Part shown: piece by piece, positions 1 through 64,000 of the stretch | How the letters are laid out: each line of letters starts with the position of its first letter | How positions within the stretch are numbered: position 1 is the stretch's first letter | DNA from: Ruania zhangjianzhongii | GTDB taxonomy: Bacteria > Actinomycetota > Actinomycetes > Actinomycetales > Beutenbergiaceae | Direction of reading: 5' to 3' | Assembly (NCBI RefSeq): GCF_008000995.1 | Contig: NZ_CP042828.1 | Coordinates: forward strand, 4,702,882-4,766,881 | Length of the DNA stretch: 64,000 bases | Notes under the pieces: model-generated | What the model saw: the letters and a program-made list of their open reading frames with translations, nothing else | Databases searched by the model: none | Told to the model about the DNA's origin: nothing | Position numbers and translations under genes: made by a program

Positions 1-2
1 AC

Positions 3-302
3 CACGCGTGGGTGCAGAGCATGCCCGGCGAGGAGAACGTTCGGATCCCGTTCCTGCTGTCGGTCGCCTTCGCCGGCGACATCCCGACCGACCGGTTCGC
101 TGAGCTGGTGGCGGACCAACGTCGCCGCCACGCGCAGCAGTTGCAGCAGTACCAGGCACTGCACGAACAGCTGAGCACCGACACCTCCCCGGTGGGACGT
201 AGCCGCCTCGCGACCCTTGCCCTCGGCATCGAGTACGAGCGCGCCGCGCTCACCTGGCTGGCGGATCTGCCCAGCTATCTCGACCAGCCGACAGACAGCT
301 GA
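3..302 (+). CDS. PadR-family regulator, C-terminal part (5' end outside window)
   Basis: The frame is open to the left edge, so the gene starts before the window and only about 99 residues are visible. They are helix-rich and basic, with a Gln/Arg-rich helix, the pattern of the C-terminal dimerisation domain of PadR-type repressors (Vir_act_alpha_C). The DNA-binding winged helix would lie upstream. An internal GTG is only an in-frame codon, not a start. Partner genes and regulated target are not visible. Confidence 0.6.
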   Translation, partial: HAWVQSMPGEENVRIPFLLSVAFAGDIPTDRFAELVADQRRRHAQQLQQYQALHEQLSTDTSPVGRSRLATLALGIEYERAALTWLADLPSYLDQPTDS

Positions 303-380
303 ACCACCCCAGCACCTGTCGCGAACCTCACATCCGGCCATCAGGAGACCTTCAGCCTTTTCGGTTACGTTTTGATAACG

Positions 381-1532
381 ATGACCAACCCGACCGTAGC
401 GACACCTGTCTCACCGGCGGCGCCGGTCAGATCGGCGACGCCTGCCCTCAAGGGCGCGCGGCTGCGAGCGATGGACTCGCTGCGACTGGTGGCTGCCCTG
501 GCGATCGTGGTCTTCCATTTCGCGACGCGAGACCACGGCCGGTGGGGGGACCAACTGCCACACGAGCTGTTCGGCGCCTTCTCCCATGTGGTCAAGTACG
601 GCTACGCCGGGGTGCACCTGTTCTTCACGATCAGCGGGTTCGTCATCCTGATGTCCGTGTGGGGGCGCACCCCCAGGCAGTTCCTGGCCTCGCGAATCAG
701 CCGGCTCTACCCGGCGTTCTGGGTGGCGGTGCTGGCCACGGCCACGTTGCGCTGGCTGTGGCCCTCGTTCGAGAACCGGTCCATCACCGAGGTGCTGGCG
801 AACCTCACCATGTTCCACGAACCGTTCGAGGTGCAGCACGTCGACGGCGTGTACTGGACCCTCTGGGTGGAGATGCAGTTCTACCTGGTGATGCTCGTCT
901 TCGCTTTCATCGGGATCACCCTGCGGCGGGTGCTGGCAGTAGCCGCGATCCTGCCGGCGATCAGCACTGCGATGGTGATGCTGCTGCCCGGCTCGGACGC
1001 GAAGTTCACCATTCTGAGCTGGGCGGCGATGTTCGGCACCGGGATGGCGTTGTACGTCATCTACTCCCGCGGTCACACCTGGCAGCGGTGGGCAATCGTG
1101 GCGCTGAACTCCGCTCAGGCCGTGCTGATCGCCGCCACGCACAAGACCGAGGCGATCGATGCCGTCGCCGGTGGTGAGCCCACCTCTCCCCTGGTGCTGG
1201 CCCTGGTGGTCCCGGCCGTGATCGCCGCCGTGGCGGTGGTGGCCCTGGTGCCGGCGATCCGGGACCTGGACTGGCGGGTGCTGACCACGCTGGGCTCGCT
1301 GACCTACCCGCTGTACCTGATCCACGAGTACTTCGGCTGGGCGCTGATCGAGGTGCTGCACCCGAGTATCGGCAAGTGGGTCACCCTGCTGATCGCCGTG
1401 GCGGCCAGTCTGGCACTCGCCTGGTTGATCCATCGGTTCGTGGAGCAGCCGGTGCACCGCCCGCTACGCAAGGCCCTGGAGGGCCCGCCGCGCACCAGCA
1501 GAGCCGTGACGGGCCCGCCGCGCACCAGCTGA
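381..1532 (+). CDS. Acyltransferase 3 family membrane protein (OafA/YrhL type)
   Basis: Integral membrane O-acyltransferase that transfers an acyl group to a surface or secreted glycan; the substrate is not predictable. Family landmarks are visible: an N-terminal MDSLRLVAALAIVVFHF segment with the conserved Arg and His, the FFTISGFVI membrane segment, the RISRLYPAFW loop, and the YWTLWVEMQFYLV segment with the conserved Trp-Glu. About ten hydrophobic segments give the usual length. The ATG was preferred over an upstream TTG; a TACGTT box nine bases before it allows a leaderless start, and no clear Shine-Dalgarno (SD) sequence is present. The last codons contain a 19-bp direct repeat (1481-1499 and 1511-1529) encoding GPPRTS twice. 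It converges on the SulP gene 12 bases away. Confidence 0.88.
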   Translation: MTNPTVATPVSPAAPVRSATPALKGARLRAMDSLRLVAALAIVVFHFATRDHGRWGDQLPHELFGAFSHVVKYGYAGVHLFFTISGFVILMSVWGRTPRQFLASRISRLYPAFWVAVLATATLRWLWPSFENRSITEVLANLTMFHEPFEVQHVDGVYWTLWVEMQFYLVMLVFAFIGITLRRVLAVAAILPAISTAMVMLLPGSDAKFTILSWAAMFGTGMALYVIYSRGHTWQRWAIVALNSAQAVLIAATHKTEAIDAVAGGEPTSPLVLALVVPAVIAAVAVVALVPAIRDLDWRVLTTLGSLTYPLYLIHEYFGWALIEVLHPSIGKWVTLLIAVAASLALAWLIHRFVEQPVHRPLRKALEGPPRTSRAVTGPPRTS

Positions 1533-1544
1533 CGGCCGACCAGG

Positions 1545-3059
1545 TCAGCCGCCGCCGAGCTTCCCGGACAGCCGGCCGTGCCAGGCGCGGCTGGGCTCGT
1601 TCAGTCCGACGATCTCCACGTTCTTGCCCTTCTGCCGGTATTTCAGCGCGATGGCGTCCAGCGCAGCAACGGTGGAGGAGTCATAGATCTGGGACTCGGA
1701 GAGGTCGATGACGACGTTCTGCGGGTCACCGACGTAGTCGAACTGGTAGACCAGATCGTTGCTCGAGGCGAAGAACAGCACGCCGCGCACCGCGTACACC
1801 CGGGTCTCCTCGTCGGGGTGGGCGACGTCGGTGACCTCGGTGAAGTGCGCCACCCGCCGGGCGAAGAACAGGGTGGCCACGACGACTCCGAGGATGACCC
1901 CGATCGCGAGGTTGGACGTCAGCACGGTGGCCAGCACGGTCACGGCCATGATCACTGTGGCGCTGGCGGGCATCCGCCGCAGCGTCCTCGGATGCACGCT
2001 GTGCCAGTCCATCGTGCCGACCGAGACCATGATCATCACCGCCACCAGGGCCGCCATCGGCATGATCGCGACCACGTCACCGAGCACCACCACGAGGATC
2101 AGCAGGAAGAGGCCGGCGAGGAACGTGGAGACCCGGGTGCGGGAGCCGGACTGCTTCACATTGATCATCGTCTGCCCGATCATCGCGCAGCCGCCCATCC
2201 CGCCGAACAGGCCGGTGACCAGGTTCGCCACCCCCTGCCCCCAGCCCTCCCGGGTCTTGTCGGAGTGGGTGTCGGTGATGTCGTCGACGAGCTTGGCCGT
2301 CATCAACGACTCCATCAGCCCGACGAGCGCCATCGCGAGTGCGACCGGTCCGATGATCTGCACAGTCTCCAGGGTGAGCGGCACGTTCGGCAGGAACAGC
2401 CCCGGCAGGCTCTCCGGCAGCTCACCCTGGTCGCCGACCGTGGGAACGTCGATCCGCAGCACCACCACCACAGCGGTCAGCACCACGATGGCGACCAGTG
2501 GTGCGGGCACCACCTTGGTGAGCTTCGGGAAGAAGATGATGATCGCCAGGCCGGCGGCCACCAGCGGATAGACCAGCCACGGCACATCGATCAGCTGGGG
2601 CAGCTGGGCGATGAAGATCATGATCGCCAGTGCGTTCACGAACCCGACCATCACGCTGCGCGGGATGAACCGCATCAAGCGGGCGACACCGAGCAGGCTG
2701 AGCACGATCTGCAGCACCCCGGCGAGGAGCACCGTGGCCACCAGGTAGTCCATGCCGTACTGCCGGGCGATCGGTGCCACCACCAGGGCGACGGCACCGG
2801 TTGCCGCCGAGATCATCGCGCGGCGGCCACCGGTGAACGCGATCGTGACCGCCATCGTGAAGGACGCGAACAGACCCACCCGCGGGTCGACACCGGCGAT
2901 CAGGGCGAACGAGATCGCCTCGGGGATCAGAGCGAGGGCCACCACCAGTCCACCGAGCACCTCGATCCGCAACAGCCGCGGGGAGCGCAGCACGGCACGG
3001 ACCGAATGCTCGGCGTTGTCGGTGGGGGCGCCCTGGGCTGTCGGGCTGTCGGCAGGCAT
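1545..3059 (-). CDS. SulP family anion transporter with STAS domain
   Basis: Inner-membrane transporter for sulfate, bicarbonate or a similar anion. The 504-residue protein has a long transmembrane core starting at about residue 20, with the family segments PEAISFALIAGVDPRVGLF, FTGGRRAMISAATGA and GGMGGCAMIGQTMINVKQSG, and a C-terminal STAS domain containing VVIDLSESQIYDSSTVAALD, where the Ser after Asp is the conserved STAS serine. The ATG chosen puts the start just before the first conserved segment; an in-frame extension upstream is Pro/Ala-rich and lacks conservation. Substrate cannot be told from sequence; lack of nearby cys genes argues against assuming sulfate. Confidence 0.9.
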   Translation of the reverse strand: MPADSPTAQGAPTDNAEHSVRAVLRSPRLLRIEVLGGLVVALALIPEAISFALIAGVDPRVGLFASFTMAVTIAFTGGRRAMISAATGAVALVVAPIARQYGMDYLVATVLLAGVLQIVLSLLGVARLMRFIPRSVMVGFVNALAIMIFIAQLPQLIDVPWLVYPLVAAGLAIIIFFPKLTKVVPAPLVAIVVLTAVVVVLRIDVPTVGDQGELPESLPGLFLPNVPLTLETVQIIGPVALAMALVGLMESLMTAKLVDDITDTHSDKTREGWGQGVANLVTGLFGGMGGCAMIGQTMINVKQSGSRTRVSTFLAGLFLLILVVVLGDVVAIMPMAALVAVMIMVSVGTMDWHSVHPRTLRRMPASATVIMAVTVLATVLTSNLAIGVILGVVVATLFFARRVAHFTEVTDVAHPDEETRVYAVRGVLFFASSNDLVYQFDYVGDPQNVVIDLSESQIYDSSTVAALDAIALKYRQKGKNVEIVGLNEPSRAWHGRLSGKLGGG

Positions 3060-3183
3060 GGGTGAGCGTCCGTTCGTGTGGAGGTGGGCAGAGGGAGCCA
3101 CCCCGCACACCACAGCGCGCAGTTGCGCAGGTCGAGCCAGCGGCTGCACGCGCGGCGGCTGGACGGGCCCCGCGCCCGGGGCG

Positions 3184-3230
3184 ATAGTAGCCCAGACAGC
3201 TGCCTCCGGGCCGGTGGGCCCGGCCACCGG
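3184..3230 (-). promoter_or_regulatory. Likely SulP promoter (-10 TACTAT) beside a CCGGTGG hairpin
   Basis: The 220-base gap between the SPFH gene and SulP holds a leftward -10 box TACTAT (3189 to 3184), giving an untranslated leader of roughly 120 bases. Upstream of it, CCGGTGG and CCACCGG flank a 6-base loop (3211-3230), a possible terminator of the SPFH operon. No good -35 is seen. Confidence 0.35.
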
Positions 3231-3279
3231 ACCACCCCGGACCGTGCCCTGTCCGGGCTACCGACCGCCGTCGACCGGG

Positions 3280-4659
3280 TTACTCCCGGCGCCAGCCCTC
3301 TCGTGCCTGGGTCAGCATGTCCTCCGCGCCCTGTGCGGCCTGCTCCAACGGCATCGCGGTCTGCGCGGCCGATGCTCCGTGCGCCCTGCTGGCCTCGGCC
3401 TGCACCTGTGGCAGCAGTTGGGCCATCAGCAGTGTGGACAGGGCCGAGCTGTCGCCGGCAGAAGCGTCCGTGTTCACCACGATCGGCCGGGGTGCGTGCT
3501 CGGCCAGCGTGGTGCCGACGTCCAGTCGGCGGCGGGCCAGCTCGTAGCCGAGGACCGCACGGTTGTCCCGATAGGCGGTGGCCAGCTGCTCTTGAGCCTT
3601 GGCCTCACCCTGGGCGGCGACCAGCTTGGTGCGGGCCCGGGTCTCGATCTCGTAGCGCACCTGCTGCGCCTCGGTCTCGCGCTCCTCGAGCATCTGCGCA
3701 ACGTCCTTGCGGGCCTTGTTCAGCGAGGCCTGCACCTCCACCACGCGGGCATCGCGCACCTTCTTCGACCGCTCGATCTCCATCAGCAGACCGTCGATCT
3801 GCCGTTTCCGGGTGAGCTCCCACTCCTTCTCGTACGCGATCAGCTCCTTGGCCACCCGCTCTCGCGTGGCCAGGTGCTCGCGGTACTGGTCCGGCAGCTG
3901 CACATCGGGGATGTTGCAGCCCATGATCTGCACCCCGTACCGGGTGAGCTGGTGGTTCAGCAGTTGCTGCATGTCCTGCACGTCGCTGCCGCGCAGATCG
4001 TAGGCCTGCTCGGTCTTCACCCGGCGGCTGCGCTGGCGGATCGCGTCCTGCACCGAGTTGCTCAGCACCAGGTCGAAGTTGCCGGCACCGATCGTCTGCA
4101 CGAACCGGATCGCATCCACGATCCGGAACCGGAGGAAGAACTCGATCGACTTCAGCGGCACATTCTCGTGCGTCGGCGAGGAGAGCACTGGAGCGGTGTA
4201 GGGGATCTCCGTGGTCACGTCCACCACGTAGGCCACCCGCTTCCACGGGTGCCACAGGTAGTGCCGGCCCGGCGAGAGCCCGGGGCCGCTGATCGCTCCG
4301 AAGGAGGTCAGCACACCGAGGGTGCCTTCTTCGATCTCCACGATCGAGGAGCGCCACCACCACACCATCGAGAACAGGAACGCCACCACGGCGACGATCA
4401 CGGCCAGTCCGCCCAGATTCATCTTGTCACTGGCAGCGAGCAGCAGGCCACTGACCAGGGCCCACAGCCCGAACCAGATCAGCGAGGTCCACCGCAGCCC
4501 GCGCTTGTCCCGCGGGATGACCACCGGCACCAACGCACCGGAGTCACCCCCGCGCAGCAACCGGGCCACGTTGCTCCAGTCGGAGACGGCTTCTTTGATC
4601 GAGCTCGTACCGCGGCTGCGGAAAGCCTGCGCTGCTTGGTTGACAACCTGCTCAGTCAT
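3280..4659 (-). CDS. SPFH/band 7 domain membrane protein (second of a pair)
   Basis: Flotillin/stomatin-like scaffold protein expected at the cytoplasmic membrane. Two hydrophobic segments lie at about residues 57-75 and 83-105, followed by an SPFH domain (about 115-300) with the motif GRHYLWHPWKRVAYVVDVTT and a long charged helical region (about 270-400) typical of SPFH oligomers. The C-terminus is Ala/Gln-rich. It overlaps the stop of the upstream SPFH gene by eight bases, so the two are co-translated and probably form a hetero-oligomer. Both share the PW-KRV-Y-V core but are only distantly similar elsewhere. The client process is unknown. Confidence 0.8.
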   Translation of the reverse strand: MTEQVVNQAAQAFRSRGTSSIKEAVSDWSNVARLLRGGDSGALVPVVIPRDKRGLRWTSLIWFGLWALVSGLLLAASDKMNLGGLAVIVAVVAFLFSMVWWWRSSIVEIEEGTLGVLTSFGAISGPGLSPGRHYLWHPWKRVAYVVDVTTEIPYTAPVLSSPTHENVPLKSIEFFLRFRIVDAIRFVQTIGAGNFDLVLSNSVQDAIRQRSRRVKTEQAYDLRGSDVQDMQQLLNHQLTRYGVQIMGCNIPDVQLPDQYREHLATRERVAKELIAYEKEWELTRKRQIDGLLMEIERSKKVRDARVVEVQASLNKARKDVAQMLEERETEAQQVRYEIETRARTKLVAAQGEAKAQEQLATAYRDNRAVLGYELARRRLDVGTTLAEHAPRPIVVNTDASAGDSSALSTLLMAQLLPQVQAEASRAHGASAAQTAMPLEQAAQGAEDMLTQAREGWRRE

Positions 4660-6307
4660 GGTGGGTCCCCTCGTCCCTGGCTTCGTCGCTCCCCAGCCCG
4701 GCGAGCTGGGCCGCGGTTCGCTCGTCGGTCACCGACTGCCGGATCTCGTCGAGGCGTTGCTCCCCCTCGGGATCCACCTGCGACTCCGACGCCGGCAGGA
4801 TCTCCACCTCGGTCTTCTCTGGCGCCTGCAGCAGTCCTTCGATCTCCCCCTCCCGCGCGGATACGCGTTCGGCGATGTCGGCCTGGCGGGAACGGATCGC
4901 TCTCATGTCCTCCTCGGAGAACAGCTTCTCGTCGTGGCCACCGACCAGCTGACCGGCGATGGCCAGGAAGTCCACCCCGTCGGACTGCTCCCCCACCCGC
5001 ACGATCTGCGGCATGGAGTCGGACAGGCGCTCCATCTTCTCCAGCTTGTCCTGCTGGTAGCGGTAGTCGAGGATCTCCGGTGCCAGCGCCGCGCTGAGGG
5101 CGCGGATATCCAGCGCCTGGGCCTCGAGCAGCGCCGCGTTGGCGTTCGCCGTGGACTCCGACTCCACGAACCGCTGCCGTGCCAGAGCGTTCGCGCGGTT
5201 GGTCTCCCGCTCCAGGGCGGTGTCCATCTGCGCCTGGTAGCGGGCGATATCCGCCTGGATCGCCGAGAGGTTCTCGTTCAGCGAGGCCAGGTCCTTGTTC
5301 AGGTCACCCTCGTTCTGTTCCTTCTTCAGGCTGAGCTCGTAGTCGTAGGTGTAGGCCTCCTTGGCCACCCGGAGCATCTCCGGTGCGGCCAGGTCCATCC
5401 GGTACTCCTGCGCTGAGGGTTCTGCGTGGGTGATGTTCGCAGTCGTCAGCTCGACGGCGGGGGCGAACTGGGCGTTCAGCTGTTCCAGCAGCCGTGAGGT
5501 GCTCTCCCCGACCAGGTCGTAGATACCGGAGGCCTCCTGCTCGTAGATCAGCGAGCGGGTGGTCTCCGACACGGCGTTGTTGAGCTTGTCCTGGAAGCCA
5601 TTCACCGCACCGAGGACGAAGACGAACTCACGGGCATTGGCGATCCGGAACTGCAGGAACAGGTCCACCGAGGCCTGCACCCCGGACTTGGTGGGCGCTT
5701 GCCGGATCGGTGCGTTGAACGGGTACTCCCGGGTGGTGTTGACGATGTAGGAGACCCGCTTCCACGGGTTCCACAGCGTGACCCGGCCGGGGCCGACCTC
5801 TGCCTCGACCTTGCCGAACCGGCTGACCAGGGCGGTGCATCCCTCGGGCACCATCACCATCCCCTGGCGCCACCACATGAATGCCGCCAGCAGCACGATC
5901 AGTACCCAGTAGTGCGGCCCGAACACCTCGTCGGTCAGCCCGAAGGGCAGCAGCACGAGCGAGCCGACCCCGCCAAGGACGGCGAGCAGGATCACCAGCA
6001 GCATGGAACGCAGCTTGCGTCCCTTGGGCATCACCATCGGGGTGATGACGTGTACCGGCCCGCCGGCGTCGACCTCGAACCGGCTGCCGCTCAGCTTCTC
6101 CGCGGCATCGTCCAGCGAGACGTGCTCGGCTTCGATCCGGGTGCCGGGTGAGCTGCCCTCCTCACGGGCCGCCGGGAAGTCCCGCCGGTCCAGGGAGACA
6201 CCGGCATCAGCGCCATCGCCACCGAACCTCTCCTGCACGCCCTGCCGTACCGCGTCCCCAGCGACCTGCTTGGCCGCATCGAAGAATCGCCCCGCACCTG
6301 CACTCAC
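4652..6307 (-). CDS. SPFH/band 7 domain membrane protein (first of a pair)
   Basis: Larger member of the SPFH pair (551 residues). A soluble N-terminal stretch of about 95 residues precedes two membrane segments (about 98-118 and 130-146), then an SPFH domain with GRVTLWNPWKRVSYIVNTTR and a coiled-coil region rich in Glu/Ala (about 300-420). The acidic C-terminal tail ends near the start of its partner, which it overlaps. Start is a GTG preceded by a purine-rich GGAAAGGGG. Family knowledge suggests a role in membrane microdomains or quality control; nothing here fixes the function. Confidence 0.8.
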   Translation of the reverse strand: MSAGAGRFFDAAKQVAGDAVRQGVQERFGGDGADAGVSLDRRDFPAAREEGSSPGTRIEAEHVSLDDAAEKLSGSRFEVDAGGPVHVITPMVMPKGRKLRSMLLVILLAVLGGVGSLVLLPFGLTDEVFGPHYWVLIVLLAAFMWWRQGMVMVPEGCTALVSRFGKVEAEVGPGRVTLWNPWKRVSYIVNTTREYPFNAPIRQAPTKSGVQASVDLFLQFRIANAREFVFVLGAVNGFQDKLNNAVSETTRSLIYEQEASGIYDLVGESTSRLLEQLNAQFAPAVELTTANITHAEPSAQEYRMDLAAPEMLRVAKEAYTYDYELSLKKEQNEGDLNKDLASLNENLSAIQADIARYQAQMDTALERETNRANALARQRFVESESTANANAALLEAQALDIRALSAALAPEILDYRYQQDKLEKMERLSDSMPQIVRVGEQSDGVDFLAIAGQLVGGHDEKLFSEEDMRAIRSRQADIAERVSAREGEIEGLLQAPEKTEVEILPASESQVDPEGEQRLDEIRQSVTDERTAAQLAGLGSDEARDEGTHHD

Positions 6308-6475
6308 CGCGCGCCCCTTTCCGCCCTGTACTTCCGTCTGCCGGGCCTACCTTCTCACAGCGGGGCGGCGGTCAGGCTCGATCGGTGTCGGCGGAGCTCA
6401 CCATTGCCACTGCGGTCCCGCTCTGCTATCGGGCGGTGGCCGCGAGCGTCCGTGACAACCGCTGGTGGCAGTACG

Positions 6476-6901
6476 TCAGTCGTCGGTGAGCAGCAGCCGG
6501 AAGACGACTTCGCCGATCCCCTCGTCCTCGATGTTCTCGATGATGCCGTTCGAGGTGAAGCCGAGGTGCACGTGCCAGGCCTGGGGCTCCGGCTCGTCCG
6601 TCTGGGACGAGCTGAGCAGCGCCACGTAGCCCTCGGCACGCAGATGGTCGGCCAGGGCACCGATCATCTGACGGGAGTGGCCCTTGCCGCGGTGAGCTTC
6701 TGCGATCTCGATCTGGCACAGGAACGGGACGGTTGCCCACAGCACGGCGAAGTGCAGCATGCCCACCACCTGCCCGTCGATCTCGAGCACCATCGCCTCA
6801 CCATTTCCGATCAGCCGGTGCCACGACTTCTCGCTCGGCCAGGGGTCGAGCGTGCGGAGGGCATCGAGGTCAGTGGTCTGCGCGAGTCGGGTGGTAGCCA
6901 T
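6476..6901 (-). CDS. GNAT-family N-acetyltransferase
   Basis: Small acetyltransferase of 141 residues with the GNAT order: an N-terminal strand-helix, a central beta sheet (GQVVGMLHFAV), then the acetyl-CoA loop seen as IAEAHRGKGHSRQMIGALAD (R/Q-x-x-G-x-G/A equivalent RGKGHS), and a C-terminal HLGFTSNGIIEN segment. It is a single-domain enzyme acting on a small amine or a protein N-terminus; the acceptor is unknown. It diverges from a phosphotransferase gene; the ATG was chosen because TACGGT lies exactly six bases upstream, an arrangement expected for a leaderless mRNA. Confidence 0.85.
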   Translation of the reverse strand: MATTRLAQTTDLDALRTLDPWPSEKSWHRLIGNGEAMVLEIDGQVVGMLHFAVLWATVPFLCQIEIAEAHRGKGHSRQMIGALADHLRAEGYVALLSSSQTDEPEPQAWHVHLGFTSNGIIENIEDEGIGEVVFRLLLTDD

Positions 6902-6907
6902 GTGGTC

Positions 6908-6966
6908 ACCGTAGAAGGCCGACGGCGGAGCGCACCATAGGTTTTCCGCTCCCCTTCTTCTAGGAT
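6908..6966. promoter_or_regulatory. Divergent leaderless promoter pair
   Basis: The 72-base gap between the GNAT and phosphotransferase genes carries a -10 box on each strand close to the start codon: TACGGT (6913 to 6908) six bases before the leftward ATG, and TAGGAT (6961-6966) seven bases before the rightward ATG. Neither gene has a Shine-Dalgarno sequence. A second leftward box TATGGT (6939 to 6934) is also present. Confidence 0.55.
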
Positions 6967-6973
6967 CACCTCG

Positions 6974-7828
6974 ATGCCATCGGACCCGCTGAGCCAGCTC
7001 TCGTTCCGCCAGCGGGAGCTGCTGCAGCGCTGGCTTCCCGGGGCGTCGATCCGGGCGGATCTGAGCTGGGGGCTGGTAGCCACCACCGTGCTGAAGGTCC
7101 GCGCTGCCGATGGCGCACAGTGCATCGTGAAGGCCGCCGGGCCGGCCGACCACCACATCGCGCGGGAGATCCGCGCACACCTGAACTGGCTGGCGCCGTG
7201 GACGAGCGGCGGCTTGGCGCCGGAGCTGCTGCACCACGACCGGGAGGCGAAGGTGCTCGTCACTCGGTACCTGCCTGGTGAGCTGGTGCAGGGTCATCCG
7301 GCCGAGGCGGAACCGGAGACGTATCGGCAGGCCGGCCGGCTACTGACAGCGCTGCACGGTCAGCTCGCCGTGGTGGACACCGAGTTCCACGCCGATCAGA
7401 ACGCCCGCTCGCTCGCCTGGCTCGACGGCGAGCACCGAATCGCCGAGGAGACGGCGGCCGAGCTCCGGGCGCTGATCGGGTCCTGGCCCGCGCCACCAGC
7501 CACCCTGGTGCCCACCCACGGCGACTGGCAGCCACGGAACTGGTTGATCGAGAGGGGCGTCGTCCGGGTGATCGACTTCGGCCGGGCGGCGCTACGCCCG
7601 GCGGCCACGGACTTCGCCCGGATGGCGGCCCGAGACTTCCGTGGGCGACCGGACCTGGAGGAGGCCTTCCTGGCCGGATACGGCGCCGACCCGCGCGAGC
7701 CGGACGAATGGGCCCGCACGCAGCTGCGCGAGGCGATCGGTACCGCTGCCTGGGCCTATCAGGTGGGCGACGAGGGGTTCGAGGCGCAGGGGCACCGGAT
7801 GCTCGCGGAGGCGCTGGCGGCGTTCTGA
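6974..7828 (+). CDS. APH-family phosphotransferase
   Basis: Protein-kinase-fold small-molecule phosphotransferase (284 residues). The N-lobe has AQCIVKAAG with the ATP-binding Lys; the catalytic loop is seen as VPTHGDWQPRNWLIE (the HGDxxxxN Brenner motif) and the metal-binding motif as VIDFGRAALRP. The substrate could be an aminoglycoside, choline, a sugar or another alcohol; no resistance context is present, so a resistance role should not be assumed. Starts at a leaderless-type ATG. The terminal helix is Ala-rich. The next gene downstream is unrelated. Confidence 0.82.
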   Translation: MPSDPLSQLSFRQRELLQRWLPGASIRADLSWGLVATTVLKVRAADGAQCIVKAAGPADHHIAREIRAHLNWLAPWTSGGLAPELLHHDREAKVLVTRYLPGELVQGHPAEAEPETYRQAGRLLTALHGQLAVVDTEFHADQNARSLAWLDGEHRIAEETAAELRALIGSWPAPPATLVPTHGDWQPRNWLIERGVVRVIDFGRAALRPAATDFARMAARDFRGRPDLEEAFLAGYGADPREPDEWARTQLREAIGTAAWAYQVGDEGFEAQGHRMLAEALAAF

Positions 7829-8152
7829 CTTGGACCCACTGCACCGACCAGCCGAGCACCACCCAGCCACCACACCCGGACAGACGATCGCCTGCACGAT
7901 TTCGTATCTGCGGCGCGCACAGAGTGCCCGGACCTACCGGATCGCGCTGCAGACGCCCGTCAGCTCAGCCACGACGAACCATCCGGTCGAGATCACCGTC
8001 AATCGCGCACGGTGAGGACTGAGCGCGCCCCCGCACTGCCCGATCGGGCACCTGGATGGGCGGACGTCAGCAGAACGGGTGCGGAGATGCCGATCTGCTC
8101 TGGCCGGAGCCGCCCACCGCCGTCCAGACTCGGCTGGTACCGGAGGTTCGCG
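7829..8152. other. Intergenic region with a perfect 14-bp palindrome, no gene seen
   Basis: I find no supportable gene here. The notable element is TGCCCGATCGGGCA at 8037-8050, a perfect palindrome about 100 bases upstream of the nuclease gene and a possible operator for it. An in-frame GTG at 8012 upstream of the nuclease start exists, but the strong Shine-Dalgarno sequence favours the later ATG. Confidence 0.4.
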
Positions 8153-8974
8153 ATGCGACGATCACTGCACCCACATTCACCCCCACGTCACGGCAGCCGA
8201 GAGGAACCGGAGGCGGTGCCGCTCCACCCGGGCGCGGCGATGCGCCCGGGCCAGGCACCGGGAGCTCCGGAGCTGATCCGCCACCTGCAGCGCGCCGGCA
8301 ACGCGGCCGTGGCCGCGCACCTGGCCAGGAACTCGGCATCGCTGCAACGCGGCAAGACCACTGGCACCGCTCCGGGCAAGGGGCAACGCAAGCGAAAGCG
8401 CGCGTTCGACGATGAGGCTTACATTCCGCCTTGGAAACGAAAGAAAGCGCCGCGCGCCATCGGCAAATCGACGAAGGTGCGTGATGCGCGCTGGAAGCGC
8501 AAGGCCCGTCGGTTTAACGCTCAGGGCAAGCCCATCAGCAAGGCCGACTGGGGTACCGGCTACGAGGCCCAGCACATCATTCCTGCGGAAATCTGGGACA
8601 AGGAGATCACCGTCGACACCGGCCTCTCGAAGGCCGACCTCGTGGACCGGGGATGGAACGGCATGATGCTTCCGTCCGGTCGCAAGAATGCCCGGGCCAT
8701 CACCTATAAGTTGCTGACCAAGGGCAGCACTCTGCCTCGGCATATCACCAAGGGGTGGGCACATCCGCTCTACAACGCGGCGGTCAGGAGGTTGGTCCGT
8801 GCCATCCAGGCCCTCCGCCCTCCCGGATGGAAGTGGACCGAGCCGTGGCTCAAGGGGCTGGCCGACTTTCTCCGAAAGGTGACGAAGTCGCTGGCAGTGC
8901 CCCACGGGGCCGTGCCGGTGGGTATCGATGCGATCGGCGCCCTGGATCCGGCCAAGGTCACACCGCGCCAGTGA
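8153..8974 (+). CDS. Putative secreted toxin: GNAAV-motif leader plus AHH/HNH-type nuclease domain
   Basis: A 273-residue protein in two parts. Residues 1-66 are polar and Pro/His-rich with ELIRHLQRAGNAAVAAHLAR (40-59), a motif of the LQRxxGNxAV kind seen near the N-terminus of DUF4157 and other cargo of extracellular contractile injection systems. A very basic linker (68-120, many Lys/Arg) follows. Residues 137-215 look like an AHH/endonuclease-VII-fold nuclease: YEAQHIIP (His141), GWNGMMLPS (Asn169), a His at 197 and GWAHPLYNAAV (His204). The ATG has a GGAGG six bases upstream. Several AAG/AAA-rich codons around 8390-8480 make this stretch less GC-rich than its neighbours, suggesting transfer. 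No secretion machinery or immunity gene is visible nearby. The nuclease call is motif-based. Confidence 0.6.
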   Translation: MRRSLHPHSPPRHGSREEPEAVPLHPGAAMRPGQAPGAPELIRHLQRAGNAAVAAHLARNSASLQRGKTTGTAPGKGQRKRKRAFDDEAYIPPWKRKKAPRAIGKSTKVRDARWKRKARRFNAQGKPISKADWGTGYEAQHIIPAEIWDKEITVDTGLSKADLVDRGWNGMMLPSGRKNARAITYKLLTKGSTLPRHITKGWAHPLYNAAVRRLVRAIQALRPPGWKWTEPWLKGLADFLRKVTKSLAVPHGAVPVGIDAIGALDPAKVTPRQ

Positions 8975-9641
8975 GCAGCTGCGCCTTCCCGTCCACGATC
9001 TCCACCACATCGTCGGCCTGCGCCAGCTGGTCGTGGTCGTGGGTGACCATCACCGTGGCCACGTCCCGCTCCAGGGTGAGCCGGCGAAGCAACCCGAGCA
9101 CGGCGGCGCCGCGCTCGGAGTCCAGGGCGCTGGTCGGTTCATCCACGAGCAGCAGACTGGGCTCGTTCATCAGCCCACGGGCGATCGTCACCCGCTGGCG
9201 CTGACCACCGGAGAGCTGGTGCGGGCGCCGGCCCGCCTGCTTGGCCAGGCCGACGGCGTCGAGCAGCTCCATCGCCTGCTTCTCGGCCTTCGCCACCGAC
9301 CGGCCACCCAGGTGCGCCATCACGGTCAACTGCTCCAGGGCAGTCAGCGACGCGAGCAGGTTGGAGGTCTGGAACACGATGCCGATCTCCTCCCGGCGTA
9401 CTCGGGCCCGCTCACCGCTGCTCAGTGCGGTCAGCTCGGTCCCGTCCAGCAGCACCTGCCCCTCCTCGGGGGTGATCAGCGTGGCGGCCACGGCGAGCAG
9501 ACTGGACTTGCCAGAGCCGGAGGGCCCGACGACGGCGGTCACCCGGCCCGGTTCGGCGCGCATGGTCACGTGGTCCAGCGCGGTCAGTCGGGAGTCGCCG
9601 TCGGGGTAGGTGAGGGTGATGTCAGTCAGCTGCAGGGTCAT
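8958..9641 (-). CDS. ABC transporter ATP-binding protein (MacB/LolD class)
   Basis: ATPase of 227 residues with Walker A (GPSGSGKSS at about 39-47), a Q-loop (VFQTSNLLASLTALEQ), the signature LSGGQRQRV, Walker B (LLLVDEPTSALD) and the H-loop His (VTHDHD). The class pairs with FtsX-like permeases that export substrates or act mechanically in the envelope. The permease gene lies 69 bases upstream on the same strand. AAGGAG precedes the ATG. Its 3' end overlaps the 3' end of the convergent nuclease gene by 17 bases. Confidence 0.92.
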   Translation of the reverse strand: MTLQLTDITLTYPDGDSRLTALDHVTMRAEPGRVTAVVGPSGSGKSSLLAVAATLITPEEGQVLLDGTELTALSSGERARVRREEIGIVFQTSNLLASLTALEQLTVMAHLGGRSVAKAEKQAMELLDAVGLAKQAGRRPHQLSGGQRQRVTIARGLMNEPSLLLVDEPTSALDSERGAAVLGLLRRLTLERDVATVMVTHDHDQLAQADDVVEIVDGKAQLLTGAV

Positions 9642-9710
9642 CGGATTCTCCTTCAGGGCGGTCGGGCAGTACGGCAGCAGTCAAGCGAGTGTGGCGACGC
9701 AGGGTGCGCG

Positions 9711-10784
9711 TCAACGAGCGCTGCCCAGAGCAGTCAGCGGGTCGACGGAAACGATCTGACGCAGCGAGACCGCCGCCCCGAGCAGGCCGAGCACGATCAG
9801 TAACCCCATCGGGACCAGCACTGTCGCGGCGTCCAGCACGAACGGCACCACCCCCGCCGCGAGCGCGCCGATTCCGGTGGCCACCCCGGCACCGAGCACG
9901 GTCCCGAGGAGCAGGAGCACCAGCGCCTGACCCACCGCGTCCTTCACCAGGTAGCCGGTCGAGGCGCCGACAGCCTTGAGCACAGCGATCTCCGGGGTGC
10001 GCTGGACCGTCCACACGGTGAAGAACGCGCCGATCACCAGAGCAGAGATCACCAGCAGCAGGCCGCGCATCAGCTGCAGCGAACCGTTCTCGCTGCTGAA
10101 CGAGGCCAGCGCCTGCACCGAGTCGGCCAGCGGCACGGTCTCGGTGCCGGCAGCCGCATCGGCGGCCTCCCGATCGGTGTCGGTGAGCCCGTCGGTGGTC
10201 AGCACCAGCACCGTGGCGGCATTGGCGTGCTGCTCACCGCCGTCGGGGTCCAACCCGGCCGGCAGCCACGCCACCGGCATGTGCGAGTACGCGTCGTCGC
10301 CGCTGATCCCGCCCACCTGCAGGGCTTCGCCGCCGATCGTGACCTCGTCCCCGGCCGTCAGGTCGAGATCGTCCGCCACCGATTCGGGCAGCAACACCTG
10401 CCCGTCCGGCACGTCCGCCGGCGGCAGCGCGGACCCTTCCGGAACTGCGAACGCGGCCACCGTCGCGGACCGCTCCCCCACGGTCATCCGGCTGGTGCGG
10501 ATCTGCAGCGGCTGTACCTCAGACACCCCGGACTCCTCCTGCCAGACCTGAGCGGCGCCGTCGGGAATCAACGACTCGGAGAAGCTCAGCGACTGACCCT
10601 CCGGCGGTGCGGCGAAGACCACCTCGTCCCCGGGTAGCCCGAGGATGGCGGAGGTGTTCTCCCGGGCGAGCCCCGCCGTCAGCCCGGAGAGCAGCACCAC
10701 GAGCAGGGTGATCAGGGCGACCACCCCGCCCATCAGGGCGAACCGGCCCTTGGCGAACTTCAGATCTCGGACGGCAACGAACAT
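9711..10784 (-). CDS. FtsX-like ABC transporter permease
   Basis: 357-residue permease of MacB/FtsX topology: one N-terminal membrane helix (about 17-38), a large extracytoplasmic domain (about 40-230), then three helices (about 240-265, 285-310, 325-345). The C-terminal SVDPLTALG is the family's typical ending near the membrane (the P-x-x-AL motif). GAGGAG sits at good distance from the ATG. Together with the downstream ATPase it makes a two-gene exporter. It diverges from a histidine kinase/response regulator pair, which probably regulates it in response to envelope stress or an antimicrobial. Confidence 0.9.
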   Translation of the reverse strand: MFVAVRDLKFAKGRFALMGGVVALITLLVVLLSGLTAGLARENTSAILGLPGDEVVFAAPPEGQSLSFSESLIPDGAAQVWQEESGVSEVQPLQIRTSRMTVGERSATVAAFAVPEGSALPPADVPDGQVLLPESVADDLDLTAGDEVTIGGEALQVGGISGDDAYSHMPVAWLPAGLDPDGGEQHANAATVLVLTTDGLTDTDREAADAAAGTETVPLADSVQALASFSSENGSLQLMRGLLLVISALVIGAFFTVWTVQRTPEIAVLKAVGASTGYLVKDAVGQALVLLLLGTVLGAGVATGIGALAAGVVPFVLDAATVLVPMGLLIVLGLLGAAVSLRQIVSVDPLTALGSAR

Positions 10785-10938
10785 CGCAGGCTCCTCGGGC
10801 AGTGTGCGGCTTTTCGGTATGACTCCACTCTTCTCGGCCGGCGACGGCGCAGCATCGCCCGGCAGAGGGCAGTTCCGCTGCCGTTCGGTGCAGGTGGCGC
10901 TCCACCATTCGATTGATGCCGGTCAGAGGCGGCGGCCC

Positions 10939-10944
10939 TAGGCT
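10939..10944 (+). promoter_or_regulatory. -10 box TAGGCT for the histidine kinase operon
   Basis: TAGGCT lies nine bases before the kinase ATG, consistent with a leaderless or near-leaderless message. A TTGATG at 10913-10918 could serve as -35, but the 20-base spacing is long. Confidence 0.4.
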
Positions 10945-10953
10945 GTGCTCACC

Positions 10954-12138
10954 ATGTCTGAGCGCACTCTCACTCCGGTGCCGTGGCTGCTGCGAGCATG
11001 CCTGCACCTGTTGGTGGTGGCGCTGCTCCTGCTGGCCGCGGTGCGCGCGCTGCTCAGCGGTGAGCACGCGGTAGGTGTGGTGGTGACGTCCGCCCTCGTC
11101 GCCCTCGTCTACGCCGCCGGGCCGCTCCTGGCCCCGGTGCGCCGGTCCGCGGCCGGCGCCGGACTCTGGCTCGGCGTGCTGCTGCTGTGCTGGCTGGTGC
11201 TGCTCACCCTCACCCCGGACGCGATCTGGCTGGCTTTTGCCTGGTACTTCCTGCTGCTGCACCTGTTGCCGTGGCAGGTGGGGCTGACGCTGGTGGCGGT
11301 GACCACAGCGGTGGCGATCGGGGGCTTCGCCTGGCACCAGCCGACCTTCACCGCGGCGATGGCGATCGGGCCGGTGATCGGGGCAGCGGTGGTGATCGCG
11401 ACCGTCTGGGGCTTCTCTCAGCTGAATGCGGAGTCCGAGCGGCGGCGGGCGCTGATCGCCGAACTGCGCGCCACCCGTGCGGAGCTGGCTACTGCGGAAC
11501 GGGAGCAGGGGGTACTCGCGGAGCGGGAACGACTGGCCCGGGAGATCCACGACACCCTCACCCAGGGCTTCTCCTCGGTGAACCTGCTGCTCACCGCTGC
11601 CGAGCACCAGCTCGCCGAGCGTCCGGACCTGGCCGAGACTGCGGGCCACGTGCAGCGGGCGCGGCAGGTCGCGGTGGACAACCTCGGCGAGGCGCGCAGC
11701 CTGGTGCGCGCGCTGGCGCCGCCGAACCTGCGCAGCACCTCCCTGGTGGGCGCGCTGGAACGGCTGAGCGCGCAGACCTCACCGCCGGAGGTGTCCTTCC
11801 ACGCCGAGGGTGAGCCGCTGGCGTTGCCGACGGCGCTGGAAGTAGCGCTGCTGCGGATCGCGCAGTCCGCACTGGCGAACACAGTCCGGCATGCCCGCGC
11901 CAGCCGTGCCACGATCACGCTGACCTTTCTCAGCTCAGAGGTACGGCTGGACCTGGTGGACGACGGGGTGGGCTTCGACCCGGCCGCCCTTCCGCCCGGG
12001 CCAGGCCCCGAGGGCGGTTTCGGGCTGACCTCGATGCGCTCGCGTGCCGCCGAGCTCGGTGGCACGCTGACTGTGGAGTCCGCGCCCGGGCAGGGCACGG
12101 CGTTGAGCGTGCACTTCACGCTCGGGGAGGAGAGCTGA
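10954..12138 (+). CDS. Sensor histidine kinase (NarX/DesK class)
   Basis: 394 residues. Five to six hydrophobic helices at about 12-155 form an intramembrane sensor with no large external domain. HisKA_3 dimerisation helix follows with REIHDTLTQGFSSVNLLL; the phosphoacceptor is His199. The HATPase domain shows ALANTVRHARA (N box), LVDDGVGFDP (G1) and GGFGLTSMRSRAAELGG (G2). The ATG at the TAGGCT box was preferred over an upstream GTG. It overlaps the response-regulator gene by one base (TGATG). Intramembrane sensing and the divergent FtsX exporter suggest detection of envelope perturbation. Confidence 0.92.
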   Translation: MSERTLTPVPWLLRACLHLLVVALLLLAAVRALLSGEHAVGVVVTSALVALVYAAGPLLAPVRRSAAGAGLWLGVLLLCWLVLLTLTPDAIWLAFAWYFLLLHLLPWQVGLTLVAVTTAVAIGGFAWHQPTFTAAMAIGPVIGAAVVIATVWGFSQLNAESERRRALIAELRATRAELATAEREQGVLAERERLAREIHDTLTQGFSSVNLLLTAAEHQLAERPDLAETAGHVQRARQVAVDNLGEARSLVRALAPPNLRSTSLVGALERLSAQTSPPEVSFHAEGEPLALPTALEVALLRIAQSALANTVRHARASRATITLTFLSSEVRLDLVDDGVGFDPAALPPGPGPEGGFGLTSMRSRAAELGGTLTVESAPGQGTALSVHFTLGEES

Positions 12139-12773
12139 TGATCGACCTGCTGCTGGCCGACGATCACCCGGTCGTGCGAGCCGGGCTCCGCGCGGTACTC
12201 GAGCTGGCCGACGACGTGCAGGTGGTGGCCGAGGCGGGCACGGCGGCTGAGGCGGTCCAGGTGGCCGGGAAGCTCCGAGAGGAGGGCAGGCTGGACGTGG
12301 TGCTGATGGATCTGCAGTTCGGCCAGGAGATGGCGGGGATCGGCGCGACCGAGCAGATCGCGGCGCTCCCGGACCCGCCGCGAGTGCTCATCCTCACCAC
12401 CTATGACACCGATGCCGACATCCTCGCGGCGGTGGAGGCGGGGGCTGCCGGGTACCTGCTCAAAGACGCTCCGCCGGAGGAACTGCTCACCGCCGTCCGC
12501 ACCGCCGCCGCCGGGCAGTCCGCACTGGCGCCGGCGGTGGCGCTGCGGCTGATGGACCGGATGCGCTCCCCCGCCCGCGCGCTCTCCGCACGCGAGATCG
12601 ACGTCCTCACCCAGGTGGCGGCCGGGATGTCCAACCAGCAGATCGCCCGCGCGCTGTTCATCTCCGAGGCCACGGTCAAGTCCCACCTGGTGCACATCTA
12701 CACCAAGCTCGGCGTCGAGTCGCGCACGGCCGCCGCTGCAGAGGCGGCGCGGCAGGGGCTGATCCGACGCTGA
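12138..12773 (+). CDS. NarL/FixJ-family response regulator
   Basis: 211 residues: receiver domain (1-120) with acidic pair Asp8/Asp9, phosphoacceptor Asp58 (VVLMDLQF), Thr87 and the Lys of GYLLKDA; LuxR-type helix-turn-helix (about 145-205) with LSAREIDVLTQVAAGMSNQQIARALFISEATVKSHL. It is the cognate partner of the kinase that ends one base into it. Likely targets are the divergent ABC exporter genes and its own promoter. The gene ends before a hairpin shared with tetR. Confidence 0.93.
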   Translation: MIDLLLADDHPVVRAGLRAVLELADDVQVVAEAGTAAEAVQVAGKLREEGRLDVVLMDLQFGQEMAGIGATEQIAALPDPPRVLILTTYDTDADILAAVEAGAAGYLLKDAPPEELLTAVRTAAAGQSALAPAVALRLMDRMRSPARALSAREIDVLTQVAAGMSNQQIARALFISEATVKSHLVHIYTKLGVESRTAAAAEAARQGLIRR

Positions 12774-12792
12774 CACTCCGGACCCGAACCCC

Positions 12793-12918
12793 TCGGAGGC
12801 AAGTGACGGGACCCGGAGGGCGTCGGAGGCAGGCTCCGGCGCCAGGCCCTCGTCGGAGGTAGGTTGCGGGATCGGAGGCAAGGCACACCCCGCCTCCATC
12901 CCCGCAACCTACCTCCGA
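12793..12918. terminator. Bidirectional hairpin with 18-bp arms and 30-base-period repeats
   Basis: TCGGAGGTAGGTTGCGGG at 12853-12870 is exactly complementary to 12901-12918, and GGAGGC/GCCTCC inside the 30-base loop can form a second stem. The right arm includes the last codons of the tetR gene. TCGGAGG recurs at 12793, 12823 and 12853, exactly 30 bases apart, and again at 12872. It probably terminates the response regulator transcript and the tetR transcript, and may belong to a dispersed repeat family. Confidence 0.6.
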
Positions 12919-13532
12919 TGCAGCCCAGTCACCTCGGCGGCCAACATCCGGTGCAGCAGGTCGAAGACCCGACCGGTGAACTGCTCGGCGCTGCCGGAGG
13001 CCATCGCCTCCTCCTGCTGCACCGCCCACTCATCGAGGGTGCGCAGCACAGCGGCCACCAACTGCTGCTGCAGGTCCGCCGGGAGCTCGGTACGCACCTG
13101 ACCGGCACCGCGCCCGGCAGCGAGCACCTGGCCCACCCAGTCCTCGATCTGACCGATGGCGCCGACGGCGGGGGCGGACCCGGCATAGACCATCCGGCCG
13201 AGCAGGAGAGCGTCCTCATTGCCCACCAGCGCCTCGGTGAGCTGGGCGACCAGATCCCGCGTCATCGGCCAGAACTGCGGCCCGGCGAACGCTGCCGGTT
13301 CGGGCACCTGCAGCTCGGCGCCGACCTCGGCGGCCAGGTCGGCAGCGGTGAGCTCGAACAGTTCCTGCTTGGCCGCGAGCAGGTGATAGAAGGAGCTCTT
13401 GCTCATCCCCATCGCGGCGATGATCCGGTTCAACGACGCCCCGGCGAACCCCGCGGTCGCGAACTCCTGAGCGGCCAGCCGCACCAGAGTTCTGCGCCGG
13501 TCGGGAGCGAGCCGCTCGAGTGCTGTCGTCAC
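12909..13532 (-). CDS. TetR-family transcriptional repressor
   Basis: 207 residues with an N-terminal TetR helix-turn-helix: RLAAQEFATAGFAGASLNRI then MGMSKSSFYHLLAAKQELF. The C-terminal ligand domain is Ala/Gln-rich and not specific to a ligand. Start is a GTG with TAGGAT six bases upstream, a leaderless arrangement; no Shine-Dalgarno sequence. It diverges from a FAD monooxygenase, and two near-identical 16-bp inverted repeats lie between them, so it most likely represses the monooxygenase and perhaps itself, with the enzyme's substrate as inducer. Confidence 0.9.
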   Translation of the reverse strand: MTTALERLAPDRRRTLVRLAAQEFATAGFAGASLNRIIAAMGMSKSSFYHLLAAKQELFELTAADLAAEVGAELQVPEPAAFAGPQFWPMTRDLVAQLTEALVGNEDALLLGRMVYAGSAPAVGAIGQIEDWVGQVLAAGRGAGQVRTELPADLQQQLVAAVLRTLDEWAVQQEEAMASGSAEQFTGRVFDLLHRMLAAEVTGLHRR

Positions 13533-13561
13533 GCCGCGATCCTAGCGGCTCAGAGCAACAC

Positions 13562-13577
13562 TGGACCACCCGGTCCA
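13562..13577. promoter_or_regulatory. TetR operator 1
   Basis: TGGACCACCCGGTCCA: half-sites TGGACC and GGTCCA around a 4-base centre. It lies upstream of the monooxygenase -10 (TACGCT at 13586-13591) and downstream of the tetR -10 box, where it could affect both genes. Confidence 0.75.
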
Positions 13578-13595
13578 AAAAGGCGTACGCTTGAG

Positions 13596-13611
13596 TGGAC
13601 CACCCAGTCCA
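13596..13611. promoter_or_regulatory. TetR operator 2
   Basis: TGGACCACCCAGTCCA, one base different from operator 1 and 34 bases from it centre to centre. It covers the expected monooxygenase transcription start just after TACGCT, so a bound repressor would block initiation. Confidence 0.75.
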
Positions 13612-13629
13612 CACCACGCGGAGGCCCCG

Positions 13630-15003
13630 ATGCCACTCGTTCCCACCACGCTGTCGGATCAGATCCAGGCTGCCGCCGAGGACCCGTTGCGGGTACTGGT
13701 GGTGGGAGCCGGGATGGCCGGACTGACCACCGCTCAGCTGCTCCGGGGCGCCGGGCTGCACCCGGTCCTCGTCGACCGGATGGCGGATGAAACCCATCCC
13801 GGTTACATGCTCGCGATGATGCCGATGATCAATCCTGCGCTGGACGATCTGGACGCCTGGACCAGCTACCGCGAGCGAAGCATCGAGTTCACCCAGTTCC
13901 GGGTGCGTGCCCACACCGGCCGCACGCTGCGCACCGATTCCCTCACCGAGGTCCTGGGCCGGTTCGGCGAATACCGGGGTATCGAGCGCGGCGAGCTGAT
14001 CGAGGTACTCAGCCACGCGGGCGCCCCGGTGGCCATGGCCACCACGGTGAGCGACCTGCGGGAGCTGCCGGACGCCGTCGAGGTGACCTTCCGCCAAGGC
14101 GAGCAGACCAGCACGGCTCGCTTCGACGTCGTGGTGGTCGCTGACGGGATCGGCTCGCGTACCCGCGCTCTGGTTCCCGGCGGGCGGGACACGTCGAGCA
14201 CCGACACCGGCTGGGGTGGCTGGGTGGTCTGGGCGCCCGACGACGACGAAGGTGAGATCGGCGAGGAGCTCTGGGGGGCGGGGATCTTTCTCGGCATCTA
14301 CCCGGTGCTGGGCCGCCGCGGGGCGTTCATCGGTGGCCCGATGGCTGCCACGGCGGCCGGGCCGGCGGAGTTCGTCGCCCGGGTGCGGCAGCGGCTGAGG
14401 ACTGTCGATGCCCGGGTGGAACGGGTCCTCCAGGCACTCCTGGCCGACCCTGACCCGTACTTCTGGCCGCTGAAGGATGTCCGCGCGTCCCGATGGACGA
14501 CCGCCCGGACCTTGCTGCTCGGCGATGCCGCGGCCGGCTTCCTGCCCACCGCAGGAGTGGGGGCGGGGATGGCGATCGAGTCGGCCTGGGTGCTGGCCCG
14601 CATGCTGATCGCCACGCTCCCGACGGCGGAGCACGGCCGGGCAGGTTCTCTCCCCTCTGCAGATCTCGCCCAGGCGAAGCCGATCGCCTCGGGAGATCCC
14701 GCTCCGGTGCTCGCCGCTTACGAGAAGGCGCAGCGCCCCCGGGTCGAGACTGCTCAGGACACCTCCCGCGGCCTGGCCCGGCTGATGTTCTCCGAAAGCA
14801 GGCTGTTCGCCACTCTCCGGGACGCCGTTCTCCGGATGCTGACCGTGGAGCGGGCGATCCGGCCGATCGTCCACCTCCTCGAGCATCCGCCCCGCCCCGA
14901 AGCTGTCCGGCAAGGCGTGGGGGGCAGCGCCCACCCGACCGGGCGACGAGGGCGCGAAACGGGCGGCCCTGTCGCCGAGGAGGGGAATGTTTCGCGCCGC
15001 TGA
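13630..15003 (+). CDS. FAD-dependent monooxygenase (aromatic hydroxylase fold)
   Basis: 457 residues with group A flavoprotein monooxygenase landmarks: N-terminal dinucleotide-binding VLVVGAGMAGLTTAQLL, a mid-protein DVVVVADGIGSRTR (the DG motif), and LLLGDAAAGFLPTAGVGAGMAIES (the GD motif). It would hydroxylate or epoxidise an aromatic or polyketide-like compound with NAD(P)H; the substrate is unknown. GGAGG lies five bases before the ATG. Regulated by the divergent TetR protein. The last codons contain a 10-bp inverted repeat GGCGCGAAAC/GTTTCGCGCC (14951-14998), perhaps a terminator overlapping the coding end. Confidence 0.88.
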   Translation: MPLVPTTLSDQIQAAAEDPLRVLVVGAGMAGLTTAQLLRGAGLHPVLVDRMADETHPGYMLAMMPMINPALDDLDAWTSYRERSIEFTQFRVRAHTGRTLRTDSLTEVLGRFGEYRGIERGELIEVLSHAGAPVAMATTVSDLRELPDAVEVTFRQGEQTSTARFDVVVVADGIGSRTRALVPGGRDTSSTDTGWGGWVVWAPDDDEGEIGEELWGAGIFLGIYPVLGRRGAFIGGPMAATAAGPAEFVARVRQRLRTVDARVERVLQALLADPDPYFWPLKDVRASRWTTARTLLLGDAAAGFLPTAGVGAGMAIESAWVLARMLIATLPTAEHGRAGSLPSADLAQAKPIASGDPAPVLAAYEKAQRPRVETAQDTSRGLARLMFSESRLFATLRDAVLRMLTVERAIRPIVHLLEHPPRPEAVRQGVGGSAHPTGRRGRETGGPVAEEGNVSRR

Positions 15004-15102
15004 CAACGAAGCCACAACGCTCTGGCCACAGGTCGGGAACGGTTTCGTGGCGATTCGGTGACGGCCCGTTTTTCCGCGAATTCTGCCCATAACGTCACGG
15101 TC

Positions 15103-15966
15103 ATGAACACCACGACACGAGTACTTGCCGGCGTTGCGTTGGCCGTCGGCCTAGTGGGTTGTAGTGCCGCAGGCACGCACAGCGGCGGCACGGACGGCAG
15201 CGCCGACCTGGCCCACAGCGGCGCCGAATCGGCTCCGCAGGACGTGGCTGACCGGGACGTCTCCGGTCCGGAGGTGGAGCGGCAGATCATCACCACCGCA
15301 CGGGCCACGGTCCAGGTGGACGACCCTGCCGGGAGCGCGGACAGCCTGGCGGAGCTGGTGACCGGTCTCGGCGGCCGGGTGGACGACCGGCACACCTGGG
15401 CCGGAGAGGACGCCGACGAGGCGCCACCGCGCGCGTCGATCACCCTGCGGGTGCCGTCCGGGGACCTCACCACGGTGATCGAGGACCTGGCCGAGCTCGG
15501 CGACGTGCTCGAGGTGTCGCAGAGCAGTGAGGACGTCACCCAGCAGGTGGTGGACATCGATGCCCGCGTCGAGGCGCTGCGTACCTCGACCGACCGGTTG
15601 CGCGAGATCATGGCCGAGGCGTCCGATAGTGCCGACCTGCTCGAGGCGGAAACGGCGCTCAGCGAACGGCAGGCGGAGTTGGAGTCCTACCTGTCCCAGC
15701 GAGAGGCCCTCGCCGACCAGGTGGCGATGTCCACTCTGACCGTGGATCTGCAGCCGACCGCGGCGCCGGCGGAGGTACGTGCCTCCGGGTTCGCCGGCGG
15801 GCTGGCCAGCGGCTGGAACGCCCTGCTGGCCTTCCTCAGCACCGTGCTGGTGATCGCCGGGACGCTGGTGCCGTGGGTGGTGGCGATCGGGATCCCGGTG
15901 GCCGCGGTGCTCCTGGTGCTGCGTCGCCGCCGGCGGCGGCGGTCCGTGGCGGTCGCTGAGGCGTGA
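15103..15966 (+). CDS. DUF4349 lipoprotein
   Basis: 287 residues. Signal peptide ends in the lipobox LVGC with Cys20, so it is anchored outside the membrane; a spacer follows, then a DUF4349 domain (about 60-225) whose central part is a long helical hairpin (REIMAEASDSADLLEAET to ELESYLSQREAL), and a C-terminal membrane helix (about 240-275) with a basic RRRRRRRR-like end. The function of DUF4349 is not known. TAACGT is seven bases before the ATG, a leaderless-type start. The gene stands alone. Confidence 0.85.
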   Translation: MNTTTRVLAGVALAVGLVGCSAAGTHSGGTDGSADLAHSGAESAPQDVADRDVSGPEVERQIITTARATVQVDDPAGSADSLAELVTGLGGRVDDRHTWAGEDADEAPPRASITLRVPSGDLTTVIEDLAELGDVLEVSQSSEDVTQQVVDIDARVEALRTSTDRLREIMAEASDSADLLEAETALSERQAELESYLSQREALADQVAMSTLTVDLQPTAAPAEVRASGFAGGLASGWNALLAFLSTVLVIAGTLVPWVVAIGIPVAAVLLVLRRRRRRRSVAVAEA

Positions 15967-16026
15967 CGGCCCGTGGCGGCCGCCAGGCCTGATGGACAGC
16001 AGTGGCCGCTCAGGTGCGACGACCAG

Positions 16027-16241
16027 TCACCGCTGCGGGTGGTGCCCCGCGTCCTGCCATACGAAGCGGGGCACCAGCGCCAACAGGTCGCTGAGCAGGG
16101 TCATCCAGCCGTGGACCCTGGCCCATTGCTGCGGCCCCTGCCACCTGGGCCGGCGAAAGCCTCGGCTCCGCACGCCGACCACGGCATCGCCGTGCCCACT
16201 GCTGCGAGCACCAGGAGGATGGTCAGTAGCTGGCTATCCAT
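16027..16241 (-). pseudogene. Truncated, frameshifted copy of the neighbouring membrane-protein gene
   Basis: Reading leftward from an ATG, the first frame begins MDSQLLTILLVLAAVG, matching the MDSQ...LVGAV start of the upstream neighbour, and stops after 46 codons. In the next frame QQWARVHGWM matches the neighbour's QQWADAHGW, then the sequence jumps to LLSDLLALVPRFVW, matching the neighbour's C-terminal LLSGIVDQIPRFLW, and ends. The middle (about 150 residues) is missing. This reads as a tandem duplicate that lost its core and took a frameshift. The 15967-16317 gap holds nothing else I can support. Confidence 0.7.
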
Positions 16242-16317
16242 GGGCACCACCCCGCCCGAGCGCTGGCGCGCCGGGCCACCGAGGACGGGAACCGCAGACG
16301 TCCAGGACGCTCAGGTC

Positions 16318-17025
16318 TCACACCCCTGGGTGCCGGGCCGTTCCGCTCGCGTTCGGGTCATAGCCGACCTTCAGCCAGAGGAACCGGGGAATCTGGTCCA
16401 CGATGCCGGACAGCAGGTGCAGCGCCGGCGCGATCACGGACAGCTCCTGTTTACCGGAGCGCCAGAAGTAGATGTCGGCGCCCTCTACGGTGATCGCGGA
16501 CCCGTAAGCGTCCGGCTGCAGCAGCCGCTCCATCATCCGGGGGTGCAGGAAGTCGTAGGGAAACTGGCCCTCGGGCCCCTTCACCCGCCACCGGTCGTTG
16601 AACTGGGCCGACTCGAACTCGATGTCCTGGCCCCCGAAGAACTTCGCGATCGAGTCACCGACGCCCTCCGGTTCCAACCGGAGCCACGGCAACCGGGCCG
16701 GCAGGGAGAAGGCCACCACGTGGTGGTAGTGGGTGGTGCGGTTCTTCCCGCTGCCGGTGGTGTACTTGTAGGTGAACGAGGTAGCCGAGCGGCCGTTCCA
16801 GGTGCCGGTGAGCACGTTGATCGCGGCCCGGCTGCTGCCGCGGCGGAACGGCGGTGAGGACCAGCGCTTCACCAGCGAGCCGTCGGACCGGGTGTAGGTC
16901 CAGCCGTGCGCGTCTGCCCACTGCTGGGCGGCCTTCCGCCGTCGGTGGGCGATCACGAACTGGATCACTATCGCGACGGTGAACACCGCACCGACCAGAA
17001 CGTAGATCCATACCTGGCTGTCCAC
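16318..17025 (-). CDS. Conserved membrane-anchored protein of unknown function
   Basis: 235 residues: one N-terminal membrane helix (about 6-26), a basic RRRK stretch, then a cytoplasmic or external domain with HGWTYTRSDGSL, TSFTYKYTTGSG, HYHHVVAFSLPA and a C-terminal IPRFLWLKVGYDP. It resembles short actinobacterial proteins in which a DUF3137-like fold follows a membrane anchor, but I cannot name the family with confidence. Start is a GTG with only a distant GAGGGG. A decayed copy lies directly downstream on the same strand. Confidence 0.65.
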   Translation of the reverse strand: MDSQVWIYVLVGAVFTVAIVIQFVIAHRRRKAAQQWADAHGWTYTRSDGSLVKRWSSPPFRRGSSRAAINVLTGTWNGRSATSFTYKYTTGSGKNRTTHYHHVVAFSLPARLPWLRLEPEGVGDSIAKFFGGQDIEFESAQFNDRWRVKGPEGQFPYDFLHPRMMERLLQPDAYGSAITVEGADIYFWRSGKQELSVIAPALHLLSGIVDQIPRFLWLKVGYDPNASGTARHPGV

Positions 17026-17280
17026 GGTCGTGCCTACCCCTCGTTCTCCTACTTGGTCGCCACGGAGCCTAACAAGCCTGCCGCCGGGTAGCCGAACACG
17101 GCGTGGGGACTTCTCCCCTGGTCCGGCCGGTCAGCCGGCCGCCGTGCAGTGCGCACCGGGCCCGGGCGATGTGCCGATCTCGGGGAGGTGTGGTGGCTGC
17201 GGGGAGGTGCCGTGGCTGCCGCGAGCAGGTCTTGCGAAACCGTCCGGTTCTCGCTCGACCGGCTGGCAGGGTCGCCCCTT

Positions 17281-18126
17281 GTGACCACCTCGCCGCTCAC
17301 CGCCAGCACCTCGCGCTCTGCCCGGGCGATCCGCACGATCGGCCAGCTGCTCCGGTTCGCCTGGCTAGAGCTGCAGTGCTGCCTGTTCCCGCTGGCGATC
17401 TTCGCCGGTCTGGCGCTCAGCGCCATCCTGCCACTCCCGATCGCCCGCTATGACGCACTGCTGGTCTATGCGGTCGGTGTGACCGTGGTGTTCTACCTGG
17501 TGGGGCTGGAGACACGGCGAGAAGTGGCGATCATCGCGATCTTCCACCTGGTCGGGCTCGCCCTGGAGATCTTCAAGGTGCAGGTCGGGTCGTGGTCCTA
17601 TCCGGATGAGGGTCTGCTCCGCCTGGGCGGGGTGCCGTTGTACTCCGGGTTCATGTACGCCTCGGTGGCGTCCTATATCTGCCAGGCGTTCCGCCGGATG
17701 CGACTGCGGGTGGTCGGGCTACGACCGGTCTGGACGGCGGTGCTCGCCGTCGCGGCCTACGTCAACTTCTTCAGCCACCATGTGCTCCCGGACTTGCGCT
17801 GGTGGATCGCCGCGGGCTTCATCCTCGCCCTGTGGGGATGCACAGTGGCCTTCACCGTGGGTGAGCGGCGCTACCGGATGCCGCTGGCGGTGAGCTTCGT
17901 GCTGATCGGGTTCTTCCTCTGGGTCGCAGAGAACGCCGGCACGCTGCTCGGCGCGTGGAGCTATCCGAACCAGGCGGAGATCTGGGAGATGGTGCACACC
18001 GGAAAGTGGGGATCCTGGGCACTGTTGGTCAGCCTGAGCTTCATGCTGGTGGCGCTGCTGAAGACCCGCGACGGTTCGGTGCGCACGCGGCGCCGGGTCT
18101 TAGCTGCGCCCGAGCAGGACCGCTAG
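17281..18126 (+). CDS. DUF817 family integral membrane protein
   Basis: 281 residues with about eight hydrophobic helices. The motif region VGSWSYPDEGLLRLGGVPLY and the later NAGTLLGAWSYPNQ, both with the WSYP element, are typical of DUF817; function unknown. The GTG start was chosen because it sits shortly before the first helix; an in-frame extension of 44 codons upstream has no conserved character. Its last four bases overlap the 3' end of the convergent ABC ATPase gene. Confidence 0.78.
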   Translation: MTTSPLTASTSRSARAIRTIGQLLRFAWLELQCCLFPLAIFAGLALSAILPLPIARYDALLVYAVGVTVVFYLVGLETRREVAIIAIFHLVGLALEIFKVQVGSWSYPDEGLLRLGGVPLYSGFMYASVASYICQAFRRMRLRVVGLRPVWTAVLAVAAYVNFFSHHVLPDLRWWIAAGFILALWGCTVAFTVGERRYRMPLAVSFVLIGFFLWVAENAGTLLGAWSYPNQAEIWEMVHTGKWGSWALLVSLSFMLVALLKTRDGSVRTRRRVLAAPEQDR

Positions 18127-18902
18127 ATCGTCTGGCCTTCGTAGATCTGATCGGAGATCTTGTCCCGGAGCTCGACGAACTCCTGGGTGGAGCGCAGCTC
18201 CTTACCGGGCAGGATCCGGCCATACTTCGCGGAGATCTGCACCGACTCGTCCAGCACCACCCGGCCGGGCCGAGCACTCATCACCAGCACCCGGTCGCCC
18301 AGGAACACGGCTTCCTCCACGCTGTGGGTGATGAAGAAGACCGTCTTGCGCTGTTCCCGAGAGATCCGCAGCAGGTCCATCTGCAGCCGTTCCCGGGTGA
18401 GCGCATCCAGGGCACCGAACGGCTCGTCCATCAGGATGATCTCCGGATCGTTGGCCAGCACTCGGGCGATCTGGGTGCGCTGCTGCATCCCGCCGGAGAG
18501 CTCGTAGGTCTTCTTGTCCTCGAAGCCTTCCAGCCCCACCAGACTGAGGCACTCCTCGGCCACCCCGCGGCGCTTGGCTGCAGCGATGCCGCGGAACTTC
18601 AGCCCGAGCTCGACGTTCTTGCGCACGGTCATCCACGGGTAGAGGTTGGCCTGCTGGAACACCACACCCCGCTGCCAGGACGGGGCGGTGATGGGTACGC
18701 CGTCGACGGATGCGACGCCCCCGGTGGGCTTGAGGAATCCGGCAAGGATCTTCAGCAAGGTGGTCTTCCCGCAGCCGGACGGTCCCACCACACAGACGAA
18801 CGACCCGGTGTCCACGGTCAGCGTCGTGTCCGCCAGCGCGTGCACCACCTCACCGCTATCGGTGATGTAGCGCTGGGAGACGTTCTCCAGTGCGAAGCTC
18901 AC
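18123..18902 (-). CDS. ABC importer ATP-binding protein, nitrate/sulfonate/taurine class
   Basis: 259 residues with Walker A (GPSGCGKTT), VVFQQANLYPWMTVRKNVELG as the Q-loop characteristic of the SsuB/TauB class, signature LSGGMQQR, Walker B (IILMDEPFGALDALTR) and the H-loop (FITHSVEEA). Start GTG overlaps the stop of the binding-protein gene as GTGA, so the two are translationally coupled. It energises the permease encoded two genes upstream. Confidence 0.92.
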   Translation of the reverse strand: MSFALENVSQRYITDSGEVVHALADTTLTVDTGSFVCVVGPSGCGKTTLLKILAGFLKPTGGVASVDGVPITAPSWQRGVVFQQANLYPWMTVRKNVELGLKFRGIAAAKRRGVAEECLSLVGLEGFEDKKTYELSGGMQQRTQIARVLANDPEIILMDEPFGALDALTRERLQMDLLRISREQRKTVFFITHSVEEAVFLGDRVLVMSARPGRVVLDESVQISAKYGRILPGKELRSTQEFVELRDKISDQIYEGQTI

Positions 18903-19978
18903 TGACCGGCCACCGCGTCGATCGCGTCGGTGTAGATCGCGTTCTCGTAGTCCTCGGCCGGGTTCACCTCGTCGATCTCCTGCTGGGTGACCAGGAAGTC
19001 GGCGGTGTTGATCAGGTCCTGAGCCAGGGTGCCACCGAAGTAGTCCTCACCGGCCAGCTCGCTCGCGCTCAGGTAGGTGTAGCCATCGAACTGGTCGAGC
19101 ACCTGCTCGGGTTCGATCCCCAGCTGCACAGCGATCGAGGCGGCAGCGGTCTCCGGGTCCTCATTGATCATGGTCACCGCTTCGTTCTGCACGGCGGTCC
19201 ACACCTGCATGAACTCCGGGTTCTCTTCTACGAACGGTGTGGTCGCCACGGCGAGGTCGTAGGTTGGGGCTACGTCGGCAGTGTCCGCTGCGGAGAGGAT
19301 GATCTCGCCGGTGTCCAGAAGCTCCGGCAGGGTGGGGGCCCAGACCCAGGCGGCGTCGATCTCCTCCCGCTCCCAGGCGGCGAGCATCGCGTCCGGGGAG
19401 AGATTGGTCAGGCCGATGTCGCTGGGGGTCATCCCCTCGCGGTCGAGCGCGGCGAGCAGAGAGTAGTGGGCAGTGGAGGCGAACGGTACCGCCACCCGCA
19501 TCCCTTCCAGCTCGGGCAGGCTGGTCGCGTCCACGCTGTCCTGCACCACGAGGGACTCGGCCTCGCCGATGACGTCGTGGATCCAGATCACCTGGAGGTC
19601 GTCACTGATGGGCGGGGAGAGCGACTTCGTGGTCGGGCTGGAGCCGGCGAGGCCGAGGTCGGCCGAGTCCGATCCGAAGGCCTGCACCACGTCACCGCCG
19701 GAGCTGTACTGGTTCCAGGTGATGTCGGCGTTCGGCATGCAGGCCTCCAGCCAGCCGAGGTCGCGCACCACCAGGTCACCGTTCGGGATGGGCTGGTAGG
19801 CCAGCCGCACCGTGGTGGTGATGTCCTCGTTCACCTCGACCGGGCACTCCGAGGCGGACTCGTCCTGCTCGCTGTCCGGGTTGCTGTTGCGCCCGGAGTC
19901 GACACAGGCGGACAGGGTGAGGGCGGCGGCGCCGGCGAGCGCTACCGCGCCGAAGAAACGGGGTCGGGCCTTGGTCAT
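18899..19978 (-). CDS. Substrate-binding lipoprotein of taurine/sulfonate-type ABC importer
   Basis: 359 residues. Signal peptide with lipobox LSAC (Cys25), then a periplasmic-binding fold of the NMT1/SsuA/TauA type: TTVRLAYQPIPNGDLVV, QYSSGGDVVQAFGSDSADLGLAGSSPT and MRVAVPFASTAHY. The family carries taurine, alkanesulfonates, nitrate or pyrimidine precursors; the GS-SAD-G-AGSSP region favours the taurine branch, but this is an inference. AAAGGAG five bases before the ATG decides the start over an upstream in-frame ATG inside the permease gene end. Confidence 0.88.
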   Translation of the reverse strand: MTKARPRFFGAVALAGAAALTLSACVDSGRNSNPDSEQDESASECPVEVNEDITTTVRLAYQPIPNGDLVVRDLGWLEACMPNADITWNQYSSGGDVVQAFGSDSADLGLAGSSPTTKSLSPPISDDLQVIWIHDVIGEAESLVVQDSVDATSLPELEGMRVAVPFASTAHYSLLAALDREGMTPSDIGLTNLSPDAMLAAWEREEIDAAWVWAPTLPELLDTGEIILSAADTADVAPTYDLAVATTPFVEENPEFMQVWTAVQNEAVTMINEDPETAAASIAVQLGIEPEQVLDQFDGYTYLSASELAGEDYFGGTLAQDLINTADFLVTQQEIDEVNPAEDYENAIYTDAIDAVAGQ

Positions 19979-19992
19979 GGCGTCTCCTTTGG

Positions 19993-20892
19993 TCATGCTT
20001 TCCCGTACCACGGCACTGCCAGGTTGCCGAGGTACTTGATCAGGGCATCGAGCGCGACGGCCGCGAAGCCGATCACGAAGATGCAGGCGATGGTCAGGGC
20101 AGTCTGCAGCTGCTGACCGGAGGTGTACGCCAACCCGCCGATGCCAGGCAGGCCAGCATTCAGCTCGGCGGCGACCACACAGGTCCAGGCGAAGCCGGTG
20201 GCGATCCGGATACCGGCGATCACCTCGGGCAGCGCGGAGGGGAGGATCACGGACGTACCGACCTGCCGGCGGTTGGCCCCCATCGACAGGGCGGCCTGGA
20301 TGCTGTCCTGCTTCACGCCGCGCACCCCGTTGATCGTGGCGATCACGATCGGCGGGAATGCGGCCAGGAACAGCAACCAGTTCTTCGAGACATCGCCGAT
20401 GCCGAACCAGACGATCAGCAGGCCGATGTAGCCCAGCGGGGGCAGCGAGCGCAGGAAGTTCAGGTAGGGCTCCAGCGCGGTGTTCAGCCAGCCGATGGTC
20501 GCCATCAGGAAGCCGGCCAGCGGGCCGAGGATGACAGCGATCCCCACGCCGACTCCCATCCGCTGCAGGGAGGCGAGCAGGTGCTCCCACATGTAGTAGC
20601 TCTGCTCACCGCAGATGGTGCGGGTGTCGCTGATCTCCCGGCACGAGTTCGCCTGGACGAACGCGTCCCACACCGCGGGCGGAGACGGCAGGTAGAGCGG
20701 ATTCACCAGCTCCATCGCGGCGACCACCCACCAGACGGCGACGAACACCACCAGCACGCTGAGCTTCAGCGCGAATCGACGCAGCCGCCCGATCCGGAGG
20801 TTGCGCCGATGGTCTGACGCCACTTTGAGCGTCTGGCCCAGGTGTTCGTCGGCGGACACTGTTGGTTCGCCGGGGCTCTCGTTCGTCGTCAC
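19993..20892 (-). CDS. ABC importer permease, SsuC/TauC class
   Basis: 299 residues with about six helices and the EAA loop seen as AALSMGANRRQVGTSVILPS followed by ALPEVIAGIRIATGFAW. The N-terminal 40 residues are hydrophilic. An unusual loop after the first helix, FVQANSCREISDTRTICG, carries two Cys. First gene of a permease, binding protein, ATPase operon, 14 bases before the binding-protein start. GTG start with AGGA upstream. Confidence 0.9.
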   Translation of the reverse strand: MTTNESPGEPTVSADEHLGQTLKVASDHRRNLRIGRLRRFALKLSVLVVFVAVWWVVAAMELVNPLYLPSPPAVWDAFVQANSCREISDTRTICGEQSYYMWEHLLASLQRMGVGVGIAVILGPLAGFLMATIGWLNTALEPYLNFLRSLPPLGYIGLLIVWFGIGDVSKNWLLFLAAFPPIVIATINGVRGVKQDSIQAALSMGANRRQVGTSVILPSALPEVIAGIRIATGFAWTCVVAAELNAGLPGIGGLAYTSGQQLQTALTIACIFVIGFAAVALDALIKYLGNLAVPWYGKA

Positions 20893-21063
20893 ACTCTGTC
20901 CTGGTCGGTGGGCTCGATGCCTAGTGCTCCATTGCAGAGCGTCACCGGCACCTGCCGCCGGTCGCTACAGCGGCAGGCACCGAGAATACACGCCCGGGCG
21001 GAAAGAGCGGTGGCTGCCCCACCTGTGCTGTAGCCGGAAATGAATCCAGGCATCGGTCGCCGC

Positions 21064-22608
21064 TCAGCCCTGCGCTGCTGGGCCGGCAGGTGTGGCGGCG
21101 GGGTCTTCCTCACCGCGGGCCAGCATGCTCGAGCGTCGGAACTCCGTGGTGATCTGTTCGTTCGGCTTGAAAGTGAACAGGCTGACCACCACTGCGACGA
21201 TCAGGTTGGCGGCAAAGCCGGGCACGATCTCGTACAGCGTGTCCGACAGGGACGACTGGCCCCAGGTGTAGGCGACGACGGCTCCGACGATCAGACCGGA
21301 GAGCGCGCCCCAGTTGCTCAGCCGCTTCCAGAACAGCGAGAGCAGCACGATCGGCCCGAACGAAGCACCGAAGCCGGCCCAGGCGAAGCCGACCAGGTCG
21401 AGGATGCTGTCGGAGGGATTGATCGCCAGCACAGCGGCGATGATCGCGACCCCGAGCACGCCGAACCGTCCGAACCGCACGTACCCCTTGTCCGACAACC
21501 GCCTGGTGCTCCCGGTCTTCTCGGCGATGATCTTGAACAGGTCCTCCACCAGCGCCGACGATGTCACCACCAGCTGGGAGGAGATCGTCGACATGATCGC
21601 CGCCAGCACAGCAGCCAGCACCAGCCCGGCGACGAACGGGTGGAACATGATCTGCGCCAGGTCGAGGAAGACGGTCTCGCCCTTCTCGGCGTCCGTCGGC
21701 GACCCGCCGTTGATCCGGTAGTAGGCGATCCCGATCAGCGCGGTGCAGACCGAGCCGAGGACGGTGAGCACCATCCAGCCGATGCCGATCCGCCGGGCCG
21801 CGTGCGCCTGCTGCGGGTTCTTCAACGCCATGAATCGCACGATGATGTGCGGCTGACCGAAGTAGCCGAGCCCCCAGGCAGCGAGGGAGATACCAGCCAC
21901 CAACGTGCCGCCGGCGAACAGATTGAGCATGTTCGGATCGACCTCGTTGATCGCGGCGATGGTCTCCGAGGGACCGCCGACGTTGAAGATCGCCACGATC
22001 GGAACGGCGATCAGGGCGGCGAGCATCAGCAGACCCTGAGCCACGTCGGTCAGCGTGGCGCCGAGGAAGCCGCCGAAGAACGTATAGAGGATCGTGATCC
22101 CGGCGACCACCAGCATCCCGAACAGGTAGTTGCCGCCGAAGCTGGACTCGTAGAACTTGCCCGCGGCGACCATTCCGCTGGAGACGTAGAAGGTGAAGAA
22201 CACCAGGATGATCAGCCCGCACACGATCCGGATGGCGCGGGTGGTGTCCTTGAGCCGATGCTCGAAGAAGCTGGGGATAGTGATCGAGTTGCCCGCCACC
22301 TCGGTGTAGGCGCGCAACCGCGGTGCCACGAATTTCCAGTTCAGCCAGGCGCCGATAGTCAGACCGATGGCGATCCAGGCCTGGAACAGCCCGAGCATGT
22401 AGATCGCGCCGGGCAAGCCCATCAGCAGCCAGCCGGACATGTCCGAGGCACCGGCGCTCAGCGCGGCAACGCTCGGTCGCAGGCCCCGGTCCGCGAGCAT
22501 GTAGGCGTCCAGGTTGTTCTTGGTTCGCCGGTAGGCGACGTACCCGATCGCGAGCATGCCTGCGAAATAGATGACGATCGCGATGGTCTGGTAGGTGTCC
22601 TCGGTCAT
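21064..22608 (-). CDS. putP: Sodium/proline symporter PutP
   Basis: 514-residue SSS-family symporter with about 13 helices. The N-terminal YMLADRGLRPSVAALSAGAS and MSGWLLMGLPGAIYMLGL segments match PutP, including the conserved SAGASDMSGW Na+-binding region, and the C-terminal half includes YGYFGQP-like GLGYFGQPHIIVRFMA. Imports proline with Na+ for osmotic or nutritional use. No putA is nearby. A 12-bp direct repeat lies in its leader and may be a control site. Confidence 0.92.
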   Translation of the reverse strand: MTEDTYQTIAIVIYFAGMLAIGYVAYRRTKNNLDAYMLADRGLRPSVAALSAGASDMSGWLLMGLPGAIYMLGLFQAWIAIGLTIGAWLNWKFVAPRLRAYTEVAGNSITIPSFFEHRLKDTTRAIRIVCGLIILVFFTFYVSSGMVAAGKFYESSFGGNYLFGMLVVAGITILYTFFGGFLGATLTDVAQGLLMLAALIAVPIVAIFNVGGPSETIAAINEVDPNMLNLFAGGTLVAGISLAAWGLGYFGQPHIIVRFMALKNPQQAHAARRIGIGWMVLTVLGSVCTALIGIAYYRINGGSPTDAEKGETVFLDLAQIMFHPFVAGLVLAAVLAAIMSTISSQLVVTSSALVEDLFKIIAEKTGSTRRLSDKGYVRFGRFGVLGVAIIAAVLAINPSDSILDLVGFAWAGFGASFGPIVLLSLFWKRLSNWGALSGLIVGAVVAYTWGQSSLSDTLYEIVPGFAANLIVAVVVSLFTFKPNEQITTEFRRSSMLARGEEDPAATPAGPAAQG

Positions 22609-22621
22609 GGCAACTTCGCCG

Positions 22622-22675
22622 CCTTACGTCTGTGTAGGCCCGACCTTGCGTCTGTCTAGACTCACCGACACCGTA
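22622..22675 (-). promoter_or_regulatory. putP promoter and a 22-base-period direct repeat
   Basis: CCTTACGTCTGT (22622-22633) and CCTTGCGTCTGT (22644-22655) repeat with a 22-base period, two helical turns, starting 14 bases before the putP start. A leftward -10 TACGGT (22675 to 22670) would place the transcription start just before the repeats, where a bound regulator could block elongation. GTCTAGAC is a small palindrome beside the second copy. Confidence 0.45.
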
Positions 22676-22718
22676 CCGCCCGCACCGGAAGGTGTCAGAC
22701 ATTTGCCCGGCGGGTCCA

Positions 22719-23717
22719 CTACAACTCCACCACCCCGCTCTGCTCCACCCGGATCAGGACCTCTCGGCCCGCCTCGAGACCGGCGACGCCGTCCGCGTCG
22801 GCGGTCTGCTCGCCCCAGTCAGGCACCGCGACCCGCGCGGTCACCCGGCCCCGAGCAAAACCGACCGAGACCACGGTGCCCTGGAGCAGGTGGCGGCCAT
22901 GATCATGGTGACCTCCGCCGTCGCTGGCCGTGCCGATCACGCTGAGCGCGTGCGGGCTGACCCCGAGCGTCCGACCGGACCGCTGCACCACCCAGTAGCC
23001 GAGGAACTGTGCTGCCGCCGCATCCACTGGCTGCGCCCACAGCTCGGCCGGCGTCCCGGTCTGCACCAGGCGCCCGGCCCGCATCAGTGCCACCTGGTCT
23101 GCCACGGTGAACGCCTCGTCGTGGTCGTGGGTGACGTACAGGGCGGTGGTGCCCGCGGTGCGCAGGATGTCGTGCAGCTCGGTGGCCAGGTGCTCGCGCA
23201 GCGCGCGGTCCAGTGCGGAGAGCGGCTCGTCCAGGAGTAGCAGTCGCGGCCGGGGAGCGAGTGCGCGGGCCAGCGCCACCCGCTGCTGCTCACCGCCGGA
23301 GAGGGCAGTGATCGACCGGTGCGCGTGCTCGGACAGCCCGACCAGGTCAAGCAGCTCGGCGACCCGTTCCTGCTGCTCACCTCGCGGCAGGCCAGCCATC
23401 TGCAGACCGTAGGCGACGTTCCCGGCCACGTCCCGGTGCGGGAAGAGCTGCCCGTCCTGGAACATCAGCCCGAAGCCGCGGCGGTGCACCGGGATCTGCC
23501 GCATATCGGCCCCGTCCCAGGTGAGCTCGCCGGCACTGAGCGGCTCCAGCCCGGCCACCGCCCGCAAGAGTGAGGACTTCCCACACCCCGAAGGGCCGAG
23601 CAGGGCGACCACCTCGCCCCGGCGAACATCCAGGTCCACCTGGTCGACCGCCGTCGTTGGCCCGTAGGTGACCACGGCACCGGAGACCTGCAGTCCGTCC
23701 ACGTCAGCTCCTACCAT
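22719..23717 (-). CDS. ABC importer ATP-binding protein (ThiQ/PotA/FbpC-like)
   Basis: 332 residues from the ATG: Walker A (GPSGCGKSS), FGLMFQDGQLFPHRDVAGNV Q-loop region, signature LSGGEQQRV, Walker B (LLLLDEPLSALD), H-loop (YVTHDHDEA) and a C-terminal regulatory extension (about 240-332) with a His-rich GGGHHDHGRH segment. It belongs to the class that serves the two-domain permease family encoded at 24.7-26.5 kb and is the likely ATPase of that thiamine system. Either the ATG (TACGAT eight bases upstream, leaderless) or a GTG five codons later (AGGAG five bases upstream) may start it. Confidence 0.85.
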   Translation of the reverse strand: MVGADVDGLQVSGAVVTYGPTTAVDQVDLDVRRGEVVALLGPSGCGKSSLLRAVAGLEPLSAGELTWDGADMRQIPVHRRGFGLMFQDGQLFPHRDVAGNVAYGLQMAGLPRGEQQERVAELLDLVGLSEHAHRSITALSGGEQQRVALARALAPRPRLLLLDEPLSALDRALREHLATELHDILRTAGTTALYVTHDHDEAFTVADQVALMRAGRLVQTGTPAELWAQPVDAAAAQFLGYWVVQRSGRTLGVSPHALSVIGTASDGGGHHDHGRHLLQGTVVSVGFARGRVTARVAVPDWGEQTADADGVAGLEAGREVLIRVEQSGVVEL

Positions 23718-23725
23718 GAGTGTCG

Positions 23726-23745
23726 ATCGTAGGCCTGGGTACGCT
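23726..23745. promoter_or_regulatory. Back-to-back leaderless-type promoters
   Basis: TACGAT (23731 to 23726) faces left eight bases before the ATPase ATG, and TACGCT (23740-23745) faces right six bases before the LLM oxidoreductase ATG. The two start codons are only 34 bases apart, so the promoters share or overlap their upstream sequences. Confidence 0.5.
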
Positions 23746-23751
23746 GGCGGG

Positions 23752-24642
23752 ATGCGGATCGGCGTGTGCTTCCTGCCCGAGAGTCCCTGGCGCGAGGCCG
23801 CCGGCCTGTGGCAGCGGGCCGATGAGCTTGGCGCGGCGCACGCGTGGACGTACGACCACCTGGTCTGGGGCGGGCTGCCGGACTCGCCCTGGTACTCCAC
23901 GATGCCCACTCTGGCCGCCGCGGCGCTGGTGACCGAGCGGATCGGCCTGGGTACGTTCGTCGCTTCCCCGAACTTCCGCCATCCGGCGCTGCTCGCCAAG
24001 GATGTGGTCACTCTGGACGACATGTCCGATGGCCGGCTGCTGCTCGGCCTGGGCGCAGGGGGCGACCTGGACAGCCAGATCCTCGGCGCCACGCACACCC
24101 GTGGCCAGCGCACCCGCAGGTTCGCCGAGCTGGTGCCGCTGCTGGACCGGCTGCTCACTGAGGATCACGTGGATCACGACGGGGAGTTCTTCACCACGGC
24201 CGGCGCCCGGGGCCGGCCGGGCTGCGTGCAACAGCCACGGGTGCCGTTCGTGATCGCCGCGAACGGTCCCCGGTCGATGGCGCTGGCCGCAGTGCACGGC
24301 CAGGGCTGGGTGACCACCGGCAGACAGAGCGGCCCGCCGGGAGCGCCGGCGGACGATCCGGCGGCGGCGGCCGAGCGGGTGACCTCCTGGTGGCGGGGAG
24401 TCGCCGAGCTGGCAGCCCAGATGGACCGGCTCGAGGCGGAGCGCGGGCCCGGGCAGGAGAGGCTGCGCCGGTACCTGGCCATCGATGTGCACGGGCCGGC
24501 CGTGCTGACCAGCCATACCTACGCCGAGGAGCAGATCGCCCAGGCCGGCGAGCTCGGCTTCACCGATGTGGTGGTGCACTGGCCACGTCCCGAGGCGCCC
24601 TATCGCGGTTCGGTGGCCGTGCTGGAGAAGCTGCTCGGCTGA
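23752..24642 (+). CDS. LLM-class flavin/F420-dependent oxidoreductase
   Basis: 296-residue TIM-barrel enzyme of the luciferase-like monooxygenase superfamily. Visible: AHAWTYDHLVWGGLP near the N-terminus, TERIGLGTFVASPNFRHPALLAKDVVTLDDMSDGR, the LLGLGAGGD turn, and a C-terminal GFTDVVVHWPRP strand. F420 or FMN dependence and the substrate are not decided by sequence. It sits on the opposite strand between the thiamine permease and ATPase genes, which may be chance or may mean a thiamine-related oxidoreductase. Confidence 0.85.
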   Translation: MRIGVCFLPESPWREAAGLWQRADELGAAHAWTYDHLVWGGLPDSPWYSTMPTLAAAALVTERIGLGTFVASPNFRHPALLAKDVVTLDDMSDGRLLLGLGAGGDLDSQILGATHTRGQRTRRFAELVPLLDRLLTEDHVDHDGEFFTTAGARGRPGCVQQPRVPFVIAANGPRSMALAAVHGQGWVTTGRQSGPPGAPADDPAAAAERVTSWWRGVAELAAQMDRLEAERGPGQERLRRYLAIDVHGPAVLTSHTYAEEQIAQAGELGFTDVVVHWPRPEAPYRGSVAVLEKLLG

Positions 24643-24650
24643 ACCCTCGT

Positions 24651-24702
24651 TGTGCCGCGATCTGTCGCCCGCCGTCCCCGCTGAGCGACGGTTCGCGGCA
24701 CA
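24651..24702. terminator. Bidirectional hairpin terminator
   Basis: TGTGCCGCGA (24651-24660) pairs exactly with TCGCGGCACA (24693-24702), and TCGC/GCGA can extend the stem inward. It lies between the convergent LLM and permease genes. No T-tract. Confidence 0.6.
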
Positions 24703-24730
24703 CCGGAACGGGCGGACGGCCCGGTGCTGC

Positions 24731-26542
24731 TCAAATCTCACCGGCATGCTCCCCGCGAAGTCGTTCGGCCAGTGCCATCACCGTGGCGGTGAGCAGCGCG
24801 AGCACCACGGCAGCAGCCAGCGCCATTCCTTGATTCAGTGCGCCCGGCTGGCCGATCAGCCGGAACACCACCACCGGCAGCGTCGGCCGGTCCGGGCGGG
24901 ACAGGAAGCTGGTGGCGCCGAACTCCCCCAGCGACACCGCGAACGCGAACCCGATCGCCAGTCCCAGGGAGCGCACCAGGTAGGGCCCGTCCACAGTGAG
25001 CAACACCCGAAGCGGGGTGGCGCCCAGCACGGCCGCCACCTGGCGCTGGCGCGGGTCGATCGCGCGCAGCACTGGCAGCACCGTGCGCACCACCAGCGGC
25101 ATCGCCACGATCGCCTGCGCGATCGGGATCAGCACCGGCGAGCTGCGCAGGTCCAGCGGCGGATGGTTCAGCGCGATCAGGAAACCGAACCCCACGGTCA
25201 CCGCGGACACCCCGAGCGGCAGCATCACCGCCCCGTCCAACCAGACGATCGCCCGACGCCCGGCGGTGCTGCGGGGTCGACGAGAGACCACCAGGGCCAC
25301 CAGCACCCCCATCAGTACGGCGATCATCGTGGCGTCCACCGCGATCCGCAGCGAGTTCGCGGTCGCCTGCCACACGGTCACGGTGAGCGCGTTGTCCCCG
25401 CCGGTGCTACCCAGGGCCCAGTAGTTGTCCAGTCCCCAGCCGGTCGGGGTGCGCAGCGAGCGAAGCACCAAGGTGAGCATCGGGGCGAGCAGCAGCACCC
25501 CCACCACGACGGCGGTCACCGCAGCGGGCAGCAGGTCGCCGCCGGGGCGCCCCCCTCGCCCGGTCAGCTGCAGTGGCGTGCTGCGCGCCGGGTTGCCGTG
25601 CAGCGCCAGCGCCCGTTCCCGCGTGGCGCGGGCACGGGAGAAGGCGACCAGCGCACCGGCCACCACCACGAGCTGCACCACCGACAGCACCGAGGCGGCG
25701 CGCAAGTTGAGGAACTGGGTGGTCTGGATCCAGATCTCGGTCTCCACGGTGCCGAACCGCAGCCCGCCGAGCACCAGCACCACTCCGAACGCCGTGGCGC
25801 AGAACAGGAACACCACCGAGGCGGCGGACGCGATCGCCGGGCCGAGCGCCGGCAACGTCACGGTGACGAAGGCGCGCGCCGGGGAGGCACCGAGCGCGCG
25901 GGCCGCCTGGGCGGTGCGGGGGTCCAGCCGCTCCCACAGCCCACCCACTGTGCGCACCACCACGGCGTAGTTGAAGAACACCAGCGCCAGCACGATCGCG
26001 GTGAAGGTGCCGTCCAGGCCGAGGAAGCCGAGTGGCCCCGAGGTGGCGAGCAGCGACCGGAACGCCACACCGACCACGACGGTCGGGAGCACGAACGGCA
26101 CAGTCACCAGGGTCCGCACCAGCGTGCGGCCGGGGAACCTTCGGCAGTACAGCACGTAGGCGCCGGGCACACCGAGCAGCACGGCGCCGAGGGTGCCGAG
26201 GATGGCCTGGGCGAAGGTCAGGCCGATGATCCGCCAGGTGCGGCCGGCACCGAACACCTCGGCCACCCCGCCCAGGTCCAGCGCGCCGTCGGCGACGAAC
26301 CCGCGCGCGACCAGAGCGGCAACCGGGTAGCCGAAGAAGATCGCCAGGAACGCCAGCGGCACCGCGGCCGCCACCACCGCAGCGGCCGTGCGGCCACGGC
26401 CACCTACGGCCCGGCCGCCAGCCCGGCTGCTAGATCTGCCGCCAGCCCGGCCGTCAGCTCTGCCGCCGACGGTGGCCTCGATGTCGCTCTCGCTGGGATT
26501 CTCGACATCGAGGCCGCCCTGGTGCGCTGCGGCCGGCACCAC
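24731..26542 (-). CDS. thiP: Thiamine-type ABC importer permease, double-length ThiP
   Basis: About 603 residues and about 12 helices: two fused permease halves, each with an EAA loop (AARALGASPARAFVTVTLPALG in the first, VAAVLGATPLRVLLTVDGP in the second). This fused layout is typical of ThiP and FbpB. The N-terminal 60 residues are Gly/Arg/Ser-rich with repeated GGR. Two adjacent GTG codons just after the binding-protein stop are the likely start; the exact codon is uncertain. Co-transcribed behind a TPP riboswitch, which fixes thiamine or a precursor as the likely substrate. Confidence 0.85.
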   Translation of the reverse strand: MVPAAAHQGGLDVENPSESDIEATVGGRADGRAGGRSSSRAGGRAVGGRGRTAAAVVAAAVPLAFLAIFFGYPVAALVARGFVADGALDLGGVAEVFGAGRTWRIIGLTFAQAILGTLGAVLLGVPGAYVLYCRRFPGRTLVRTLVTVPFVLPTVVVGVAFRSLLATSGPLGFLGLDGTFTAIVLALVFFNYAVVVRTVGGLWERLDPRTAQAARALGASPARAFVTVTLPALGPAIASAASVVFLFCATAFGVVLVLGGLRFGTVETEIWIQTTQFLNLRAASVLSVVQLVVVAGALVAFSRARATRERALALHGNPARSTPLQLTGRGGRPGGDLLPAAVTAVVVGVLLLAPMLTLVLRSLRTPTGWGLDNYWALGSTGGDNALTVTVWQATANSLRIAVDATMIAVLMGVLVALVVSRRPRSTAGRRAIVWLDGAVMLPLGVSAVTVGFGFLIALNHPPLDLRSSPVLIPIAQAIVAMPLVVRTVLPVLRAIDPRQRQVAAVLGATPLRVLLTVDGPYLVRSLGLAIGFAFAVSLGEFGATSFLSRPDRPTLPVVVFRLIGQPGALNQGMALAAAVVLALLTATVMALAERLRGEHAGEI

Positions 26543-26544
26543 GG

Positions 26545-27621
26545 TCAGCCGATTACCGTGTCCGTCCACTGCTGGATCCACTCGTCGCGGTGGTCATCGA
26601 TCAGCGCCGGGTCCATCGTGAACGGGTCGTCGGCCAGCGGGGCGAAATCGGTCCACGCCTGCGGCAGGTCGATCTGGTCGTTCACCGGGTACATGTACAT
26701 CTGCTCCGGGATATCGGCCTGCACCTCGTCGGAGAGCAGGAAGTCGATGAACGCCTGAGCCCCCTCGGGGTTGTCCGCGCCGGCGAGCACCCCGGCGTAC
26801 TCGACCTGCTGGAAACAGGTACCCAGCAGCGCCTCGGTCGGGGCCTCGGTCTCGTCCTCCCCCACCTCGAACGCTGGCGAGGTGGCGTAGGACAGCACGA
26901 TCGGCCGGTCGCCTTCACCGGTGGACCCGGAGAAGTCCACCGAGTACGCGTCCGACCAGCTTTCCACCACCTTCAGCCCGTTGTCGGCGAGCTGCTGCCA
27001 GTAGTCCTGCCAGCCGTCCTCACCGTAGGCCGCCACCGTGGCGAGCAGGAAGGCCAGCCCCGGGGAGGAGGTCGCCGGGTTGGTCACCACCACCAAGTCC
27101 CCGTACTCCTCGGCGAGCAGATCGTCCAGGGTCTCCGGCTCGGCCAGATCGTGGTCGGTGAAGTACTGGCGGTCCACGTTCAGGCACACGTCCCCGCGGT
27201 CCACCGGGGTGAGCGAGCCGGCGTCATCGGCCAGGTACGGCTCCGCGCTCGGGGGCAGGTCCGGCGAGGTGTAGGGGTCGAACACCCCCTCGGCGATCGC
27301 CCGGCCGGCGAAGGAGTTGTCCACCCCGAAGGCGACGTCCCCGAGCGGGGAGTCGGTGGTCAGGATGAGCTGGTTCACCAGGGCTCCACCGTCCCCGGGG
27401 GCACTGAACTCCAGGGTGTAGTCGGTCTCGTCCTCGAACTCCTCGATCAGGTCCTCGGACAGGGCGAAGGAGTCGTGGGTGACCACTCGCACCAGGGCCG
27501 GTTCGCCTTCCTCGTTCGTGCTGCCCTCGTCGGGGCTGTTCCCGATCAGGGAGCAGCCGGCCAGGCTCACGGCGACGGCGGCGCTCACCATCGCGGCTAC
27601 AGCGGGGCTGGTACGGGTCAT
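26545..27621 (-). CDS. thiB: Thiamine-binding lipoprotein (ThiB/TbpA-like)
   Basis: 358 residues. Lipobox SLAGC (Cys23), then a type-2 binding-protein fold: LVRVVTHDSFALSEDLIEEF, the GDVAFGVDNSFAGRAI region, and WSDAYSVDFSGSTGEGDRPIVLSYATSPAF, the stretch that contacts the thiazolium ring in TbpA homologues. Ends with DPALIDDHRDEWIQQW, as expected. GAGGAGG seven bases before the ATG is embedded in a hairpin downstream of the TPP riboswitch. Its stop overlaps the upstream region of the permease gene. Confidence 0.9.
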   Translation of the reverse strand: MTRTSPAVAAMVSAAVAVSLAGCSLIGNSPDEGSTNEEGEPALVRVVTHDSFALSEDLIEEFEDETDYTLEFSAPGDGGALVNQLILTTDSPLGDVAFGVDNSFAGRAIAEGVFDPYTSPDLPPSAEPYLADDAGSLTPVDRGDVCLNVDRQYFTDHDLAEPETLDDLLAEEYGDLVVVTNPATSSPGLAFLLATVAAYGEDGWQDYWQQLADNGLKVVESWSDAYSVDFSGSTGEGDRPIVLSYATSPAFEVGEDETEAPTEALLGTCFQQVEYAGVLAGADNPEGAQAFIDFLLSDEVQADIPEQMYMYPVNDQIDLPQAWTDFAPLADDPFTMDPALIDDHRDEWIQQWTDTVIG

Positions 27622-27627
27622 TCGTTC

Positions 27628-27648
27628 CTCCTCAATCGAGTTGAGAAG
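27628..27648 (-). promoter_or_regulatory. Hairpin masking the thiB Shine-Dalgarno sequence
   Basis: In the transcript, CUUCUCAA can pair with UUGAGGAG around a 5-base loop, with one G-U pair. This stem contains the GAGGAG of the ribosome binding site. It is probably the expression platform through which the TPP aptamer controls translation. Confidence 0.55.
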
Positions 27649-27680
27649 GGGTCCGTGGTAGTTCCACGTCGAGAGATGCT

Positions 27681-27765
27681 CGACTCCCTTCGCCGGTGCT
27701 AACCGGAGCAGGTTCGAGGGTCTGCGGCGGACCGCACTCTCAGCGCTCGGGGCGCTCCCCTGTCG
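27681..27765 (-). promoter_or_regulatory. TPP riboswitch (THI element)
   Basis: Read on the minus strand the conserved pieces appear in order: GGGGAGCGCC, GCTGAGAGTGCGG, GACCCTCGAACCTG, TCCGGTTAGCACCGGCGAAG, GGGAGTCG, closed by CGAC/GTCG as P1. These are the hallmark sequences of TPP aptamers. It controls the thiBP operon, shutting it off when thiamine pyrophosphate is plentiful. Confidence 0.95.
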
Positions 27766-27775
27766 TCTCCGCCCC

Positions 27776-27781
27776 ACGGTA
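27776..27781 (-). promoter_or_regulatory. -10 box TACCGT of the thiB leader
   Basis: TACCGT lies 11 bases upstream of the riboswitch on the minus strand, placing the transcription start just before P1. No convincing -35. Confidence 0.45.
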
Positions 27782-28019
27782 CACCGGCGCCAGCGACGAG
27801 GCGACCGAGGGCAACCGGGTGCGCTGCGTCCGCTCCGCCGGCCGGGCTCCTCGCCGGACGAGTCCACGCTCGCCCTGGATCCAGGTCCCCCGAATGCGCA
27901 GAGTCATGCGCGTTCACACTGCAGATCTGGAGCAGGTCGAATCCGCATGTGGGCAGGCCGGCAGTCGTCTCGGTCGATAAGGTGGACGGCGGAACATCCG
28001 ATCCGAGGAGTCGCGCCTT

Positions 28020-28283
28020 ATGAACGTGCAGAAGCTGGTCACCACGGTGGCGGCGGTCGCCGCCGGTTTCGCTGCGAACAAGCTGCTTGCCGCCGGCTGG
28101 AAGGCCGTGACCGGTCACGAGCCGCCGACCGGTGACCCCGACGACGGCGAGCTCAGCATCGGCGAGCTGGTGGTGTTCGCCGCGGTCAGCGGAGCGGTGG
28201 TCGCTTTCGCTCGCACCTTCGCCACCCGCGGTGCGGCCAAGTGGATGGACAGCGGGAACAAGCCCGCGATCGAGAAGGACTGA
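28020..28283 (+). CDS. DUF4235 small membrane protein
   Basis: 87 residues with two short hydrophobic helices (about 5-24 and 48-65) separated by GWKAVTGHEPPTGDPDDGEL, the layout of DUF4235. Small integral membrane protein of unknown function, common in actinobacteria. GAGGAG nine bases before the ATG, and TAAGGT at 27978-27983 as a -10. Its last 17 bases are the first unit of a tandem triplication. Confidence 0.82.
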   Translation: MNVQKLVTTVAAVAAGFAANKLLAAGWKAVTGHEPPTGDPDDGELSIGELVVFAAVSGAVVAFARTFATRGAAKWMDSGNKPAIEKD

Positions 28284-28317
28284 CGATCGAGAAGGACTGA
28301 CGGTCGAGAAGGACTGA
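28267..28317. repeat. Three tandem 17-bp copies ending in TGA
   Basis: CGATCGAGAAGGACTGA occurs at 28267-28283 and 28284-28300, with one mismatch (CGGTCGAGAAGGACTGA) at 28301-28317. Each unit ends in the triplet TGA; the first contains the stop of the DUF4235 gene. The triplication has pushed the mrpG stop codon away by 34 bases. Confidence 0.9.
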
Positions 28318-28326
28318 GGTGCCCGC

Positions 28327-28689
28327 TCAGTTCTCCCGCTCGGCCTCGGCCCTGGCGCGCTCGAGGTCCTCGGTGAGCTCGTCCGTGGCCAGATGCTCAG
28401 GGTCCACTTTGTGGGTTCGGTAGCCGGCGCGGCCGACCATATGCGCCGAGACCGGTGCGGTGATCAGCTGGAAGGCGACAACGAGGGTGAGCTTCCAGGT
28501 GACCTGGCTGGAACCGAGACTGATCGCCAGGCCACCCATCATCAGCATCAGTCCGAGCACTTGCGGCTTGGTGGCGGCATGCATTCTGGAGAGCAGGTCG
28601 GGGAAGCGAGCAATGCCGACGGCGGCGATGAAGGTCAGTGCACTCCCGCCGATCAGCAGCACAGCGGAGAGGATCTCGAGACCGGTCAC
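28327..28689 (-). CDS. mrpG: Mrp Na+/H+ antiporter subunit G
   Basis: 120 residues with three helices and the MrpG signature GIARFPDLLSRMHAATKPQVLG. Last gene of the antiporter operon. GTGA overlap with mrpF shows coupling. The hydrophilic C-terminal tail after residue 90 is longer than in Bacillus MrpG and Glu/Ala-rich. Confidence 0.92.
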   Translation of the reverse strand: MTGLEILSAVLLIGGSALTFIAAVGIARFPDLLSRMHAATKPQVLGLMLMMGGLAISLGSSQVTWKLTLVVAFQLITAPVSAHMVGRAGYRTHKVDPEHLATDELTEDLERARAEAEREN

Positions 28690-29024
28690 GACTCACCGTC
28701 CTCAGGCCGGATGCCGGCGTCGCGCTCGGCGGCCTCCTGCGCACTGAGGATCCGGGACTCGGCCTCAGGTTCGGCGGCAGCGAACCGGGCAAGGGTCACC
28801 GATCCGACGAAGCCGACCAGGGCGAGCACGGTCAGCACCAGGACCAGATCGGTGCGCCCGAACCAGAGCGAGACCAGCGCCAGCGAACCGATCAGCGCTG
28901 AGACCAGCACATCCAGGGCCACGATCCGGTCCAGCATGCTCGGCCCGCGCTCCACCCGGAACAGCGTGATCAACGCAGCCGAGATGAGCAGCGCGGCACA
29001 GACGGCCATCACAATGGGACTCAC
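28686..29024 (-). CDS. mrpF: Mrp Na+/H+ antiporter subunit F
   Basis: 112 residues, three helices, with the MrpF core FRVERGPSMLDRIVALDVL. The GTG start overlaps the mrpE stop as GTGA and has GAGGTGA upstream. A polar C-terminal extension of about 30 residues carries many Glu. Confidence 0.92.
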   Translation of the reverse strand: MSPIVMAVCAALLISAALITLFRVERGPSMLDRIVALDVLVSALIGSLALVSLWFGRTDLVLVLTVLALVGFVGSVTLARFAAAEPEAESRILSAQEAAERDAGIRPEDGES

Positions 29025-29614
29025 GAGCTCACCTCGCTCTGCTTCGTCTGGCGGCGACCGCGCTTCCACGGCCTCGGCGGGTACCCCGCCTCGGCGATGT
29101 CCTGGTCCGTGGCGAGCGCGTACATCACCCACTTCTCCTGGTCCAGCACACCCTGGCGGGACTTCTCCACCGCGCCGGGGGCGCTGACGTCCAGCACGTG
29201 CACATAGAGCATCCCGGTGAGCCGGTGCGCCTCCACCACGATCGAGCCCGGCACGATCACGGTGAGCTCCGCGGTCAGCGTGAGGATCAGGTCCGAGGAG
29301 GAGGCGAGCTTGACCCGGATCACCGCACCCTGGGGGTAGCGGCCGATGTGCAGCGCATGTGCGGCCACGCTGATCGAAGCGCGCACGATGTCCACCAGCA
29401 GGCGGGTAAGCAGCGCAACCACCCCGAGCACCGAGACGTGTCCACCGAAGCCCACCCGGGGCATCGGCATCACCCGCAGCAGACCGAAGCTGATCAGCAC
29501 ACCGGTGAACACGTTCGCGACGGTGAGGTTGCCCCAGAGCAGCACCCACACGATCGTCATCCATATGGCCATCGGCCAGCGCCGCAGCCAGTCATAGGCG
29601 TCTGGTGATCTCAT
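29021..29614 (-). CDS. mrpE: Mrp Na+/H+ antiporter subunit E
   Basis: 197 residues. N-terminal helices WMTIVWVLLWGNLTVANVF and the family motif RYPQGAVIRVKLASSSDLILTLTAELTVIVPGS are visible. The soluble C-terminus (about 150-197) is basic and ends just inside the mrpF start. Coupled to mrpD by an ATGA overlap. Confidence 0.92.
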   Translation of the reverse strand: MRSPDAYDWLRRWPMAIWMTIVWVLLWGNLTVANVFTGVLISFGLLRVMPMPRVGFGGHVSVLGVVALLTRLLVDIVRASISVAAHALHIGRYPQGAVIRVKLASSSDLILTLTAELTVIVPGSIVVEAHRLTGMLYVHVLDVSAPGAVEKSRQGVLDQEKWVMYALATDQDIAEAGYPPRPWKRGRRQTKQSEVSS

Positions 29615-31149
29615 CCGTCACCCCCTGAGGAATCTGAGGACTGGCCGGAGCCACGGTCGCCGTGCACCAGCACCGCATCCACATACGGGGTGCGGGCGGT
29701 CAGGTCCCGGGCCGCGGCGTCGGTGTAGTCATAGAGTGGACCACCGATCACCGCGATCAGCACCCCCACTGAGGCGATCACCGCCGCGGGGCCGAACATC
29801 GTGCGTGGCACCCGAGCATCCGGCAGCGGTTCCGGGGCCTCCTGCCAGAACGCCTTGTTCCACGCCTTCACCACGGCGTACAAGGTGAGCAGTGAGGTGA
29901 GCAGCCCGGCACCGACGCCCACCAGTGCGAGCGCAGATCCGTCCTGGAAGCCGGCCTGCAGCAGACCGACCTTGCCGAGGAATCCGGACATCGGCGGGAT
30001 GCCGGCGAGGTTCATCGCGGACAGGAAGAACACCGCGCCCAGTGCCGGGGCCACCTTCGCCAGACTGCCGAGCTGTTCCAGTGAGGTAGTCCCGCCGCGG
30101 CGCTCCACCAGGCCGGCGATCAGGAACAGTGCGGTCTGCACGGTGATGTGGTGAACGATGTAGAAGATCGCGGCGGACAGTCCGGTTTCGCTGGACAGAG
30201 CGATCCCAAAGATCATGTACCCGATGTGACTGACCAGGGTAAAGGACAGCAGACGTTTGATGTCCTCCTGAGCCACGGCACCGATGATGCCCACCAACAT
30301 GGTCGCGATCGCTGCCACCAGCAGCACGGTATCCAGCCGTGAGTCCGGGAACAGCAGCGTCTGGGCGCGGATGATCGCGTACACGCCTACTTTGGTGAGC
30401 AGACCGGCGAACACGGCGGTCACCGGCGCCGGAGCGGTCGGATAGGAGTCCGGCAGCCAGGCCGAGAGCGGGAACACTGCGGCCTTGATCGCGAATCCGA
30501 GCAGCAGCATGATCTGCAGCAGCAGTCGCACCCCGGAGTCCACCTCGGCGAGCCGCTCGGCGAGATGGGCCATGTTCAAGGTGCCGGTGGCCGCGTAGAT
30601 CAGCGCGATCGAGATCAAGAAGAGGATCGAGGACAGCAGCGAGACCACCACATAGATGGACCCGGCGCGTATTCGCTCCCCGGTACCACCGAGGGTGAGC
30701 AGCACGAAGCTGGCTGCGAGCAGGATCTCGAACCCGACGTACAGGTTGAACAGGTCACCGGACAGGAACGCCATCGACACCCCGGCCGCCAGCACCAGGT
30801 AGGTCGGGTGGTAGATCGCCACCGGGGCGCTCTCGTTCCCGTCCGCCAGGCCCTGGGCCAGGGAGTAGGCCAGCACGCCGAGCAGTACCAGCGCGGAGAC
30901 CACCAGCATCAGCGCGGACAGCCGGTCGGCCACCAGACCGATGCCCACCGGCACCTGCCAGTCGCCCACCCCCATCACCTGCGGTCCGGCGGTGTGGGTG
31001 ACGAAGATCAGTGCGACCGCCACCCCGAGCACGATGGCCAGCGCGCTGATCGAGATGATGCCCTGCGCACGGGAGCGGCGGGACACGGCCAGCGCCAGGC
31101 CGGCGGCCACCAAGGGCACCACGACGGGCAGGGGAAGGAGCCAGGTCAT
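29611..31149 (-). CDS. mrpD: Mrp Na+/H+ antiporter subunit D
   Basis: 512 residues and about 14 helices, homologous to NuoN/NuoM. Visible: GDLFNLYVGFEILLAASFVLL with the conserved Glu, FAIKAAVFPLSAWLPDSYPTAPAPVTAVFAG with the proton-path Lys, and KVGVYAIIR. Ion-translocating core of the complex. Overlaps mrpC by ATGA and mrpE by ATGA. Confidence 0.95.
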   Translation of the reverse strand: MTWLLPLPVVVPLVAAGLALAVSRRSRAQGIISISALAIVLGVAVALIFVTHTAGPQVMGVGDWQVPVGIGLVADRLSALMLVVSALVLLGVLAYSLAQGLADGNESAPVAIYHPTYLVLAAGVSMAFLSGDLFNLYVGFEILLAASFVLLTLGGTGERIRAGSIYVVVSLLSSILFLISIALIYAATGTLNMAHLAERLAEVDSGVRLLLQIMLLLGFAIKAAVFPLSAWLPDSYPTAPAPVTAVFAGLLTKVGVYAIIRAQTLLFPDSRLDTVLLVAAIATMLVGIIGAVAQEDIKRLLSFTLVSHIGYMIFGIALSSETGLSAAIFYIVHHITVQTALFLIAGLVERRGGTTSLEQLGSLAKVAPALGAVFFLSAMNLAGIPPMSGFLGKVGLLQAGFQDGSALALVGVGAGLLTSLLTLYAVVKAWNKAFWQEAPEPLPDARVPRTMFGPAAVIASVGVLIAVIGGPLYDYTDAAARDLTARTPYVDAVLVHGDRGSGQSSDSSGGDG

Positions 31150-31682
31150 CGGTCTCCTCCCGTGATCGGTCCGCCAGCGGTGCTGTCCGGAGTGTGCGCC
31201 GCGGGCTGTTCTTCGGCACCGAGGGGAGTCTCCTCGGTCTCGTCCCGGGCCTCGGCTGCCTCTGCCTGAAGGTCGGAACCGACGTCGTCGGTGCGGCTGT
31301 CCGCCTGACGCAGCGCCGCACGGCGGGCGATTCTGCGGTCCTCGAGGTCATCCTGCACCTCGTCGTGACCGTGCAACTGCCACGACCGGTAGGCCATCGC
31401 CAACACGAACGCGGTCAGCCCCAGGTTGATCACGATCGCAGTGAGCACCATCGCCTGGGGCAGCGGGTCGGCCATGTCCTCGGGCGCAGTGGTGCCGACC
31501 AGCGGCGGGCCACCGGCCGCACCGCCGGCGATCAGGAACAGCACATTCACGCCGTTACTGATCAGGGTCACGCCGAGGACCACGCGGGACAGGCTCCGCT
31601 CGAGCAGCAGGTACACCCCGGTGCCGACCAGGACGCCGACCACCAGCACCAGCGCCAAGGAGGGACTCATCTCGATATTCAC
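31146..31682 (-). CDS. mrpC: Mrp Na+/H+ antiporter subunit C
   Basis: 178 residues. Residues 1-105 match MrpC/NuoK: GVYLLLERSLSRVVLGVTLISNGVNVLFL and DPLPQAMVLTAIVINLGLTAFVLA with the conserved Glu-free NuoK-like helices. The last 70 residues form an acidic cytoplasmic tail not usual in short MrpC proteins. GTG start with GAGGAGG upstream; an internal ATG four codons later is the alternative. Confidence 0.92.
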   Translation of the reverse strand: MNIEMSPSLALVLVVGVLVGTGVYLLLERSLSRVVLGVTLISNGVNVLFLIAGGAAGGPPLVGTTAPEDMADPLPQAMVLTAIVINLGLTAFVLAMAYRSWQLHGHDEVQDDLEDRRIARRAALRQADSRTDDVGSDLQAEAAEARDETEETPLGAEEQPAAHTPDSTAGGPITGGDR

Positions 31683-31693
31683 GGCGCCCTCCT

Positions 31694-31859
31694 CTCTGCC
31701 CGCTGCGGTGCCTCGCTCCGACGCACCTCGTACCTCGGCGCACCTACGCGGGGGCTCCTCACGGTCATTCGGTCCCGTTGCTCTGCCCGCTGCGGTGCCT
31801 CGCTCCGGCGCACCTCGTACCTCGGCGCACCTACGCGGGGGCTCCTCACGGTCATTCGG
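31694..31859. repeat. 79-bp direct repeat, 87-base period
   Basis: A 79-bp sequence occurs at 31694-31772 and again at 31781-31859, with one visible mismatch, in the mrpA-mrpC gap. The period is 29 codons, so the mrpC frame stays open through it, encoding a repeated NDREEPPRRCAEVRGA peptide. The second copy covers the last eight bases of mrpA. It looks like a mobile or dispersed intergenic repeat rather than part of mrpC. Confidence 0.9.
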
Positions 31860-34830
31860 AACCACCGCCGCCGCCGGTGTGCACCAGGTCAGGTTCGGCA
31901 TCGTCGGCGGTGCTGCGCGGGGAGTCGTGCGCCACATCGGGTGCGGCCTGGCCGGCGGCCTCGCCCTGCCGGTCCACTTCGGACCCCAGCGAGCGGAGCA
32001 CGTCCAGGATCAGACCCACCACCACGAGGAACACGCCGATGTCGAAGAACAGCGTGGTGACCAGGTGCACCTCGCCGAGGATGCCGAGGTTGAAGTCGAT
32101 CGCTACCGACTGCAGCACCGCGCCACCGAAGAACATCGGCACCACACCGGCGCCTGCGGAAAGGAACAGACCGGAGCCGAGCAGCGCACCCGGCAGCACC
32201 GGAACGGCCTCGCCGAGCTCATAGCGGCCGCCGGCGAGATAGCGCACGGTCAGCGCGATACCCACCACCAGGCCGGCGACAAACCCGCCACCAGGAGCGT
32301 TGTGCCCGGAGAAGAGGAGGAACACCGCGAAGACCAGCATGGTGTGGAAGACGATCCGAGTGGCCACCTCGAAGATCACCGAACGCCGATAGGGCGGCAG
32401 CGCCACTTCGGAAGGCAGCCAACGGCGGTTCCGCCGGGCGTCCTTGTTGGCGGCGGCGAGGCCGCGCAGCCGGGCGGCGACATCCTCGCCGGGCGGCACC
32501 GGCCAGACCGACGGGGCGCTCGGCTTGAAGTCCCGCACGCGGTCCACACCACGCGATCGGGCCCGGAGGAACACCAAGGAGGCCACTCCGGTGGCCGCCA
32601 CCAGGAGTACGGCGATCTCGCCCATGGTGTCCCAGGCGCGGATGTCCACCAGGGTTACGTTCACGATGTTCTTGCCGTGGCCGTACTCGTAAGCCTCCTC
32701 CGGGAAGAACTGGGCAATCGGTTCCGCCACCCGCGCGTTCGGCACCACCAGCGCGAGCAGCATGGCCATCGCCCCCACGGCGACACCGACCAGCGCCCGC
32801 CACCAGCGACTCGCCTTCAGCGGCCGGTCCGAGTAATAAGGGGGCAGGCGGCGCATCACCAGGATGAACACCACCAGGGAGATCGTCTCCACCAGTGCCT
32901 GAGTGAGCGCCAGGTCGGGCGCCCCGTGCAGCGCGAACAGCACCACCACGCCGTACCCGGTCACGCCGAGCAGCACCACGGCCTTGAGCCGCCGTCGGGC
33001 CCGGGCAGCGAGGAACGCCCCGATCGCAATCACCAGGCCAACCGCCACCTGGGCGGGGGTGTCGAACCACCGGATCTGGCCGACCTGCACACCACCGGTG
33101 ATCGTCGCGATCCCGATCGAGGCCACCGCGGTGAACAGGATGATCGCCAGGTACAGCGGGAGCGAACCACGTTGGGTGATCGAGGTGACCCCGATGGCGA
33201 GCCGGTCCAGCCGGCGCATCGTGCTGCGGTAGCTGTGGTCGGCATCGGGGGCGAGCACGACGGCGTCCTGCACCCGGTACACGAGGTGTCGTCCGGCGTA
33301 GAGCACGAGTCCGAGCAGCACGATCCCGGCCGTGAGCAGGAGCGGAAGACCGAACCCGCCCCAGAGGGTCAGGTGCCCGGCGTCCCCGGCGGGGTAGGTG
33401 CCGGCGTGGCCGGACAGCAGACGTTCGCCCAAGCCCGGGACGAGGCCGGCGGCGAGACCGGCCACGGCGAGCAGGAGACCGGGAATGAACAGTCCGGTGG
33501 CCTCGCGGTCCAGCTCGGTGTCGGCCAGGTCCGCCTTACGGGCGAACGCGCCCCAGAGGAACCGCAGACCGTAGGCAAAGGTGAGCACCGAGCCGACCAC
33601 GATCACGGCGAGCACGATGATCTGGTGCGTTCCGCCGTCGTGCGTGAGCGCCTCCAGCGCTGCCTCTTTGCCGACATAGCCGGCAAACGGCGGCAAGCCG
33701 ATCATGGAGAAGATGGCGAGGAACCCAGCGATGCTCGCCGCGGGCAGATTGCGGCCCAGACCGGAGAGCTTGCGCAGATCGCGGGTGCCGGCAGCCGCGT
33801 CGATCACCCCGACGGTGAGGAACAGCGCCGCCTTGAACATTGCGTGCGCGCCGACCAGCGCCAGCCCGGCGAGCGCCACAGCGCGTTCGGCCTGACCGAC
33901 GAGCAGGATGAGGAAACCGAGCTGGCTGACCGTGCCGAAGGCGAGCAGAAGCTTCAGGTCGTACTGCTTCAGAGCGCGGTACCCACCGACGATCATCGTC
34001 GCACCACCGGCCACGAGAATCATCCAGCGCCAGACGGCGAGATCAGCGAACCCGGGAGCCAGCCGGGCCACCAGGTACACACCGGCCTTGACCATCGCAG
34101 CGGCGTGCAGATAGGCACTGACCGGAGTGGGAGCGGCCATCGCCGACGGCAGCCAGAAGTGGAACGGGATCTGCGCCGACTTCGTCAGGGCGCCGACCAG
34201 CACCAGCACCACGGCGGTGGTCACGCCCCAGCCGGTGGGTGTGTTCGCCACCAGCTCGGTGAGCGAGTACGACCCGCCCTCGGTCTCCCCGAGGATGAGG
34301 AAGCCGCCGAGCATCGCCAGCCCGCCGAGCGTGGTGACGATGATCGCCTGCATCGCCGAACGCCGGGAGCCCTTGCGGTCGAAGTAGTGCCCGATCAGCA
34401 GGTAGGAGAAGATCGTGGTCAGTTCCCAGAAGACGTACAGCACGAGCGTGTTGTCCGTGCTGACCAGACCGAGCATCGTGCCGGCGAAGGCGACGAACAC
34501 TCCGGCGAACCGGCCGAGGAACTTCGCACCGGAGGCGAAGTACCAGGCGCAGTAGGCGAGCACCAGCGCTCCCACAGCACCGACGATCAGCACCATGAAC
34601 CAGGCCAGGGTGTCCAGCCGGAACGTCAGGTCCATCCCGATGGAGTCGACCCACTGCACGTCCACCCGGGGACCGCGACCATCCAGTACCGCACTGATCT
34701 GAGTGAGCGCCCACACCGCTGCCGAACCGGGCACCAGCGCCAGCGGCAGGAACATCTTCCGGCCGAACCGTGCCACCAGAGAGGGCGCAACCAGAGCCGC
34801 GATGAGGTGCACGGCTAATAGCTGCAGCAC
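31852..34830 (-). CDS. mrpA: Fused Mrp antiporter subunits A and B
   Basis: 992 residues. Residues about 1-640 are NuoL-like MrpA with FWELTTIFSYLLIGHYFDRKG, TKSAQIPFHFWLPSAMAAPTPVSAYLHAAAMVKAG (read in pieces) and VGAHAMFKAALFL; then the DUF4040/MbhD-like segment GAPDLALTQALVETISLVVF; then an MrpB domain (about 825-935) with FAVFLLFSGHNAPGGGFVAGL. No separate mrpB exists in the operon, so the fusion supplies both. GTG start with AGGAG upstream. First gene of A(B)-C-D-E-F-G. Exchanges Na+ for H+, for pH and salt tolerance. Confidence 0.95.
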   Translation of the reverse strand: MLQLLAVHLIAALVAPSLVARFGRKMFLPLALVPGSAAVWALTQISAVLDGRGPRVDVQWVDSIGMDLTFRLDTLAWFMVLIVGAVGALVLAYCAWYFASGAKFLGRFAGVFVAFAGTMLGLVSTDNTLVLYVFWELTTIFSYLLIGHYFDRKGSRRSAMQAIIVTTLGGLAMLGGFLILGETEGGSYSLTELVANTPTGWGVTTAVVLVLVGALTKSAQIPFHFWLPSAMAAPTPVSAYLHAAAMVKAGVYLVARLAPGFADLAVWRWMILVAGGATMIVGGYRALKQYDLKLLLAFGTVSQLGFLILLVGQAERAVALAGLALVGAHAMFKAALFLTVGVIDAAAGTRDLRKLSGLGRNLPAASIAGFLAIFSMIGLPPFAGYVGKEAALEALTHDGGTHQIIVLAVIVVGSVLTFAYGLRFLWGAFARKADLADTELDREATGLFIPGLLLAVAGLAAGLVPGLGERLLSGHAGTYPAGDAGHLTLWGGFGLPLLLTAGIVLLGLVLYAGRHLVYRVQDAVVLAPDADHSYRSTMRRLDRLAIGVTSITQRGSLPLYLAIILFTAVASIGIATITGGVQVGQIRWFDTPAQVAVGLVIAIGAFLAARARRRLKAVVLLGVTGYGVVVLFALHGAPDLALTQALVETISLVVFILVMRRLPPYYSDRPLKASRWWRALVGVAVGAMAMLLALVVPNARVAEPIAQFFPEEAYEYGHGKNIVNVTLVDIRAWDTMGEIAVLLVAATGVASLVFLRARSRGVDRVRDFKPSAPSVWPVPPGEDVAARLRGLAAANKDARRNRRWLPSEVALPPYRRSVIFEVATRIVFHTMLVFAVFLLFSGHNAPGGGFVAGLVVGIALTVRYLAGGRYELGEAVPVLPGALLGSGLFLSAGAGVVPMFFGGAVLQSVAIDFNLGILGEVHLVTTLFFDIGVFLVVVGLILDVLRSLGSEVDRQGEAAGQAAPDVAHDSPRSTADDAEPDLVHTGGGGGSE

Positions 34831-34946
34831 GTCCGCTCCTGCTCAGTGGGCGTGGTCAGTGGTCAGAGTTCAAGTGGTGCAGTTGTGTTCGGGATGGGGA
34901 AAATGGCACGCCGCACCGCCCCGAAGCGGCTAGCGGGCCGGTCCCA

Positions 34947-34990
34947 ATACTAACAATTGCCCCAGGGTGCCGAGGCCGGTGCTCACCGGC
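34947..34990 (-). promoter_or_regulatory. mrp operon promoter and upstream hairpin
   Basis: A leftward -10 TAGTAT (34952 to 34947) gives a leader of about 110 bases before mrpA. Just upstream GCCGGTG and CACCGGC surround two bases (34975-34990), a likely terminator for the response regulator gene that ends at 35009. The rest of the 178-base gap shows nothing more. Confidence 0.45.
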
Positions 34991-35008
34991 TGGACGCATC
35001 GGCGAGGA

Positions 35009-35614
35009 CTACAACCATCCGTTCTCCTGTGCCAGCCGAGCAGCCTCCGCGCGAGTGCGCGCACCAGTCTTGCCGATTGCGGCAGAGAGGTGATTGCGCA
35101 CCGTGCCCTCGGTCAGATGCAGCGCCCGGGCGACATCTGCTGCGGTGCCACCGGTGGCGGCCTCCCGAAGCACCTCGGTCTCTCGGGCGGTGAGCGGCGA
35201 CTCGCCGGCCACCAGCCCTTCGGCGGCGAGCACCGGATCCACCACCCGCAGCCCGGCGTGCACCCGCCGGACCGCGTCGGCGAGCCGGCGGGCCGGGGTG
35301 TCCTTGACCACGAACCCGTCCGCCCCCGCGCGCAGCGCCCGGCGCAGGTAACCGGGCCGGCCGAAGGTGGTGACGATCAGCACCCGCACACCGGGGTGCT
35401 CGGCCTTGATCGCGGCGGTCAGCGCGATCCCGTCCATCCCGGGCATCTCCACGTCCACCAGGGCCACGTCCACAGCGGCGGCCGTCAGCAGGCCGAGTAC
35501 CTCCGCGGCGTCGCCGGCCTCACCGGTCACCTCGATGTCTGCCTCCAGGCCGAGGAGCGCCGCCACCGCCCCGCGGACCAGGGACTGGTCGTCGGCGAGC
35601 AGCACCCGGATCAT
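35009..35614 (-). CDS. NarL-family response regulator (DesR-like)
   Basis: 201 residues: receiver with Asp8/Asp9, phosphoacceptor in VDVALVDVEMPGMDG, Thr in VRVLIVTTFG and Lys in GFVVKDTPA; LuxR-type DNA-binding domain with LTARETEVLREAATGGTAADVARALHLTEGTVRNHLS (read in pieces). ATGA overlap with the kinase gene upstream. Final gene of a coupled ATPase-permease-kinase-regulator operon; likely autoregulates it. Confidence 0.93.
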   Translation of the reverse strand: MIRVLLADDQSLVRGAVAALLGLEADIEVTGEAGDAAEVLGLLTAAAVDVALVDVEMPGMDGIALTAAIKAEHPGVRVLIVTTFGRPGYLRRALRAGADGFVVKDTPARRLADAVRRVHAGLRVVDPVLAAEGLVAGESPLTARETEVLREAATGGTAADVARALHLTEGTVRNHLSAAIGKTGARTRAEAARLAQENGWL

Positions 35615-36948
35615 CGCTGCACCTGCACGGTCAGCTCGAACCCGTGCGGATCCACCTCGCGGGTGAGGATCACGGCACCGGCGAGCCGGGCCCGCTCCAC
35701 CAGGCCGCGCAGCCCGTTCCCCCCGCCGGGCTGACCTGCATCCGCGCCTGCACCCGCGTATCCGCTTGCGCCTGCGTATCCGCCGGCGTCTGCTCCCGCT
35801 CCTGCGACCACGGCGCCAGTCTCGGCCACCGGGCCGGCCAGGCCCCCGCCTTCGCCCACCTGACCGGCTGCGCCGCGGGACCTCACGCCGACCCCCGGAC
35901 CTGCGCCGTCGTCGACGATCGTGAGCCGCTCCGGGGTGACCTGCACAGTGCAGGTACTCGCCCCGGAGTGCCGGATCACGTTCGTGATCCCCTCCCGCAC
36001 GGCCCAGGCATAGAGGTCCCGCACCTGCGTGGGCACCTCGTCGACGGCGGAGGGCAGGTGGGCGAGGATGTCCGCCGATTCCAGGGCTTCTCGGGCGCGC
36101 ACCAGCTCCCCGGCCAGGCTCAGATCCCGGTAGCCCTCCACTGCGCGGCGAACATCGTGCAGCGTGTCCCGGGAGAGCCGCTCCAGACCGGCCAGCTCGG
36201 TGCGGGCACGGTCGGGGTCCACGTCCAGCAGCCGGCCGGCGAGCTCGATCTTCACGGTGATCACGGTGAGCGAGTGGCCGAGCACATCGTGCAGGTCGCG
36301 GGCCATCCGGTGCCGTTCCTCGGCCACGGCGAGCCGGGCGTTCTCCGCGCGGGCGTCCATCAGCGCGCGGGTGCGCTGACGCATCGTCTGGATCCCCCAG
36401 ACCGCGAGCGCGGAGGCCGCGATGGACAGCGGCACCCCGAATCCCGGCTGCCAGCCCGGCACCGCCCACTCCAGCCCGCCGACCGCCGCCACCAGCAGCA
36501 CGACGCCCACCGGGCCCACCACCCGGGGCAGCCAGAGCATCATCAGCACCCCGACGAACGGCAACGCCGCGGTGGCCGGCTGCCCGAGGGTCGCGATCAT
36601 CACCGCAGCGAGCACCAGCTGCACGGCGATCACCGCGATCGAGCGGGCCCGGGCGGCGGGGGTGGCGCTCGACCAGCTCCCGCTGGCCACGGGGTGGCCG
36701 CGAACCCAGGTTCCGACCCAGCCCGGGCGGATCTGCACCAGCCAGGCCGCCAGGTAGAGCAAGGCCACACAGCACGTGGCGATCAGGCCGATGATGCCCG
36801 CTGTGGTGTGCCGCGCAGCCCAGGCGGTGGATATCGGGTCGGCGAGGAACACCAGCCAGATCGCGGAGAAGCCGACCACCGCCCAGGTGCCGAACACCTG
36901 GCCGGTGGTCGTCCTGTCCGGCGACGCGGTCACCTTGCCATTGTTCAC
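35611..36948 (-). CDS. Sensor histidine kinase (DesK-like) with Gly/Ala-rich insertion
   Basis: 445 residues: about five membrane helices (22-195), coiled linker, HisKA_3 with RMARDLHDVLGHSLTVITVK (His220), and HATPase with WAVREGITNVIRHSGAS (N box), LTIVDDGAGPG (G1) and GGGNGLRGLVERARLAGA (G2). Between G1 and G2, where relatives have a few residues, lies an insertion of about 55 residues (354-408) rich in Gly/Ala with GYAGASGYAGAGADAG. It falls in the ATP-lid loop. GTGA overlap with the permease gene. Signal unknown. Confidence 0.9.
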   Translation of the reverse strand: MNNGKVTASPDRTTTGQVFGTWAVVGFSAIWLVFLADPISTAWAARHTTAGIIGLIATCCVALLYLAAWLVQIRPGWVGTWVRGHPVASGSWSSATPAARARSIAVIAVQLVLAAVMIATLGQPATAALPFVGVLMMLWLPRVVGPVGVVLLVAAVGGLEWAVPGWQPGFGVPLSIAASALAVWGIQTMRQRTRALMDARAENARLAVAEERHRMARDLHDVLGHSLTVITVKIELAGRLLDVDPDRARTELAGLERLSRDTLHDVRRAVEGYRDLSLAGELVRAREALESADILAHLPSAVDEVPTQVRDLYAWAVREGITNVIRHSGASTCTVQVTPERLTIVDDGAGPGVGVRSRGAAGQVGEGGGLAGPVAETGAVVAGAGADAGGYAGASGYAGAGADAGQPGGGNGLRGLVERARLAGAVILTREVDPHGFELTVQVQR

Positions 36949-37757
36949 CCGCGCGCCGTGTCCTTGCGGAACCGCCAGATGGCACCGAGGGCGAAGATCG
37001 CGAACCAGACCACCACGCTGACCACCCAGGTGACCTGGACCGCCGCCCCGGTGAGCGGCGCGTGCACCAGGTGGCCGAGCCCATACATCGGGGTGAAGGA
37101 GGCCACCAGGTCCAGCGTGCTGCCGGCCGGGATCGGGTAGAACAAGCCGCCGAGGAACGCCATCGCGGCCACCCCGAGGCCGAGGAACTGCATCACGTTC
37201 TCGCTCGGCAGCAGGTAGCCGAGGAACAGGCCGAAGGCGGCGAACACCAGGGATCCGGCGAGCGCGATCGCAGCGGTGAGCGGCCAGAGGTAACCGGCCA
37301 TCTGCGGTCCGGTGCTGATCGCCCCGGCCAGGTAGACCGCGGTCACGGACAGGCCACCGAGCACGACGGCGCAGCACGCCTTGAGCAGGATGTAGGCCAT
37401 CGGGGTCAGCGGGGTCAGTCGCAGCTGGCGGGTCCAGCCGCGGGAGCGTTCGACGGCGACCATGGCGCCGGCGCTGGTGGTGGCGAGCATCGCGCCGTAG
37501 ACGCCCATCGAGATCAGGATGTAGGCGGCGACATTGCCGTGCCCGACGTCCCCGCTGCCGCCGACGGAGCTGCTGGCGATGAGGAACAGCGCGACCGGCA
37601 TCACCACCATGAGGATCACCGTGCGCCGGTTGCGCAGCAGTCGGCGCAGCTCCAGCGCGAACAACCGGGCAGAGAAGCCGCCCCAGCGCGGGACGGGACG
37701 CTCCAGCACGGGCTGGGCGGGCGGCGTCGCGGCTGGGGTGGCGGCGGTGGCGGTCAT
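36945..37757 (-). CDS. ABC-2 type transporter permease
   Basis: 270 residues with six hydrophobic segments and the ABC-2 pattern: LELRRLLRNRRTVILMVVMP at the N-terminus, ERSRGWTRQLRLTPLTP before helix 3, and FLGGLFYPIPAGSTLDLVAS. Such permeases export lipids, antibiotics or lantibiotics. ATGA overlap with the ATPase gene, GTGA overlap with the kinase gene. N-terminal 20 residues are Ala/Pro/Thr-rich. Confidence 0.9.
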   Translation of the reverse strand: MTATAATPAATPPAQPVLERPVPRWGGFSARLFALELRRLLRNRRTVILMVVMPVALFLIASSSVGGSGDVGHGNVAAYILISMGVYGAMLATTSAGAMVAVERSRGWTRQLRLTPLTPMAYILLKACCAVVLGGLSVTAVYLAGAISTGPQMAGYLWPLTAAIALAGSLVFAAFGLFLGYLLPSENVMQFLGLGVAAMAFLGGLFYPIPAGSTLDLVASFTPMYGLGHLVHAPLTGAAVQVTWVVSVVVWFAIFALGAIWRFRKDTARG

Positions 37758-38776
37758 CGGTCGGTCCCTTCGGTGGAAGAGTCGTTCGTGGAAGTGGGCG
37801 CCGGCGCGGCCGACCGGGTGGGCGCGGCCGCGGCGGCTGGCGCCGCAGTCAGGGAGACGAACGCGTCCTCCAGGGCGCGGGCGGTGATCTCCAGGTCGCA
37901 GGCCGTGGTGACATCGAGCAGGTAGCGGGCCACCGCGTCGGAGTCGGCCGTGTGCACCAGCACGCTCTCCCCGCGGGCCTCCACCGTGTCCACGCCGGGC
38001 ACGTCGCCGAGGCGGTGCAACTCGTCGGTGGGCAGACCACCGGGCACCGTGGCGCGCACCGTGCGCCCGGAGGCGAGCGCCTTCACCTCGGCGGTAGTGC
38101 CGTCGGCCACCACGAGCCCGCGGGCCATCAGCACGATCCGGTCGGCGTAGACGTCGGCCTCTTCCAGGTAGTGGGTGGCGAACAGCACTGTGCGGCCGGC
38201 GTCGACGTCGGTGCGGATCGACTGCCAGAATCGGCGGCGGCCCGCCACATCCATCCCGGTGGTCGGTTCGTCCAGGACGAGCAGCGCCGGGTCGGCGAGC
38301 AGGGCCATCGCGAACCGCAGGCGCTGCTGCTCCCCGCCGGAGCACTTGCCGACCTTGCGGCCCGCGATCCCGATAATCCCGGCGTGGTCCAGCACCTCGG
38401 CTACTGGTCGGGTCTGGGCGAACAAGCAGGCAGTGTAGGTGACCATCTCTTTCACGGTCAGATCGGGCAGCAACCCGCCGGTCTGCAGCACAGCGGCCAC
38501 CAGTCCGCGGGCGACGGCGGTGCGCGGCGTCATCCCGTAGACGCTCACCTGGCCGGTGGTCGGGGTGCTCAGGCCGAGGATCAGGTCGAGCGTGGTGGTC
38601 TTGCCGGCACCGTTCGGGCCGAGCAGGGCGACCACTTCACCGGGCCGGACGTGCAGGGCCACCCCGCGCACGGCGTGGGTGTGGCCGAAGCTCTTCGTCG
38701 CGGCGGTCAGGTCGACGGCGGACGGGCCGGTGTCGAGGGTCTGCCGCGTGGGTACTGGAGCGGTGGTGGTGTTCAT
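37754..38776 (-). CDS. ABC transporter ATP-binding protein (DrrA/CcmA class)
   Basis: 340 residues: Walker A (GPNGAGKTT), Q-loop in VLQTGGLLPDLTVKEMV, signature KCSGGEQQRLRF (Cys replaces Leu), Walker B (LLVLDEPTTGMD), H-loop (FATHYLEEAD), and a C-terminal DUF4162-like domain (about 240-305) followed by an Ala/Pro/Thr tail. Exporter ATPase paired with the ABC-2 permease downstream. First gene of the operon; a small palindrome upstream may be the response-regulator site. Confidence 0.92.
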   Translation of the reverse strand: MNTTTAPVPTRQTLDTGPSAVDLTAATKSFGHTHAVRGVALHVRPGEVVALLGPNGAGKTTTLDLILGLSTPTTGQVSVYGMTPRTAVARGLVAAVLQTGGLLPDLTVKEMVTYTACLFAQTRPVAEVLDHAGIIGIAGRKVGKCSGGEQQRLRFAMALLADPALLVLDEPTTGMDVAGRRRFWQSIRTDVDAGRTVLFATHYLEEADVYADRIVLMARGLVVADGTTAEVKALASGRTVRATVPGGLPTDELHRLGDVPGVDTVEARGESVLVHTADSDAVARYLLDVTTACDLEITARALEDAFVSLTAAPAAAAAPTRSAAPAPTSTNDSSTEGTDR

Positions 38777-38835
38777 GCCTCCACGGTGCGCCGGGGCGGG
38801 GGCGCGACCCTGGGGCGGGTGTCACGACCTGCCCC

Positions 38836-38847
38836 TGACATCTGTCA
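38836..38847. promoter_or_regulatory. Candidate response-regulator site upstream of the ABC operon
   Basis: TGACA and TGTCA arms around TC (TGACATCTGTCA) lie 60 bases before the ATPase start; TGTCACG also occurs just downstream as a direct repeat. NarL-type regulators bind such short inverted repeats, but the assignment is inferred only from position. Confidence 0.3.
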
Positions 38848-38865
38848 CGGGTGGCCTCCCCACCT

Positions 38866-38919
38866 ACGGGTCGTCCTGTGAAGAGTGCGCTAGAGCGCAC
38901 CCCTCACCTGACGACCCGT
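38866..38919. terminator. Long interrupted hairpin
   Basis: ACGGGTCGTC (38866-38875) pairs with GACGACCCGT (38910-38919); inside, GTGA pairs with TCAC and GTGCGCT with AGCGCAC around AG, so most of the 54 bases can fold. It follows the stop of the hypothetical gene transcribed from the right and is probably its terminator, though no T-tract follows. Confidence 0.6.
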
Positions 38920-38949
38920 GGGTGGTGGTGGGGGGAGAGGGAGGGATCG

Positions 38950-39933
38950 TCAAGGCTGGACCAGGAAACCGTCGTCGTCGGTGGCTTGGCCACCGACCGC
39001 GGTGAGCACGGCGCGCGCGGCGGCCTCGATCCGCTCCCGCGCGTCGGCGCACTCGGTGCGCAACGCCGTCGGCGGTGGCTCGCGGTCCCACTGCTGAGGG
39101 TCGGCCGGGTACCAGCGCAGCTCGTAGCTGAGCATGCCCTCCCCCACCCGGTCCAAGCCGGCGAGCACCACGGGGGCCACGTCCGCGGCGGCCACCGATG
39201 CGGTGATCACCCCACCGCTCGGGTAGTGCCAGATCGTGCCGTAGGACTCCAGCACCTCCGGCTGCGCCAACGTGTGTGCGTCGTACGCATCGGCCTCGGC
39301 GTGCAGCCAGGCCCGTTCACCGTCGTCGAGGTCGGCACCGCCACCTGGTCGGCCGGTGGCAGGAGGTAGCGGAGCATCGGGCAGCTGCACATCGGTGAGC
39401 GCCTGGACCCCGGGCAGTACCGGCGTGAGCACGTGCACCAGTGCGTCCGGGTAGAGCCAGACCGGTGCGTACACGGTCAGATCGACCCCGGCCCACTCCT
39501 CGGGCTCGAGCACGTGCCCGGTGCTGGTGCGTACCACCGCACCCAGGCGCCGGCCCATCGCCAGCAGCAGCTCGAGCGTCTCCCGCTCGCGGCCCCGCAC
39601 CTCCCCGGCGGCGAAGGCGCCGAGCAGACCACCGGTGGCAGCCAGCTCGGCCGGGACCGGCCGGCCGCGGTCCTGTGGGCAGGTGAGCAGATAGGTACCG
39701 TCCGCCCACGCCGGCAGACCGAGATCCCGGTGACCTGCGCCGTCGAGCGGGAACGGCCCGGACAGGTGCACGCCGCCGGCCAGGGTGAGCACATCGGGCT
39801 CGGTTCGGATCGCGTCCGGGTACCGGGAGAGGACGAGCGCTTCCACTTCCTCGGCACTGACGTCGTCGGCCACTGCCAACAGGTGCCGGGACCGGGTGAG
39901 GTCCAGGCTCGGGCCACCGGCGTCCCCGGTCAC
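38950..39933 (-). CDS. Conserved hypothetical protein downstream of dcd
   Basis: 327 residues, soluble, with no signal peptide. Features: RSRHLLAVADDVSAEEVEALV, HLSGPFPLDGAG, a central LDLTVYAPVWLYPDALVHVL-like strand region (VDLTVYAPVWLYPDALVHVL), and a C-terminal region with SYGTIWHYPSGGVITAS. Trp/Tyr-rich and acidic. I do not recognise the family. Its GTG follows the dcd stop directly (TAGGTG), so both are translated from one message. Ends in front of a long hairpin. Confidence 0.7.
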   Translation of the reverse strand: MTGDAGGPSLDLTRSRHLLAVADDVSAEEVEALVLSRYPDAIRTEPDVLTLAGGVHLSGPFPLDGAGHRDLGLPAWADGTYLLTCPQDRGRPVPAELAATGGLLGAFAAGEVRGRERETLELLLAMGRRLGAVVRTSTGHVLEPEEWAGVDLTVYAPVWLYPDALVHVLTPVLPGVQALTDVQLPDAPLPPATGRPGGGADLDDGERAWLHAEADAYDAHTLAQPEVLESYGTIWHYPSGGVITASVAAADVAPVVLAGLDRVGEGMLSYELRWYPADPQQWDREPPPTALRTECADARERIEAAARAVLTAVGGQATDDDGFLVQP

Positions 39934-40515
39934 CTACTGCTCCATCTCGGTGCGATGGAAGTTCTGGTGCGAGCGGGAGGCGGTGGGCCCGCGCTGCCCC
40001 TGGTAGCGCGATCCCATGGCGCCCGTGCCGTAGGGGTGCTCGGCCGGGCTGGACAGCCGGAAGTAGCACAGCTGCCCGATCTTCATCCCGGGCCAGAGGG
40101 TGATCGGCAGAGTGGCGACGTTGGACAGCTCCAGGGTGACGTGCCCGGAGAAGCCCGGGTCGATGAAACCCGCAGTGGAGTGGGTGAGCAGCCCGAGGCG
40201 GCCGAGAGAGGACTTGCCCTCCAGCCGCGCGGCGACGTCGTCGGGCAGGGTGATCTGCTCCAGCGTGGAGCCGAGCACGAACTCCCCCGGGTGCAGCATG
40301 AACGACTCTCCGGGGTCGACCTCGATCAGCCGGGTGAGCTCGGGCTGGTCGGCAGCCGGGTCGATCACCGGGTACTTGTGGTTATCGAACAGCCGGAAGT
40401 AGCGGTCCAGGCGGACGTCCACGCTGGAGGGCTGGATCATCGCCTCGTCGAAGGGGTCCAGCCCGACCCGTCCGGAGGTCAGCTCGGCTCGGATGTCGCG
40501 GTCGGAGAGCAGCAC
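39934..40515 (-). CDS. dcd: dCTP deaminase
   Basis: 193 residues, the usual actinobacterial length. Landmarks: [69 protein letters not shown] with the catalytic Glu, and the C-terminal [16 protein letters not shown]. Makes dUTP (or dUMP in bifunctional forms) from dCTP for thymidylate synthesis. The GTG was chosen because TACCGT lies exactly six bases upstream, a leaderless start, and the protein then begins at the conserved LLSDRDI. Confidence 0.95.
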
Positions 40516-40711
40516 GAGGCAACGGTAGCCGAGCGGCCCGCGTCCCGGCGAACCTCTCCCCCGGTTTCGCGAACGCCCGCCCCACGCTCCCGAGCGCTCG
40601 ATCGCGGGGCCGCATCGGCCCGCGAGTCCGCGCAGAGTCACGTTCGCGGGCTGGTTAGCGGAGGTGAAAGCACGGCGTGAGGTCAGGTACGCTGGCCTCG
40701 CTGTACCTCAT

Positions 40712-40785
40712 GCGGGTGTAGTTCAATGGTAGAACTTCAGCTTCCCAAGCTGACGGCGCGGGTTCGATTCCCGTCACCCGCTCCA
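40712..40785 (+). tRNA. tRNA-Gly (anticodon CCC)
   Basis: Acceptor arms GCGGGTG and CACCCGC, discriminator T and encoded CCA. D-arm GTTCAATGGTAGAAC, anticodon stem TCAGC/GCTGA with loop TTCCCAA giving anticodon CCC, and T-arm GCGGGTTCGATTCCCGT. U73 fits glycine. A TACGCT at 40688-40693 may be the promoter. Confidence 0.95.
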
Positions 40786-40818
40786 GTTGACGACAGAAGG
40801 TCGGCGGCCTGCGCCGTG

Positions 40819-41211
40819 TCAGCGGGCCGGCCGTACGTCGGTGTGGCCGAAGTCGTCACCTTTGAACAACAACGGATCTCTGGCGACCGCTGCGAGCGCG
40901 TAGCTGAAGCAGTCCCCGAAATTCAGGCGCGCAGGATGGCCAGATCCGCATCCGTAGTCCCGATACGCGGCCCGCGCGAGCCGGGCCTGTTCCGGGCTGA
41001 CCTCGGCGACCGTCACGCCTAGTGCATCGAGGACCTCGTCCAGCTGCCTGGTCAGGACCGGATCACCTACCCGGTCGAGCACTATGCCGAGCTCCAGATA
41101 ACTGGCCGCGGAGATCCGTACTGTCGCCGCCCGCTGGATCGCGGTACGGAATTCGGCCGTCTCCGGCTCTCCACGCAGGATCGCGACGATGGCGGACGTG
41201 TCGACGATCAT
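40819..41211 (-). CDS. vapC: VapC-type PIN-domain toxin ribonuclease
   Basis: 130 residues with PIN-fold acidic residues: [12 protein letters not shown] (Asp4), [12 protein letters not shown] (Glu), [11 protein letters not shown] (Asp) and [11 protein letters not shown] (Asp). Cleaves RNA, often tRNA or rRNA, when free of antitoxin. ATGA overlap with vapB. The neighbouring tRNA-Gly gene is on the other strand and convergent. Confidence 0.93.
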
Positions 41212-41465
41212 CGGGGCAGACCGGCGCGGTCGTACAGTTCCTCGGTGTCGAGGGCAGGCTCACCGGCGGAGCGCAGCCGCGTCTGGACATCCGCCAGAAG
41301 CTGGTCCAGCCGTTGGCCCCGGCTCGCCGCGCCGTCGTCACGGGGCAACTCGTCCAGATAGCGCTCCAGCGCCGCCTCGATGGCACTGGTCTGAGTCCGG
41401 CCGGTCCGGCGCGCTGCCTCGCGGGCCAGCGCATGCACTCGCTCATTCTTGATGTTCAGGCTCAT
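41208..41465 (-). CDS. vapB: VapB-type antitoxin
   Basis: 85 residues: N-terminal ribbon-helix-helix-like [20 protein letters not shown] and [20 protein letters not shown] form the DNA-binding part, followed by a disordered toxin-binding tail with LYDRAGLPR. The ATG was chosen over a GTG one codon earlier because TAGAAT is exactly six bases upstream, a leaderless start. Autoregulation is expected through TCTACC repeats at the promoter. Confidence 0.92.
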
Positions 41466-41471
41466 CACGAG

Positions 41472-41507
41472 ATTCTACCGTGCGCATCTCGAGTCTACCT
41501 TTCTACC
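41472..41507 (-). promoter_or_regulatory. vapBC promoter with three TCTACC/GGTAGA repeats
   Basis: On the plus strand TCTACC occurs at 41474, 41494 and 41502 (GGTAGA in the transcribed direction). The first overlaps the -10 TAGAAT (41477 to 41472). Spacing of about 20 and 8 bases suggests binding of VapB/VapBC for autorepression. Confidence 0.55.
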
Positions 41508-41570
41508 ATCACGTGCGACGCATGGCCGAGAGCGGGACGGCAGCATCGCCCCGAGGCGCTTTACCGTATC

Positions 41571-41599
41571 TTGACATCGTCATGCCGAGCGCTTAGTTT
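41571..41599 (+). promoter_or_regulatory. Consensus sigma-70-like promoter
   Basis: TTGACA at 41571-41576 and TAGTTT at 41594-41599 with exactly 17 bases between. The ATG of a small ORF follows the -10 by five bases, so the transcript begins at or very near that ATG. It drives the kinase/enolase-like/SDR/lactonase operon. Confidence 0.8.
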
Positions 41600-41604
41600 C
41601 ACCG

Positions 41605-41712
41605 ATGTCCGAACAGACGGAGGATCATGGTCGATCAGAGGTCGGGAGCCACCCGGCTGCTGAGCAGACTGGTCCAGCAGTGTCCGCCGTGGACAAGGCC
41701 GCCCGGCAATGA
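41605..41712 (+). CDS. 35-residue leaderless ORF coupled to the kinase gene
   Basis: ATG lies five bases after the -10 box TAGTTT. The ORF encodes 35 residues beginning MSEQTEDHGRSEVG, hydrophilic, with no membrane segment or known motif. Its stop overlaps the kinase ATG as ATGA, exactly as at the other three junctions of the operon, so ribosomes loading on the leaderless start would pass to the kinase gene. It may be a functional small protein or only a leader whose translation drives the operon; I see no attenuator-type codon run. Confidence 0.6.
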   Translation: MSEQTEDHGRSEVGSHPAAEQTGPAVSAVDKAARQ

Positions 41713-42806
41713 CTGAACCGCTCTCCGGCTGGTCGACCACCCGTATCGAGAGCCACCTGCGACAGCGCGGCATCTGGTCCGGTCCCGCCCCACAGGTGCG
41801 GACACTCGCTGGCGGGGTCTCCGGGACGGTGCTGCGACTGGATGGGCCGGACCGGAGCCTGGTGCTCAAACAGGCCCTCGCGGAGCTGAACGTCCCGGCC
41901 GTGTGGCAGGCGGACCCGCGCCGGATCCTCACTGAAGCGGACGCGTTGCGTACGTTGCACCGGATCAGTGCGGATCATGCACCGGCGGTCCTGGACTGTG
42001 ATCGAGACGAGCTCCTGCTGGCGATGCAGGCTGCTCCGGAGGCCTGGCACACCTGGAAGGAACAGCTGCTGGCGGGGCAGCCGGCCAGCGAGGCCGAGCA
42101 GGTGGCCCGCTCGCTCGGTCACCAGGTGCGACTCTGGCACCAGGCCACAACAGCCGCCGAATGGCCCACCGGGGCCCCGGACCGGCAACGCTTCGCCCCG
42201 ACCGCAGACTTCACCGCGCTCCGGCTGGACCCGTTCTACCGTCACGTTGCCGACCAGCACGGTGGCCGGATCGCCGAGCGTCTGCACCAGCTCGCCGACG
42301 GACTGCTCACCGCGCAGACCTGCCTGGTGCACGGGGACCTGTCCCCGAAGAACATCCTTCGCCCGGCCGGACCTGGCACCGAGTGGTGGCTGGTGGACAG
42401 CGAGTGCGCTGTGCTCGGCGACCCGGTGTTCGATGTCGCGTTCTTGCTCACTCACCTGCTGCTGAAGAGTCTCGATCCGGAACGTACTGAGCTGCGCACC
42501 GCGGCCCAGGAGTTCTGGCGCGCGTACTGCCAGCCGGCAGCACCGCAAACACCGCGACCCGGGGCACCCCGGACCGGAGCATCGCGCGCTCGAGCGGCGG
42601 TGCACGAACCGTTGCCGGAAGTACACCTGGTCGCCCACTGCGCGGCCCTGATGTTGGCACGCGTCGACGGCGTCTCGAAGGTCGGCTACCTCACCGCCGC
42701 CCAGGTGGAGCTCGTCCGCCGGCAGGCCACCCGGGCGCTGCTCGAGGAGACCGATAGCCTGACCGGCTACCTCGATCTGATCGGCACCGACGGGAGCACA
42801 GGATGA
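41709..42806 (+). CDS. APH/choline-kinase-fold phosphotransferase, operon gene 2
   Basis: 365 residues. ATP-binding Lys in RSLVLKQAL, catalytic loop LVHGDLSPKNILR (about 207-218) and metal-binding Asp in WWLVDSECAVLGDPVFDVAF, where the family's usual DxE/DFG is DSE. This DSE pattern resembles methylthioribose kinase and similar sugar/polyol kinases. A Pro/Arg-rich stretch (about 275-300) interrupts the C-lobe. Coupled by ATGA overlaps to the small ORF upstream and the enolase-like gene downstream, suggesting that it makes the phosphorylated substrate of the latter. Confidence 0.8.
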   Translation: MTEPLSGWSTTRIESHLRQRGIWSGPAPQVRTLAGGVSGTVLRLDGPDRSLVLKQALAELNVPAVWQADPRRILTEADALRTLHRISADHAPAVLDCDRDELLLAMQAAPEAWHTWKEQLLAGQPASEAEQVARSLGHQVRLWHQATTAAEWPTGAPDRQRFAPTADFTALRLDPFYRHVADQHGGRIAERLHQLADGLLTAQTCLVHGDLSPKNILRPAGPGTEWWLVDSECAVLGDPVFDVAFLLTHLLLKSLDPERTELRTAAQEFWRAYCQPAAPQTPRPGAPRTGASRARAAVHEPLPEVHLVAHCAALMLARVDGVSKVGYLTAAQVELVRRQATRALLEETDSLTGYLDLIGTDGSTG

Positions 42807-44140
42807 GCACAGCCACGATCGCGCAGGTACGCGCCTGGGAGGCCCTGGACTCCCGTGGCCGGCCGACCGTCGCCTGCCGGGTGGACCTGGCCGGCGGCGG
42901 AATCGGCGTAGCACGTGTCCCCTCCGGCGCCTCCACCGGGAGCCATGAAGCACTCGAGCTGCGCGATGGCGGCTCACGATATGCGGGAGCGGGAGTACGC
43001 ACGGCGATCAACGCCGTCGAGAAGTATCTGGCCCCGGCCACCCACGGGCTCCCGGCGACGGACGCAGCGGCGGTCGACCGCGCGATCGACCAGGTGTGGC
43101 AGCAGCGCGGCGCGGACCAGATCGGCGCGAACGCCACGCTCGCCGTGTCGCTGGCAGCGGTCCTGGCCGCCGCCGACGCCGAGCGCATCCCGCTCGCCCG
43201 GATGCTCCGGCCCGAGGGTCCGTTGCCGCTCCCGATGCCGATGGTGAACATCGTCTCCGGCGGGGCGCACGCTGCCGGCGCGATCGATCTGCAGGATTTC
43301 CTGGTGATCCCCGAGGGTGCGCAGACGTTCGCCGAGGCGATCGAGTGGGTGAGCCGGATCCGGGCCGCTGCGCGCACCGTCGCCGAACAGCGGGGGTTTC
43401 CGCAGGCGCACCTGGTGGCGGACGAAGGCGGGCTCGGTCTCCCGCTCGGCTCCAACCGGGCGGCACTGGACCTGCTGTGTGAGGCCGTCGAGGCCAGCGG
43501 GCTCGAGCTGGGAGGCCAGGTGAGATTCGCCATCGATGCTGCGGCGAGTGAGTTCCAGACCTCCCGCGGCTATCACCTGGCCACCGAGGACCGCACGCTC
43601 TCGGCCGAGGAACTGGTCGCCATGTACGCCGGCTGGATCCGGCGCTACCCGATCCGGTCGATCGAGGATCCGCTCGGTGAGGACGACTGGGCCGGCTGGC
43701 AGCTGGCTACCCGGGAGCTGGCCAGCCGCGTCGACCTGGTGGGGGATGACCTGTTCGTCACCCAGGCTGAGCGGCTGCGCCGCGGGGTCACTTCCAGGTG
43801 CGGTTCGTCGATCCTGATCAAGGTGAACCAGAACGGGCTGGTCACCCGCACCCAGGAGGTGCTCGGCATCGCCAAGGGCGCCGGCTACCGCACCGTGGTC
43901 TCGGCACGTTCCGGCGAGACCGAGGACTCCTGGGTGGCGGACCTGGCGGTCGGCTGGGATGCCGGCCAGCTCAAAGTGGGCTCGACGCACCGCTCCGAGC
44001 GCACCGCGAAGTGGAACCGTGTGCTGGAGCTCGAGGCGACCGAGGAGACCGTGCTGCGGCACCCGTGGTCGCGGGCAGAAGAGCACCGGCAGCCTGCAGA
44101 AGGTGGCCGACCACCGGCAGAGGAACAGGAGCAGTCATGA
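42803..44140 (+). CDS. Enolase paralogue with altered active site
   Basis: 445 residues, full enolase fold: DSRGRPTVACRVDL, PSGASTGSHEALELRDG (43-46 loop), GGAHA (His156), ADEGG (Glu208), metal ligands Asp245, Glu288 and Asp315, and the catalytic Lys340 (ILIKVNQNG) and Lys391 are kept. However the enolase His373 position (yeast numbering, VVSHRSGETED) is Ala368 in VVSARSGETED, and Glu168 is Asp165 in LQDFLV. These residues contact or help dehydrate 2-phosphoglycerate, so a different phosphorylated hydroxy-acid substrate is likely. C-terminal 25 residues are Glu/Pro-rich. ATGA overlaps both sides. It is not the housekeeping eno by context; that gene should lie elsewhere. Confidence 0.85.
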   Translation: MSTATIAQVRAWEALDSRGRPTVACRVDLAGGGIGVARVPSGASTGSHEALELRDGGSRYAGAGVRTAINAVEKYLAPATHGLPATDAAAVDRAIDQVWQQRGADQIGANATLAVSLAAVLAAADAERIPLARMLRPEGPLPLPMPMVNIVSGGAHAAGAIDLQDFLVIPEGAQTFAEAIEWVSRIRAAARTVAEQRGFPQAHLVADEGGLGLPLGSNRAALDLLCEAVEASGLELGGQVRFAIDAAASEFQTSRGYHLATEDRTLSAEELVAMYAGWIRRYPIRSIEDPLGEDDWAGWQLATRELASRVDLVGDDLFVTQAERLRRGVTSRCGSSILIKVNQNGLVTRTQEVLGIAKGAGYRTVVSARSGETEDSWVADLAVGWDAGQLKVGSTHRSERTAKWNRVLELEATEETVLRHPWSRAEEHRQPAEGGRPPAEEQEQS

Positions 44141-44862
44141 CTCGTACCGTGATCGTCACCGGCGGCGCTTCCGGGATCGGCTGGGAGATGTGCCGCGCCT
44201 TCGCCGACCTCGGCGACGAGGTGCACCTGTGCGACCTCAACCCGCCGCAGGAGGCGATCGACGCGGTCACCGTGCACGCCCTCGACGTGCGGGACGAGAA
44301 GGCAGTCGCGGCCCTGTTCGACGACGTCGCCGCCTCGGCCGGTCACCTCGACGTGGTCTGCAACAACGCCGGCAACGGCTCGACCACCAACGTGCTGGAC
44401 TGCACCGCGGAGGAATGGGACGCCGTCATGGCGGTGAACGCGAAGGGGGTCTTCCTCGGCACCAAGCACGCCCTGCGGCACATGCTCCCCCAGCAGGACG
44501 GCGCCATCATCAACACGGCGTCGGCGGCCGCGTTGGTCGGCGTCCCGGACCGGGCGTCCTACTCGGCCAGCAAGGGCGCGGTGATCGCGCTCAGCCGTCA
44601 GGTCGCCGCGCAGTATGCGGACAGCGGGGTGCGGTGCAACTGGCTGAACCCCGGCACAGTGGACTCCCCGTGGGTGGGCCGGCTGATGGCCCAGGCCCCG
44701 GATCCGCAGGCCCGGCGCGAACAGCTGGTGGCGCGCCAGCCGATGGGCCGGCTAGGGCAACCGGCGGAGATCGCGGCAGCGGCGGTGTACCTGGCGTCCG
44801 ACGCCGCCAGGTTCATCACCGGCACCGGTCTGGTCCTCGACGGCGGGCTGACCGCGCGATGA
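44137..44862 (+). CDS. SDR-family NAD(P)-dependent dehydrogenase
   Basis: 241 residues, classical SDR: TGGASGIG (8-15), Asp33 after the second strand which favours NAD over NADP, CNNAGNG, Ser129, and catalytic YSASK (Tyr142, Lys146), ending in TGTGLVLDGG. Substrate likely a sugar or its lactol, given the following lactonase. ATGA overlaps at both ends. The sugar oxidised to lactone is not known. Confidence 0.9.
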   Translation: MTRTVIVTGGASGIGWEMCRAFADLGDEVHLCDLNPPQEAIDAVTVHALDVRDEKAVAALFDDVAASAGHLDVVCNNAGNGSTTNVLDCTAEEWDAVMAVNAKGVFLGTKHALRHMLPQQDGAIINTASAAALVGVPDRASYSASKGAVIALSRQVAAQYADSGVRCNWLNPGTVDSPWVGRLMAQAPDPQARREQLVARQPMGRLGQPAEIAAAAVYLASDAARFITGTGLVLDGGLTAR

Positions 44863-45818
44863 GCCTGGATCTCGGTTCTGTCGACCTGAGTGGTACCGCA
44901 CCGGTGGACCTTGCCGCGCTGCCGGCGATCCGGGCGGACGTCGAGGTGGTGGTGCCCGAGCCGGCCGAGGTCGCGGAGGGCCCGCTGTGGCACGAGGGCA
45001 CCATCTGGTGGTGCGACATCACCGCGGGCAGGCTGCACCGGTTGGACGAGCACGGGCAGGCCCAGACTGTCGTGCGTGCGAGCTGGTATCTCTCGGCCTT
45101 GCGGCCGGCTGTGGGTGGCGGTCTGGTCGTGGCTGCGGACGACGGCGTCTATCGCCTTGGTCCGGACAGTACCGCTCCAGACAGTGCCGCTCCAGACGGT
45201 GCCGGTCTGGGCGGTCCCGGACTGGGCGAATCGCTCGGCAGCCCGGGCAACCTGCCGGGGCGGTTCAACGATGCCGCAGTGGCACCGGACGGTTCGCTGT
45301 GGCTGGGGGCGATCTCCGGGGAGGACCGGGAGGGGATGGTGCTGCGTGCCACGGTCGACGGCGATCGGTTCGTTTTCACCGAGGCGGTCAGTGGCGTACG
45401 GCTTCCGAACGGTATCGGCTTCAGCGCCGATGGCAGCGAGATGTTGCTGATCGACTCGTTCCGCTACGCGATCTACGCGTGTGTGGTCGCTGGCGGCACT
45501 GTGGTCAGTGCCCGGCCGTGGGTCCGGTTCGATCCGGACAGTGGTGTGCTGCCGGACGGCTGGTGCCAGGACGCTGAGTCCTGCTGGTGGCTGGCGATCT
45601 GGGGCGGGCGGTGCGTGGTCCGGCTGAGCCCGGACGGTGAACCGCTCGGCCGGCTCGATCTGCCGGTGCAGAACCCCACCTGTACGGCGTTCGGGCCGGT
45701 CGGCGGCAACCAGTTGTGGGTGACCACCGAGGGGCAGGTCGCTGGCGATCCGGCGCTGCTACGGGTGCGGGTGGAGGAGACGGGGGCTCCGGTGGCGCAG
45801 GCTCAGGTGCCGGGCTGA
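44859..45818 (+). CDS. SMP-30/gluconolactonase family lactonase
   Basis: 319 residues, six-bladed propeller: EGPLWHEGTIWWCDI (metal Glu), LPGRFNDAAVAPDGSLWLGAI, GVRLPNGIGFSADGSEMLLIDS (metal Asn) and PDGWCQDAESCWWLAIW (metal Asp). Hydrolyses aldonolactones. A Pro/Ala/Asp-rich insertion (about 105-125) arises from 15-bp repeats encoding SAAPD units. Last gene of the five-ORF operon; a hairpin follows. Confidence 0.88.
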   Translation: MSLDLGSVDLSGTAPVDLAALPAIRADVEVVVPEPAEVAEGPLWHEGTIWWCDITAGRLHRLDEHGQAQTVVRASWYLSALRPAVGGGLVVAADDGVYRLGPDSTAPDSAAPDGAGLGGPGLGESLGSPGNLPGRFNDAAVAPDGSLWLGAISGEDREGMVLRATVDGDRFVFTEAVSGVRLPNGIGFSADGSEMLLIDSFRYAIYACVVAGGTVVSARPWVRFDPDSGVLPDGWCQDAESCWWLAIWGGRCVVRLSPDGEPLGRLDLPVQNPTCTAFGPVGGNQLWVTTEGQVAGDPALLRVRVEETGAPVAQAQVPG

Positions 45819-45840
45819 ACAGCCGTCTGATGATGTTCTT

Positions 45841-45876
45841 GCAGGCTGAGTACGCACATGTCGGTGCTCAGCCTGC
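45841..45876. terminator. Hairpin between the lactonase and pgi genes
   Basis: GCAGGCTGAG (45841-45850) pairs exactly with CTCAGCCTGC (45867-45876) around 16 bases. Located between convergent genes; no T-tract, as common in this group. Confidence 0.6.
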
Positions 45877-45954
45877 CAACCGGTGCTCAAGCGTTTGGTG
45901 ACACGATCCCCTCCCGGTGAGTTCCGCCGTCGGGCATCGGCTCCTGCCGACCGT

Positions 45955-47637
45955 TCACCGTCGCAGCTTCAGGTACTCCTCGATCAGCGCGCGGGTGGAG
46001 GAGTCCTGCTCGGCTAGCGCGACCGCATCGCCGGTCACCGCAGGTGCGACCTGCAGGGCCAGCTGCTTGCCGAGCTCCACCCCCCACTGGTCGAAGGAGT
46101 CGATGCCCCAGACCACGCCTTGCACGAAGGTGATGTGCTCATACAGCGCGATCAGCTGACCGAGCACGCTCGGGGTGAGCTCGGGGGCAAGGATCGAAGT
46201 GGTCGGCCGGTTCCCGGTGAACACCCGCGCCGGGACAATCTCCTCAGCGGTGCCCTCGGCGCGCACCTCGTCGGCGGTCTTGCCGAAGGCGAGTGCCTTG
46301 GTCTGGGCGAAGAAGTTCGCCAGGAACAGGCTGTGCACGTCGGTGCCACCATCACTGAGCGGATGGGCGGGATTGGCCATCGCGATGAAGTCCGCCGGGA
46401 TCACCCGGGTGCCCTGATGGATCAACTGGTAGAAGGCGTGCTGGCCGTTGGTACCCGGCTCGCCCCAGAAGATCTCACCGGTGTCCGTGGTGACCGGGCT
46501 GCCGTCCCAGCGCACCCCCTTGCCGTTGGACTCCATCGTGAGTTGCTGGAGGTAGGCGGGGAACCGGTGCAGATACTGGGCGTAGGGCAGGACCGCGTGG
46601 CTCTCGGCGCCGAGGAAGTTCACGTACCAGATGTTCAGCAGGCCCATCAGGACCGGCACGTTGCGCGCGTGCGGGGTGGTGCGGAAGTGCTCGTCGACGG
46701 CGTGGAAGCCGGCCAGGAACTCCGCGAACCGCTCCGGGCCGATCGCGATCGCCAGCGACGTGCCGATCACCGAGTCCACCGAGTACCGGCCGCCGACCCA
46801 GTCCCAGAACCCGAAGGCGTTCGCCGGGTCGATACCGAAGTCGGCCACCTTGTCCAGCGCGGTGGAGACAGCCACGAAATGCTTCGACACCGCAGCGCTA
46901 CGAGCCTCGCCTCCCTCGCCGAGGGCGTGTGCGGCGGCCAGTTTCTCCCACAGCCACTCCCGGGCCAGGCGGGCGTTGGTGAGCGTCTCGAGGGTGCCGA
47001 ACGTCTTCGAGGCAACGATGAACAGCGTGGTCTCGGGGTCGAGGTCCCGGGTGGTTTCGGCTACGTCCGTGGGGTCGATATTGGAGATGAACCGCACCTC
47101 CAGGTGATCGGCCACGTAAGGGCGGAGCGCCTCGTAGGCCATCACCGGGCCGAGGTCGGAGCCGCCAATGCCGATATTCACCACGGTGCGCACCGGCTTC
47201 CCGGTGACCCCGGTCCACTCCCCGCTGCGGACCTTCTCGGCGAACCCGTACATCTTGTCCAGCTCAGCGTGCACGTCCGCGTCCACGTCCTGGCCGTCCA
47301 CGTGCAGCGGGGGCGTGGCGCCCGCCGGGCGCCGCAGGGCGGTATGCAGCACGGCGCGGTCCTCGGTCGCGTTGATGTGCGCGCCGGAGAACATCTCCTC
47401 GATCCGGCCGGCGAGACCTACCTCGTCGGCAAGCTGGAGCAGTAGCTCGACGGTGCGGTCGGAGATGAGGTTCTTGGACAGGTCCACATGCAGGTCGGCG
47501 GCGCGGAAGCTGTACCGCTGCGCACGGTCGGGCTCGGCAGCGAACCAGCCGCGCAGATCCGGGGTGAGCGAGTCCTGGTGGGCATGCAGGCCGGCCCAGG
47601 CGCGGGTACCGGCGGCGTCGATCGGGGCGGTGGTCAC
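45955..47637 (-). CDS. pgi: Glucose-6-phosphate isomerase
   Basis: 560 residues with PGI signatures: [82 protein letters not shown] and the C-terminal [21 protein letters not shown]. Interconverts glucose-6-P and fructose-6-P. GTG start with AGGAG five bases upstream, TACGGT about 35 bases upstream as -10. No partner genes of glycolysis adjoin it. Confidence 0.97.
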
Positions 47638-47749
47638 TACAGCTCCTCTGGCGGGCGACGGGTCTGGTCATACCGTACGCGGATCATGGCCTCCGCGCGG
47701 CGCCCACGATCGCGACGAGACCGCGGCTCGCGAACGCGGTCGGGTCGGA

Positions 47750-48589
47750 TCAGCGGCCCCGGAAGCTCCAGCGGGAGCGCTTCTTCGAGGCGGGCTCACC
47801 GCCGTCGAGGACCTTGGTGATCCACTCGGGAGTCGCGGCGAAGGACGACGGGTACTGCGGGTCCAGGATCAGGACGTCGAACTGCTCACCGACCATCCGC
47901 AGCAGATCTGCGCCGGTGCGCTCGGTCACCTGGACGGCCTTGCCGGCGTACAGCGTCTCGACCCGGGAGGAGTCGGTGAAGGCGAGCCCGATGCGCTCAC
48001 CCCGACCGTTGACGATGCTGGTCGGCGTGCTGCCGTCGCCCTGCGGATCGAGGACGACGAACAGCTTGTCGGCTGCGACCTGCCGCACGACTGCGGCGTA
48101 GTTCTGGTCGCTCTTGTCCGCCGCGTAGGCATCGGCCGCCGCCTCTACCTGGGGGGCGAGAACGATCGGCCCGCTGCCCACCGCCGTCTGCGCCTGCGGT
48201 ACCCACTTCTTGAAGAATGGCAGGTTGGGCAGCGGGGTCCAGGGGCCCGGGTGGTCGAGGACGATCCCGGCGACGCCCTGCTCGACGAAGGATCCGAGCC
48301 AGTCCAGCGCCTGCGGCATCGGCACGGCCAGGACGGTGCCGTCCTCGCCCGCGACGGCGCCCGCCCGTTCACGCGTGCTGTAGACGCCGATCAGTCGGCC
48401 GACGCCATCGATGTCGAAGCCGCTCGGCCGGGGATCCTCCTTCGTGCCGCGGTTCACGACGTGCCACAACCCGAGCTGGGCGGCAGATTCCCAGACCGCC
48501 ATCTCGGTCGTGGTGTCTCCTGGGGATGCCGCCAGCGCTGCTTTGCGCCGATCGAGCTCATGGACGAGTGCGGGTGCGTTCTCGATCAT
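47750..48589 (-). CDS. SseB-family protein with two SseB domains
   Basis: 279 residues. N-terminal half has VWESAAQLGLWHVVNRG, DIDGVGRLIGVYSTRERA and SFVEQGVAGIVLDHPGPWTPLP, the second has AADKLFVVLDPQGDGSTPTSIV, LAFTDSSRVETLYAGKAVQV and FDVLILDPQYPSSF. Each resembles the SseB N-terminal domain, so it is a tandem pair. Soluble; function of bacterial SseB is unclear. Alone in its unit. Confidence 0.8.
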   Translation of the reverse strand: MIENAPALVHELDRRKAALAASPGDTTTEMAVWESAAQLGLWHVVNRGTKEDPRPSGFDIDGVGRLIGVYSTRERAGAVAGEDGTVLAVPMPQALDWLGSFVEQGVAGIVLDHPGPWTPLPNLPFFKKWVPQAQTAVGSGPIVLAPQVEAAADAYAADKSDQNYAAVVRQVAADKLFVVLDPQGDGSTPTSIVNGRGERIGLAFTDSSRVETLYAGKAVQVTERTGADLLRMVGEQFDVLILDPQYPSSFAATPEWITKVLDGGEPASKKRSRWSFRGR

Positions 48590-48853
48590 CGCTCCATCAT
48601 GGCTGGACGGCCCGACTCGCGGTCAAGGTTGCCACAGTGTGGTCGACGATCGCGGACAGCCGCCCTCGGGCCGGAGGCTGCCTCGCTGGCGGAGGGGCAT
48701 CGTCACATTCCGCCGCCGAGCAGCGCGAGCGCACCGTACGTGTGGCCGCCCCAGATGGCCCGAGGTGCGCTCCTTGCGGCATGGCAGGCAGCGCTCGCCA
48801 CTATCACGCGCCACCGACATTCTGCGTACTAGACCCCCATACTTATGGAAATC
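48590..48853. other. Intergenic, no gene seen
   Basis: Between the SseB start and the DnaA-box pair. I see no supportable ORF, hairpin or repeat. The A/T-rich stretch just before 48854 marks the beginning of the regulatory region of the HNH gene. Confidence 0.4.
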
Positions 48854-48878
48854 TGTGGATAACACTCCCTTATCCACA
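48854..48878. promoter_or_regulatory. Two consensus DnaA boxes in inverted orientation
   Basis: TGTGGATAA (48854-48862) and TTATCCACA (48870-48878), each a perfect 9-mer DnaA consensus, point toward each other across seven bases. The region is locally AT-rich. It precedes the HNH gene promoter by about 50 bases. Replication or DnaA-dependent control is possible; it is not the chromosomal origin, since no dnaA, dnaN or parAB lie nearby. Confidence 0.6.
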
Positions 48879-48927
48879 TTTCGATAACAATTGCATGTCG
48901 AGGCTTTCCTTACTAGGTGACCTCTCG

Positions 48928-48933
48928 TAGAAT
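48928..48933 (+). promoter_or_regulatory. -10 box TAGAAT of the HNH gene
   Basis: TAGAAT 43 bases before the HNH start; a weak TTTCCT at 48905-48910 has 17-base spacing. The GGGAGAGGTG further downstream is the ribosome binding site. Confidence 0.45.
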
Positions 48934-48975
48934 CTATGTACGAGCACACGACTACACCGGGAGAGGTGAACAGCA

Positions 48976-50787
48976 ATGACAGGTTCCACCATCGGCGCGG
49001 ACCTCTCGCTGGACGCCTCGCTCGGCGATCTTCTGGGCGCCGACCTTCCGACCAAGATCGCGGCACTAGAAGCGCTTTGTGGTGCGGTTTCCACTGGCGA
49101 TATCCAGGACGAACGCGATGAGCACACCGGGACCGAGCTGGGTGAGGCGAGTGTGCGAGTACACCGGGCGTGCTCCAGGCTGACCGGCAAGCGTTACCAG
49201 TGGCTAGCGGTCGAGGAGACCGATGGATTATGGAGTACCTCAACATTTCGGCCGCGCACTTTTGCGTCGTATATCGCACACACGCACGGCATGTCTTACG
49301 GCAATGCGCGCCAGACCGTGCGACTGGCCCGTCAACTGCGGGATGAGATCCCGCAGTTCGGGGCCGCGCTGCGCGCCGGAGAGGTCGGACCGGACCAGGT
49401 GCACGCGTTCGCTGCCACCGCACTGACCTCAGCCGCTCGGGTCGCCGCCCTGGACGAGCAGGTCGAGTTGGAGGATCAACAGGGTCCGATTGCCGACGGC
49501 GAGGGTGCACCGGGATCAGCCGAGTCACCCGGGCAGGACCAGTCCGGGGACGGTGTGGACTCCCCTGCCGGGGTGCAGACACAGTCGGTGACCGTCGAGA
49601 GGTTCCTGCTCGAGCAGACCCGGCAGATGCGACCCGATCAGGTGCGTCGGTTGGGGAAGCATTTCGCTCAGGTGGCTGACCCCGAGGCCGATGACCGCGG
49701 TTACCGCCAAGCCAAAGAACGCGAGTACGTCGAACTGGTCCGCACCCTGGACGGCTGGCACCTGTCCGGCTTCCTCACTGAAGAGAACGGTCGGCTGGTC
49801 CGCACCGCCATGGATGCCGTGATGACCCCGCCCGCGCCCGATGACCAGCGCACCGCCGACCAGCGCCGCGCACAAGCTCTCGCCGACCTCGCCCACCTCG
49901 TCCTCGACCAAGGCCTGGCCGGCACCCACGCCTCCGTCCGCCCCCACCTCGGCGTCCTCATCAGCCCCACGAAGTTCCAGCGTCTTCTGCGCGAGGCCGG
50001 CGCCTCTCGCAACGGGCGGCGCACTGCACCTGCGGACCCGGACACCTCGCCGCCCAGCCGGACCAAGCATTCGGCCGAGGAGCCGGGGCCAGATCCGGCG
50101 CCAGGGCCGGAGCCGCGACCGGCACCAGGGCCAGGACCGGCGCCAGCACCGGAGCCAGATTCCGAACCTCGCCGACCAGCTGACCCGGATTGTGATTCAG
50201 CCGCAGACGCAGCCGAACCCGAAACCGAAGGCCGATCCACCCGGCACGAGCCGGTGCCACCACGGCATCGGACCAGGGCCGGCGACTGGGACCCGGCCGC
50301 GCTGGCAGAGCTGACAACGATCGACTGGAAGGCCCGGCTCAACGAGCCCCCGCCGATGTTCGACGACGGCACCGGCCCGGTTCCACCAGGGCTACTGCGC
50401 CGGCTGGCCAGCTGCGGGGACGTCTATCGCGTGCTCTTCTCACCGGAGAGCGAGGTGATCAACCAAGGGCGCACCCACCGGGTCTTCACCCCGGCGCAAC
50501 GTCGAGGCCTGATCGCCCGCGATCGCGGCTGCACCTGGCCCGGCTGCACGGCACCACCCTCAATCTGCGAATCACACCATGCCCGCGTGCACTGGTCCGA
50601 CGGCGGACCGACCGATCTGACCAACGGCGCGCTGCTCTGCTACCACCATCACACCGTGGTCGACGCCCGGTCGATCAGCATGACCCGGCAGGACGGCGTC
50701 TGGATCTTCACCCGGCCGGACGGCACCCTGATCAACACCGACCGGCACGAGAGCGCTGGGCCCGACGCCTGGTCGCTGGCGACCTAA
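48976..50787 (+). CDS. DUF222/HNH endonuclease family protein (13E12 type)
   Basis: 603 residues: DUF222 domain (about 35-330, with the repeated 'VRLARQLRDEIPQFGAALRAGEVG' type helices read in parts), a linker of Pro/Glu/Arg-rich repeats (about 350-430; alternating PGPEPRPAPGPGPAPAPEP), and a C-terminal HNH motif at about 505-565 with RDRGCTWPGC, CESHHARVHW and NGALLCYHHHTVVD. These genes are multi-copy in actinobacteria and behave as mobile or repeat-associated nucleases. Strong Shine-Dalgarno. The substrate is unknown. Confidence 0.9.
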   Translation: MTGSTIGADLSLDASLGDLLGADLPTKIAALEALCGAVSTGDIQDERDEHTGTELGEASVRVHRACSRLTGKRYQWLAVEETDGLWSTSTFRPRTFASYIAHTHGMSYGNARQTVRLARQLRDEIPQFGAALRAGEVGPDQVHAFAATALTSAARVAALDEQVELEDQQGPIADGEGAPGSAESPGQDQSGDGVDSPAGVQTQSVTVERFLLEQTRQMRPDQVRRLGKHFAQVADPEADDRGYRQAKEREYVELVRTLDGWHLSGFLTEENGRLVRTAMDAVMTPPAPDDQRTADQRRAQALADLAHLVLDQGLAGTHASVRPHLGVLISPTKFQRLLREAGASRNGRRTAPADPDTSPPSRTKHSAEEPGPDPAPGPEPRPAPGPGPAPAPEPDSEPRRPADPDCDSAADAAEPETEGRSTRHEPVPPRHRTRAGDWDPAALAELTTIDWKARLNEPPPMFDDGTGPVPPGLLRRLASCGDVYRVLFSPESEVINQGRTHRVFTPAQRRGLIARDRGCTWPGCTAPPSICESHHARVHWSDGGPTDLTNGALLCYHHHTVVDARSISMTRQDGVWIFTRPDGTLINTDRHESAGPDAWSLAT

Positions 50788-50925
50788 ACCCCGCCCGCTG
50801 CCGCCGGCTCCATCACAGCCCGCTCCCGGCTCCGGATCCCCCACCACAGCCGGCCGAAGGCTACGCAGCCGCCGCCGGCTCGTGTGCGTCGACGCACTGA
50901 GCACACCCCGTTAGTCTCACTGACG

Positions 50926-51312
50926 ATGGATATCGTCACGTTCCGCCGCCGGGTGCTGGAGATCCAGGCCGAGCTTGGAGCGCTGGACCCCACCGAGCCG
51001 GGGGCGGCCGACCGAGCCGCAGCGCTCGGCGCGGAGGTGGACGCACTGGCCGCCCAGCAACGCGAGCGCACTGCCCGAGTGGCCGCCCGCGCATTCGGGC
51101 AGACCGTCACTCCCACCGGCCTCGACACCCCGGTGGACACACTGACCACTCTGGTGGACCGGGTGGAAGCAGCGACCGCGCCAGAGGACCCAGCACCGCC
51201 TGAGCCGTCCAGTCCGCCGGCACCATCCAACCCACCTGAATCGCCTGGCCCGCCCGATCCGCCCAGCCCACCCGATCCGCCCGAGGCAGCAGTACCCGAG
51301 GAGCCCGCATGA
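50926..51312 (+). CDS. Small helical protein with Pro-rich tail, coupled to the fusion gene
   Basis: 128 residues. Residues 1-85 form predicted helices with MDIVTFRRRVLEIQAELGAL and AALGAEVDALAAQQRERTAR, then a tail (about 86-128) with repeated PP, SPPDP and NPPES. TAGTCT eight bases before the ATG allows a leaderless start. Overlaps the next gene as ATGA, so it is likely a partner of the fusion enzyme. Family not recognised. Confidence 0.65.
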   Translation: MDIVTFRRRVLEIQAELGALDPTEPGAADRAAALGAEVDALAAQQRERTARVAARAFGQTVTPTGLDTPVDTLTTLVDRVEAATAPEDPAPPEPSSPPAPSNPPESPGPPDPPSPPDPPEAAVPEEPA

Positions 51313-52709
51313 CCCGCGCCCTGACCGTCGACCAGGTCCGCGAGCGCCTCAGCTCCCCCGACCTGCCGGAGACTCTGGTCCTCCTCGGCTTCGCCGACCA
51401 GGACGCCTACGACGCACTCGCCCTCGTCGCCCGCACCCGCAGCGACGACGCCGCCCTGGCCAGGATCGCCGAACTCACCGGCGCCGTCCGAGACCGGATC
51501 GGCGACCTCCTCGGCGAGATCCCCGGCTCGGTCTGGGCACGAGACGGTGACTGGGCCGGCGAACCGATGCTCGCGATCTGCACCCTGCTGGCCACCGTCC
51601 CTGAAGTGCGTACCTACCACCGCGGCCGTGGAATCGCCGACGCGATCTCCTGGCGGTCGCTGTCCGACCTGGGCCAGCAGATCGCCGTTCACCGGCTCAC
51701 CTTCGGCGAGTTCGGCGTGCACACTCACGACTGGCTGCTGAACGCCTGGACCGGGGGGCTGTACTGGCTCGGCCGCCTGCAGTTCACCATCGAGCAGGCC
51801 GACGGCGGCATCCTCGCCTCCGTGCACATCCCCCGGGCCGGCTCGTTCGCCCCGGAACTGGTCGACGCCTCCCTCGCGCGCGCCCCCGACTTCTTCGCCC
51901 GGCACTTCCCGGAGCTGCGACTGCTCGGCTTGCACTGCGCGAGCTGGCTGCTCGACCCGCAACTGGCCGAGGTGCTTCCGCAGTCCTCCACCATCGCGGA
52001 CTTCGGGCGCCGCTGGCGACTCACCGAGGAGCTCCGGCCCGGCGATGCGGACGTGATGTTCTTCGTCTTCTCCCGGCGCGGCACCCACCGGGACGGCTCC
52101 GATATCGACCTGGACAGCCTCCCGCAGGACTCCTCGCTGCAGCGGGCCGTGCTCGCCAAGCTCCGTTCCGGCGGCCACTGGCACTGCCGGGTCGGTCATC
52201 TTCCCCTTCCCGACGGCGGAGCTCACCCAGGTGGCGATCTCACGTCGGCCAGTGGGTCCGACCCGGAAGGGCTGGTGCGGGTGTTCCACGAGGTGTACCG
52301 GGTACCCGTGCGTACCGCCGCACCGCATGCTGATAGCGACCGGATCCCGATGCGGATGGCGCTGATCGCCGAAGAGCTCGCCGAGCTGGTCGGCGCGGTG
52401 TACGGCACCCCCGCCCAAGCCGTGATGGACGATGCTTACACCCGTGCCGCCAGCCTGGACGACGGCACCCGCGACGTGGTCGAGACTGCCGACGCGATCG
52501 GTGACCTGGTGTACGTGCTCTACGGCATGGCACTGGAGTGCGGGATCCCGCTGGCCGAGGTACTGGCGGAGATCCAGTCCTCGAACCTGTCCAAGCTCGG
52601 CGCGGACGGAGAGCCGATCCTGCGCGAGGACGGCAAGGTGCTCAAGGGTCCTGGCTATCACCGGCCGGACGTGGCCGGGGTGCTGCGCGCCCATGGCTGG
52701 GACGGCTGA
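51309..52709 (+). CDS. Acyltransferase-like domain fused to a MazG-like NTP pyrophosphohydrolase
   Basis: 466 residues in two parts. Residues about 1-305 match the 'acyltransferase domain-containing' proteins of actinobacteria (GNAT-like, with HTHDWLLNAWTGGLYWLGRL and VHIPRAGSFAPE). Residues about 315-466 form an all-alpha NTP pyrophosphatase: RMALIAEELAELVGAVYG with the Glu-x-x-Glu cluster, DVVETADAIGDLVYVLYG with the Asp/Glu pair, and a C-terminal LSKLGADGEPILREDGKVL segment as in MazG-like enzymes. The two activities, transfer of an acyl group and cleavage of a nucleotide, seem joined by design. Coupled by ATGA to the small gene upstream. Confidence 0.7.
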   Translation: MTRALTVDQVRERLSSPDLPETLVLLGFADQDAYDALALVARTRSDDAALARIAELTGAVRDRIGDLLGEIPGSVWARDGDWAGEPMLAICTLLATVPEVRTYHRGRGIADAISWRSLSDLGQQIAVHRLTFGEFGVHTHDWLLNAWTGGLYWLGRLQFTIEQADGGILASVHIPRAGSFAPELVDASLARAPDFFARHFPELRLLGLHCASWLLDPQLAEVLPQSSTIADFGRRWRLTEELRPGDADVMFFVFSRRGTHRDGSDIDLDSLPQDSSLQRAVLAKLRSGGHWHCRVGHLPLPDGGAHPGGDLTSASGSDPEGLVRVFHEVYRVPVRTAAPHADSDRIPMRMALIAEELAELVGAVYGTPAQAVMDDAYTRAASLDDGTRDVVETADAIGDLVYVLYGMALECGIPLAEVLAEIQSSNLSKLGADGEPILREDGKVLKGPGYHRPDVAGVLRAHGWDG

Positions 52710-52773
52710 CCCGGCAGTGCGGCGGGACTGGCCGCTCCCGCCGCGCGGGCTGACCGCCTCCGGCGCGGGTCGA

Positions 52774-52815
52774 CCACCCCCACCTGCGGCCAGGCCACCC
52801 CCACCTGCGGCCAGG
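52774..52815. repeat. Two tandem 21-bp copies
   Basis: CCACCCCCACCTGCGGCCAG plus G occurs twice in tandem (52774-52794, 52795-52815). In the gap after the fusion gene. Confidence 0.85.
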
Positions 52816-52856
52816 CCACCCCCCGACGGGCCCCGACCGCCTCCACCGCGGCCTGA

Positions 52857-53564
52857 TCACCCCGGCCAGACCGCCCGTACCTGCACCACCACGAACCAGC
52901 TCGCCAGCGCGCAGACCAGCGCGAAGCTGACGTTCCACAGCAGCACCGGTACCCGCGTCAGGGCAGCGAGCACCGCCGGGTCCGACGTGCTCGACGGCCT
53001 CGCCATCACTGCGCCCAGGTGCCGCCACGCCCCCACCACCAGAGTGCCGCCGACCACCAACAGCACCCAGCCCTGCCAGTCGTCCGCGCGCAGCCACCAG
53101 AGTGCGCCCAGACCGGCAATCACCCCCACCGTCACCACGGCCGTCAAGAACGAGCGGACCCGGATCAACGCCATCAGCGTGATGAGCAGGGCAACAGTCA
53201 GCACCGGCGCAGCCCAGCCACGCAATGCGGCCGCCACCAGCGCGGCACCGATGATCGCCGGTACGGGGTAGCCGGCCCAGGTGCTCAGCACCCGCCCCGG
53301 CCCACGGGTCGGCCCCCTGGTGACCGCATGCCCGGAGGCGTCCTGACGGAGCACGAACCCGGTGAACTTCCGCCCGCACACGATGCCGACGACGGCGTGG
53401 CCCAGTTCATGCACGAACGTCACCCCGAGCCGGGCTACTCGCCACACCGGCCCGATCACGATGATCGCCACGCTCACGGCTCCCACGATCAGCAGCGTCG
53501 CCCGATCCAGGCTGAGAGCGCTCGTCGGCGTCACTCGTGCCGCGAACTCAGTCCAGAGATCCAT
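52857..53564 (-). CDS. M50-type intramembrane metallopeptidase
   Basis: 235 residues with about six helices. Zinc motif HELGH in TFVHELGHAVVGIVCGRK; the second metal-site residue is not clear in the C-terminal half. FVLRQDASGHAVTRGPTRGP resembles the region following HExxH in actinobacterial M50 homologues. Probably a membrane protease or a degenerate relative. TAGGCT eight bases before the ATG suggests a leaderless message. Confidence 0.8.
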   Translation of the reverse strand: MDLWTEFAARVTPTSALSLDRATLLIVGAVSVAIIVIGPVWRVARLGVTFVHELGHAVVGIVCGRKFTGFVLRQDASGHAVTRGPTRGPGRVLSTWAGYPVPAIIGAALVAAALRGWAAPVLTVALLITLMALIRVRSFLTAVVTVGVIAGLGALWWLRADDWQGWVLLVVGGTLVVGAWRHLGAVMARPSSTSDPAVLAALTRVPVLLWNVSFALVCALASWFVVVQVRAVWPG

Positions 53565-53649
53565 CCAGGCGGAGCCTACGCGAGCCTGCCGACGCCTACC
53601 TCGCGGTGGAGACGCGCTGGGGTCACGTTTGTGGTGTGGCAGCCGTTAC

Positions 53650-53688
53650 GGTGTGGTTTTGACGTGCCCAGTACGTCAAAATCACACC
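53650..53688. terminator. Hairpin with 16-bp arms
   Basis: GGTGTGGTTTTGACGT (53650-53665) and ACGTCAAAATCACACC (53673-53688) pair with one G-T mismatch around seven bases. AT-rich core for this genome. It sits after the alpha/beta hydrolase gene and before the M50 gene, both leftward, so probably terminates the former. Confidence 0.65.
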
Positions 53689-53723
53689 ACAGTCGAGGAC
53701 CGCGAACCTGCGCACACGTGCAG

Positions 53724-54521
53724 TCACCCCATCCACGACTCACACCTAGCCGCCCCCTCTGACGGCACGTAGCGCTGCGCCCACGTCGCGATCATCGCGG
53801 CCGCATACTCGGCATCCGCGCGCCGGCGCAGCAGGTGATCGGCATCGTCCAGGCTCAGATAAGACTTCGAGTGCCGTGCCGCGGTAAAGATCCTGGCGGC
53901 GTGCTCCACCCCGACCACGTCGTCGCCGGGGGCATGCAGCACCAGCAAGGCGGATTCCATCCGTGCCAGGCGCTCCGTCTGGGGCTGCCCAGCGACGTCC
54001 TCGAGGAACTCCTTGCCGACCCGGAACGTGCGTCCGGCCAGATGCACTTCAGCCTCGCCGGCGGCCTCGATCTCCTCCCGATACTCGGCGAGCATGCCCA
54101 TCACGTGGGCCGGGTCGGCCGGTGCCCCGATCGTGGCGACCGCACGCGCCTCCGGAATGCGCTCGGCCGCCGCAATCACGGCGGCGCCGCCGAGCGAGTG
54201 CCCGACCAGCAGGCTCGGCGCACCGATGGTGTCGCGCAGGTAGTCGGCAGCCCGCACCAGATCCACGATGTTGGAGGTGAAGGTGGAGTCGGCGAAGTCA
54301 CCGCCGGACTCCCCGAGGCCGGTGAAGTCGAAGCGCAGTACCGCCGTTCCGCGCTCGGCCAGAGCATCGGCTATCCGCCTGGACGTGGCGAAGTCCTTAC
54401 CCCCAGTGAAGCAGTGTGCGAACAGGGCCACAGCACCCGTCTCGCCGTCTGGTCGGTCCAGCACCCCGGAGAGCCGGACACCCCCTGCTCCAGCGAACGT
54501 GACCTCCTGGTCGGTTCCCAT
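53724..54521 (-). CDS. Alpha/beta hydrolase, stand-alone OsmC-associated type
   Basis: 265 residues: HCFTGGKDFATSRRIADALA, VLRFDFTGLGESGG, nucleophile in LLVGHSLGGAAV (Ser), Asp near GDDVVGVEH and His in DADHLL. This sequence type is usually the N-terminal half of a bifunctional alpha/beta hydrolase-OsmC protein, but here there is no OsmC half, and the C-terminal extension SEGAARCESWMG is short. AGGAGG seven bases before the ATG. Likely hydrolyses an ester of unknown nature. Confidence 0.82.
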   Translation of the reverse strand: MGTDQEVTFAGAGGVRLSGVLDRPDGETGAVALFAHCFTGGKDFATSRRIADALAERGTAVLRFDFTGLGESGGDFADSTFTSNIVDLVRAADYLRDTIGAPSLLVGHSLGGAAVIAAAERIPEARAVATIGAPADPAHVMGMLAEYREEIEAAGEAEVHLAGRTFRVGKEFLEDVAGQPQTERLARMESALLVLHAPGDDVVGVEHAARIFTAARHSKSYLSLDDADHLLRRRADAEYAAAMIATWAQRYVPSEGAARCESWMG

Positions 54522-54591
54522 CGGTGGTCCTCCTCGGTGGTGTCGATCCATACGGCGCGCGCTGCGGACACGATACGGGCGAGAGCTGAAC

Positions 54592-54609
54592 CTCGGCCGG
54601 CCGGCCGAG
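54592..54609. promoter_or_regulatory. 18-bp perfect palindrome
   Basis: CTCGGCCGGCCGGCCGAG in the divergent gap between the hydrolase and the lamin-tail protein gene. Perfect but all G/C in its centre, so a hairpin or an operator is possible. Confidence 0.4.
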
Positions 54610-54715
54610 AATTTCAACCCGCTTCACTCCACGTTGGGGTCAACGTTGCACTGGCGCCACACCCTGTTCCGCCGCCGCCGGGACGATCAGACGTCCCCGA
54701 CCTCAAGGAGCCCTC

Positions 54716-57451
54716 GTGCGCCGTCGCCCTCTCTGCGTTGCTGCGCTCGTCGCCGTTGCCGGCAGCCTCGCACTCACCGCTCCCGCCTATGCGGCCGATA
54801 CCGACATCCGGATCAACGAGGTGCAGTCGAACAGCGCTGACGACGCCGCCGACTTCGTCGAGCTCACCAATACCGGCAACGAAACCGTGGACATCTCCGG
54901 CTGGATCGTCCGCGACGACGCAGACGACCACCGCGTGAGGCTGCCGGCAGGCACGGTGATCGAGCCCGGTGCCTTTGCCGTGGTCGAGACCGGCGCCGGC
55001 CCGGACGGCTTCGGCCTCGGTGCGGAGGACTCCGCCCGATTGTTCACCGCCGACGGCAGTACCTTGATCGACTCCTACTCCTGGACCGAGCACGCGTTCA
55101 GCGAAGGGCGCCTCCCGGACGGCACCGGCGAGTTCGTCGACACCGAGCCCACTCCCGGCGCCGCGAACATCGAGCGGGAGGCACCGGCCTACTACGACGC
55201 CGAGGAGACCATCGCCGTCAACGAGGTGATGTCCGACGACCCCGACGACGGCCAGGACTGGGTCGAGCTGACCAACACTGGCACCGACGCAGTGGACCTC
55301 TCCAGCTGGATCCTGCGCGACGACGACGATCTGCGCACTCTGGCGATCGCCGACGGCACCACGCTGGAGCCCGGCGCGTTCCTGATCATCGAGACCGACG
55401 TCACCGACGACGGGTTCGGGCTCGGCAAGAACGACGAGATCCGGCTCTACCTCGCCGACGGTCTCGGCCTGGTAGACACCTACGCCTGGACCGAGCACGC
55501 CGTCACCGAAGGCCGCATCCCGGACGGGACCGGCGAGTTCGTCGACACCCGACCGACCCCAGGCTCAGCCAACGTGGCGCGAGAAGGAGGCTCCGCCGTC
55601 GTGATCAACGAGGTGGAGAGCAACGGTGACGTGCGTGGCGACTGGGTGGAGCTGGCCAACACCGACACCACCCGGACCGCTGACGTGTCCGGCTGGACCC
55701 TGATCGACGGCGACCCCACGCACGAGCCGATCGTGCTCGCCGAAGGCACCACGATCGAGTCCGGCGGCTACCTGGGCATCTTCACCGAACCGGCGTTCGG
55801 CCTCGGCGACCCCGACTCGATCACCGTGCGGGACGCGAGCGGGACGGTGGTGGCCTCTCTCGCCTGGGAAGCGCACTCGCCGACGACGATCGCCCGCTGC
55901 CCGGACATGACCGGTGACTTTCGGAACTCATCCGCCGGCACTTTCGAGCTGGTGAACACCTGCGAGGAGCTCGACCAGCCGGTGATCAACGCCGAGCCGT
56001 GGCCGTTCGGCGACGAGGTACACGAGGCTGTTGCCCCCGGCACCTGGGGTGAGGACATGTCCGGGATGGACATCGCCGCCGACGGCACCGTCTACGCCGT
56101 GAACAACGACGACGGCGAGATCTTCGAGCTGGCCCGCGACGGGCAGACGTTCACGATCGCTTCCTCCTGGGTACCCCGGTACCCCGACGGCACCGGCACC
56201 CCGGACGCCGAAGGGATGACCGTGGCCGGGGACGGCGCGGTCTTCCTGTCCACCGAACGGAACAACGACGCCAGCAACGTCAGCCGGCCCTCCGTGCTCC
56301 GGGTCGAGCTCGGCGATGACGGCGCGAGCACCACCACCGGCGAGTGGAACCTCACCGACATCACCGGGACGCTCGGCGCGAACGCGGGCCTGGAGGGTAT
56401 CGAGTGGATCTCCGATGCCGAGGCCACCGAGCTCGGGGTGCGCGACGCCGACGGCGAGCGCTACGATCCTGCTGCTTACGGTGAGCACTTCGGCGGCGTG
56501 TTCGTCGTCGCTGTGGAGCAGACCGGTGGGTTGCACCTGGTGGTGCTTGAGGCCGACGGCGGAGCTCACCTGTTGCAGTCCGCGCAGGCTAGCGAGTCGG
56601 TTCCGGTGATCATGGGGATGGACTGGCGTGCCGGCGGAAACGAGCTGTGGGCGCTGTGCGACGAAGCGTGTGAGAACCGGCACTCGCTGTTCTCGTTCGT
56701 CGACGGTCAGCTCACCTGGCAGAGCGATCACCACGCCCCCACCGGGATGAACCCCAGCTTCACGAACGAGGGGCTGGCGATCGAGTGGTGCGAGGTGAGT
56801 CCGGAGACGACGCCGACGGTGCTGTGGATCTCCGATACCGCCCACGACGGGGTCTCGCTGCGGAGCGCGCCCGGCGCGGACTGCGTGCCTGGCGAGGATG
56901 GCGTACCTGGCGAGGAAGGCGAGGATGGCGTACCTGGCGAGGAAGGCGAGGATGGCGTACCTGGCGAGGAAGGCGACGGCGGGAAGAACCCCGGCGGCGA
57001 GACCAGCCCTGGGCCTGAGCCCACACCGGCCGGCGAGCTGACCGATGACTCCCGCGGCGATGTGCGCGCCCCGGCCGAGGCCGAACCGGGTGAGACGATC
57101 ACCGTGACTACCCCCGGTGCCGCCAGCAGCGTCGTGCACGTGTGGCTGCACTCCGACCCGGTGCTGTTGACCACGGGTGAGGTGAGCGCCGCGGGCACGA
57201 TCGAGGTGACGATCCCCGCCGCTACCGAGATCGGTGAGCACCAGCTGGTGATCCAGGCCGAGGACGGCGCGCTGCTCGGCTGGGCACCGGTGGAGATCGT
57301 CTCGGGCGATGGCGGGCCGGCGCCGAGTAGCGCAGGCGCGGACTCGTTGGCCGAGACCGGCGTCAGCTTCACCCCGTGGCTGCCCGCGGCACTGGCAGTC
57401 CTGCTGATCGGTCTCGGTCTGATCGGAGCCGTCGCCCGGCGCCAGCTGTGA
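54716..57451 (+). CDS. Cell-wall-anchored lamin-tail-domain protein
   Basis: 911 residues. Signal peptide (1-26, ending AYAAD), three LTD domains (about 28-145, 165-290, 295-420) each with INEVxS and a WTEHA or WEAHS region, a beta-propeller-like region (about 446-720) with GMDIAADGTVYAVNNDDGE, a collagen-like run of VPGEEGEDG units (about 722-755), a further beta domain, then LAETG (about 878-882), a hydrophobic helix and RRQ at the end. LAxTG is recognised by class E sortases. GTG start with AAGGAG. Extracellular; probably binds or degrades a phosphate or nucleic-acid ligand, which is speculation. Confidence 0.85.
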   Translation: MRRRPLCVAALVAVAGSLALTAPAYAADTDIRINEVQSNSADDAADFVELTNTGNETVDISGWIVRDDADDHRVRLPAGTVIEPGAFAVVETGAGPDGFGLGAEDSARLFTADGSTLIDSYSWTEHAFSEGRLPDGTGEFVDTEPTPGAANIEREAPAYYDAEETIAVNEVMSDDPDDGQDWVELTNTGTDAVDLSSWILRDDDDLRTLAIADGTTLEPGAFLIIETDVTDDGFGLGKNDEIRLYLADGLGLVDTYAWTEHAVTEGRIPDGTGEFVDTRPTPGSANVAREGGSAVVINEVESNGDVRGDWVELANTDTTRTADVSGWTLIDGDPTHEPIVLAEGTTIESGGYLGIFTEPAFGLGDPDSITVRDASGTVVASLAWEAHSPTTIARCPDMTGDFRNSSAGTFELVNTCEELDQPVINAEPWPFGDEVHEAVAPGTWGEDMSGMDIAADGTVYAVNNDDGEIFELARDGQTFTIASSWVPRYPDGTGTPDAEGMTVAGDGAVFLSTERNNDASNVSRPSVLRVELGDDGASTTTGEWNLTDITGTLGANAGLEGIEWISDAEATELGVRDADGERYDPAAYGEHFGGVFVVAVEQTGGLHLVVLEADGGAHLLQSAQASESVPVIMGMDWRAGGNELWALCDEACENRHSLFSFVDGQLTWQSDHHAPTGMNPSFTNEGLAIEWCEVSPETTPTVLWISDTAHDGVSLRSAPGADCVPGEDGVPGEEGEDGVPGEEGEDGVPGEEGDGGKNPGGETSPGPEPTPAGELTDDSRGDVRAPAEAEPGETITVTTPGAASSVVHVWLHSDPVLLTTGEVSAAGTIEVTIPAATEIGEHQLVIQAEDGALLGWAPVEIVSGDGGPAPSSAGADSLAETGVSFTPWLPAALAVLLIGLGLIGAVARRQL

Positions 57452-57477
57452 CCTGAACCGACCGCACCAGCGGGTGC

Positions 57478-57486
57478 TTATCCACA
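57478..57486. promoter_or_regulatory. DnaA box upstream of recQ
   Basis: TTATCCACA, perfect consensus, 45 bases before the recQ start. Together with the pair at 48.9 kb it is the third perfect box in this window. Confidence 0.5.
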
Positions 57487-57530
57487 GGATAGGCACACGC
57501 TGTCGGTATCGGCAGGCAGGATAGGGACCG

Positions 57531-59645
57531 ATGACCAACACCGCCGAGATCCTCGCCACCACGATCCGCTCCGCCGCCGGGGAGGATGCCACCCCACGCC
57601 CGGACCAGGTGCGGGCCGTGACCGAACTCGTGGATCGCCGTCGGCGGGTGCTCGTGGTGCAAGCGACCGGCTGGGGTAAGTCGGCCGTGTACTGGGGCGC
57701 GACAGCGGCCCTGCGGGCGGCTGGCGGGGGACCTACTCTCGTGGTCTCGCCGCTGCTGGCGCTGATGCGGGACCAGATCGCCGCCGCCGAGCGAGCCGGT
57801 CTGCGGGCAGCGACGATCAACTCCACGAACTTCGAGGAGTGGGATCAGGTGCTCACTGCCCTGGCGGCCGGTGAGGTGGACGTGCTGCTGATCTCTCCGG
57901 AGCGGCTCGCCAACCCGCGGTTCGCCGCCCGCCTGCCCGAGCTGCTCGGCCAGGTGGGCATGCTGGTGATCGACGAGGCGCACTGCGTCTCCGACTGGGG
58001 CTTCGACTTCCGCCCGGACTACCAGCGGCTCACCCGCACGCTGCTCGAGCTGGCTCCCGGCACCCCGGTACTGGCCACCACGGCGACGGCGAACCAGCGC
58101 GTCACCACTGACGTGGCCGCCCAGCTCGGCGAGGACACGGTGACCCTGCGCGGATCACTGGCGCGGGCGTCGCTGCGACTCGCGGTGGTGCCCGGGCTGT
58201 CCCCGCTGGAGCGGTACGCGTGGGTGGCCGAGGCGATGCGCACGCTGCCCGGGTCCGGGATCGTGTACGTGCTCACCGTCGCCGAGGCGGACCGGGTGAC
58301 CGCGTTCCTGACCGACCAAGGGCTGGACGTGGCCGCCTACACCGGCAAGACGCAGAACCGGGAGGAGCTGGAGGACCGGCTGCGGGACAACCGGGTGAAG
58401 GCCCTGGTCGCGACCTCCGCACTGGGCATGGGCTACGACAAGCCGGACCTGGCGTTCTGCGTCCACCTGGGCTCGCCGGCATCCCCGGTGGCGTACTACC
58501 AGCAGGTAGGCCGTGCCGGGCGAGCGCTGCCGGATGCCACTGCCGTGCTGGTGCCATCGGCCGGCGACGAACGGATCTGGGAGTACTTCGCCACCGCTGG
58601 TATCCCGGACCCGGAACAGGCGGACAAGGTGCTGACCGAGCTGGGCCCACGCCCGGGCGGTGCACCGGGGCAGGACGAGGCGGACTGGGCCGCGAGCGCG
58701 GAACCTGAGCCGTCCCACGGCCTGGAGCCGATGTCGGAGACGGCACTCTCCTCGGCCACCGGGATCCGCCCGGGTCGGCTGTCCACTCTGGTGAAGATCC
58801 TCGCCGTGGATGGTGCGGTGCGCCGGGTCGAGGGCGGCTGGGTCGGCACCGGGCAGCCCTGGCATTTCGACGCACCGAAGTGGGACGAGCTCCGGTCCGT
58901 GCGCGCGGCCGAGGCGGACCTGATGCGCCGGTACGCCCACGGCGAGGGCTGCCTGATGCAGTTCCTCCAGCAGGCTCTGGACGATCCCGACCCGCAGCCG
59001 TGTGGGCGGTGCTCCGTCTGCGACGGTCGGCTCCCCGAACCGGGGGCCCGGCCGAGCGAGGACACCGTGACGGCGGCGCGCACCTTCTTCCGCGGGTTGG
59101 ACGTGCGGGTCGAGGCACGCAAGCTCTGGCCGCCGCGCACCCCACAGGTCAAGGGCAAGATCAGCGGGATCGCCGAAGGGCGGGCGATCGCCTTCGCTGA
59201 CGACCCGGCCTGGGCGGAGACGCTGGCTACGCTGTGGCGGCACGACCAGCCTGCACCGGAGGAAATCCTCACCGCGAGCGTGGCGGTGCTCTCTCGGTGG
59301 GCGCGGGAGTGGCAGCGCCCCACTGCCGTGGTACCGATGCCGTCGCGGCGCTACCCGCAGCTCGTCCGCTCCGTGGCCGCGCACCTGGCGCAGGTGGGCA
59401 AGCTGCCGCTGGTGGAGGCGCTCGAAGTCAGCGGCCCGCCGCCCCGGGACGAGACCACCTCGGCCACCCGGGTGAGTGACCTGCTCACCGGGATGCGGGC
59501 CAAGCAGGACGTCGAGCTGTCCGGACCGGTGCTGCTGGTGGACGACACCATCCGCACCCGCTGGACGGTCACCGTGGCGGCACAACTCCTCGGCATCGCC
59601 GGGGCGAGCACCGTGCTGCCGCTGGCGATCCACCAACTGCCCTGA
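57531..59645 (+). CDS. recQ: RecQ-family DNA helicase with C-terminal PRTase-like domain
   Basis: 704 residues. Superfamily 2 motifs: VQATGWGKSAVYW (I, about 43-55), VIDEAHCVSDWGFDFRP (II, about 146-162), ATTATANQ (III), HLGSPASPVAYYQQVGRAGR (VI). A Cys cluster EGCLMQF...CGRCSVCD (about 473-497) fits the RecQ zinc site. The C-terminal about 120 residues (585-704) contain PTAVVPMPSRRYPQLVRS and GPVLLVDDTIRTRWTVTVAA, a phosphoribosyltransferase-type PRPP loop. HRDC is absent. This RecQ-PRTase form occurs in actinobacteria; the PRTase part may be inactive or may bind a nucleotide. AGGGACCG precedes the ATG. Confidence 0.9.
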   Translation: MTNTAEILATTIRSAAGEDATPRPDQVRAVTELVDRRRRVLVVQATGWGKSAVYWGATAALRAAGGGPTLVVSPLLALMRDQIAAAERAGLRAATINSTNFEEWDQVLTALAAGEVDVLLISPERLANPRFAARLPELLGQVGMLVIDEAHCVSDWGFDFRPDYQRLTRTLLELAPGTPVLATTATANQRVTTDVAAQLGEDTVTLRGSLARASLRLAVVPGLSPLERYAWVAEAMRTLPGSGIVYVLTVAEADRVTAFLTDQGLDVAAYTGKTQNREELEDRLRDNRVKALVATSALGMGYDKPDLAFCVHLGSPASPVAYYQQVGRAGRALPDATAVLVPSAGDERIWEYFATAGIPDPEQADKVLTELGPRPGGAPGQDEADWAASAEPEPSHGLEPMSETALSSATGIRPGRLSTLVKILAVDGAVRRVEGGWVGTGQPWHFDAPKWDELRSVRAAEADLMRRYAHGEGCLMQFLQQALDDPDPQPCGRCSVCDGRLPEPGARPSEDTVTAARTFFRGLDVRVEARKLWPPRTPQVKGKISGIAEGRAIAFADDPAWAETLATLWRHDQPAPEEILTASVAVLSRWAREWQRPTAVVPMPSRRYPQLVRSVAAHLAQVGKLPLVEALEVSGPPPRDETTSATRVSDLLTGMRAKQDVELSGPVLLVDDTIRTRWTVTVAAQLLGIAGASTVLPLAIHQLP

Positions 59646-59708
59646 AGCCGACACTTCGCTGGCCGACCTCAGGCTGTCCCCTCCTCGGCCGACCTGAGGC
59701 CGCACGTC

Positions 59709-59832
59709 CGTCAACTGCTCGGCACTGCCCGTCAACTGCTCGGCACTGTCAGTCAGCTGTTCGGCACTGTCAGTCAGCTGTTCGGCGCTGCCCGTCAACT
59801 GCTCGCGCTTTCCGTCAGCCGTATGTGCTGCC
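59709..59832. repeat. 21-bp tandem repeat, about six units
   Basis: Units CGTCAACTGCTCGGCACTGC(C) at 59709 and 59730, AGTCAGCTGTTCGGCACTGT(C) at 59751 and a near copy at 59772, then degenerate units near 59793 and 59813. Lies between the recQ end and the following leftward gene. No protein use is supported. Confidence 0.85.
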
Positions 59833-59930
59833 CGTCAGTCAATCGACCCGGAAGCACACCCAGAAGAGAGCGGTGACGCGCGCTGCCTGGTTCCGCAACG
59901 CCGTCGTGCTACTGCTCAGCAGGCACGTGC

Positions 59931-60611
59931 TCAGGCCGGCCGGACCACGCCGGCCCAGTGCTGCGGCACCAGTTCCGGGACTACCGCTGGATTCACCCCG
60001 GCGCACTCGTGCGCCCACGCGATCCCCGCGCGCAACAGCTCCCGCAACCTGTCGTCCGGGTCCAGGACGCACGCTTCGGCGATGCCACGGGCGGCGATCT
60101 CGATCATCGCACCGGTGGCGGAACGGTCACTTCCGACCACACCCATCCTGTCCGCGAACTCCCGGGCCCATCGCTCGATGCCGTAGTACTGGGCCAAGGT
60201 CGCCCGGGCGCTGGCCGTCCAGAACTCGTGGGCGTGACTGGTGTAGCCGCCGACGTCGCCGAGGATGCGGAGCATTCCGACTGCGATCCCGCGCTGACGG
60301 TCCTGGGCGGCGATCGGCAGGGCATGCACCGAGGCGATCAGAGCCATCTCATCGGCGAAACCGCGGCCGAGGTCCTGCAGGCCGATCACCGAGGGAATCA
60401 TCGCGGACAGCGCCGGGCGCGCGTCATCGGTGCTGAGGTCGTTCACCAGGCGGGCGAGGTGCGCCAGCGACTCGTCCGTGCACGCCGGACTGTCCGTCCA
60501 CGGCTCCCCGGCAAGGTACGAGGCCAGCTCCATGAAGCACGCGCCGCGACGTGGGCTCCGGTGCCGTCCGCGGGCGAGCATCGGCATCATCATCGGTGCT
60601 GTGGCAGTCAT
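59931..60611 (-). CDS. Conserved actinobacterial protein of unknown function
   Basis: 226 residues. N-terminal MMMPMLARGRHRSPRRGACFMELASYLAGEPWTDSPAC is a stretch often seen in actinobacterial proteins of this type (read in parts). Then helices with LSAMIPSVIGLQDLGRGFAD. The name and role are unknown to me. The C-terminus has CAGVNPAVVPELVPQHWAGV. GGAGGTG upstream of the ATG supports the start. Confidence 0.7.
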   Translation of the reverse strand: MTATAPMMMPMLARGRHRSPRRGACFMELASYLAGEPWTDSPACTDESLAHLARLVNDLSTDDARPALSAMIPSVIGLQDLGRGFADEMALIASVHALPIAAQDRQRGIAVGMLRILGDVGGYTSHAHEFWTASARATLAQYYGIERWAREFADRMGVVGSDRSATGAMIEIAARGIAEACVLDPDDRLRELLRAGIAWAHECAGVNPAVVPELVPQHWAGVVRPA

Positions 60612-60825
60612 CGTCTCGACACCTCCGCAGGGATCTCGCCCCAGTATCCGCCGGTTCCGGCGCGGGCGCCAGAGGAACACCGGCCCACGGCGGCGATCAC
60701 AGCAGAGTCGCTGACCCGTACCCTGTCTTCACGTCCTGCCGCCACCGGAGCCCCCTGTCCCGAGGTACCGCTACGCAGCCAATCGTCGATGCCATCGACT
60801 GGGCTGCTGCCCCGGAAGGTCCCGA

Positions 60826-60870
60826 CCTGACCTGACCTGACCTGGCCTGACCTGACCTGGCCTGACCTGA
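60826..60870. repeat. Nine tandem pentamers CCTGA/CCTGG
   Basis: Units CCTGA or CCTGG, nine in a row. Just downstream of the Rsm22 gene's end. Simple repeat, length may vary between strains. Confidence 0.9.
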
Positions 60871-60882
60871 GACGGAGCGCCG

Positions 60883-61857
60883 TCACCAGGTCTGGCCCCA
60901 CTCGACCCGGCGGGCCTGCCGGTAGTGGGCACCCTGCTTCTTCGAGACCGTCACCTGCTCCTGTGCTCCGGCCGTGGTGCACAGCTCCAGGCGCACGTGC
61001 CCAGGACGCACCTGCGGGTGGCGGAGCACGCGGTCGCCGACCGGGGCCGTAGGCAGTGTGGTGGCTGCAAGGTAGGAGAACTTCTCGTCCTCGAAGTCCC
61101 GGCTGCCACCCTTGGCTTGCCGGTGCGCAATCGTGCGTGGCAGACGCACGCTCATATGGCACCAGTCGTCGCCGGTGAGCGGGCACGCCTGCTGATGCGG
61201 GCACGGTGCCGCGATCCGCCAGCCGCTACCGATCAGCTGGTCGCGGACCCGCAGGATGCGGGCGTAGCCCGCGGGCGTGCCGGGCTCCAGGAGCAGGATC
61301 ACCGGGGCACTGCGGGTCAGCTCGGTCACGACGGCGGACTGCTCGCCGGCGCTGAGCTCGCTCAGCACGTAGGCGGCGACTGCCAGATCCGCCTCCGGTG
61401 CGTTCGCGCCGAACCCAGCCTCGGCCGGGCGGCCCAGCCGACGGCGCTCAGCGCTCACCTCCACCGGTGCGTCGGTGAGCAGCCGGGTGGCCAGGTCCAG
61501 AGCGCTGTCGGCATAGTCGACCAGGTGCACCGACTCGATCGTGTCCAGAGCGGCTACGGTGGCCCAGCTGGCGGCTCCGGTCCCGGCCCCCAGGTCCACC
61601 ATCCGTTGTGGTCGCCAGTCCGGCATGGTCACCGCCAGCTCATCCACCGCGGACCGAGCGGCGGCATACGTGGCCGGCATCCGGGTGAGCAGGTAGGCGG
61701 CCGCGCGCAGCCGGTCGGACACGATCGGCGACTGCGCCGGGCGATCGGCCAGGTAGCGCTCGCTGAGTGCCCGAGCGGCACGGTTCAGCGCCGCCCGGTC
61801 ATACCCGGCCAGCTCAGCGTCCACCGCCCGGTTGAGCGCCTCCGGCAGAGCGTGCAC
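60883..61857 (-). CDS. Rsm22-family methyltransferase
   Basis: 324 residues. N-terminal helical region (RAARALSERYLADRP), SAM-binding core with RMVDLGAGTGAASWATVAAL and VHLVDYADSALDLATR, ILLLEPGTPAGYARILRVRDQL, and a C-terminal segment with CPHQQACPL and DWCHMSVRLPRT carrying Cys residues expected for the Rsm22 metal site. Rsm22 proteins act on or near the small ribosomal subunit; exact target in bacteria is unsettled. GTG start; 18 bases after map. Confidence 0.88.
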   Translation of the reverse strand: MHALPEALNRAVDAELAGYDRAALNRAARALSERYLADRPAQSPIVSDRLRAAAYLLTRMPATYAAARSAVDELAVTMPDWRPQRMVDLGAGTGAASWATVAALDTIESVHLVDYADSALDLATRLLTDAPVEVSAERRRLGRPAEAGFGANAPEADLAVAAYVLSELSAGEQSAVVTELTRSAPVILLLEPGTPAGYARILRVRDQLIGSGWRIAAPCPHQQACPLTGDDWCHMSVRLPRTIAHRQAKGGSRDFEDEKFSYLAATTLPTAPVGDRVLRHPQVRPGHVRLELCTTAGAQEQVTVSKKQGAHYRQARRVEWGQTW

Positions 61858-61875
61858 AGGTCCGCGCCGGCCGGA

Positions 61876-62643
61876 TCAGGCGGCCGCGGTGAGCACCACG
61901 GGGCCGTCGGCGGTGATCGCCACCGTGTGTTCGCTGTGCGCGCCGCGGGATCCATCAGTGCTGCGCAGGGTCCACCCGTCCGGGTCGGTGAAGATCTTGT
62001 CCGTCCCGGCCATGAACCAGGGCTCGATAGCGATCACCAGACCAGGCCGGAGCGGCATCCCGCGGCCTCCGCGGCCCTTGTTCGGCACATGCGGTTCACC
62101 GTGCATCTCCCGGCCCACGCCATGGCCGCCGAAGTCGGTGTTCACCAGGTAGCCATAGGCCTCGGCTACCTCCCCGATAGTGGCGGAGATGTCGCCGAGG
62201 CGGTTGCCGACCTTCGCCACGTCGATCGCGGCCGCCAGCGCCTCTTGGGTTGCCCGGATCAGCAGCTGGTCCGCCTCGCGGGCAGTCCCGACGATCAGGC
62301 TCCGCGCGGCGTCTGCAACCCATCCGTCGATCTTGACGGCGAAGTCCACGGAGAGCAGGTCACCATCTTTGAGCCGGTAGTCATGCGGCAGGCCGTGCAG
62401 CACCGCATCGTTCACCGAGGTGCAGAGGACCTTGCCGAACGGGCTCGCCCCGAAGGAGGGGTGATAGTCGATGTAGCACGACGTGGCACCCGCCTCCCGG
62501 ATCATCCGGTGGGCGAGCGCATCGAGGTCGAGCAGGCTGACCCCTACGTCGGCTGCCTCTTCGAGCGCCGTGAGCACGCTGGCGACAAAAGCGCCGGCCG
62601 GACGCATCTCCTCGATCTCCGTCGGAGTCTTCAGTTCGATCAC
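61876..62643 (-). CDS. map: Type I methionine aminopeptidase
   Basis: 255 residues. Metal ligands by pattern: Asp in LLSVDFAVKIDGWVAD (two Asp), His in GHGVGREMHGEPHV, Glu in AIEPWF and Glu in HSEHTVAI; the substrate His in the YHPSFGAS region. Removes N-terminal Met from new proteins. Start taken as GTG at 62643, six bases after TAGGCT (leaderless); an upstream GTG two codons earlier is the alternative. Tail AITADGPVVLTAAA. Confidence 0.93.
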   Translation of the reverse strand: MIELKTPTEIEEMRPAGAFVASVLTALEEAADVGVSLLDLDALAHRMIREAGATSCYIDYHPSFGASPFGKVLCTSVNDAVLHGLPHDYRLKDGDLLSVDFAVKIDGWVADAARSLIVGTAREADQLLIRATQEALAAAIDVAKVGNRLGDISATIGEVAEAYGYLVNTDFGGHGVGREMHGEPHVPNKGRGGRGMPLRPGLVIAIEPWFMAGTDKIFTDPDGWTLRSTDGSRGAHSEHTVAITADGPVVLTAAA

Positions 62644-62657
62644 CTGCACAGCCTAAT

Positions 62658-62738
62658 GCAGCCCGCTCTTCCTCCCACAGGAGCGCAGCCCGCTCTTCCT
62701 CCCACAGGAGTGCAACCCGCTCTTCCTCCCATGGCAGT
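62658..62738. repeat. 27-bp tandem repeat, three units
   Basis: Units start at 62658, 62685 and 62712. Core GCAGCCCGCTCTTCCTCCCA; the third is diverged at its end. The array begins three bases upstream of the map -10 box, so its first unit overlaps the -35 region. Confidence 0.9.
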
Positions 62739-62822
62739 GGCCGGGTGGCTACGCCATCGTTCGGTGCACACCGGCACAGTGCAGACCTGCCGACCTCAGC
62801 CGAAGAAGCACCTGTGGCCAGG

Positions 62823-62849
62823 CCAGCCAGCCAGCCAGCCAGCCAGCCA
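62823..62849. repeat. CCAG tetranucleotide repeat
   Basis: About seven CCAG units in a row, followed by AAGCAAGCAAACAAGG. A simple-sequence tract likely to vary in length. Confidence 0.9.
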
Positions 62850-62916
62850 AAGCAAGCAAACAAGGTAGCAAGAACGGTCAGGCGCGCCACCGATGCCGGC
62901 CAGTAGCGTCAATTCC

Positions 62917-63411
62917 ATGCTGGAGACACCTGAGGAGATCACCGCCGTGCAGGAACTCATGGACCGGTCCCACGCCGGTGCCAGCGGGCACCTGCAGGAC
63001 ATCGTGAGCGGCAACCGGCGTCTGGATGCGGCTGGCGTTCTCGCTGCCACGACCGGGATGAAGGTGCTCAGCCTGGCCACGGTCACCGCCGCCGGCGAAC
63101 CGCGGATCAGCGCGGTCGACGGGCACTTCTTGCACGGCGCCTGGACCTTCGGTACCGATGGCGGCTCCGTCAAGGCACGGCACCTGGCGACCCGACCGGC
63201 GGTCAGCCTGGCGCACGTGGACGGCGAACGGTGCGGCATCTTCGCCCACGGCTACGCCCACCAACTGCTACCTGCCGATGCCGGATACGCCGAGATGATC
63301 GCGCACTGGACTGCTCATTACGGCTCCGACCCGACCACCTGGGGTGAGGACGTGCGGATGTACCGGGCCGAGCTGACCTGGCTGGTCGGCTACGTCAACG
63401 CGGGCGACTGA
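62917..63411 (+). CDS. Pyridoxamine 5'-phosphate oxidase family (split-barrel) protein
   Basis: 164 residues. TGMKVLSLATVTAAGEPRISAV, LHGAWTFGTDGGSVKARHL and ERCGIFAHGYAHQL follow the split beta-barrel FMN/F420-binding family. Start taken as the ATG eight codons after an earlier ATG because TAGCGT lies seven bases before it. Probably binds FMN or F420; no partner nearby. Function unknown. Confidence 0.8.
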   Translation: MLETPEEITAVQELMDRSHAGASGHLQDIVSGNRRLDAAGVLAATTGMKVLSLATVTAAGEPRISAVDGHFLHGAWTFGTDGGSVKARHLATRPAVSLAHVDGERCGIFAHGYAHQLLPADAGYAEMIAHWTAHYGSDPTTWGEDVRMYRAELTWLVGYVNAGD

Positions 63412-63451
63412 CTCCACTCACCCACCGCACCTCCGTCGGAATCCACCTTGC

Positions 63452-63485
63452 GCCTCGGAATCCAGCTGCAAGTGGATTCCGAGGC
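63452..63485. terminator. Hairpin with 13-bp arms
   Basis: GCCTCGGAATCCA (63452-63464) and TGGATTCCGAGGC (63473-63485) around eight bases, a perfect stem 40 bases after the oxidase stop. Confidence 0.65.
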
Positions 63486-63490
63486 TTCAA

Positions 63491-63563
63491 CTGGATTCCG
63501 GCGGGTCGCCGCCCGAGCCGTACGGGTCGCCGCTGGATTCCGACGGGTCGCCGCCCGAGCCGT
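63491..63563. repeat. 31-bp repeat, 42-base period
   Basis: CTGGATTCCGRCGGGTCGCC followed by GCCCGAGCCGT occurs at 63491-63521 and 63533-63563. Adjacent to the hairpin and sharing its TGGATTCCG core. Confidence 0.85.
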
Positions 63564-63626
63564 GGCGGTGGCGGTGGCAGTGGTGGCGCAGGCGGTGGCG
63601 GTGGCGGTGGCGGTGGCGGTGGCGCA
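63562..63626. repeat. GGTGGC hexanucleotide tract
   Basis: A run of GGTGGC/GTGGCG units, interrupted by CAGTGGTGGCGCAGG. Simple-sequence tract likely to vary in length. Confidence 0.85.
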
Positions 63627-63746
63627 GTGAACTTCTGCGGAAACTTCTGACCCGGTGCGCGTCGTTACGCCGGGCGAGCTCCGCCGTCGGTCATCATGAC
63701 TTTCAGCACCGGCTGACGCTGGGCGCTCTGCGCCGGACCACCGGCA

Positions 63747-63792
63747 CAAAGCAAAGGCCCCTCGGACTAGGGATCCGAGGGGCCTTGCTTTG
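63747..63792. terminator. Strong hairpin terminator near the right edge
   Basis: CAAAGCAAAGGCCCCTCGGA (63747-63766) pairs with TCCGAGGGGCCTTGCTTTG (63774-63792), one base short in the right arm, around CTAGGGA. Long AT-rich outer stem flanking a GC core is typical of intrinsic terminators; it would act on transcripts from the right edge and from the oxidase side. Confidence 0.7.
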
Positions 63793-64000
63793 TTCCGAGG
63801 ACGGTGAGCGGTGGATGTCCGCCCGCAACTCCCGACGAGCGGGGTGCGTTCCTCGAGAACGGTTCGGCCGGGCCATCACGGTGAGGACCCATTCCTGGCC
63901 CCCGCACACAGCACCCGTTCGTGTTCAGTGCGCGGTCACCGGTGGAATCCGGTCGAACTCGATTCACCCACCGGTTGTGCAGCCGCCCAGCGTCCCAGAT
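63793..64000. other. Right edge, no gene identified
   Basis: No convincing gene. A leftward frame starting MARPNRSRGTHP runs through the terminator hairpin and is unlikely to be real. The stretch could be the 3' part of an RNA or gene lying beyond the window. Confidence 0.35.

Follow-up and report, generated by a model that had tools for sequence, protein, structure and literature searches.

Enolase (phosphopyruvate hydratase) is usually regarded as a single-function enzyme. Where it follows a glycerate 2-kinase, 2-phosphorylation leads to elimination to an enol phosphate, which is also the chemistry that we propose for the gene pair described here. In contrast to that system, our pair contains an enolase whose pocket is altered at C3, and its kinase belongs to a family presumably distinct from that of glycerate 2-kinase. 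In a crystallographic study of Escherichia coli enolase (PMC6863902), the hydroxyl analogous to the C3 hydroxyl is bound by Glu167, Lys392 and His369, and the phosphate group is held by the Ala40 NH, Ser371, His158, Arg370 and Mg2. A second point of comparison is given by the non-phosphorylating (diketo-hydrolase) pathways of L-fucose and L-rhamnose, whose dehydrogenase and hydrolase resemble the SDR and FAH-family genes that lie beside our pair in several lineages. In the L-fucose route, fuconate is converted to 2-keto-3-deoxyfuconate by the single enzyme FucC, and the available part of that description contains no kinase-enolase pair (PMC11199699). Our searches of open-access papers likewise returned no description of the pair.

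The window, by which we mean the whole 64,000-nucleotide stretch of Ruania zhangjianzhongii DNA that was analysed, holds an operon of a kinase, an enolase paralogue, an SDR and an SMP-30 lactonase together with a 35-codon mini-ORF:

41571..41599, + strand: promoter-like site TTGACA-17-TAGTTT (-35 TTGACA at 41571-41576, -10 TAGTTT at 41594-41599), about 6 bases 5' of the mini-ORF ATG
41605..41712, + strand: mini-ORF of 35 codons, a possible leader peptide (ATG at 41605, stop at 41710-41712)
41709..42806, + strand: APH/MTR-kinase-like small-molecule kinase (Pfam APH, 1.1e-14)
42803..44140, + strand: enolase paralogue of the D168/A373 clade (Pfam Enolase_N, 2.5e-36; Enolase_C, 1.8e-81)
44137..44862, + strand: SDR (Pfam adh_short_C2, 8.9e-61)
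44859..45818, + strand: SMP-30/gluconolactonase-family lactonase (Pfam SGL, 8.7e-50)

An initial annotation had described five ORFs coupled by four ATGA overlaps, and its coordinates hold, each of the 4 junctions being a 4-base overlap. Its "consensus promoter" was overstated: TTGACA (6/6 at -35), the 17-base spacer and TAGTTT are all present, but the -10 box agrees with TATAAT at only 3/6 positions, and a consensus scan of 41300-46100 (threshold of 4/6 matches) returned no promoter. If the promoter is real, the mini-ORF would be leaderless.

The host genome possesses a second, ordinary enolase (C2:3761601-3762827), to which the paralogue is 44% identical. The paralogue passes the TIGR01060 enolase cut-off (434.8 vs 300), and its predicted structure (pLDDT 87.7), with enolase 7cll as the closest solved fold (rmsd 1.4), confirms that the enolase fold is unchanged. 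In yeast numbering, used throughout, it keeps the metal ligands (D246, E295, D320) and the acid/base pair (E211, K345) of enolase, as well as the phosphate-site residues S39, H159, R374 and S375, the roles of the last three being those given in the E. coli study, with H373-R374-S375 aligning with E. coli H369-R370-S371. What has changed are the contacts to the C3 hydroxyl, with E168 replaced by Asp and H373 by Ala, both in the window paralogue and, in all, in 34 of 35 kinase-linked enolases (27 of the 28 in the residue comparison, plus 7 further linked ones). The linked exception, L077, carries D168, K211 and G373. E168/H373 is found in 40 of 41 unlinked enolases, the remaining one (L063) being an interrupted gene with D168, position 373 uncovered and no kinase in 9.5 kb. 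With the comparison groups defined by positions 168 and 373, and matching linkage except at L077 and L063, these two columns are the only ones to separate the two groups fully; L019, a partial match, was too short to be included. The D168/A373 enolases form one clade (support 100/98), and stay one group when columns 168 and 373 are masked (SH-aLRT 94, quick tree search). A duplicate housekeeping enolase was rejected on the basis of this residue signature, the separate clade and the kinase partner. The initial view that the paralogue is no spare glycolytic enolase thus appears borne out by E168D/H373A, by the clade and by the ordinary enolase elsewhere in the genome. Compared with TIGR01060 enolases, the paralogue shares the fold, metal ligands, phosphate site, K345/E211 and an above-cut-off score, and is set apart by the two replacements, its clade, its kinase partner and its sugar-acid neighbours.

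Linked kinase-enolase pairs were found at 35 loci in Actinomycetota, Pseudomonadota, Bacteroidota and haloarchaea, the distribution in Pseudomonadota and haloarchaea coming from plasmid records; counted among them are L004, whose kinase has an in-frame TAG, and L081, where kinase and enolase are split. Searching from the enolase side gave 19 of these loci (window included), all 19 with the kinase, and the other 16 came from the kinase search. From the kinase side, an enolase homologue lay within 10 kb in 14 of the 15 plasmid regions examined among 33 matching records; L080, a weak kinase match (59 bits), has no enolase. In one enolase search, where 11 of the best 20 listed of 1119 matching records were examined, 9 loci were of the D168/A373 type with the kinase, L065 was E168/H373 without it, and the last was the interrupted L063. 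In a sample of 396 genomes from the phylum, the kinase (E <= 1e-20) and the altered enolase motif SARSGETED occur in the same 3 genomes, the window's own included, and are absent from all others (Fisher p 1e-7). The kinase is therefore a regular partner of the paralogue, as the proposed coupling of the two had anticipated. The order kinase-enolase-SDR-lactonase recurs at L114 and L115, though with an SDR of a different subtype that shares only about 30% identity, and the pair is accompanied by a close SDR (57-82%) at L049, L056, L070 and L071. Four of the five genes are thus conserved together in relatives (L114, L115), and the mini-ORF is not: a search of 115 loci returned its own two copies alone, the next best match having an E value of 0.28.

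The kinase itself has intact HGDxSxKN and DxE motifs, with D210, N215, D230 and E232 invariant in an alignment of 5 kinases, and its closest solved structure is 2pyw, a weak match. It resembles 5-methylthioribose kinase and other APH/ChoK-fold kinases in its APH fold and its HGD...N and D.E motifs, but differs from the former in scoring 44.2 bits with the TIGR01767 model (cut-off 275) and in having an altered enolase as its partner in nearly all regions examined. Methylthioribose salvage was rejected because of this low score.

The initial annotation had the SDR and lactonase oxidise a sugar to its aldonate. The SMP-30 lactonase is confirmed (SGL domain 170 bits vs the Pfam cut-off of 26.3; best solved relative 7plb, E 5e-25), but the role given to the SDR is doubtful. 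The window SDR possesses R148, T183, R214 and Q215 as in L-2-keto-3-deoxyfuconate 4-dehydrogenase, with an Arg one residue before position 192. The full Arg148-Thr183-Arg192-Arg214 pattern is found in one SDR each of L073, L074, L081 and L106, and is absent from the neighbouring SDRs of L005, L007, L050, L057 and L114. This likeness in arginine pattern suggests a step after dehydration rather than oxidation of a sugar to a lactone, and we consider that the window SDR probably acts there.

To place the pair, we compared genes within 10 kb at 33 linked and 15 unlinked enolase loci, with the loci that supplied queries included; the 15 were those of 40 E168/H373 controls with longer flanks (25 had about 1.5 kb or less), and three of them have about 1 kb on one side. 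FAH-family genes were present at 14/33 linked and 0/15 unlinked loci (and also at L114 and L115), SDRs at 14/33 and 1/15, D-2-hydroxyacid dehydrogenases at 12/33 and 0/15, and lactonases at 4/33 and 0/15, while PEP carboxylase lay near three of the 33 linked pairs. The FAH genes best match the 2,4-didehydro-3-deoxy-L-rhamnonate hydrolase model, under its curated cut-off, with 8gsr as the structure match. The 10 kb on either side of the paralogue in the window contain no FAH gene, and the host genome has three matches elsewhere (best 63%, at C2:301780-302592). Dehydratase-family genes adjoin 11 of the 35 pairs: IlvD-type at L005, L007 and L049, MR/MLE-type at L056, L057, L058, L071, L114 and L115 (L114 well above the galactonate dehydratase cut-off), and UxuA-like at L081 and L106 (L106 under the cut-off). 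An MR/MLE-like end fragment and a short FAH-like gene at L050, seen by eye, were excluded from the counts. The runs at L073 and L074 comprise LacI, kinase, enolase, FAH, SDR and a sugar ABC importer, and no dehydratase was found among their 20 and 18 annotated genes (in an incomplete gene table) or by tblastn with four dehydratase queries. L106 and L114/L115 combine a lactonase, SDRs, a dehydratase-family gene, FAH and sugar importer genes, the importers being named by eye. Taken together, the lactonase, SDR, FAH-like and importer genes would place the pair in oxidative sugar-acid catabolism, in keeping with the sugar-acid setting first suggested. A sulfosugar route was set aside, as no sulfoquinovosidase or sulfite exporter was noticed in the gene lists. 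Some clusters also contain D-2-hydroxyacid dehydrogenase, VOC, carboxymuconolactone-decarboxylase-like and cupin genes and are unlike simple sugar clusters.

We favour, with somewhat better than even confidence, a two-enzyme relay of the kinase and the D168/A373 enolase within a diketo-hydrolase-type oxidative sugar-acid route. For the reaction, the position phosphorylated and the place in the route, we infer the following course. The kinase would transfer the ATP gamma-phosphate to a 2-hydroxy acid derived from a sugar, on its hydroxyl at C2, a position already proposed in the initial annotation and one that fits the unchanged phosphate site. The paralogue would bind the product through its carboxylate (two metals) and 2-phosphate, like ordinary enolase; K345 would take the C2 proton and E211, as acid, would help the C3 group to leave, giving PEP or PEP with a C3 substituent. 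In the wider route, the lactonase, a dehydration and an SDR that oxidises C4 of the 2-keto-3-deoxy acid would precede FAH-family hydrolysis to pyruvate and a short acid. Since the changes are confined to the C3-hydroxyl contacts, the acid should be unlike D-glycerate in the region of C3, the simplest difference being a greater size at that point; and with phosphate, metal and catalytic residues unchanged, phosphorylation of O2 followed by elimination of the C3 group to an enol phosphate is the most likely reaction. We discarded direct cleavage of a 4-keto enol phosphate to PEP by FAH, since it would need an unstabilised carbanion to leave.

Two forms of the relay differ in the acid that enters it. 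This acid could be the aldonate, as first supposed, with the pair replacing a sugar-acid dehydratase by way of a 2-phospho-aldonate and a phosphoenol 2-keto-3-deoxyaldonate that is then dephosphorylated and passed to SDR and FAH. The dehydratase-free runs of L073 and L074, their R-T-R-R SDRs and the invariant Ala at 373, which suggests a bulkier C3, speak for this, but the dehydratase-family genes beside 11 of the pairs would be redundant and point to a possibly smaller acid or fragment, and no phosphatase for the product was seen in the gene lists. We regard the aldonate as rather doubtful, though the kinase/enolase coupling behind the idea stands. Slightly ahead, and still tentative, is the short acid released by FAH, a C3-modified (e.g. 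3-O-substituted) D-glycerate or L-glycerate, yielding PEP. Such acids would be unsuited to ordinary glycerate kinase and enolase, the released acid is the step without an enzyme in L106 and L114/L115, PEP requires no phosphatase, and PEP carboxylase occurs near a few pairs. L-2-keto-3-deoxyfuconate dehydrogenase also accepts L-2-keto-3-deoxygalactonate, as listed in Table 1 of PMC11199699, and the diketo form of the latter would yield L-glycerate. Against L-glycerate, H and CH2OH at C2 would be swapped, yet K345 is conserved and the replaced residues are those facing the C3 hydroxyl, and the D-2-hydroxyacid dehydrogenases near 12 of 33 pairs suggest a 2R acid; D-galactonate, the L114 case, would release plain D-glycerate, and the clusters give no sign of the nature of a C3 modification.

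A specialised glycolytic isozyme acting on 2-phospho-D-glycerate from a new type of glycerate 2-kinase would account for the 44% identity, the TIGR01060 score, the modelled fold and the PEP carboxylase and D-2-hydroxyacid dehydrogenase neighbours, which resemble a glycerate-to-oxaloacetate segment. It is nonetheless very unlikely, as both C3-hydroxyl-binding residues are replaced identically in 34/35 linked enolases and a normal enolase is already encoded in the host genome. More improbable still is phosphorylation at C3, with the paralogue expelling phosphate to give the 2-keto-3-deoxy acid directly; this would make a phosphatase unnecessary, but the D168/A373 enolases conserve the residues holding a 2-phosphate and the acid E211 for departure of the C3 hydroxyl. 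For the preferred relay, a substituted enol phosphate product is disfavoured by the lack of any phosphatase common to the clusters in the gene lists read.

The same two pocket changes in bacteria and archaea point to an enolase-like reaction outside glycolysis. We give about equal weight to either side of a broader proposal, namely that Bacteria and haloarchaea possess a second, non-glycolytic enolase reaction in which a dedicated kinase puts a 2-phosphate on an acid that derives from a sugar but is not D-glycerate, and the C3 group of that acid is then eliminated by the D168/A373 enolase. In its boldest form, the leaving group would not be a plain OH and PEP would be released directly, taking a modified sugar to PEP without a phosphatase. 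If true, this would be a new route that leads to PEP or runs alongside it, and a natural experiment in how enolase C3 specificity is set. Genes of this type are annotated as enolase or "eno, phosphopyruvate hydratase", so automated metabolic models will assign a spare glycolytic enolase to these genomes; this is likely a misannotation, and one easily spotted by the two-residue marker and the partner kinase. As for the mini-ORF, 98.7% of 377 real 35-codon segments have a higher codon score, and 99.7% of 754 wrong-frame segments of this window a lower one; its intermediate value suggests that it may be translated.

The five overlapping ORFs proposed in the initial annotation are present as a compact operon on the + strand, with a 4-base overlap at every junction between successive genes and a base composition close to that of the surroundings. 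The promoter assigned to it there stands in part: the -35 box is perfect, but the -10 box matches at 3 of 6 positions and does not pass a consensus scan. The operon and its flanks are organized as follows:

40819-41468, -, PIN-domain toxin-like gene and its partner, an Rv0623-like antitoxin-type gene, immediately before the operon
41605-41712, +, mini-ORF of 35 codons, first gene of the operon
41709-42806, +, APH-fold kinase
42803-44140, +, enolase paralogue
44137-44862, +, short-chain dehydrogenase (SDR)
44859-45818, +, SMP-30 lactonase
45955-47637, -, glucose-6-phosphate isomerase gene, on the other flank

An ordinary enolase, 44% identical to the paralogue, is encoded elsewhere in the genome.

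As the initial annotation had suggested checking, we searched other genomes for the gene set, and found that the kinase and enolase are a recurrent pair, linked at 35 loci (fetched loci are labelled L, genomes G). Searches from the enolase side gave 19 of these (the window, L003-L007, L049, L050, L056-L062, L064, L066, G029 and G044), and the kinase was present at all 19. The other 16 came from the kinase side, namely 14 plasmid regions plus L114 and L115 from two genomes of the order. Among 33 plasmid records matching the kinase, 15 regions were fetched, and 14 carried an enolase homologue within 10 kb; the remaining region, L080, had none within that distance and gave the weakest kinase match of those listed (59 bits). 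The two genes adjoin in 28 of the 35 loci, and their centres lie 3.8-6.9 kb apart in L064, L066, L075, L079, L105, L108 and L109. In a sample of 396 genomes of the phylum the kinase was found in 3, the same 3 (the window genome included) that have the altered enolase motif described below, although few candidates were scored per genome and distant kinases may be missed; in the order sample it occurred in 5 of 396. The Microlunatus parietis kinase gene (L004) has an in-frame TAG at 9588-9590, within the conserved HGD motif region.

In an alignment with yeast enolase, Asp168 and Ala373 (D/A) are present in 27 of 28 linked enolases; 7 further linked enolases also carry them, and 40 of 41 unlinked enolases keep Glu168 and His373. 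The linked exception is L077, from an Enterobacter plasmid (D168, K211, G373); the unlinked one is the interrupted gene of L063, which sits where a Gordonia plasmid record ends; it has D168 and does not reach position 373. The two groups are fully separated at no other alignment column. In the tree, the D/A enolases and L077 fall on one side of a branch (support 100/98), and the D/A grouping persists with the two columns masked and L077 excluded (SH-aLRT 94, quick search). In the sections available of a study on the E. coli enzyme, Glu167, Lys392 and His369 hold a hydroxyl that corresponds to the C3-OH in 2-phosphoglycerate, and the phosphate group is held by the Ala40 NH, Ser371, His158, Arg370 and Mg2 (PMC6863902); excerpts on human enolase 2 name Glu167 and His371 for the C3 contacts (PMC6651268). 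The two changed residues are therefore, by alignment, assigned as C3-hydroxyl contacts. The D/A enolases retain the residues of the phosphate site, the metal ligands and the acid-base pair, and for this reason we read their reaction as probable enolase chemistry on a 2-phosphate that differs in its C3 group. A predicted model of the paralogue (pLDDT 87.7, built from 10 sequences) superposes on enolase with bound 2-phosphoglycerate (7cll) with an rmsd of 1.4. A PDB sequence search listed 60 of 67 matches, each of which bears the name enolase or phosphopyruvate hydratase; Glu and His are kept in the two alignments displayed.

L077 seems to have moved still further from enolase. Its divergent enolase (7229-8497, -), annotated as hypothetical on an Enterobacter chuandaensis plasmid, lies beside a kinase of the window subfamily (8899-9954, +), a U32-like gene after the kinase, and D-2-hydroxyacid dehydrogenase-like, aminotransferase and MFS transporter genes. 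Two genomes of the family carry an extra enolase (G002 C1:2195316-2196536 and G003 C55:3224-4441; 41-42%) that keeps E168 and H373, forms its own branch and lacks the kinase across the stretches retrieved.

Around 33 linked enolases, out to 10 kb, we counted FAH-family hydrolases (FAH; 14), SDRs (14), D-2-hydroxyacid dehydrogenases (12), zinc (MDR) dehydrogenases (4), SMP-30 lactonases (4), MR/MLE (4), IlvD (3) and PEP carboxylase (3), counts that include linked loci that supplied some of the queries; near 15 unlinked enolases there was 1 SDR and 0 of every other family. L114 and L115 additionally carry FAH, SDRs, lactonase and MR/MLE. In unannotated loci genes were called by a simple codon-score script, and many names were given by eye. 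The D-2-hydroxyacid dehydrogenases hint at a 2R acid. For the FAH of L073, L056, L007 and L114 the best model is 2,4-didehydro-3-deoxy-L-rhamnonate hydrolase, at 352, 263, 268 and 278 bits, respectively, below the cut-off of 500; the nearest solved hydrolase to that of L073 is 8gsr. In Microlunatus L003 (1376-7888) alpha-L-fucosidase-like and GH127-like genes (Pfam) adjoin the zinc dehydrogenase, kinase and enolase, and in L004 a gene that starts similarly occupies the equivalent place (6017-7870); these glycosidase-like neighbours may point to an L-sugar. FolD-like, PurU-like and GcvT-like one-carbon genes (by eye) follow the pair on a Rhodococcus opacus plasmid (L062 11376-14568), and U32-peptidase-like (Pfam in L007) and SDR-like proteins are encoded upstream of it in L005 and L007.

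The initial annotation had the SDR oxidising a free sugar, a proposal from which we depart. Four residues, R-T-R-R, mark L-2-keto-3-deoxyfuconate 4-dehydrogenase (KDFDH) in the sections available of PMC11199699, which also place 4dqx near type 2 enzymes. All four are present in one SDR each of L073, L074, L081 and L106; three of them, plus an Arg one residue earlier, occur in the SDRs of the window, L049, L056, L070 and L071. The full pattern is absent from the SDRs of L005, L007 (two), L050, L057 (two) and L114 (two), and from the second SDRs of L073 and L106. The best solved relatives of the window SDR are 4dqx, then 4wec and the fuconate enzyme of that study. Because of these relatives and its KDFDH-like residues, we think that its substrate would be a 2-keto-3-deoxy acid.

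Where the kinase and D/A enolase would act in sequence as a relay can be read in two ways, which are two forms of one relay. Acting on an aldonate, as initially annotated, the relay would take the place of a dehydratase, as suggested by L073 and L074, where LacI, kinase, enolase, FAH, SDR and a sugar importer cluster without an annotated dehydratase. We rank this reading slightly below the second, as dehydratase-family genes stand beside 11 of the 35 linked pairs: IlvD-type at L005, L007 and L049, MR/MLE-type at L056, L057, L058, L071, L114 and L115, and UxuA-like at L081 and L106 (the latter at 148.6 bits against a cut-off of 191). The same genes favour a relay acting further down, on the short acid released by FAH. 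In L114 an MR/MLE gene scoring 576 bits on galactonate dehydratase (cut-off 311) adjoins FAH, SDR, kinase, enolase, SDR and lactonase in divergent orientation, and the fate of the FAH-released acid is the step left without an enzyme. We regard this placement after FAH as a tentative possibility, slightly ahead of the first. A substituted enol phosphate as product would have to be dephosphorylated, and no phosphatase common to the clusters was noticed in their gene lists.

Other steps of the route may be supplied from elsewhere in the window genome, which has 21 MR/MLE_C matches (one being the housekeeping enolase), 2 IlvD matches and an FAH 63% identical to that of Embleya, adjoining fuconolactonase-like and KDFDH-like genes. 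This FAH belongs to a sugar-acid cluster that is the genome's second besides the operon (L091 5639-9605; contig C2, about 298.6-302.6 kb); the cluster holds aldo/keto-reductase-like, fuconolactonase-like, KDFDH-like SDR and FAH genes with an adjoining GntR-like regulator (some names by eye), and no dehydratase among the called genes.

In the portions of the open-access literature at hand we found no account of the kinase-enolase pair or the D168/A373 clade, a weak sign of novelty; against that partial literature we rate the folds and general chemistry as known, and the partner, pocket and context as new. The paralogue occurs in 3 of 24 genomes of the family and 1 of 8 of the genus (the window genome alone), and is therefore a patchy trait, possibly a transferred one. 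Hosts span Actinomycetota, Alpha- and Betaproteobacteria, one Enterobacter, Persicobacter (Bacteroidota) and the haloarchaea Haladaptatus and Halomarina.
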